This document shows positions 1 through 32,827 of a DNA stretch of 32,827 nt, piece by piece. A model generated the notes under the pieces. It was given only the letters and a program-made list of their open reading frames with translations. It made no database searches and was not told the origin of the DNA. The stretch comes from Candidatus Acidiferrales bacterium. GTDB lineage: Bacteria; Acidobacteriota; Terriglobia; Acidiferrales; UBA7541. Position numbers and translations under genes: made by a program. Each line of letters starts with the position of its first letter. Positions within the stretch are counted from its first letter, which is position 1. Location: assembly GCA_030037435.1 (NCBI GenBank), contig JASHRI010000220.1:1-32827 (forward strand), in the 5' to 3' direction.

Positions 1-1
1 G

Positions 2-2008
2 GGACTGGGTGCGTTAGGTCCACTAATCACTCGGCCTAATCAAAACTATTCTGCGGGGGATAACCTTTCGTATGTTAGAGGCAACCACGCGCTGAAGTGG
101 GGATTTGAGTTCCGCCGAGGCAGTACAAACTTTATCGCCGATTTCAATGGTCCCGGCGCGCTCAACTTTGTCGGTGGGCAGGCGTTTGCAAATTCAACGG
201 CTTTAGAGGACTTCCTCGGCGGCTTTCCCGCGAATGGCAACATCCTTGTGGGCGGTGAGAACCACGCGCAAGTCTCAGTGCGTTCACTCTACGGGTACAT
301 GATGGACACCTACCGTGTTACCCCCAACCTTACGGTGAATTTGGGCCTTCGGTACGAATACACCACGCCGCCAACCGAGGCCAACAACCAAATCGCCAAT
401 TTTATTCCGGGTACAGGCCTGGTGCAGGTCGGGCATGGAATCAGCAACATCTTTCAGCCCGACCGCAACAACTTCGCCCCTCGCGTGGGATTCGCCTGGG
501 ACGTGTTCGGCAATTCAAAGACTGTGCTCCGAGCGGGAAGCGGTATCGAGTACGCATTTGTGCAACTTGAGACGTTTTTGGCCCGTGGTGAAGCAAATAG
601 CGGAGGAACGGGAATATCGGGGATCCCCACAGGCGCTCTAGGCGTGAACCCAGCGGCCGGTGGGTTGGAACAAGGCACCGGAACGATGAAGGTGGGCACT
701 GTCTTTTTGGGTCCATCGCAGTTGAACTACACTTCGGCCGGCCCCGTGTTTGGAAGTCAGGTTCTCAATTGCGACCCGAATTTGGTTGTCGGTGGCGTGG
801 CGGGAACGCCATGCAACATTACGGGGGTGAACCCGAATCTGAGGACGCCCTATGTAGAAAGCTGGAACCTCAACATCCAACAGGCATTCGGCAAACAATT
901 TTCTCTAGAGGTGGGTTATGTCGGCAACCATGGAGTGAAACAAATTGGTGTGCTCGATCTTAACCAGCCGCTGCTCCAGTCCGTAAGCGGCGCCCTCGTT
1001 GGTCCAGGATGGGCCGCATGCGCGGCTACAGGCTACACGGATCCCAGCGTGTGCAGCTTTTCCGATCCCGTTGCGGAACAGGCGGCACGGCCGCTCAATA
1101 GCCAGTTCCCGTACCTCGGCGTAATCAACCAGATAGGCAACGATTACAATTCCAGCTACAACAGCCTGCAAATAACAGCAACGCTTCGGCCATGGCACGG
1201 CGTGTCCATTCTTTCCGGATATACGTGGGGCCATGCCTTGGGCGTGAGCGGATCGAACGCCGACGTCGGTTCGGGTGGTTTGTTGCCTCAAAACAGCCTA
1301 GATCCAAAAGCTGAATATTCGAACCTGCCGTTCGACATTCGAAATCGCTGGACCTTGGCATTGACCTACGACGTTCCGGCGCCGATGGCGACCTTCCACC
1401 ACCTGCTGGATGGCTGGCAGATCGATTCCATTGTAACCATGCAGAGCGGTAGCCCGTACAGCGCGAACGACGGCCTGGATGATATTTCCGGGACTGCGGA
1501 ATTCGCGGACCGCTGGGACTTTTTCGGAAATCCTTCCGACTTCCGCGAGCAGCCGCGCCAGTCCATCCCGTTCTTCGCGGGCGCCACCAACGGGGCTTGT
1601 TCTGCGAAGGCGCTGGCTCTGGACGGAGGAGTCGCAGGGGGGGCGACTGCGGCGCTCAACAATTTCGGTTGCTTCGCCTCGGGCAATTCGATTCTCATCC
1701 CGGCACCTCTTGGGACGTTTGGAAATAGCCGCCCCGACATCTTCCCCGGCTTACCCCTCAAGGATTGGGATTTCTCGCTGATCAAGAACTTTCCGATCAA
1801 AGGGGACCGGTTGCACGGGCAATTTCGAGCGGAGGTTTTCAACCTCCTCAACCATCCCGCTTACGCTAACGTCAATTCCGAGTTCGGTGGCGTGACGAGC
1901 GGTATATTCGGTTGCGGTTGCGCATCGCCCGACGTCAATATCGGCAACCCAGTAATTGGGACGGGTAGTAATCGCGCGATTCAATTTGGCCTGAAGTTTC
2001 TTTTCTAG
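2..2008 (+). CDS. TonB-dependent receptor (Oar-like), 5'-truncated by window start
   Basis: The ORF at 248 is open upstream in the same frame to base 2 (GLGALGPLITRPNQNYSAGDNLSYVRGNHALKWGFEFRRG...). It contains typical receptor barrel motifs (YMMDTYRVTPNLTVNLGLRYEYTTPP, NFAPRVGFAWDVFGNSKTVLRAG) and ends in an aromatic terminus (IQFGLKFLF). Confidence 0.9.
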   Translation, partial: GLGALGPLITRPNQNYSAGDNLSYVRGNHALKWGFEFRRGSTNFIADFNGPGALNFVGGQAFANSTALEDFLGGFPANGNILVGGENHAQVSVRSLYGYMMDTYRVTPNLTVNLGLRYEYTTPPTEANNQIANFIPGTGLVQVGHGISNIFQPDRNNFAPRVGFAWDVFGNSKTVLRAGSGIEYAFVQLETFLARGEANSGGTGISGIPTGALGVNPAAGGLEQGTGTMKVGTVFLGPSQLNYTSAGPVFGSQVLNCDPNLVVGGVAGTPCNITGVNPNLRTPYVESWNLNIQQAFGKQFSLEVGYVGNHGVKQIGVLDLNQPLLQSVSGALVGPGWAACAATGYTDPSVCSFSDPVAEQAARPLNSQFPYLGVINQIGNDYNSSYNSLQITATLRPWHGVSILSGYTWGHALGVSGSNADVGSGGLLPQNSLDPKAEYSNLPFDIRNRWTLALTYDVPAPMATFHHLLDGWQIDSIVTMQSGSPYSANDGLDDISGTAEFADRWDFFGNPSDFREQPRQSIPFFAGATNGACSAKALALDGGVAGGATAALNNFGCFASGNSILIPAPLGTFGNSRPDIFPGLPLKDWDFSLIKNFPIKGDRLHGQFRAEVFNLLNHPAYANVNSEFGGVTSGIFGCGCASPDVNIGNPVIGTGSNRAIQFGLKFLF

Positions 2009-2121
2009 CTCTGGCCCAGTAGGGGTGAGGACTGGCCGAATCGCGGGAATAAACACAATTGCTTCTCACTGCCAAGCAACGGCAATCAAATCCTTCACGA
2101 GAGGCCGAAAAAGTGAAAGGC

Positions 2122-4215
2122 ATGAAACACCTGCAAGTTACTCTGATTATGGCCGCGGCAACCATCCTTGTACTCTTTATTGGCACGAGGCTGCCTAACC
2201 GTTCCGCTGCGGCCAAGGGGTTTGAACCGGGAAGCGTAAGCGTGGCTCGGGTGCTTGCCGACGAAAATTTGGGAACGAATTGGTTTCTATACGGTCGGGA
2301 CTTCGGCGAAACGCACTTTAGTCCCCTGAAACAAGTCACCGACAAGAATATACAGAAACTGGGCCTGGCCTGGTACTTGGACATCGACAGTCCAATGGGT
2401 ATGTCATCTGAGCCTGTGGAAGTGGACGGCGTAATTTACGTGACCAATTCGTTGGCCGTTGTTTATGCGGTGGACGCGGCCACCGGAAAAGTTTTGTGGA
2501 AGTTCGATCCGCACGAACAACGAGGGGTCAGCACTCAGAATTCCTACGCCGTCCGTGCGAATCGGGGCGTGGCGGTGTGGGAGGGCAAGGTATATGTCGC
2601 GACCGGCGATTGTCGCCTATTCGCCATTGATGCCGCTTCCGGAAAGCAAGTATGGGCGTCTCAAACCTGCGATCCGGTTCAAACCGGCAGCACCGGCGAG
2701 CCGCATATCGCGGGTGGAAACGTGCTGATCGGCTATAACGGTTCTGACGACATGATTCGAGGCTCGCTGGTAGCCTTTAATGCCCAGACCGGCAAAGAAT
2801 CGTGGCGCTTCTGGACGGTCCCTGGAGATCCAGCCAAAGGATTTGAAACTAAAGCTCTGGAAATGGCGGCTAAGACGTGGGTAGGCAAAAAAGCGTTTCC
2901 GGAGTGGTGGAGATTTGGCGGCGGCGATGTATGGGCCGCAATTACATGGGACAGGAAAGATAATCTTGTCATTTTTGGTACGGCCGGAGCTGGTTCTGTG
3001 GAAGGCACGACGCCACGAAACGACGCCCCGGATGGCGCGAAACTATTTTCCGGCTGTGTGATTGCGGTCAATGCGGACACCGGAAAATACGTGTGGCATT
3101 TCCAAACCAGTGGAGCGCACTTCCAGACCGAGAACTTCCACATCATCATCACCGATCTGATGCTGAACGGTGAGAAACGTCATGTCGCCATCACCGCACC
3201 GAGAAATGGCTTCATCTACGTCATCGACGCAGCAACGGGCCACCTGCTGGAAGCCAAACCATACGGCACAGTGCACTGGGCGACTTCGATAGACCTGCAA
3301 ACCGGCAGGCCCGTCGAAGTTACCGGTGGGACGAGAACGGAAGGTCGTGGCGGCGCGGGAAAAACGTGGTGGCCGATGAGCTATGACCCAATCACCGGCC
3401 TTGTGTACATTCCCGCGTACGACGCGCGCCCTCATCCAGAGTCTGGGCAGTCAGCGATGGAAGGGAAGCTCGCCGCATGGGATCCCATCAGCCAATCCGT
3501 ACGCTGGTTCGTTCCTCAGCAGATAGAAACAAATAGTGGAGTCCTCTCGACTGCGGGCAATTTGGTCTTTCAAGGCCAAGGCACGGGTGAATTCGATGCC
3601 TACGCCGCCGACACCGGACAAAAAGTATGGTCAATACAGACCGGCTCAGCCATTGATTCGGTGCCTGTGAGTTTCAGCATAAACGGCCAGCAATATGTCG
3701 TGGTTCCGGTGGGATGGGGATCGGATTCCAGGTTGTTCCTCCCCGCCAGCGCGATGGCAACTCCGCAATCCGAAAGAGGGCCTTCACGCCTTCTGGCGTT
3801 CAAGATCGGAGGGGCTCTGCCGTTTCCCACACCACCCGACACTATTCAGCCAATTCCTGAGCCTCCAAAACAGACTGCCAGCGAAGCTGTGATCAAACAG
3901 GGCGAAGGCCTGTACGAGCTTCATATGTGCGGAGGATGTCATTCTCCTGGGCTCGATGGGAGCGGTGCGTGGACTGTAAATGGCGCGGTACCGGATTTGC
4001 GATACGCGCCGCCGGAAGTTCACGACCAGTGGGATGCGATTGTCTTCGCGGGGAGCCACAAGGCTGAGGGAATGATGGCCTTCGGCGTGGACCAGCATTT
4101 TCCCGATTTGACTGCGTTAACCGTCGAGCAATTGCATGCAATTCATGCTTATGTCATCCAACAATCGTGGAAGGCCTACGAAGAGCAGCACAGGCCGAAA
4201 GCATCGGCAAAGTAG
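2122..4215 (+). CDS. PQQ-dependent (quinoprotein alcohol-type) dehydrogenase with C-terminal cytochrome c domain
   Basis: Signal-like N-terminus MKHLQVTLIMAAATILVLFIGTRL. Beta-propeller repeats (VYAVDAATGKVLWKFD, DRKDNLVIFGTAGAG). C-terminal heme c motif CGGCH (LYELHMCGGCHSPGLDGSG). The ORF track starts at TTG 2059; ATG 2122 (or GTG 2113) fits the signal peptide better. Confidence 0.88.
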   Translation: MKHLQVTLIMAAATILVLFIGTRLPNRSAAAKGFEPGSVSVARVLADENLGTNWFLYGRDFGETHFSPLKQVTDKNIQKLGLAWYLDIDSPMGMSSEPVEVDGVIYVTNSLAVVYAVDAATGKVLWKFDPHEQRGVSTQNSYAVRANRGVAVWEGKVYVATGDCRLFAIDAASGKQVWASQTCDPVQTGSTGEPHIAGGNVLIGYNGSDDMIRGSLVAFNAQTGKESWRFWTVPGDPAKGFETKALEMAAKTWVGKKAFPEWWRFGGGDVWAAITWDRKDNLVIFGTAGAGSVEGTTPRNDAPDGAKLFSGCVIAVNADTGKYVWHFQTSGAHFQTENFHIIITDLMLNGEKRHVAITAPRNGFIYVIDAATGHLLEAKPYGTVHWATSIDLQTGRPVEVTGGTRTEGRGGAGKTWWPMSYDPITGLVYIPAYDARPHPESGQSAMEGKLAAWDPISQSVRWFVPQQIETNSGVLSTAGNLVFQGQGTGEFDAYAADTGQKVWSIQTGSAIDSVPVSFSINGQQYVVVPVGWGSDSRLFLPASAMATPQSERGPSRLLAFKIGGALPFPTPPDTIQPIPEPPKQTASEAVIKQGEGLYELHMCGGCHSPGLDGSGAWTVNGAVPDLRYAPPEVHDQWDAIVFAGSHKAEGMMAFGVDQHFPDLTALTVEQLHAIHAYVIQQSWKAYEEQHRPKASAK

Positions 4216-4274
4216 AGTCGGTAGAGTTTATGCGATGGGTAGGATTCTAACGGGCATTTCGGAGATATTGGAAG

Positions 4275-5777
4275 GTGATCCCAGAACAGTCGCCAGTGAG
4301 CGACGCAGCGCAGCTTGAAGCGCTCGGCTACAGCTCGAAGTTTGATAGAAAGATGGGCTTGTGGTCGAACTTTTCGCTGGGTTTCACCTACCTCTCGCCC
4401 GTCGTAGGCGTCTACAGCGTATTTGCCATCGGGATAACAAGCGGCGGACCGCCGATGTTCTGGAACTACATCCTCGTTGGTCTAGGGCAGCTGTTGGTGT
4501 GTTTGATCTTTGGCGAAATCGTATCGCAGTACCCGATATCGGGCGGCATCTATCCATGGGCCAGACGCCTCGTCGGGAAGCGCTGGGCTTGGATGGCTGG
4601 CTGGGTCTATCTGTGGGCGCTATGCACTACGATCGCGGCCGTCGCCGTGGGCGGCTCCCCGTTTGTGGCGCAGCTGCTGGGAATCGCTTCCACTCATCAG
4701 CGGGAAATCTGGATCGGCGTTGGAATGGTCTGCCTGACAACCCTCCTGAACGTGAGTGGCACCCGGCTGCTCGCGCGCGTCGCCATGATCGGTTTTATCT
4801 GTGAAATCGTCGGAGCTATTGTGGTCGGTTCCTATCTACTGCTCTTTTCGCGCCACCAGAATATCCGAGTTCTGTTTCAAACCTTCCAGGTGGCACCCCA
4901 CGGGTCCTACCTTCCTGCATTTCTTGCGTCGGCCGTTGCCGCGATGTTCTGCTATTACGGCTTCGAAGCGTGCGGCGACGTCGCGGAAGAGACTCCCAAT
5001 CCCAGCGTCACAATTCCCAAAGCGATGCGAATGACGATATACATCGGCGGCGCAGCAGCCCTATTTGTTTGTCTGGCTCTTCTGCTCGCGGTTCCGAATA
5101 TGGCTGCGGCCATTTCGGGAGCCGACTCAGATCCCGTGGTCACGGCTCTGCAGACCGCGATGGGTTCCGCCGGGGTTCGGATGGTCATTGCCGTAGTGCT
5201 GATCTCCTTTTTTTCCTGTCTTTTGAGCCTGCAAGCCGCCACGAGCCGGCTGCTCTTCTCGTTCGGGCGCGATCGCATGATCCTCGGCAGCAGTTACCTG
5301 AGTAGATTATCGCAGCGCACCCACATGCCTGTAGCCGCCCTGCTGGCTGCAGGATTTATTCCCGCGGCGATTGTAGTTTTTGGCTTGTATTTAGAAAATG
5401 CCGTCAGAACGATCATCGTATTCGGATCGGCAGGCATATATGTCGCATTCCAGATGGTTGTGCTTGCGGCGCTGATCGCCCGGGCAAGGGGCTGGCGGCC
5501 CGCCGGAGCATTTCGTCTAAATGGATGGGCCTGGCCCGTAAACATCGCAGCGTTTTGCTACGGTATTGCCGCTATCGTCGACATGTTCTGGCCGCGCACT
5601 CCGACCGAACCGTGGTACTTGAACTATGGAATGATTTTCACCAGTGCGATCGTCATCGTGTCTGGCATAGCGTATATGGTTATCGCTTCACCCCATCTAC
5701 GTGATGACGCCCCCGCCGGAGACGCGCATTTGCTGAGCTCCCGCGCTGCGGCGAGCATCGATACGGCCACGGAATAA
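4275..5777 (+). CDS. APC-superfamily amino acid permease
   Basis: 500 aa, many hydrophobic segments. N-terminal LGYSSKFDRKMGLWSNFSLGFTYLSPVVGVYS and FGEIVSQYPISGGIYPWARRL are typical of the APC family. GTG start. Confidence 0.85.
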   Translation: MIPEQSPVSDAAQLEALGYSSKFDRKMGLWSNFSLGFTYLSPVVGVYSVFAIGITSGGPPMFWNYILVGLGQLLVCLIFGEIVSQYPISGGIYPWARRLVGKRWAWMAGWVYLWALCTTIAAVAVGGSPFVAQLLGIASTHQREIWIGVGMVCLTTLLNVSGTRLLARVAMIGFICEIVGAIVVGSYLLLFSRHQNIRVLFQTFQVAPHGSYLPAFLASAVAAMFCYYGFEACGDVAEETPNPSVTIPKAMRMTIYIGGAAALFVCLALLLAVPNMAAAISGADSDPVVTALQTAMGSAGVRMVIAVVLISFFSCLLSLQAATSRLLFSFGRDRMILGSSYLSRLSQRTHMPVAALLAAGFIPAAIVVFGLYLENAVRTIIVFGSAGIYVAFQMVVLAALIARARGWRPAGAFRLNGWAWPVNIAAFCYGIAAIVDMFWPRTPTEPWYLNYGMIFTSAIVIVSGIAYMVIASPHLRDDAPAGDAHLLSSRAAASIDTATE

Positions 5778-5789
5778 CGGAAAGCGTGC

Positions 5790-6689
5790 CTAGCCTGCTG
5801 TTTGCACGCGATGACTGGTGCGCTCGACCTCACGCTCCCGCATCGATTCCAGAAACGCCGCAAAGAGTTCGGCCTGCGACGAGATGCCTAGCTTCCTGTA
5901 CACATTTCTTCTGTGAACCTTTACCGTTCCCGGGCTTAGATCCAATTGTCGCGCGATGGATTCCGTCGAATGACCCTGCAGGATCAGTGACACGATCTGG
6001 TGCTCCCGCAAGGAGAGCTGCGAGCCGCCGAAACTCTTAAAGTCGTCGAAGAATTCATTTCCCACTGCGCCGCGCTCGCCTTCGATCCGTTGGGGCCTAT
6101 CCATCCGCTTGCTGGCATCGCTCCAGCGCTTGATGACGATTGCGCGAAGTGAGGTCTCGATGGCCTGCAGAATTGAAAACTCGGGACGTGAAATGGGTGA
6201 ATGTTGCCGCCAGCGAAGAACTGAGAGCACTCCTGTGACGTGATCCGGTAGTTCGAAGAAAAAGCCTATTTCTTCGCCGATCTGGGTTCGGTGGTAGTGC
6301 GTCCGATAATATTCAGACTGGCGAAATTGATCTGGGGCGAAGCTGCTGAGGCGGTAACAACCTGACTTCGTACCAGACAGCGCCGCGTGGAAAAAAGGGT
6401 CCAATAGATAAGGGCCACTGACGTAGTCGTCCAGCATCACGCGCCGATAAGGCTCCTCTACCGTGCAGGCCAGGATCAGTGGTCGGACCCGCCCACGATA
6501 GGCGAACGCTACGGTAAAGTCGATTTGCACCAAACGGGAAATCGCTTGAAACACCACGCGGTCAAACTGAGGACTCTCCAGTGCCGCGAGGATCTCACTT
6601 ACACCGCGGCTCCACTGTTCGAGCAGGAACGCGGATCGGCTACGTGTCTGGAGGTATGGTGCCTTCAATGCGTCCGCCACTTCCCTCAT
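5790..6689 (-). CDS. LuxR-family transcriptional regulator (C-terminal HTH)
   Basis: C-terminal LSLREHQIVSLILQGHSTESIARQLDLSPGTVKVHRRNVYRKLGISSQAELFA is a classic GerE/LuxR HTH. Confidence 0.88.
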   Translation of the reverse strand: MREVADALKAPYLQTRSRSAFLLEQWSRGVSEILAALESPQFDRVVFQAISRLVQIDFTVAFAYRGRVRPLILACTVEEPYRRVMLDDYVSGPYLLDPFFHAALSGTKSGCYRLSSFAPDQFRQSEYYRTHYHRTQIGEEIGFFFELPDHVTGVLSVLRWRQHSPISRPEFSILQAIETSLRAIVIKRWSDASKRMDRPQRIEGERGAVGNEFFDDFKSFGGSQLSLREHQIVSLILQGHSTESIARQLDLSPGTVKVHRRNVYRKLGISSQAELFAAFLESMREREVERTSHRVQTAG

Positions 6690-7411
6690 TGTGATGTCGA
6701 GAATGAGTTCACAGAATTCGGTTGTTCTGGCGAGATTGTACTGAAATTATTCCTAGACTGTCTGCCGTTTTTGTTCCCCCTTCGTCTCAAAGAACTGTTC
6801 TTGCCTCTCTGTGATGATTTCCGGCACAGCAACGGGCTGTTGGTGCGTTTGGAGAAATTACGGGCCACTCCTCCGGGCTTCACGGTAAGCCCCGATCTAC
6901 ACGAGCATTTGTACTCGACGTCGCGCCCCGAAAGAGGGGAAGCAAGTACTCTGCCGGAGAGTTCCTGGTTTGAATCAGAAGTCGGTCAGAAGCTTCTTCC
7001 GAAAGACGTCCGGACTGTAGGCTAAGGCGACTCGCAAGGAGGGGCACATCGAGTTTGTTCCCAGCATCCTCAAGGGTTCCTAAGACATCGTCATGCAATC
7101 TCAGGCAGCAGATTTCCCGCGAATGATGGGAAAAGTCACCTTCGGCGGTTTTGCGAGAAAGATAGTAAATATTAACCCTCGTGATTTCAATAGCCAGTGG
7201 CTGCGAACCCGAGTCCATACCCAGAGTCACAAGGGACGATGTAACGTGTCAAAGACATGTTTCTTACGTGTTTTTGCTTGCCAGCCTTCATCGCCGGGGT
7301 GTAAACGAATTTGCGGCAAAGGTCGCCATTAGAAGTTCCAGTTCTTCATTAGCTTCGAACAAAGCGTGACAAGTTTTGGGGTGTTCCCAGAACGCTCCTC
7401 AGGGGCGGTAT

Positions 7412-7452
7412 GGGCAAATCAGAGGCCGTGTGTGGGACCGCCTGATTTGCCC
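7412..7452. repeat. Perfect 11-bp inverted repeat (GGGCAAATCAG ... CTGATTTGCCC, 19-nt spacer)
   Basis: 7412-7422 GGGCAAATCAG and 7442-7452 CTGATTTGCCC are exact reverse complements, about 90 nt upstream of the receptor start at 7543. Confidence 0.75.
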
Positions 7453-7542
7453 CTGAACTGGATGTGCTTTCCTGGGCGGAGTGCGGCACGGATCCGACAG
7501 ATTTGGCGAACCTGAAAACGGGGATTCAATGGGGGGATAATA

Positions 7543-10500
7543 ATGAGGAGGACTTACGTCCTTGCAGCTTGTTTGCTGATGTTTCTGGTTTGGGCTACGA
7601 CCGCCGGCGCTCAGAGGCAGACCGGGCAGATTTTTGGTCAAGTAACTGATTCCACTGGAGCAGCTCTCCCGAACGTCAAAGTGACAATTACCAGCACGGC
7701 AGAATTGCAACCTACTACTGTAACCACAGGCGATACAGGTTCCTACCGGTTTGCCGACATTCCCATTGGGACCTATTCGGTCAAGTTTGAAGCGAATGGC
7801 TATGCCGGGTTTGTGCAGGAGGGTGTCCAGATCACTATCGGTTTCACCGCGGAGGTGAATGCGCAACTGAAACTGGCCTCCGTTGCCCAGACGGTCGAGG
7901 TCAACGGCACCGCTCCGGTTATCGATGTCCAAAGCACCACCGAAACGTCGGATCTGACTGAGCAGCGCCTTCAGGACCTACCGACCGCTCATGGTGAATA
8001 TAACATCGCCGAGCAGTCGCCTGGAGTTCAAGGGCCTGCCAAGGATGTCGGCGGCTCTACAAACGGCAACCAGACCTATTTCGTATCGCGTGGTGCTGAC
8101 GGCAACCAAACCAGGTACTACTTAGACGGAGTTGATTTGGCACCGGCTGGATCGTACACCGGGTTCTGGGTCGATTACGATACGCTCCAAGAAGCCTCTG
8201 TGACAGAGGGGGGGGCCGACCCCGAAGTCCAGACGTCCGGCTTGGCGATTAATATGGTTAGCAAGGGCGGGTCGGACACTTTCCACGGGTCGTTCCAATA
8301 CGCTGTGGAAGGGCAATCGTTCGAGGCTAACAATCTCAACCCGGCCCTGCGACAGGCCGTATCTCTGACCGGCACGTCCGCGGGAAATCCGCTCCAGCAC
8401 TTTACCGATTTTGGAGGCCAGATCGGTGGTCCGATTAAGAAGGGCCGTCTATGGTTTTGGGCTGCCTATGGTCAAAACGTGATCACCGTCGGGGACGATA
8501 AGTTGTACACCACGGGCGGGAACTGCCCAGCGGTGGCAGCTGACCCGCTTGCCTATGCATGGGGAACCGTTCGTTCTTGCGAGCAAAGCGACCCTTCTAC
8601 CCTGCGGCATCTTTCATACAAGATCGGCTGGCAAGTTTTTCACAACAACACCTTTACCTTCGAGAATATCTACGGCACCAAAGAAGAACCACACTTCTTG
8701 TTCGGCCCGACTGTGGCGCTCGACTCAACCATCAACTTATCGGAGCACTATAACTCCGCGTCCCGCGGACCGCGTTTCTGGGACGCCGGCTGGACGCCAC
8801 TGTGGCGCTTTGACGATCAGCAGATCATAAATGATCGTTGGGTGGCGGACGTATCGTTCATCCATTTCGGCAAGCAGAATACCTTCGGGCCGCAGAATCC
8901 TTCCCTGCTCAACACGCAGGTGCAATTTGACCAAAGCACCGGCGAGTATCGCGCGTCCGGCGAAATCGCCTACCAGAACCTGTCCGAGCCGATGAACACC
9001 TTCAAGGTGGCATCCAACTACTTCATACCAGGGAAATGGGGTGGCAGCCACACCATCAAGTTCGGATACCTTTGGTCTCGTTATGAGAATTGGGGACAGG
9101 GCGATGAGGGGGGTGGCGCCGAGGCGATATTTGACGAAACGACTCCCGGAGCAGCGCCGTTCACTCAACCTCTAGCTGTCAACTTCTATCGGCCCAGCCT
9201 TGGCGATGCATTCCTGTACGAGCAGGCCGGCTGGTTTCTTGATACTTACACGCACAAAAGGCTCACTCTGAACCTCGGAATCCGGTGGGACCGCCAATGG
9301 GATATGGAACGGGCCGAGAGCGTCCCGGCCTCCATCTATGAAGGCGAAATAATGTCGAACGGAGTAACTCCTTTCAACTGGTTACCGGCCGTACAGTATC
9401 CAGGAGCAAAGGGCGGAGTAACGTGGGACACCTTCGCTCCGCGCCTTGGCGCCGCCTACGATCTATTCGGGACGGGCAAGACAGTGCTGAAGGCGAGCTT
9501 CGCCCAATACTTCGACATGCGCACAGCGGGTGAATTGGCCGGCACGTATGACACTGTTGGGGTGCCCAACGGTAACGGAGCGCCGTCTCTTTCATACATT
9601 CAATTTCCATGGAATGACGCAAATGGAGACGGCATTGTTGAAATGAACGAGGTCGGTACCACCTATCGGACGTTCGGCAACAACTATAATCCTGCCAACC
9701 CCACCAGCACGACGAGTCCAAACACAGTCAATCCGAACATCAAGGATCCCAAGACGAACGAAGTCACCGCAGGCGTGAGCCAGGAACTGGCGCCTGGCTT
9801 TGCTCTTACTGTTACTTATGTCTATCGGAGGTATTCGGATTTCATTTGGAAAGCTCTGGATGGCATAACCTCAGCGGATTTTGCACCGGAGACGCTCTCG
9901 CCTACGAATTGTCCAACCAGAACAGCCCCGGTGATGCAGACTGACTGCGCGACCGTGACTTATTATGTGCCCACGGTACCGTTGCCCTCTGCGTATACAT
10001 TGGAGAACGAGCCTGACTACTATCGAACCTACCACGGTCTCGAAATCCAGTTGGCGAAGCGCATGGCCAGGAATTGGATGCTAAACGGCAGCTTGACCTT
10101 CCAGAGCACGCGGCAGTTCTGGAGCGCACCGGATGCGTATCAGGATCCTACGAACATTGCGACACAGAACGGTGCGCAATATGCTCCGCCAGAATCTGCA
10201 TCTTCGGGCTATCCGGTTAACATCGCCTTGAACGCTCGCTGGATCACGCGATTTGGCGCGAGGTACATATTGCCGTGGCACGGCATTGCGATATCTGCGG
10301 TGAACGATTTCCGGCAGGGTTATCCGATCGAAAGCACGATTAACGTTGCGTCTCGTCCCGATGGCGCCGCCTCCGTCGCGGTGCTGATCGATCCCCCGGG
10401 TGTCCAGCGCTACAGCAATTTGGAGGATATGGACATTCGAGTTGATAAGGACTTCGCGCTCCACGAGCGTTTTCATTTGGAGCCCTCGCTTGACATCTAC

Positions 10501-10623
10501 AACTTGTTCAACGCGAATCCGATCCTCGGACAGCAGCCCAACCAGAATGCGTCAAACGCGAACTACATCGGGTATGTTCTCAGCCCGCGGATTGCTCGCT
10601 TCGGCGTCAAATTTTCGTTCTGA
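7543..10623 (+). CDS. TonB-dependent receptor with N-terminal carboxypeptidase regulatory-like domain (Oar-like)
   Basis: Signal peptide MRRTYVLAACLLMFLVWATTAGAQ, then GQIFGQVTDSTGAALPNVKVTITSTAELQPTTVTTGDTGSYRFADIPIGTYSVKFEANGY, a plug region, and a C-terminal barrel ending RIARFGVKFSF. SD-like GGGGGGAT precedes the ATG. Confidence 0.93.
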   Translation: MRRTYVLAACLLMFLVWATTAGAQRQTGQIFGQVTDSTGAALPNVKVTITSTAELQPTTVTTGDTGSYRFADIPIGTYSVKFEANGYAGFVQEGVQITIGFTAEVNAQLKLASVAQTVEVNGTAPVIDVQSTTETSDLTEQRLQDLPTAHGEYNIAEQSPGVQGPAKDVGGSTNGNQTYFVSRGADGNQTRYYLDGVDLAPAGSYTGFWVDYDTLQEASVTEGGADPEVQTSGLAINMVSKGGSDTFHGSFQYAVEGQSFEANNLNPALRQAVSLTGTSAGNPLQHFTDFGGQIGGPIKKGRLWFWAAYGQNVITVGDDKLYTTGGNCPAVAADPLAYAWGTVRSCEQSDPSTLRHLSYKIGWQVFHNNTFTFENIYGTKEEPHFLFGPTVALDSTINLSEHYNSASRGPRFWDAGWTPLWRFDDQQIINDRWVADVSFIHFGKQNTFGPQNPSLLNTQVQFDQSTGEYRASGEIAYQNLSEPMNTFKVASNYFIPGKWGGSHTIKFGYLWSRYENWGQGDEGGGAEAIFDETTPGAAPFTQPLAVNFYRPSLGDAFLYEQAGWFLDTYTHKRLTLNLGIRWDRQWDMERAESVPASIYEGEIMSNGVTPFNWLPAVQYPGAKGGVTWDTFAPRLGAAYDLFGTGKTVLKASFAQYFDMRTAGELAGTYDTVGVPNGNGAPSLSYIQFPWNDANGDGIVEMNEVGTTYRTFGNNYNPANPTSTTSPNTVNPNIKDPKTNEVTAGVSQELAPGFALTVTYVYRRYSDFIWKALDGITSADFAPETLSPTNCPTRTAPVMQTDCATVTYYVPTVPLPSAYTLENEPDYYRTYHGLEIQLAKRMARNWMLNGSLTFQSTRQFWSAPDAYQDPTNIATQNGAQYAPPESASSGYPVNIALNARWITRFGARYILPWHGIAISAVNDFRQGYPIESTINVASRPDGAASVAVLIDPPGVQRYSNLEDMDIRVDKDFALHERFHLEPSLDIYNLFNANPILGQQPNQNASNANYIGYVLSPRIARFGVKFSF

Positions 10624-10899
10624 GGGCGGGGCTGACGTGAATGTTGGCAGTCGTAACTGATCTGACTGAAACTGACTCGCTCGCCAGGGATTTGTGATAT
10701 TTGTTGCGCGTATCTGTGGGCGAGTCGATTCTCGCGTGCGCATGACGACGGGCTTAGGGAAAAACCTGAGGGCCTAGAAGGGCTAAAGCTGAATAACTGT
10801 TGACGACTCAGTAGTCGCACAATTTGGCAGCAATCCAACAAACGAGCGTTTTTCTTGATAACCGAAGACTGTCGATTTGGGCAGGTCTCGGAGGGCTAA

Positions 10900-12525
10900 A
10901 TGAGCGAGAACAAAAACGAACGCCTCGGCTCGGGAACTCCAAGTCTAGGGCGACGAGACATCATGAAATTGGGTGTTGGCGCCGCCGTCGCCAGTCAATT
11001 ACTGAAACCGCAGATTACTTCTGCACAAACGGAACGGGGCCAGACGGAAACGACAAGAAGGGGGCAGGGCGGCACCACGTTTCGGCCATCTGAGTGGACG
11101 GACCAGGAGCGGTATGCGGGCGTCAAAATGGAGACTGGACCGGGCTGGGAGAACAATTCCAACCGAGCCTTCGGAAACGGCCCCATGGACGATACAAGCC
11201 GGCTAATCGTGGAATATGTCAGCTCGTTCTCGGAATCGAGCATCGACGATGCCTGGGCGAACGCCTTCAGCAACACGATGATCGACACGGTTGCATCTCT
11301 GATCTCCGGATTCGAGTCGGATTCGGCTAGAGTCTGCGCCCGGTTGGCGCGATCCACTCAGAGTGACCTGAAAAGCACTGTCCTTGGATATGGGATCACC
11401 ACTTCGCCGGAATTAGCCGCGTATGCGAACACCACGATGATCCGCTTCACAGATTTTAATGACCATTTCAGCGACATGATGGGCGGCGTCCTTGCGATCG
11501 GCGAAGCCCTGCACTCGACGGGAATGCAAGTGATGTCGGCGATCATTTTGGCGTACCAGGTGCAATCCGCTCTCAGCGGGGCTGGAGGAAACGACGCCGG
11601 ACTGGACATTGGCATCTATTACGCTCCTGCCGTTGCGGTCGCTGCGGGCAAGCTCCTGAAATTGAACGAAGACCAGCTTGCCAATGCGCTGTCGCTCGCC
11701 CTCACTTTGCACGTCCCTCTGCGAGTGGACCGATCGAATACGCTTTCGATGCAGAAGGCATGCGGCACTGCCGAGGCGGTGCGGATCGCCGTCTTCTGCG
11801 CGCTGTCGGCACGCGAAGGAATGACTGGTCCATCCCGGCCATTCGAAGGCCGCGATGGCTTATGGGATCGACTCACTGGACCGTACACTAGACTTCGGCT
11901 GCCCCCTTCAGCGCCCACGACTACGGGCCTGTCGGGAGCTATCAAGCGGCGACCGGCGGAAGGGTACACGCAGGCGATGCACGCGGACGTGATTCCGGCG
12001 GTGAGAGCGTGGACAAAGGCCGACGAGATTGATTCGATTCATGTAGAAATGCCGTTTTCGGGGTGGCTGGAAATTGCTGACCCGCCGAAATGGGACCCGC
12101 GAAACCACGAGACCGCAGACCACAGCATGGCCTACGAGGCGTCGCGCGCGCTCATTGATGGCGATGTTTACTTGGATTCATTTACGCGTGAAAAGTTCAT
12201 GGATCCGACGGCGAGAGCCTTGATGAATAGAATCACCGTGTCCGTTGATCCAAGCTTCGGCTATGGGCAGGTGCGAATGACCGTGAAGAAGAAGTCCGGC
12301 GAAACATTGACGAAAGAAACCAGCTCGAGGATGGGAATGAACTTCGGACCGGCGATGACGCACGATGATATCGTGACGAAATACAACCGGGTCTGCGAAT
12401 TCATGCGCGTGGATAATGCGCAGCGAGACCGTGCTCTTGCGCAATGGTCGGACCTGAGAGCCGTACAAGACATCGCAGACGCTATGAAGACTCTCGCGAA
12501 GTTTGGGAATCCGCAGCCTCTGTAG
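10900..12525 (+). CDS. MmgE/PrpD-family protein with Tat-like signal
   Basis: N-terminus LGRRDIMKLGVGAAVASQLLKPQITSAQ (twin arginine plus hydrophobic stretch), then MmgE/PrpD-like body (DDAWANAFSNTMIDTVASLISG, HSTGMQVMSAIILAYQVQSAL, AVAVAAGKLLKLNEDQLANALSLAL). Confidence 0.82.
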   Translation: MSENKNERLGSGTPSLGRRDIMKLGVGAAVASQLLKPQITSAQTERGQTETTRRGQGGTTFRPSEWTDQERYAGVKMETGPGWENNSNRAFGNGPMDDTSRLIVEYVSSFSESSIDDAWANAFSNTMIDTVASLISGFESDSARVCARLARSTQSDLKSTVLGYGITTSPELAAYANTTMIRFTDFNDHFSDMMGGVLAIGEALHSTGMQVMSAIILAYQVQSALSGAGGNDAGLDIGIYYAPAVAVAAGKLLKLNEDQLANALSLALTLHVPLRVDRSNTLSMQKACGTAEAVRIAVFCALSAREGMTGPSRPFEGRDGLWDRLTGPYTRLRLPPSAPTTTGLSGAIKRRPAEGYTQAMHADVIPAVRAWTKADEIDSIHVEMPFSGWLEIADPPKWDPRNHETADHSMAYEASRALIDGDVYLDSFTREKFMDPTARALMNRITVSVDPSFGYGQVRMTVKKKSGETLTKETSSRMGMNFGPAMTHDDIVTKYNRVCEFMRVDNAQRDRALAQWSDLRAVQDIADAMKTLAKFGNPQPL

Positions 12526-12568
12526 CGTTTGCTAAATTGCCGATTTCCAATCGGCGGCAATTAGACCC

Positions 12569-13804
12569 TTAGCGATCCCCAAAGTAAGAGTTCTTGTTCA
12601 CGACGACCGTTGCTGGACTTGAAACGGGCGGCGCTGAAATGAGTCCATCGAACGAAAATCTTTGCACTCGCCGTCCGTCTTCTACTTCGGTGACGTACAG
12701 GTTTCCGTGCGAGTCCGTGGCCATTTCGTGCAGCGCATCGAACTCGCCTGGGCCTATGCCAGGCCGGCCGAAAGACTCCAGGGGCTCGAGAGTCTTGCGG
12801 TCAAACACCCAGACGCGAGCCGGACTTCTGCTGGCCACGTAAAGGAACCGCTGGCCCGGGTCAGCTGAAAAGGCGACGCTCGCAGCAGTCTGCCCGTTGC
12901 CGCATCCCTCTCCGGCTTGCTCACACCATCGATCGACCCAAACTTGCGCCACATACTTGCCGTCGATCGTGAATATCTGCACCCGTCTTCCGGCGCGGTC
13001 GGCAACGTAAACCAAGCCGTCCTTAGAGATTTTCACGTCGTGAACGGTATCGAACTGTGGCGGACCAGGGTCCTTGGGATCAAATCTGGTGGCGAGAGTG
13101 CGATTGGGGGTTGGCACGCGCCGGCCCGACATTTCCGCGACTATGGAGGGTTCCGGACTATCCGACGGGACGTTGCCAAATGCGCCCCACATACGCTTGA
13201 ACTGGCCGGTGTCCGCATCGAATACGATGATGCGTTTGTTCCCGTAGCCGTCGGAGACGAACACTTCGTTCGTCTTCTGGTAAACGACCGTATCGGTCGG
13301 CATCCAGAAAGCCTCGGTGTCCTCGTTTGTCTTCTTGTGATCGTTTTGGCCTAGTTGCATAATGAACTTGCCGTCATTCGTGAACTTCAGGATTTGGTCG
13401 TCGCGCCCATTCCCGCAGATCCAGACGTTTCCCTTGTAATCAATGGAGATTCCATGCTCGCTCTGTGGCCAATTGTATCCCTCGCCCTTTCCACCCCAGC
13501 CTCTGATGTATTTGCCGTCCTGGTCAAACACCATCACCGGCGGGCCAGTGCTAACTCCGGCTTTGACAGTTCGAGGACGATGCAAGATCCAAATATGGTC
13601 CTGCGAATCAACCGCGACATCGGAAACTTGGCCCAGCGTCCAGCCGTTTGGGATGGTTGGCCACGTGGGGTCAAGACGGAACTTCGGCATTTGGCGGGCA
13701 GGAGTGGCGCCGGCGTGCGCGTTCCCACCTATGTACACGCCGAGCGCTAAAAGCGCGATCGTCATAGTAATGCCTGCAGTAGTATGAAGCTTTCGCCGCG
13801 TCAT
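12569..13804 (-). CDS. Secreted NHL-repeat / six-bladed beta-propeller protein (peptidylglycine lyase-like)
   Basis: Signal-like N-terminus followed by NHL-like repeats (VSDVAVDSQDHIWILHRP, GISIDYKGNVWICGNGRDDQILKFTNDGKFIMQLG, DVKISKDGLVYVADRAGRRVQIFTIDGKYV). Confidence 0.85.
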   Translation of the reverse strand: MTRRKLHTTAGITMTIALLALGVYIGGNAHAGATPARQMPKFRLDPTWPTIPNGWTLGQVSDVAVDSQDHIWILHRPRTVKAGVSTGPPVMVFDQDGKYIRGWGGKGEGYNWPQSEHGISIDYKGNVWICGNGRDDQILKFTNDGKFIMQLGQNDHKKTNEDTEAFWMPTDTVVYQKTNEVFVSDGYGNKRIIVFDADTGQFKRMWGAFGNVPSDSPEPSIVAEMSGRRVPTPNRTLATRFDPKDPGPPQFDTVHDVKISKDGLVYVADRAGRRVQIFTIDGKYVAQVWVDRWCEQAGEGCGNGQTAASVAFSADPGQRFLYVASRSPARVWVFDRKTLEPLESFGRPGIGPGEFDALHEMATDSHGNLYVTEVEDGRRVQRFSFDGLISAPPVSSPATVVVNKNSYFGDR

Positions 13805-13932
13805 AGAGTTACCCCCAAGACGACAAGGCGATTTATAGCAATTCGGAAGTGAAGTTTAAAGCCAGAGCGAGTAAGAAACCGGTGTGTTACCTGTTACGAC
13901 GGGCGCAGCGTTCTCGAATGGGCGGCTTCGCG

Positions 13933-15330
13933 TTACGTGTTCGTGTCGCCTGCCCCGTCCATAGCATTGCTTCTCGAAGTAGTGAGGCGGGGCTCGCGTG
14001 CAGCGGACGTCAGCAAGGTCATTCCGCGGCGCTCGGGCCCGAAGGCCGCCATCACCGAGGCCAACACGAAAACGCTGATCGCAGTCAAAGCCATGGCAGT
14101 CGCATAGCTGGTCCTCTGTGCGTAGGCTGCCTCCAGATAAACCACGGAACTGGCAATGACCCCAGCGCTTTGGTAAGCAAAGCCGGGCAGTAAGGCCCGC
14201 ACCGAATCCGGAGAAAGTTCTGCTAAATGGGCGGGTACCACGCCCCAAGCGCCCTGCACCATAAATTGCATTACGAAGGCTCCCACAGTCAGCCAGAGCT
14301 GGTCGGGGGCATATGCCCAGACAGGAATGACAGCCGCAGCGAGTATGAATGCAGCGATGATCGCCCTCCGACGGCCCCATTTGTCCGAGAGGTGACCGAC
14401 CGTGATTCCTCCAATCACTGCACCGATTCCGGACAAACCCGTAATTGCGGCACGCCGTGTTGGACTGAAATGCCACTGGCGCTGCAGGAATGTCGGGTAC
14501 ATGTCCTGGGTGCCGTGTGAAGCGAAAAGCATCATGGTCATAAAGGCGAGCAGGTACAGGAACAGCTTCCAGTGTGAGAAAACTTCTGTGACCTGCTGAC
14601 CCCATGTTTGACTGGTCTTTTGCCGCCTTTGCCATACGGCGGACTCGTTGACTCGGAAACCGACGTAGAAGAGCAGAAGCAGCGCCGGAAGGCTCCCCAC
14701 GAAGAACAGCGGCCTCCAGCCGAGGCGCGGGAACATCAGAAAATAGCAAAGAGCCGCCAGCACGTTTCCTGCGGCGTAGCCCTCCTGCAGCAGTCCCGAA
14801 AACATGCCACGTCGGCCTGCCGGCGCCCCTTCCATCGCTAGAGACGCTCCGACACCCCAATTACCACCCATTACAATGCCAAATACGGCGCGCACGACAA
14901 GCAGAGTCGCGTAGTTCGGGGCTAATCCCGTCAGGATTTCGGCAATCGCAAAGAATCCCACGTTGATCATCAGCGGGATTCGACGACCGTAGCGATCACC
15001 GAGCAATCCGAAGATGAATCCGCCCACGGGCCGACAGGCCAGCGTCATGGTGATGACCAAAGCGATTTCAGAGTCGGTCTTGTGAAAGTCTCTCGCGATG
15101 GCCGTCAGGCAAAAGACGACCAGAAAGAAGTCGTATGCGTCGAACAGCCAGCCGGCAAATCCCGCAATAACCGCTGGGGGATGACTGCTCAGCGGCGAGC
15201 CGTCGGGATCGGAACCCTGCGATGCGGCGGACGATTTGGAGGTCCGAAGGATCTTAGAGCCTCTCGATCGCGACTCGGATAGCGATCGGGTCTTTCGGTT
15301 ATGGCAACTGGCGCCTTGCCGGAAACGCAA
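13933..15330 (-). CDS. MFS transporter (metabolite:H+ symporter type)
   Basis: FAGWLFDAYDFFLVVFCLTAIARDF, FIFGLLGDRYGRRIPLM and VRAVFGIVMGGNWGVGASLAME, plus a second GHLSDKWGRRRAI motif. The start codon is uncertain because the N-terminal tail is long. Confidence 0.87.
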   Translation of the reverse strand: MRFRQGASCHNRKTRSLSESRSRGSKILRTSKSSAASQGSDPDGSPLSSHPPAVIAGFAGWLFDAYDFFLVVFCLTAIARDFHKTDSEIALVITMTLACRPVGGFIFGLLGDRYGRRIPLMINVGFFAIAEILTGLAPNYATLLVVRAVFGIVMGGNWGVGASLAMEGAPAGRRGMFSGLLQEGYAAGNVLAALCYFLMFPRLGWRPLFFVGSLPALLLLFYVGFRVNESAVWQRRQKTSQTWGQQVTEVFSHWKLFLYLLAFMTMMLFASHGTQDMYPTFLQRQWHFSPTRRAAITGLSGIGAVIGGITVGHLSDKWGRRRAIIAAFILAAAVIPVWAYAPDQLWLTVGAFVMQFMVQGAWGVVPAHLAELSPDSVRALLPGFAYQSAGVIASSVVYLEAAYAQRTSYATAMALTAISVFVLASVMAAFGPERRGMTLLTSAAREPRLTTSRSNAMDGAGDTNT

Positions 15331-15631
15331 TTCCAGTGGCCACCGTGCCCTAAAGGCTTTACCAATTTACCTTGGCGGGATTCGCGACGAACGCGAGTAG
15401 CGGATAGTCACAAGTTTTGTAACACCTTAGGGTATCTGTGGGAGGCAAAGAAATTTCAGAAGGACAGCACGGGTTGGCCTAAACCGAAGTATGCGCCTTC
15501 TAAGGACGACCGATTGCCTATGGGGTGGTACCATTGTCCATACTAGGAATCAGCGCCGTAACCACTGATTCTGCTTGATCTCGCAGGAAGTAGTGATACC
15601 ATTCGCCGCAACCGGTGTGGAGGCTGTTGCC

Positions 15632-16912
15632 ATGAGCCGAATTGTGACCGATACGACGCCAGACCGACAGTTGCTGGATCAAGTAGAACAGATCCTTCAA
15701 AGCGAAACTCTGCAAAATTCTGAAACCCTGAAACGGCTTCTGAAATTTCTTGCGGAAAAAACGGTCCACGGGCAAGGAGATCAGCTGAAAGAATACACGA
15801 TCGCCGTCGATGCCATGGACAAGCCGGCAACGTACGATCCCAGGCACGACTCAGCCGTTCGCATCCAGGTGGGCCGGTTGCGGCAAAAGCTGGGGGAATA
15901 TTATCGAAGCGAAGGAAAAGATGACCCAGTCATCATCGATCTACCGAAAGGCCATTTCAAGCTTCGATGTGAACCACGCGGAGTTGCGCAGGAGACCGCT
16001 AGACTCCAGCAGCAGCGGGTTAGCGTGCGAGCATTCGCGTGGGCTGGCACCGCCGTATTCACCATCTTGATGATCGCGCTCGGCTGGGCCGCGTCGTCCT
16101 TCTTCACCATTCGCCGGACGGAAGCGATGTCTGCTGTCGAAGGAAGGTGGACTCCTGATCTGCAACAATTGTGGCAGCCTTTCCTCGCAACAGACCGGCC
16201 GATGTTGCTGGCCATCGAGGATCCTCTTTTTGTGGAATTGCAGCGAGGCTCGGGCATCTACTACCGTGACAAGTCGTTCGACGAATGGGGACAGGCGTTT
16301 GGTTCTCGAGGCGTGCAGGCGCTACGAAAGGCCTTCGATTATCCCAATACGCAGCCAAGCCGGTATTACACGAGCTTCGGAGAGGTAAACGCGGCATTCC
16401 AGATAGGGCGTCTGCTGGGCGTGCGCGTGCCAAACGTCTCCATCGTTAGGACAAGCGAGCTATCCTGGGATCAGCTCGCGCGCAACAATGTGGTATTCGT
16501 CGGCGTACCAGTTTTCTTCGGCGAACAGTTCAAGACCATGCCGGTGCAGCCAGAATTTGTGCTTGTTTCCAATGGAATTCGAAACGTGCACCCGAAAGCG
16601 GGGGAGCCTGCGACATTCCTGGACCAGTTTTCGACAGCTCCGGCAGAGGCCGGTGAGATCTACGCGCTGGTTACGCGTTCGCCCGGGCCGGTCGGAAGCA
16701 CCTATTTCGAGAGCTTCGTGAGCAATCGAGCGGCCGGATACGTGGGCGCCGTCCGCTGGTTTACAGAGCCGAATTTCAGCAATCAGCTGGTTTCGAACTT
16801 GAAGAGAGAATATGGAAGCGTGCCCAGCTACTTCCAAGTTGTACTTAAGGTTGAATTCACTGATCAGGTAGCCACTCAGACCTCCTATGTGACGAGTCGT
16901 CGATTACCGTAG
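15632..16912 (+). CDS. Membrane-anchored winged-helix-like putative transcriptional regulator with extracytoplasmic domain
   Basis: N-terminal LQNSETLKRLLKFLAEKTVHGQGDQLKEYTIAVDAMDKPATYDPRHDSAVRIQVGRLRQKLGEYYRSEGKDDPVIIDLPKGHFKL resembles a domain common in Acidobacteria (CadC/TolB-associated), followed by one TM segment (AFAWAGTAVFTILMIALGWAASSFF). ATG 15632 is preferred over the track start 15575. Confidence 0.65.
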   Translation: MSRIVTDTTPDRQLLDQVEQILQSETLQNSETLKRLLKFLAEKTVHGQGDQLKEYTIAVDAMDKPATYDPRHDSAVRIQVGRLRQKLGEYYRSEGKDDPVIIDLPKGHFKLRCEPRGVAQETARLQQQRVSVRAFAWAGTAVFTILMIALGWAASSFFTIRRTEAMSAVEGRWTPDLQQLWQPFLATDRPMLLAIEDPLFVELQRGSGIYYRDKSFDEWGQAFGSRGVQALRKAFDYPNTQPSRYYTSFGEVNAAFQIGRLLGVRVPNVSIVRTSELSWDQLARNNVVFVGVPVFFGEQFKTMPVQPEFVLVSNGIRNVHPKAGEPATFLDQFSTAPAEAGEIYALVTRSPGPVGSTYFESFVSNRAAGYVGAVRWFTEPNFSNQLVSNLKREYGSVPSYFQVVLKVEFTDQVATQTSYVTSRRLP

Positions 16913-17126
16913 ATCGTACGGGAAATCGGAATCAGTTAGCGATGCTACTTCCCGACGCGGGTGCTTAGTTGCAGTGCATTTGCGCAGGGCGCAGGGTCCC
17001 GTTGCGCCTCGCAAACTTCGCAATTACGTGCATCCATCCCTGAATGCGATCGCGTCGGCTCACCCAGGCAGACGCCTATCGCTCGACATGCCCGCCCTAT
17101 GATTTCCCTTAAGCTGTCTCGTCAAA

Positions 17127-18347
17127 TTATTTCGGCGTGAGGTGGAACAGTCCTCCGGTAGTGGAGTCTTGTAGCATCCAAAGCGAGCCGTCCGGCGCTT
17201 CTTCGATATCTCGGACGCGCATCCCGACGCTCCAGCGCTGGGCCGCAGTGGCGCCACCCTGCCCATCAAACGTGAGCCGGACGATCGACATGGTGCCCAG
17301 GCCACTAACCAAGGCGCTGCCATCCCATCCCGGAAAGACGCTGCCCTTGTAGAACATAAGATTGCCCGGCGCAATCACCGGAACCCAATAGATCACGGGC
17401 TTAGTGAGGTCGGGACGCGTATCGGGGCTCGGGATTGGCACGCCGTCGTAGTTCACACCATAGGAGACCAGAGGCCAACCGTAATTCTTGCCCTTCTCGA
17501 TCAGGTTCAGTTCGTCGCCGCCGCGCGGGCCATGCTCCACCTCCCACAGTCGGCCGTCGGGACCGAAGGCTAGGCCGTACGGTGTGCGAATGCCGGTGAT
17601 CCAGGTTTCGGCCGGGGTCAGATTGGGGCCTGGGAATGTGTAAGTGCTCACCACCGGTGCCGTCTTTGCTGCCTCGGTATCTTTCGGTGGATCGATTAAT
17701 GGAATGGTCGAGGCGCCGGTCTTGCCCTCCATCGGATTGCCGGGCGCAGGCTTGCCATCTAGCGTCAACCGCAGGATCTTGCCTTCCGGTTGATTGGGAT
17801 CCTGAGCGGGAGTGAATCGCTGCCGGTCGCCCACCGTAAGGAATAGGTAGTTGCCATCCGGCGAGAAGGCGATCTGAGCACCTTCCTGGCCGCCCTTGCC
17901 CTTTGGCATTTGGCGCCATAACACCTCGAAGCCGCTCAGTCTGGCCCTTTGGCCCATAAACTCAAGCTTGCCGCGGCCTAGCGCCAAGCCGCCGCCGGAA
18001 TCACCTGGTTCGACATAGGTGAGATAGATATTTTGGTCGGTGGCGTAGTGGGGCGAGAGGAAGACGCCCAGCATGCCGTTCTGTCCTTCATAATAGACGA
18101 CCGGCGTTCCGAAAACTTGAGTGATCGTGCCGTCCGGTGTGACTAGATCGAGCCGGCCGACTTTTTCGGTTATCAGCATCCGGCCATCGGGCAGGAACGC
18201 GATGCGCCATGGCAGGTCGAAACTCGTCACCTTCGTGATGGTGAAGGGAAGATCTGGATCAGGTTTCTGTTCGCCGGCATTCGTCTGCGCATAGACCGCA
18301 CTTGCCAGCAGCGCTACAAGCAAAACCGCGTTTGCCAACTTCGCCAT
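17127..18347 (-). CDS. PQQ-dependent sugar (aldose) dehydrogenase, GSDH family
   Basis: Signal MAKLANAVLLVALLASAVYAQ, then LPWRIAFLPDGRMLITEKVGRLDLVTPDG, GLLGVFLSPHY-like segment, GIRTPYGLAFGPDGRLWEVEHGPRGGDELNLIEKGKNYGWPLVSYG, all hallmarks of glucose/sorbosone dehydrogenases. Internal ATG 18347 is preferred over 18383. Confidence 0.92.
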   Translation of the reverse strand: MAKLANAVLLVALLASAVYAQTNAGEQKPDPDLPFTITKVTSFDLPWRIAFLPDGRMLITEKVGRLDLVTPDGTITQVFGTPVVYYEGQNGMLGVFLSPHYATDQNIYLTYVEPGDSGGGLALGRGKLEFMGQRARLSGFEVLWRQMPKGKGGQEGAQIAFSPDGNYLFLTVGDRQRFTPAQDPNQPEGKILRLTLDGKPAPGNPMEGKTGASTIPLIDPPKDTEAAKTAPVVSTYTFPGPNLTPAETWITGIRTPYGLAFGPDGRLWEVEHGPRGGDELNLIEKGKNYGWPLVSYGVNYDGVPIPSPDTRPDLTKPVIYWVPVIAPGNLMFYKGSVFPGWDGSALVSGLGTMSIVRLTFDGQGGATAAQRWSVGMRVRDIEEAPDGSLWMLQDSTTGGLFHLTPK

Positions 18348-18500
18348 TTGCACGTCTCCTTTGCGCCCGAATAGCCCGAGCATCCTAAAACATACTGCCC
18401 CGGCAGGTCTACATAAGTTTGACGAATGTCGTTGTCGCTAACTCCAGCGAAATTGGAGCGGAAATCGCCCGCTTTTGTATGGATATGGGTGAGACATATT

Positions 18501-18535
18501 GTTGTCTTGACAACTACAATCTGGTTTGTTGTACT
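18501..18535 (+). promoter_or_regulatory. Candidate promoter and palindromic operator upstream of the first selenoprotein gene
   Basis: GTTGTC-TT-GACAAC palindrome (18501-18514) overlaps a -35 TTGACA (18507-18512), followed after 17 nt by TGTACT (18530-18535). Confidence 0.45.
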
Positions 18536-18707
18536 TGCCCCATGGTCTAGTGGATGTAGCATGGGTGTCCGGCTGCAAGACCTAATGATCGCAATGAAAG
18601 AGATCCTCTCTAGCATTCGACCGCCTCATGGATTTTCAACTTCTTCCTTCCCCGCCTGCAGAATGAAAGCGGGTTTCCGATAATGGACGAAAAAAGGAGG
18701 TGTGCTC

Positions 18708-20384
18708 ATGGATCGACGAAAGATGCTGTCATTGCTTGGAATCAGTCCAGCGCTGGCGATGGCCGGTGCACCTTTGTACGCCAGCCACGGTAAAACGACG
18801 GCGACCGGAGACTCCGTGACATCGTTTGACACCAAGTGCGCAGTCCTAAGCCCGCTGGGGACACCGCCGCCGATCAAGTTGCTGGGAATGGCGCCGCGAC
18901 CGGAATCTCTCGATGGCAAGACGATCTTTTTCGTAGACGACGGTTTTCCCGGGACGGACGTCCTGATGAAGGAAATGGTGGAATGGTTTAACCAGAACGT
19001 CCACGGAGCTACTGCGCTCTACAGGCTCAAATCTGGCGGATTCCCGCAGGTTGATCAGCCGCTGTGGGCGGAGATCAAGGCCAAAGGAGATGCGGTGGTG
19101 ATGGGTGTCGGGCATTGAAGCTACTGCTCGCCGGCGGTCGTTGGCCACGATATTTTCTTTGAGTCCGAATTTCACAAGCCTACCGTCTCGATCATTACGC
19201 AGTACTTCCGGCAACTAGTTGAAGAAAACGCTGCGAAGAAAGGCATGCCGGAGCTGCCGTTTACCTTCGTCAAATCGCCCGTGTGGGGCAAGACGGCGGA
19301 TCAATTGCGGCACGACGTGATCGATGGCAGTGATCCGGTCACCGGGAAGCCCGTGATGCAGGAGATCGTAGACCAGCTGACGACCCCAGTTAGCGCTGAA
19401 GACCAGACCACGCGGACGATTTCGCAATCGGCCGGTCCCGGCACATTCGGACCCGATACCGCGGAAAGCCTGCAGCGCATGTTCATTGAAAAGAGGATGA
19501 CCGACTACCTGCCGATTGTTCTCCCCACCGAAGAACGGGTCGACGCGATGCTCAAAGGCACAAGCCGTAAGCCCGACGAGGTTGTCGGCCACATGTCACC
19601 CACGCCGGGCGTGTACGAAAACTGGTCCTACACCGTCCGGCAGATCGCCGTGAACGCGGTGATGGCGGGCGCGGACCCGAAATATCTGCCGGTGATTCTC
19701 GCGATCGCTTCGATCGGGAAGGAATCCATTTCCAGCTCCGACAACTCGTTCACCGAAGCCGTGGTAATTAATGGACCCATTCGCGACGAAATCGGCCTCA
19801 ATTATCGTATTGGCTCGCTCGGGCCCTTCGGCCACGCCAACGCGACGATCGGTCGCGCGTACACATTGCTTTCCATCAACGGCGGGAACTGCGGCAAGGT
19901 CGGCGAGACATACATGGGCGTAATCGGAAATCCCATGAACTACGCCAATATCATCATCGCCGAGAACGAAAAAGACTCGCCATGGGAACCGTTCAGTGTA
20001 CGGCGCGGATTCAAGCCGAATGAGAACGTTGTAAGCATATTCGAAGGTTGGGGCGTTATTTCAGCGAAAAACTCCAAACATGCCGTTTGGTCGAAAGACA
20101 TGAATTTCGCCCAGGAACTCAAGGACATCTCGAACGATCAGGACCAGCTTTTTGGAATCCTTGCGGTGCTCAGCCCAACGGTCGCCGATTATATGAAGAG
20201 CGAAGGCTACGACTCCGTCGAAAAATTGACGGATTTTATCTTCCAGAGCCAGGACGAGTCCACGCCACATTTCCGAAGCAAGGCGCAGATCAACATCCTG
20301 GTTACGGGATCGTCCAACAATCTTTATTGGGACTACGGCGGGATGCATTACGTCAAAAGCGCTTCGATCGACGAGTGGAGCTAA
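18708..20384 (+). CDS. Predicted selenoprotein, UGSC-family-like, U-S-Y-C motif (UGA 19116-19118 read as Sec, U137)
   Basis: The 18702 and 19245 ORFs share a frame (both start coordinates divisible by 3). Apart from TGA 19116-19118, the frame is open from 18708 to 20384. The bridge reads GDAVVMGVGH-U-SYCSPAVVGHDIFFESEFHKPTVSIITQYFRQLVEENAAKKGMPELPF. Strong SD AAGGAGG, 7 nt before ATG 18708. Confidence 0.85.
19128..19150 (+). promoter_or_regulatory. Candidate bacterial SECIS-like hairpin, gene 1
   Basis: UCG-CC-GGC-[GGUCGUUG]-GCC-A-CGA. The apical loop begins GGUC at +21 counting the U of UGA as +1. An alternative fold is UCGU-[UGGCC]-ACGA. Paired by eye only. Confidence 0.45.
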
Positions 20385-20498
20385 CGGCTTTTGATCGCGT
20401 GGCTCCGTTGCCTAAAAAACAACGAGAGGTGGCCTAAAGAACACGCTATGGCTACCCAAGTGATGTATGCGACTAAATCGCAATTTGGGAGGCGGATC

Positions 20499-22289
20499 AT
20501 GGATCGACGCAAAATGTTAGCGTTATTAGGGCTCAGCCCAGTTCTTGCGGCGGTTTCGCCCACCTTTGCCCGCACTGCTGCAGCATTTCCGGAAGACGCG
20601 CCGGGAGCCTCGAGTTGCGACTCCGGTAATGGTGCGGTCAGTGTTCTGAATCCCGCGATCACCACAAAATTTGCCGAGCGGGTTCCTCTAGCACCGCGCC
20701 TTAGCACGCTCGACGGCAAGACGATCTATCTCGTGGACACGGATTGGGGAGGGATGCAGCAGAATAATGGCATCCTCGAGGAAATTCAGAAATGGTTTGC
20801 CCAGAACATGCCTGCCGTGAAAACGGTCATCAAGATCAAGGCTGGCAACTTCGTCACGGACGATCCGGGACTGTGGAAGGAGATTGCCCAAAATCACGGC
20901 GACGGCGTAATCATCGGTGTAGCCGGTTGACACGGTTGCGTCGGGGCCGTGAGCCGCGAATCTGGAGAAATCGAGCAGAAGTATCACATCCCAACAGTTT
21001 CTCTCGCTGGTTCGAATGTAGTCTCGTTTGGTCTCGGAGCGAACTTTAAGTACAACACCGGCATGCCACTTCGGTTCGTCGGCGTTCCGTTTCCGTTCTC
21101 TGGCCAGCCGCGCTCAGTGCTCGCATCGTACGTTCAGGGCAAAGACACCGTCAGCGGACAGCCGTTTATGCAGGCCATTATCGACGGGCTCACGAAGCCA
21201 CTGACAGCTGATGAAAAACTCTCCGGGTCTGCGCCCGACGCACCATCGGCTGAGCCGCGAATGCTTCCGGCGGATACGCAAGACAATCTACAGCGCATTT
21301 TCCGTGACCGTGGCTGGACGGACTACAACCCGGTCATCCTTCCGACGCCAGAACGAGTCGCCGCGATACTGAAGGGCACCAGTCATGCGCCTGATGAGGT
21401 TGTGAAAAGTGCCGCAGGAACTTTTGGTTCGCGCCGCCCATTTACGGTCGAGAAAGTCGCCACGATTGCCGTTATGGCAGGCGCAAGGCCGGAATATTTG
21501 CCGGTGATCCTGGCGCTCGCCAGCCGAGTGCCGTATGAGGACTCGACTACCTCGATAGCGCAGATGGTGGTGGTCAATGGCCCGATACGCAAGAAGATGG
21601 GTATGAACTCCGGCATGGGATCACTGGGGCCGGACAATGAGGCGAACTCTGTCATCGGTCGGTCGATGACGCTGATCCACAAAGTCATTCAGGGCTACGT
21701 CGAAGGCGTAACTGGTTTCGCTTCGCTCAGCAACCCTCTCAGGTACGACAATCTCTGTTTCGCGGAAAACGAGGAAGCTTTGCCGGAAGGCTGGCAGCCT
21801 CTACACGTTCAGTCGGGCCACAAGCCAACCGACAGCGTGGTGACCATTTTTACTGGCTGGAATTTCATCAATAGCACGGGATGGGTGGAGCAGCACTACG
21901 CGCCTCAATTCTTGATGCGCGACTATATGTCTTCGCTTTCCGGCATGGGCGCCACCCTGATCATGGACCCGTCAGTCGCGGAACTGCTCAGTGCTGCACA
22001 GGGATTCAATTCCAAGGCGGCGCTTGGCCAATGGTTGTCGCAGAACGTTCAGAAGACTGCGCAGTCGTATTGGGGGAATTCGATCGTCTCAAGCATGCTG
22101 GCCCCGCTCGCGCGGCAAGGGCTGAAACCGTACGCGGATTGGCTAGATATTTCTGGAGATTCGCTGATTAAGCCCTTCGCCAATCCGAATGGCATCCACG
22201 CGGTCGTTACTGGCGGAAAGACTGCGAGCGTTTGGTTCGCTACGGACTTTATGCCCGATCGAGGAACGTCGATCGACGAGTGGACCTGA
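20499..22289 (+). CDS. Predicted selenoprotein, tandem paralog, UGSC-family-like, U-H-G-C motif (UGA 20928-20930 read as Sec, U144)
   Basis: The 20391 and 20949 ORFs share a frame and are separated only by TGA 20928-20930. The bridge reads GDGVIIGVAG-U-HGCVGAVSRESGEIEQKYHIPTVSLAG. SD GGGAGG precedes ATG 20499 (MDRRKMLALLGLSP), paralogous to the start of the upstream gene. Confidence 0.85.
20939..20958 (+). promoter_or_regulatory. Candidate bacterial SECIS-like hairpin, gene 2
   Basis: CG-[bulged U]-CGG-[GGCCGUGAG]-CCG-CG. The apical loop begins GG at +18 counting the U of UGA as +1. A bulged U below a short apical stem resembles the E. coli fdhF SECIS layout. Paired by eye only. Confidence 0.45.
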
Positions 22290-22337
22290 TTTGAGAACAG
22301 AGTCCAGATAATTCATCCGGTGGTCGAAAGGCGGCGG

Positions 22338-22958
22338 CTACTTTGACCGGGTCTTACCCGTCAGCGAGTGACGATGCCGTGGATGGCTATTGTTGGAAAC
22401 TGTTTCCTGGTACATCTCCTCTGCCCGTTCGGCAAGCAGATCGAGAACGCGTTCCACCTCGCTTTTGCGTTGCCCTCGTAATAGCTCACGCTGGTACTCT
22501 TCAGCCACCGGAGCGATTTGGCGGAGCAGCGCCGCGCCTTTTTTGGTTAGCGAGAGCGATGACGCACGGCTGTCCTCCGGATGCGCGGTCTTTTTAATCA
22601 GCTTTCTGCGCAGCAAAGCTTCCAGCGAACGGCTGATCCACGCCTTGTCAACGTGGGTCCTGCGGCTCACCTCATTAACGGAGATCGGTTGGTGGGCTCC
22701 CAGAATGATCAAGATCCGCAAATCCGTGGGCTTCACTCCAAAAAGATTTCCAAACGTTATTTTGCCGATGCGAAGAATTAAATCTGCTACGCGGACGACG
22801 CGGACGGATACTAACTGGATGAGGGTGTCGATGTGGGGAGCGCGTTCGCGATGTTCCGACTTCTCGAAATTTGCCTTGCGCGTTCTAGCGAATGCAATTC
22901 CGTTTTTTCGAATAACCGGCTGTGCGCCGTCGGCCGTCATCGCCGTTTTGCCTCCCAT
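22338..22958 (-). CDS. MarR-family transcriptional regulator
   Basis: VKPTDLRILIILGAHQPISVNEVSRRTHVDKAWISRSLEALLRRKLIKKTAHPEDSRASSLSLTKKGAALLRQI is a MarR wHTH. Start at 22958 (MGGKTAMTAD) is more plausible than 23069, which would overlap the divergent gene. Confidence 0.87.
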   Translation of the reverse strand: MGGKTAMTADGAQPVIRKNGIAFARTRKANFEKSEHRERAPHIDTLIQLVSVRVVRVADLILRIGKITFGNLFGVKPTDLRILIILGAHQPISVNEVSRRTHVDKAWISRSLEALLRRKLIKKTAHPEDSRASSLSLTKKGAALLRQIAPVAEEYQRELLRGQRKSEVERVLDLLAERAEEMYQETVSNNSHPRHRHSLTGKTRSK

Positions 22959-22971
22959 GCGCTGCGGTGTC

Positions 22972-23000
22972 TTGACAACAATCGAACGATGCAAGTATAC
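22972..23000 (+). promoter_or_regulatory. Candidate sigma70-type promoter for the PQQ dehydrogenase
   Basis: TTGACA (22972-22977), 17-nt spacer, GTATAC (22995-23000), upstream of ATG 23044. Confidence 0.55.
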
Positions 23001-23043
23001 AAGTGACGGTGATTCACGTGCCGGATTTTTGGGGAGATGAACG

Positions 23044-25116
23044 ATGTACCGAGAGGAAGCGCGAACCATGCGTGAACTTCAGCGGAATTCACCTGCGAGC
23101 CGAATTTTAATTCTCGCAATTCTGGCAATCTTGTGGATTGCGCTCAACGCGCACGTGGCGCGGGCGCAGTGGCTCACCGTCAATGGCGAGAACAATCAAA
23201 GGTATTCCCCGCTCAGCGAGATCAATACTCACAACGTGACGCAGATCGGCGCGGCATGGGTGGCGCCTGGAATCGAACCAATGCCTTCCAGCCGCGCCAC
23301 GCCCGTAGTCGACGATGGCCTGATGTTCATTACCGCGCCACCGTACGTCTACGCAGTCGACATGAACTCGGGAAAGATTACCTGGCGCTATAAAACGGAT
23401 GGCCCCACAGCGCACGGTGGTGTGGCGGTCGGCGACGGCATGGTCTTCGTCGGTGTTTGGAATCCCGGAAAAACAAGTCTCATCGCACTAAATGAAAAGA
23501 CTGGCGAGCCCGCGTGGCAAACTTCTCTAATGCCAAAGTCGGGTGAACCGACTGGCGGCGCTTCCGCTGCGCCTCTGTTTGCCGATGGAATCGTCTCCAT
23601 CGGCACGAACGCCGATTACGGCTATCGCGGCCAGATCGTCGCATTCGACGCGAAAACTGGAAAGGAAGCGTGGCGGTTTTATGTTGTGCCTTCGCCAGGC
23701 CAACGGGGCTCCGACACATGGCCCAAAAACAATACGGCGTGGCTGCACGGCGGCGGCGCGGTGTGGCTGGAGGGAATCTACGATCCTGTGCTCGGTCTCG
23801 ACTTCTACGCCACCGGAAACGCCGTACCTCAATATGGGGGCGAGTACCGGCCCGGCGACAATTTGTACACCGATTGCCTCGTAGCCCTCGACAACAGGAC
23901 CGGCCAGCTGCGCTGGTACTACCAAGTCGTTCATCACGACATTTGGGAGGCGGATATCGCCGAAGCGCCAGTGCTGTTCGATGCAGACCTGAATGGCCAG
24001 CAGGTAAAGGCGATCGCAGCCATGCGCACAGACGGGTACCTTTTCACTTTCGACCGCACGAACGGAAAACCGCTCGAGCGTATTGAGGAACGTCCTGTCC
24101 CGCAGGACGCGTCGCAAAAGACGGCGCGCACGCAGCCGTATCCGGTGGGCGCCCAACCCGTGTTGCCCGATTGCGATTACTGGCGAACTCAGCCTGTCCC
24201 CACCGGCTTCCAAATAGGCTGTTTCTTCACGCCAGCTGATGTCCACAAGCCAGACTTGCTTGTGCCTACTTACGGCATGCGCTCCACACCAATGGCCTAT
24301 GATCCACAGACCCGCTTTTTTTACGCCACCGGAAATGCCGCGTTGCAGTGGTTCCGGCGCACCGCCGACCCGGACTTTTTTACCCTTGGTTTCAGCAGTC
24401 ACGTACCGGGCCTAAACAAATTGAGCTACGGTGTGCTAGCGGCCATCGACAGCGGGACAGACAAAATCGCGTGGGAGAAAAAATTCCCAGACGGAAAACC
24501 GAGCGGCGCACTCGCTACAGCGGGCGGACTCGTATTTCAAAACAAAGGCGACGGCAATTTCCAAGCCTTTGACGCGAAAACAGGCGATCTTCTCTGGCAG
24601 TTTCAAACGGGCTCGCCCGTGGGCGGTCCACCAATCGCGTTTGAAAACCAGGGCCACGAATACATCGTCACCGTTGTGGGTGGCGCGGTGTGGGCGTTCC
24701 AGCTCGGCGGAACAGTCCCGCAACGCTCCGCGCCGCCGATGCCACCGGAAGAAGATTTTTCGGGGACTATCACCAACACCGACACGGTCCTAACGGCCAC
24801 GGCTGTGCACGACATGGGCCTCACAGGCCAGCACGTCATTGAGGATGAATACGAGTTCGATCCTTATCGCGCGCGAGTTGTCGTTGGCACTCGCGTGATG
24901 TGGCGAAATAATGGCGTGCTCGACCACACCATCGTCGCCGTCGATGGGTCTTGGACCACCGGCACGCTGCACCCGCTCGACATCGGCCAGCACATCTTCG
25001 ATAAGCCCGGAAAGTACGAGTATCATTGCAAAGAATTTCCCTGGGAGTACGGAGAAATCGTGGTCGTGCCCGCTCCTGGCGGAGAGCAACAGTCCCAGCT
25101 GAGTGGCCAGAACTAA
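23044..25116 (+). CDS. PQQ-dependent dehydrogenase with C-terminal cupredoxin-like domain
   Basis: AQWLTVNGENNQRYSPLSEINTHNVTQIGAAWV, propeller repeats (VYAVDMNSGKITWRYKTD, QAFDAKTGDLLWQFQTGSPVGGPPIAFENQGHEYIVTVVGGAVWAF), then a cupredoxin-like end (YEFDPYRARVVVGTRVMWRNNGVLDHTIVAVDG...GKYEYHCKEFPWEYGEIVV). Confidence 0.88.
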   Translation: MYREEARTMRELQRNSPASRILILAILAILWIALNAHVARAQWLTVNGENNQRYSPLSEINTHNVTQIGAAWVAPGIEPMPSSRATPVVDDGLMFITAPPYVYAVDMNSGKITWRYKTDGPTAHGGVAVGDGMVFVGVWNPGKTSLIALNEKTGEPAWQTSLMPKSGEPTGGASAAPLFADGIVSIGTNADYGYRGQIVAFDAKTGKEAWRFYVVPSPGQRGSDTWPKNNTAWLHGGGAVWLEGIYDPVLGLDFYATGNAVPQYGGEYRPGDNLYTDCLVALDNRTGQLRWYYQVVHHDIWEADIAEAPVLFDADLNGQQVKAIAAMRTDGYLFTFDRTNGKPLERIEERPVPQDASQKTARTQPYPVGAQPVLPDCDYWRTQPVPTGFQIGCFFTPADVHKPDLLVPTYGMRSTPMAYDPQTRFFYATGNAALQWFRRTADPDFFTLGFSSHVPGLNKLSYGVLAAIDSGTDKIAWEKKFPDGKPSGALATAGGLVFQNKGDGNFQAFDAKTGDLLWQFQTGSPVGGPPIAFENQGHEYIVTVVGGAVWAFQLGGTVPQRSAPPMPPEEDFSGTITNTDTVLTATAVHDMGLTGQHVIEDEYEFDPYRARVVVGTRVMWRNNGVLDHTIVAVDGSWTTGTLHPLDIGQHIFDKPGKYEYHCKEFPWEYGEIVVVPAPGGEQQSQLSGQN

Positions 25117-25219
25117 CCAAAACCTGCTTTCGGAAATCTGCAAATCCGGTCCGACGCGGCCGTCTCGCACGGACGAAGTGCGTTGGGGCTTGCCGTAATA
25201 TCCGCGTAACATAGCCACC

Positions 25220-26731
25220 GTGTCCAGCTACGTCGCCGCAATCGATCAAGGCACCACGAGCACGCGCTTCATCGTGTTCGATAGAACGGGCCGCATCGTC
25301 GCCCTCGCGCAGCGGGAGCATCACCAGATTTATCCTCGGCCCGGTTGGGTGGAGCACGACCCCGAGGAGATTTGGAACTGCACGCAGCAGGTCGTTACCG
25401 AAGCCATGCAGCAAAAAGGGCTTCGCCCACACGACCTAGCTGCCATTGGCATCACCAACCAGCGCGAAACTACAGTCGTGTGGAATCGAAAAACAGGGCA
25501 GCCTGTTCACAACGCGATCGTATGGCAAGACACTCGCGTCGAGGAGACCGTTGCCGAACTATCACGTAACGGTGGACAGGATCGTTTCCGCCGGAAGACG
25601 GGCCTTCCGCTCGCAACCTACTTCAGCGGTTTGAAGATTCGCTGGATTCTCGACAACGTCGCGGACGTTCGCAAGCTTGCCGAATCGGGAGAAGCGCTCT
25701 TTGGGACTATCGACACATTCCTCGCCTGGAAATTAACTGGCGGACGGAATGGGGGCGTCCACATCACGGACGTAACGAATGCGAGCCGCACGCAAATAAT
25801 GAATCTGGAAACGCTCGCGTGGGACGCCGAAATGCTCGATTGCTACGGCATTCCGCAGCGAATGCTGCCCTCAATTCGCTCCAGCAGCGAGAACTACGGA
25901 GCTGCACAACCCGACACCATCAAGGATGTTCCCATCGCCGGTATTCTAGGCGACCAGCAAGCAGCGCTCATTGGCCAAGCATGCTTCAAGCGCGGGGAAG
26001 CCAAGAATACCTATGGAACCGGAAATTTTCTGTTGATGAATACGGGCGAGACGGTGGTGCAATCCAAGCATGGGCTGATCACAACGGTCGCTTACAAATT
26101 CGGAGACGAGCCGGCGCACTACGCGCTGGAGGGCAGCATCGCGATCACGGGGGCGCTGGTGCAGTGGTTGCGCGACAATCTCGGAATCATTCAAAAGAGC
26201 GCCGACATTGAAACCCTGGCGCGCACCGTGAAAGACAATGGTGGAGTCTATTTCGTGCCGGCATTTTCCGGACTCTATGCGCCCTATTGGAAGTCCACGG
26301 CTCGCGGAGTTATTACCGGGCTCACGCGGTACGCGAACAAGGGCCATATCGCGCGAGCCGCGCTGGAAGCCACGGCCTTTCAGACTCGCGAGATCGTCGA
26401 AGCGACGGAACGCGACTCAGGAATCAGCCTCGATGTTCTGCGCAGCGATGGCGGCATGGTGGAAGACGAGTTACTCATGCAGTTTCAAGCCGACATTTTA
26501 AATCGGCCCGTCGTTCGACCCGTCGTGAAAGAGACCACGGCGCTCGGCGCATCGTACGCGCCTGGGCTGGCGGTTGGTTTTTTCAAAGGGACCGAGGAAT
26601 TGCGATCCAACTGGGCCGCCGATTATTCCTGGTACCCTCAGATGGACGCAGGACAGCGGGAGAACTTGTACCGTCTATGGAAAAAAGCTGTCGCTCGGTC
26701 GTTCGACTGGGCGGAAGAAACTTCCAGTTAA
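25220..26731 (+). CDS. glpK: Glycerol kinase
   Basis: [79 protein letters not shown] and [40 protein letters not shown] start. Confidence 0.95.
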
Positions 26732-26931
26732 CAAGTAATCTGCGGGCCGACCTGTCGCCGCTGCGGAAGGTGGCGGATCGAGGCCTCGCGACAAAAGAGA
26801 GTATTGGACCTTCTGTCCGCGCGCGCCGAAGGCAATTTCTCGGCTTCAACGAACACGGTAAGTTAGAGGCGAAGAATTTACCTCAGCGCGGACGCGTCTC
26901 TGCAAATCGATGGAATGCTGATATGAGCCTC

Positions 26932-29445
<2,514 letters not shown>

Positions 29446-29599
29446 GGGGCCTTATCGTAATTCGCATCACCAAGACAGTCAATCTTGTCGGAAAACTACC
29501 CTGCGCTGGCCTCGTCACGGTGTCTTTGGTGTCTGTCGTCCGAAGAGATGAAGCTTAGGGATGCTGCCACATCCACATTCGATTCGTAGCGCGCCGCGA

Positions 29600-30775
29600 C
29601 TATGAAATGACGGTCGTCTTGCCCTTGCCCCAGAGTTCGGCGCTTGCGATGCGCGCGCCTTCAACCAATGCTTCGAATTTCGCCCACATCACCGACGGCG
29701 GGACGCGCTGGATCATGTGGGCCTGCGCGAAACCGCAATCCGTTCCGGCGATCACATTCTCGCGTCCCACGATGCGAGCGAATCGAAGAATGCGGTCGGC
29801 CACCAGGCGAGGATGCTCGACGGTGATGGTGTGATGCGTTATCACTCCGGGAATTAGGATCTTTCCCGAGGCCAGCTTATGAGTCTCCCAAATCCGCCAC
29901 TCGTGCTCGTGGCGAGGGTTGGCCGCTTCGATCAAATATGCGCCCGCGCGCACGTTCAAAATGAAGCCGACGATCTCTTCGAGCGGCGCGTCGGCGAGAT
30001 GCGGCACATGCCAACTGCCGAAACAGACGTGGTAGCGAACTCGATCTTCCGGGATTCCTTCCAACGCATGATTGAGCGCTTCAATGCGTAAGCCGGCCCA
30101 CTGGCGATAGTTTTCGGGACTCTTTTCGACCAGATGGTCGTACATATTCGCGAGCACCGCGTCATCTACCTGAAGAATCAGGCCGGCATCGTAGATTGCG
30201 CGATATTCCTGCCTCAGAGCTTCGGCGATCGCGTACACATACTCGCGTTCAGTGGGGTAGTATTCGTTGATGCCGTCGTATGCCGTGCTCGCCGGCGCGA
30301 CGACCGGAAGAAACGCGTCCTCGACGCTCACGGACCGCAGCGCGTCCTTCAGATTGTGAATGTCGCGGTCAATGGCGCTGCGATCGCGATACTTGATCGG
30401 CCCGGTACACACTTCCGTGGGGACGCCCTTGCTCATCCACGAAAATTCCGCCGCCATCACCTCAGGGAATCGGTCGCGATCGCGCCCCAACCAATAAACT
30501 GGCCGCAGTTGATCGGCTCGATGTTCGAAACCGGTAACGCGCTCGAGAATGTAATTCGCCCAGCTTGATTTTCCGTATTCGCCATCATTGATGATGTCGA
30601 TGCCAACTTGAGCTTGCTTCTTTACCGCTTCCGCCACAGATTCCTTCAGAAAATCTTCATACTGCCGCTTCTTCTCCGCAGATTCTTGCGCGGCTGTGGC
30701 CAGATTCTGCAGTTGCGGAGGGCGAATCAAGCTGCCGACGTGCGTGGTGAGAATGCGGTGTTCGCTTCGTTTCAT
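29600..30775 (-). CDS. MetE C-terminal-domain-like protein (cobalamin-independent methionine synthase family)
   Basis: MKRSEHRILTTHVGSLIRPPQL, VGIDIINDGEYGKSSWANYILERVTGFE, LQVDDAVLANMYDHL, FGSWHVPHLADAPLEEIV, VIAGTDCGFAQ. Internal ATG 30775 is preferred over 30889. Confidence 0.82.
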   Translation of the reverse strand: MKRSEHRILTTHVGSLIRPPQLQNLATAAQESAEKKRQYEDFLKESVAEAVKKQAQVGIDIINDGEYGKSSWANYILERVTGFEHRADQLRPVYWLGRDRDRFPEVMAAEFSWMSKGVPTEVCTGPIKYRDRSAIDRDIHNLKDALRSVSVEDAFLPVVAPASTAYDGINEYYPTEREYVYAIAEALRQEYRAIYDAGLILQVDDAVLANMYDHLVEKSPENYRQWAGLRIEALNHALEGIPEDRVRYHVCFGSWHVPHLADAPLEEIVGFILNVRAGAYLIEAANPRHEHEWRIWETHKLASGKILIPGVITHHTITVEHPRLVADRILRFARIVGRENVIAGTDCGFAQAHMIQRVPPSVMWAKFEALVEGARIASAELWGKGKTTVIS

Positions 30776-30807
30776 GAGCTCCGATTCCGCTACCTGAGAA
30801 TCTGTAA

Positions 30808-31779
30808 TTAGTTGCGAGACGTGGCCGTCGGCGGCGGCACGATGGGTTCGAGCGTCGCGAGAATTTCTTCCCGGCGATTTTCGAACCAAGGCGGCAAGTG
30901 CAGCTTGGTGCCAAGCTTATCCGCGGGTTCGTCCTTTTCAAATCCGCCCGGAACGTTGCAGCAGCACTCCACCAAAATCCCGCCGGGCGAACGCACGTAC
31001 ATCGAATGAAAGTAAAAGCGGTCCTTGATCTCGGAAGCGTCGGTGTAACCTAACTCCTCATAGATTGCCTTTTGGGCGGCCATGGCTTCGTCGTCGGCGA
31101 CCCAGAGCGCCAAGTGGTGCACCGTGCCGGCGCCGAACTTCCAGCTCCCAGGCAGCCGGTCGGGCTCGTGTACGAGAATGAGTGTCTTATTCGCGCCGCC
31201 GTCTCCGATTTCGAAGCGGTGATATGCGCCATCGACCCCCGTCTTGCGGAAGCCAAGCGCCTCGATCAGGAACTGCTCCTGCTCCTCGACGGAGCGCACC
31301 GAAAGAACCGTGCCGTGAAATCCGCGCACTGCCTCGCTCTCAGCGATTTCCGGAGTTGTCCAGCCGACCCGTTTGTCGTTCTTGTCTTCCATGACCTCGA
31401 ACGACAATCCGGCCGGGTGATTGAATCGAATAAACTTCTGGCCGAAGCGTTCCTCGATGGGACCCTGCTCGACCTTGTGGCGCTTCAAGTGGTCCTGCCA
31501 GAAAGGCAGCGCGCCCTTGGAGACGGTGTAGCTGATAGCTTGCACCTGCCCCGAGCCGCGCCGGCCCTTGAGGCGGTTGTACGGAAAAGTGGTCATCACG
31601 GAGCCGGGCTCGATATTCGCGTTCGTATAGTAGAGGTGATAGTGCGGAAAGCTTCCATCCATCAACACGGTTTGCTTCGCGAGCCGCTGACCGACGACTC
31701 CCGTGAAGAAGTTCACGTCCTCCTGCGCGCCTCCAGCGCACGCAGTGATGTGATGATAACCGGTAGCAGGATATTTCAT
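30808..31779 (-). CDS. Ring-cleaving dioxygenase, VOC/glyoxalase superfamily
   Basis: GYHHITACAGGAQEDVNFFTGVVGQRLAKQTVLMDG, FHGTVLSVRSVEEQEQFLIEALGF, GTVHHLALWVADDEAMAAQ, FYFHSMYVRSPGGILVECC. Confidence 0.88.
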   Translation of the reverse strand: MKYPATGYHHITACAGGAQEDVNFFTGVVGQRLAKQTVLMDGSFPHYHLYYTNANIEPGSVMTTFPYNRLKGRRGSGQVQAISYTVSKGALPFWQDHLKRHKVEQGPIEERFGQKFIRFNHPAGLSFEVMEDKNDKRVGWTTPEIAESEAVRGFHGTVLSVRSVEEQEQFLIEALGFRKTGVDGAYHRFEIGDGGANKTLILVHEPDRLPGSWKFGAGTVHHLALWVADDEAMAAQKAIYEELGYTDASEIKDRFYFHSMYVRSPGGILVECCCNVPGGFEKDEPADKLGTKLHLPPWFENRREEILATLEPIVPPPTATSRN

Positions 31780-31849
31780 GTGGTCCTCCTATTGGGCGCC
31801 AACCTCGAAACTGAGGAGCACTGAGCGGCGTTCCGTATCATAATTTGTT

Positions 31850-32827
31850 CTATCCCCAAACTTCCTTCGCCACTTCGACCACCAACCGCAATTTCGCCAT
31901 CTCGTCGGCTTCCGTAAGCCGGTTGCCTTCGGTCGAGCTGGCAAAGCCGCATTGCGGGCTTAGGCAAAGCTGATCGCGATCGATATATTTTGCAGCCTCG
32001 TCGATACGACGCTTCAGCGCATCCTTTGGTTCCAGCTGCGGCAATTTGCTGGACACGATTCCGAGCACCGCCGTCTTATTTTTTGGCAGGAAGCGCAACG
32101 GAGCGAACGTCCCCGCGCGCGGCGTCTCATATTCCAGAAAATAGGAATCGACCTCAATTTTGTTGAACAGAGCATCCGCGATGGGATCGTATGCGCCTTC
32201 GCCGAACCATCCGCTTTGATTGTTACCGCGGCACAGGTGCATCGCCAGATGCATTCCGGCCGGGCGGCCCGCAAACGCGCGGTTGATCATTTCCGGATAG
32301 AGCTCGCTGATCAGATACTGCGGATCGTCGCCACGCGCCTTCACCATCGCCTGAAATTTTTCTCCGCACAGCGTAGCCATCGGCGGGTCGTCCACCTGCA
32401 AATAGCGGCAGCCTGCTTCGTATAGCGATTTCATTTCCTTCTGGTAGGCGTCGATTATGTCGGCCCAGAAGGCGTCCATGTCCGAATAGACTTGCTGAAT
32501 TCCGGCGCTTCCGCACGTAAAGTGCACAATGATAGGCGATGGGATCGTGACCTTCGGCGTCCGCTTGGTGAGACTCCGCAGAAACTTGAAGTGATCGGCA
32601 TAGATCGGTGCACGCCACTTCAGACGCGAAACAACCTGCGTCCACGGAACAGGAATTTTGCGGCCTTCATGGTCCACGAAAAAGGCAGCGGTGCTTTCCA
32701 TTCGCACTTCCACGCCGCCCAAGCCGCGCACGTAGAAATCGGTGTAAAAATCCTCTCGGCGGAACTCGCCGTCGGTGATCGACTGAAGTCCCGCGTCTTC
32801 CTGCTGCGCCACGACCTTTCGAATCGC
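31850..32827 (-). CDS. MetE C-terminal-domain-like protein, 5'-truncated by window end
   Basis: LQSITDGEFRREDFYTDFYVRGLGGVEV, GCRYLQVDDPPMATLCGEKF, MHLCRGNN, LCLSPQCGFASSTEGNRLTEADEMAKLRLVVEVAKEVW. The frame stays open past 32812 (AIRKVVAQQ...), so 32812 is probably not the true start. Confidence 0.85.
   Translation of the reverse strand, partial: AIRKVVAQQEDAGLQSITDGEFRREDFYTDFYVRGLGGVEVRMESTAAFFVDHEGRKIPVPWTQVVSRLKWRAPIYADHFKFLRSLTKRTPKVTIPSPIIVHFTCGSAGIQQVYSDMDAFWADIIDAYQKEMKSLYEAGCRYLQVDDPPMATLCGEKFQAMVKARGDDPQYLISELYPEMINRAFAGRPAGMHLAMHLCRGNNQSGWFGEGAYDPIADALFNKIEVDSYFLEYETPRAGTFAPLRFLPKNKTAVLGIVSSKLPQLEPKDALKRRIDEAAKYIDRDQLCLSPQCGFASSTEGNRLTEADEMAKLRLVVEVAKEVWG

Follow-up and report, generated by a model that had tools for sequence, protein, structure and literature searches.

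The described selenoproteins closest to the gene analysed here are those of the UGSC family (PF24696, NF041046), for which the GOS survey of 2008 reported a fusion with a domain named 'Unknown_1' and guessed, from a likely thioredoxin-like fold, a thiol/disulfide or peroxide-type role (PMC2398784). The U-x-x-C motif (U being selenocysteine, Sec) is also common to the selenoproteins B of glycine, sarcosine and betaine reductase (GrdB, GrdF and GrdH), to PrdB of D-proline reductase and to the thioredoxin-like UxxC selenoproteins. GrdB, with the longer motif UxxCxxC, takes part in binding the substrate and releasing ammonia (PMC13188914), and a GrdB-like operon has been linked with cleavage of the C-F bond of fluoroacetate (PMC10838667). 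Within the window, that is, the whole stretch of 32,827 nt that was analysed, gene 1 (Table 1) has in common with the UGSC selenoproteins (PMC2398784) the domain, a Sec within U-x-x-C and a SECIS element after the UGA, but departs from them in its U-S-Y-C motif, a fused domain of ~350 aa, a leader and many paralogues. We put at about 85% the probability that the UGA of gene 1 is decoded as Sec and that its UGSC-family and domain assignments are right; judged from the sequence, Sec decoding at U137 appears in itself close to certain.

The frame of gene 1, from 18708 to 20384, is interrupted once, by the TGA at 19116-19118 within the motif V-M-G-V-G-H-U-S-Y-C, and ends at 20382-20384 in a stop other than TGA. 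This confirms the preliminary description of the locus, which had reported an in-frame TGA followed by a frame open through 20384. It had also held that gene callers would see two truncated ORFs hiding a selenoprotein of 558 aa, and the ORF listing under table 11 does give both, 18702-19118 and 19245-20384. The GTG at 18702 is the mechanical ORF start, the best start being the ATG at 18708, preceded by a Shine-Dalgarno sequence. The joined protein matches the Pfam UGSC model PF24696 with 81.3 bits (1.2e-22, gathering cut-off 25) across the TGA, over residues 48-206 when numbered from 18702. Each half alone also matches it, in order: residues 48-138 align with model positions 2-92, and the part after the TGA with positions 113-159. 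On the NCBIfam equivalog model UGSC_fam (NF041046), by contrast, gene 1 scores 52.6 bits, under the curated cut-off of 125. The UGSC resemblance claimed earlier therefore stands, by these profile scores, for the superfamily that gene 1 shares with NF041046, but not for equivalog status nor for the literal motif.

Table 1. Features of gene 1 and its surroundings, in window coordinates.
Feature	Position	Strand	Remark
Shine-Dalgarno AGGAGG	18695..18700	+	7 nt ahead of ATG 18708 (sequence)
Selenoprotein gene 1	18708..20384	+	558 aa with UGA read as Sec (U137)
N-terminal leader MDRRKMLSLLGISPALAMAGAPLYASHG, putative Tat-like export signal	18708..18791	+	RR in homologues; low-confidence model region
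UGSC domain PF24696, residues 46-204	18843..19319	+	Rossmann-like in model
Sec UGA codon (U137)	19116..19118	+	U or Cys only at this column in the genus
Partner Cys140 codon of U-x-x-C	19125..19127	+	Invariant in 38-member alignment
SECIS hairpin, gene 1	19130..19145	+	GCCGGC-GGUC-GUUGGC; fits published bSECIS rules
C-terminal domain (~347 aa)	19341..20381	+	Without Pfam or NCBIfam family
Paralogous selenoprotein gene 2 (596 aa)	20499..22289	+	Starts MDRRKMLALLG; TGA stop
Sec UGA of gene 2, motif U-H-G-C	20928..20930	+
SECIS-like hairpin core, gene 2	20948..20958	+	Loop AGC, 21 nt past UGA, -7.6 kcal/mol
PQQ-dependent dehydrogenase (PF01011)	23044..25116	+	Recurrent neighbour of the family

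Public matches to gene 1 come from Candidatus Acidiferrales and further Acidobacteriota MAGs. In the family tree, gene 1 belongs to a clade with the motif USYC that comprises 5 members from 5 species (support 1.0), all with the TGA. Downstream of it, dN/dS amounts to 0.065 and 0.068 against the orthologues L124 and L110 (pairs taken from the window, L124 and L110; L137 was left out because its frame holds two family genes). We thus consider a chance read-through frame excluded, because both flanks of the TGA match one Pfam model in order, the orthologues share the TGA and dN/dS is low. A sequencing or assembly error, the possible flaw named in the preliminary description, is likewise excluded because independent species carry the identical TGA.

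About 110 loci, nearly all from the source genus, were examined. The UGSC family is present in 13 of the 20 genomes of this genus, including the source genome, with 1-18 hits each, nearly all of which carry exactly one TGA; with 14 hits in the source genome, gene 1 is one of about 14 related copies, a multiplicity that goes beyond the earlier account. At the Sec column, the rows that cover it show U in 142 cases, Cys in 4 and no other residue, a count from which 16 further rows, fragments lying outside the column, were excluded; the rows include four loci taken twice, without which there are 136 sequences. All four Cys codons are TGC. The middle residues of UxxC vary (the motif continues after U as STC, GSC, GGC, DGC, HGC, PGC, SYC, EAC, NGC and others), and the literal tetrapeptide U-G-S-C occurs in 19 of the 136 sequences, gene 1 not being among them. 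The second Cys is missing in a single Cys form (CSTY), and the UxxC redox motif proposed earlier, with its Cys three residues after the Sec, is borne out by U137 and C140, the latter invariant in an alignment of 38 members. According to the tree, the Cys genes are nested within Sec clades and imply at least three separate changes from Sec to Cys.

The synonymous sites around the UGA carry a signal at the RNA level. From codon -1 to codon +12, synonymous sites are nearly fixed among 76 Sec genes of the GH-U subfamilies, reading CAT-UGA-AGC ... CCA GCG ACC GTC GGT CAC TGC ATA, and the three 8-codon windows of strongest synonymous constraint in the whole gene start at +5, -1 and +4. Local folding energy is by itself a modest signal (mean z -0.53), with a weak sliding-window minimum at +12. 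RNAalifold, applied to 128 distinct sequences of all subfamilies, yielded no single consensus hairpin but consensus within subfamilies only, because the hairpin differs among them; each sequence was therefore scored singly, with controls, against published rules for bacterial SECIS elements (bSECIS; PMC13188914). Hairpins conforming to these rules were found in 114 of 131 Sec genes (17 fall outside them) against 82 of 262 in-gene control positions (31%), in 184 of 405 synonymous shuffles and in none of the 4 Cys genes. That of gene 1 (loop GGUC, stem 6, loop 17 nt past the UGA, -9.2 kcal/mol) fits the published bacterial model, which answers the SECIS check suggested in the preliminary description. 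An Rfam search of the whole window gave no match.

These data bear on the alternative that translation really ends at the TGA and that the sequence after it is a gene of its own or a pseudogene in decay. Standard ORF calling, with its two products, would favour it, but the TGA divides one Pfam domain and is common to orthologues of five species, dN/dS beyond it is ~0.07, Cys is its sole alternative in the genus, the synonymous sites around it are frozen and a hairpin of SECIS type goes with it, so that we regard a true stop as extremely improbable.

The source genome is a 4.25 Mb draft of 562 contigs, 87% complete and with 4.5% contamination. It codes for selA (576 bits), selB (370) and selD (366), all above their cut-offs. 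Searches for the tRNA-Sec gene (selC) found none in this draft, nor any in two further incomplete drafts with the family (G003 and G006), but the gene is present, with anticodon UCA, in 17 of the 20 genomes of the genus. Matches to RF01852 over the cut-off in the source genome proved to be tRNA-Leu and tRNA-Ser, hence not tRNA-Sec. The search for sel genes that had been recommended earlier was accordingly successful for the three protein genes in the source genome and for tRNA-Sec in the genus, but not for tRNA-Sec in the source draft itself. This missing tRNA is what might speak for the TGA being read as another amino acid, whether by an altered genetic code, by a suppressor tRNA or by readthrough. 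We consider this very improbable, given that wherever the genus has a residue other than Sec it is Cys with the codon TGC, that selA, selB and selD are present with tRNA-Sec in 17 genus genomes, and that TGA is the stop codon of other genes, among them gene 2, which also has a Sec UGA, so that TGA serves as Sec and as normal stop within one gene. Most of the 7 genus genomes without a UGSC hit retain selA and tRNA-Sec, and Sec use is therefore not tied to the UGSC family alone. Since G002, G004, G015, G019 and other genomes of the genus keep selA and tRNA-Sec with no UGSC gene found, other selenoproteins probably exist in them.

The gene 1 protein begins with a leader that we take to be twin-arginine (Tat)-like on account of its RR; an RR occurs within the first 20 residues of 88 out of 106 homologues, NRRKLLSLLG being typical. 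The protein is thus probably exported and would work outside the cytoplasm. In an AlphaFold2 model built on the alignment of 38 members (pLDDT 86), residues 11-40 are mostly of low confidence, and the UxxC sits between a strand (129-135) and a helix (140-154). We read the UGSC domain of this model as Rossmann-like, with the UxxC after the third parallel strand. U137, C140 and E152 are invariant in the same alignment, and the invariant residues of the C-terminal domain include D266, N378, R383, E419 and W426. This larger domain, whose presence had been pointed out before, could be delimited (Table 1). Neither Pfam nor NCBIfam holds a family for it, the family profile matched no PDB sequence, and Foldseek returned no usable match for the full model or for the C-terminal domain alone (for the latter, TM by query length was at most 0.22 among rows with E <0.01) and none against viral models. 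Fumarate hydratase, which occupied the top Foldseek rows, was dropped as a fold match at a TM of about 0.2.

Elsewhere, the C-terminal domain is a separate gene, a further point beyond the preliminary description: in about 12 loci of other Acidobacteriota, a UGSC gene and a C-terminal-domain gene are neighbours. In L161 and L186, the separate C-terminal-domain gene is fused to a Redoxin/ResA-like (thioredoxin) domain and lies beside a stand-alone UGSC selenoprotein gene, a fusion that suggests thioredoxin-type reduction. Some fused members (L180:1848-3620, ending in -CSDGLCGIPS, and L171:3881-5641) end in a Cys-x-x-x-Cys tail, which could be a redox relay.

A PQQ-dependent dehydrogenase lies downstream of gene 2, and a second one is encoded in the window at 2059-4215. 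Such genes are close to 35 of ~105 family loci (from 12 genomes, the loci not being independent), where we estimate that chance alone would place one near a few; the 4.2 Mb source genome contains roughly 30 of them. Cytochrome c, LysR, a GCV_T-type protein and an ammonium transporter recur less frequently. Family genes are also adjacent to each other in loci of other species (L124, L137, L110).

Across the phylum, 41 of 396 Acidobacteriota genomes have a UGSC hit. The family also abounds in a second genus, g74, whose genomes (G171, G331 and eight more) each have 10-28 hits to the UGSC domain; most of these are long genes of two domains that contain an in-frame TGA. L238 (G307:C14) and L239 (G171:C289), from two species, combine a UGSC domain with two adjacent in-frame TGA codons (GG-U-U-GC), a possible tandem selenocysteine. 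In the divergent g74 paralogues L240-L248 and L250, the Sec column holds Ser, Thr or some other residue and UxxC is mostly gone; possibly they are repurposed copies. The restriction to Sec or Cys that the preliminary description had proposed to verify is hence found throughout the genus (142 U, 4 Cys) but not in some g74 paralogues, which have lost the motif. Because these paralogues lack both Sec and Cys, not every copy of the family is, by its sequence, a selenoenzyme. We found no literature report of the paralogue expansion, which is not proof since most subscription journals were outside the scope of the search. The UGSC family was already known and gene 1 is a variant form of it; the expansion looks new.

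As to function, the stand-alone UGSC relatives resemble GrdB in having U-x-x-C-x-x-C (UGSCxxC in the phylum), and they match the GrdB model TIGR01917 in the Sec-site region down to 4.1e-5; 17 of the 38 fused members match this model weakly. No match to the full-length GrdB profile (Pfam GRDB, PF07355) was obtained, and those to TIGR01917 are weak and local. The similarity to GrdB is weak, limited to a single segment and driven in part by the UxxC itself. In contrast to GrdB, the Sec-bearing part of the gene 1 protein alone matches, its partner domain has no Pfam kin, and it is probably exported. With the thioredoxin-like UxxC selenoproteins it has in common the UxxC and a probable thioredoxin-linked reduction, but it differs from them in its predicted Rossmann-like fold and in that the fused proteins gave no match to a Trx profile.

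In our best reading, strongly supported as far as the Sec decoding goes, SelB, directed by the hairpin after the UGA, inserts Sec at residue 137. The resulting U-x-x-C site opens a helix of the Rossmann-like domain, which is related to the Sec-bearing end of GrdB. How the gene 1 protein is exported, reduced by a partner and used in a reaction is inferred. With its putative Tat-type leader, the protein would act outside the cytoplasm, close to PQQ dehydrogenases. Its selenolate might attack a small electrophile, bound with the help of the C-terminal domain, and reductively cleave a carbon-heteroatom bond of this substrate, after which Cys140 would make a Se-S bond, to be reduced by a thioredoxin-like partner. 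Such reductive cleavage of small molecules by a GrdB-like selenolate is our leading guess, although a tentative one at somewhat less than even odds. Alternatively, the Sec may be real and the protein a redox protein of general function, of the thiol/disulfide or peroxide type, instead of a small-molecule reductase, a reading that we find plausible, if on the doubtful side. UxxC is indeed a common redox motif, and related gene pairs show the C-terminal domain joined to a thioredoxin-like one; yet the order of the modelled fold appears Rossmann-like instead of that of thioredoxin, matches to the GrdB/PrdB families are weak but repeated, and 9-28 diversified paralogues beside catabolic genes fit many substrates better than one housekeeping role.

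The largest bacterial selenoproteomes in the literature consulted comprise 39-46 genes (PMC12013277), and here one family alone contributes up to 28 UGSC-domain genes per genome, most of them with an in-frame TGA. Because gene callers split each gene in two, annotation would go wrong for most of an enzyme family that numbers 9-28 members per genome in a phylum common in soil. The family set also offers a natural experiment in which the change from Sec to Cys is accompanied by the loss of the hairpin, and the fused or adjacent domain pair constitutes a defined system whose reaction is open to testing. More speculatively, two genera of Acidobacteriota might use exported, many-copy selenoenzymes of two domains which, alongside PQQ dehydrogenases, act on small organic compounds by reductive cleavage outside the cytoplasm. 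We hold this broader scenario to be rather unlikely as it stands; if true, GrdB-type chemistry would gain a new branch, and the expansion would rank among the largest of any single selenoprotein family in a bacterium.
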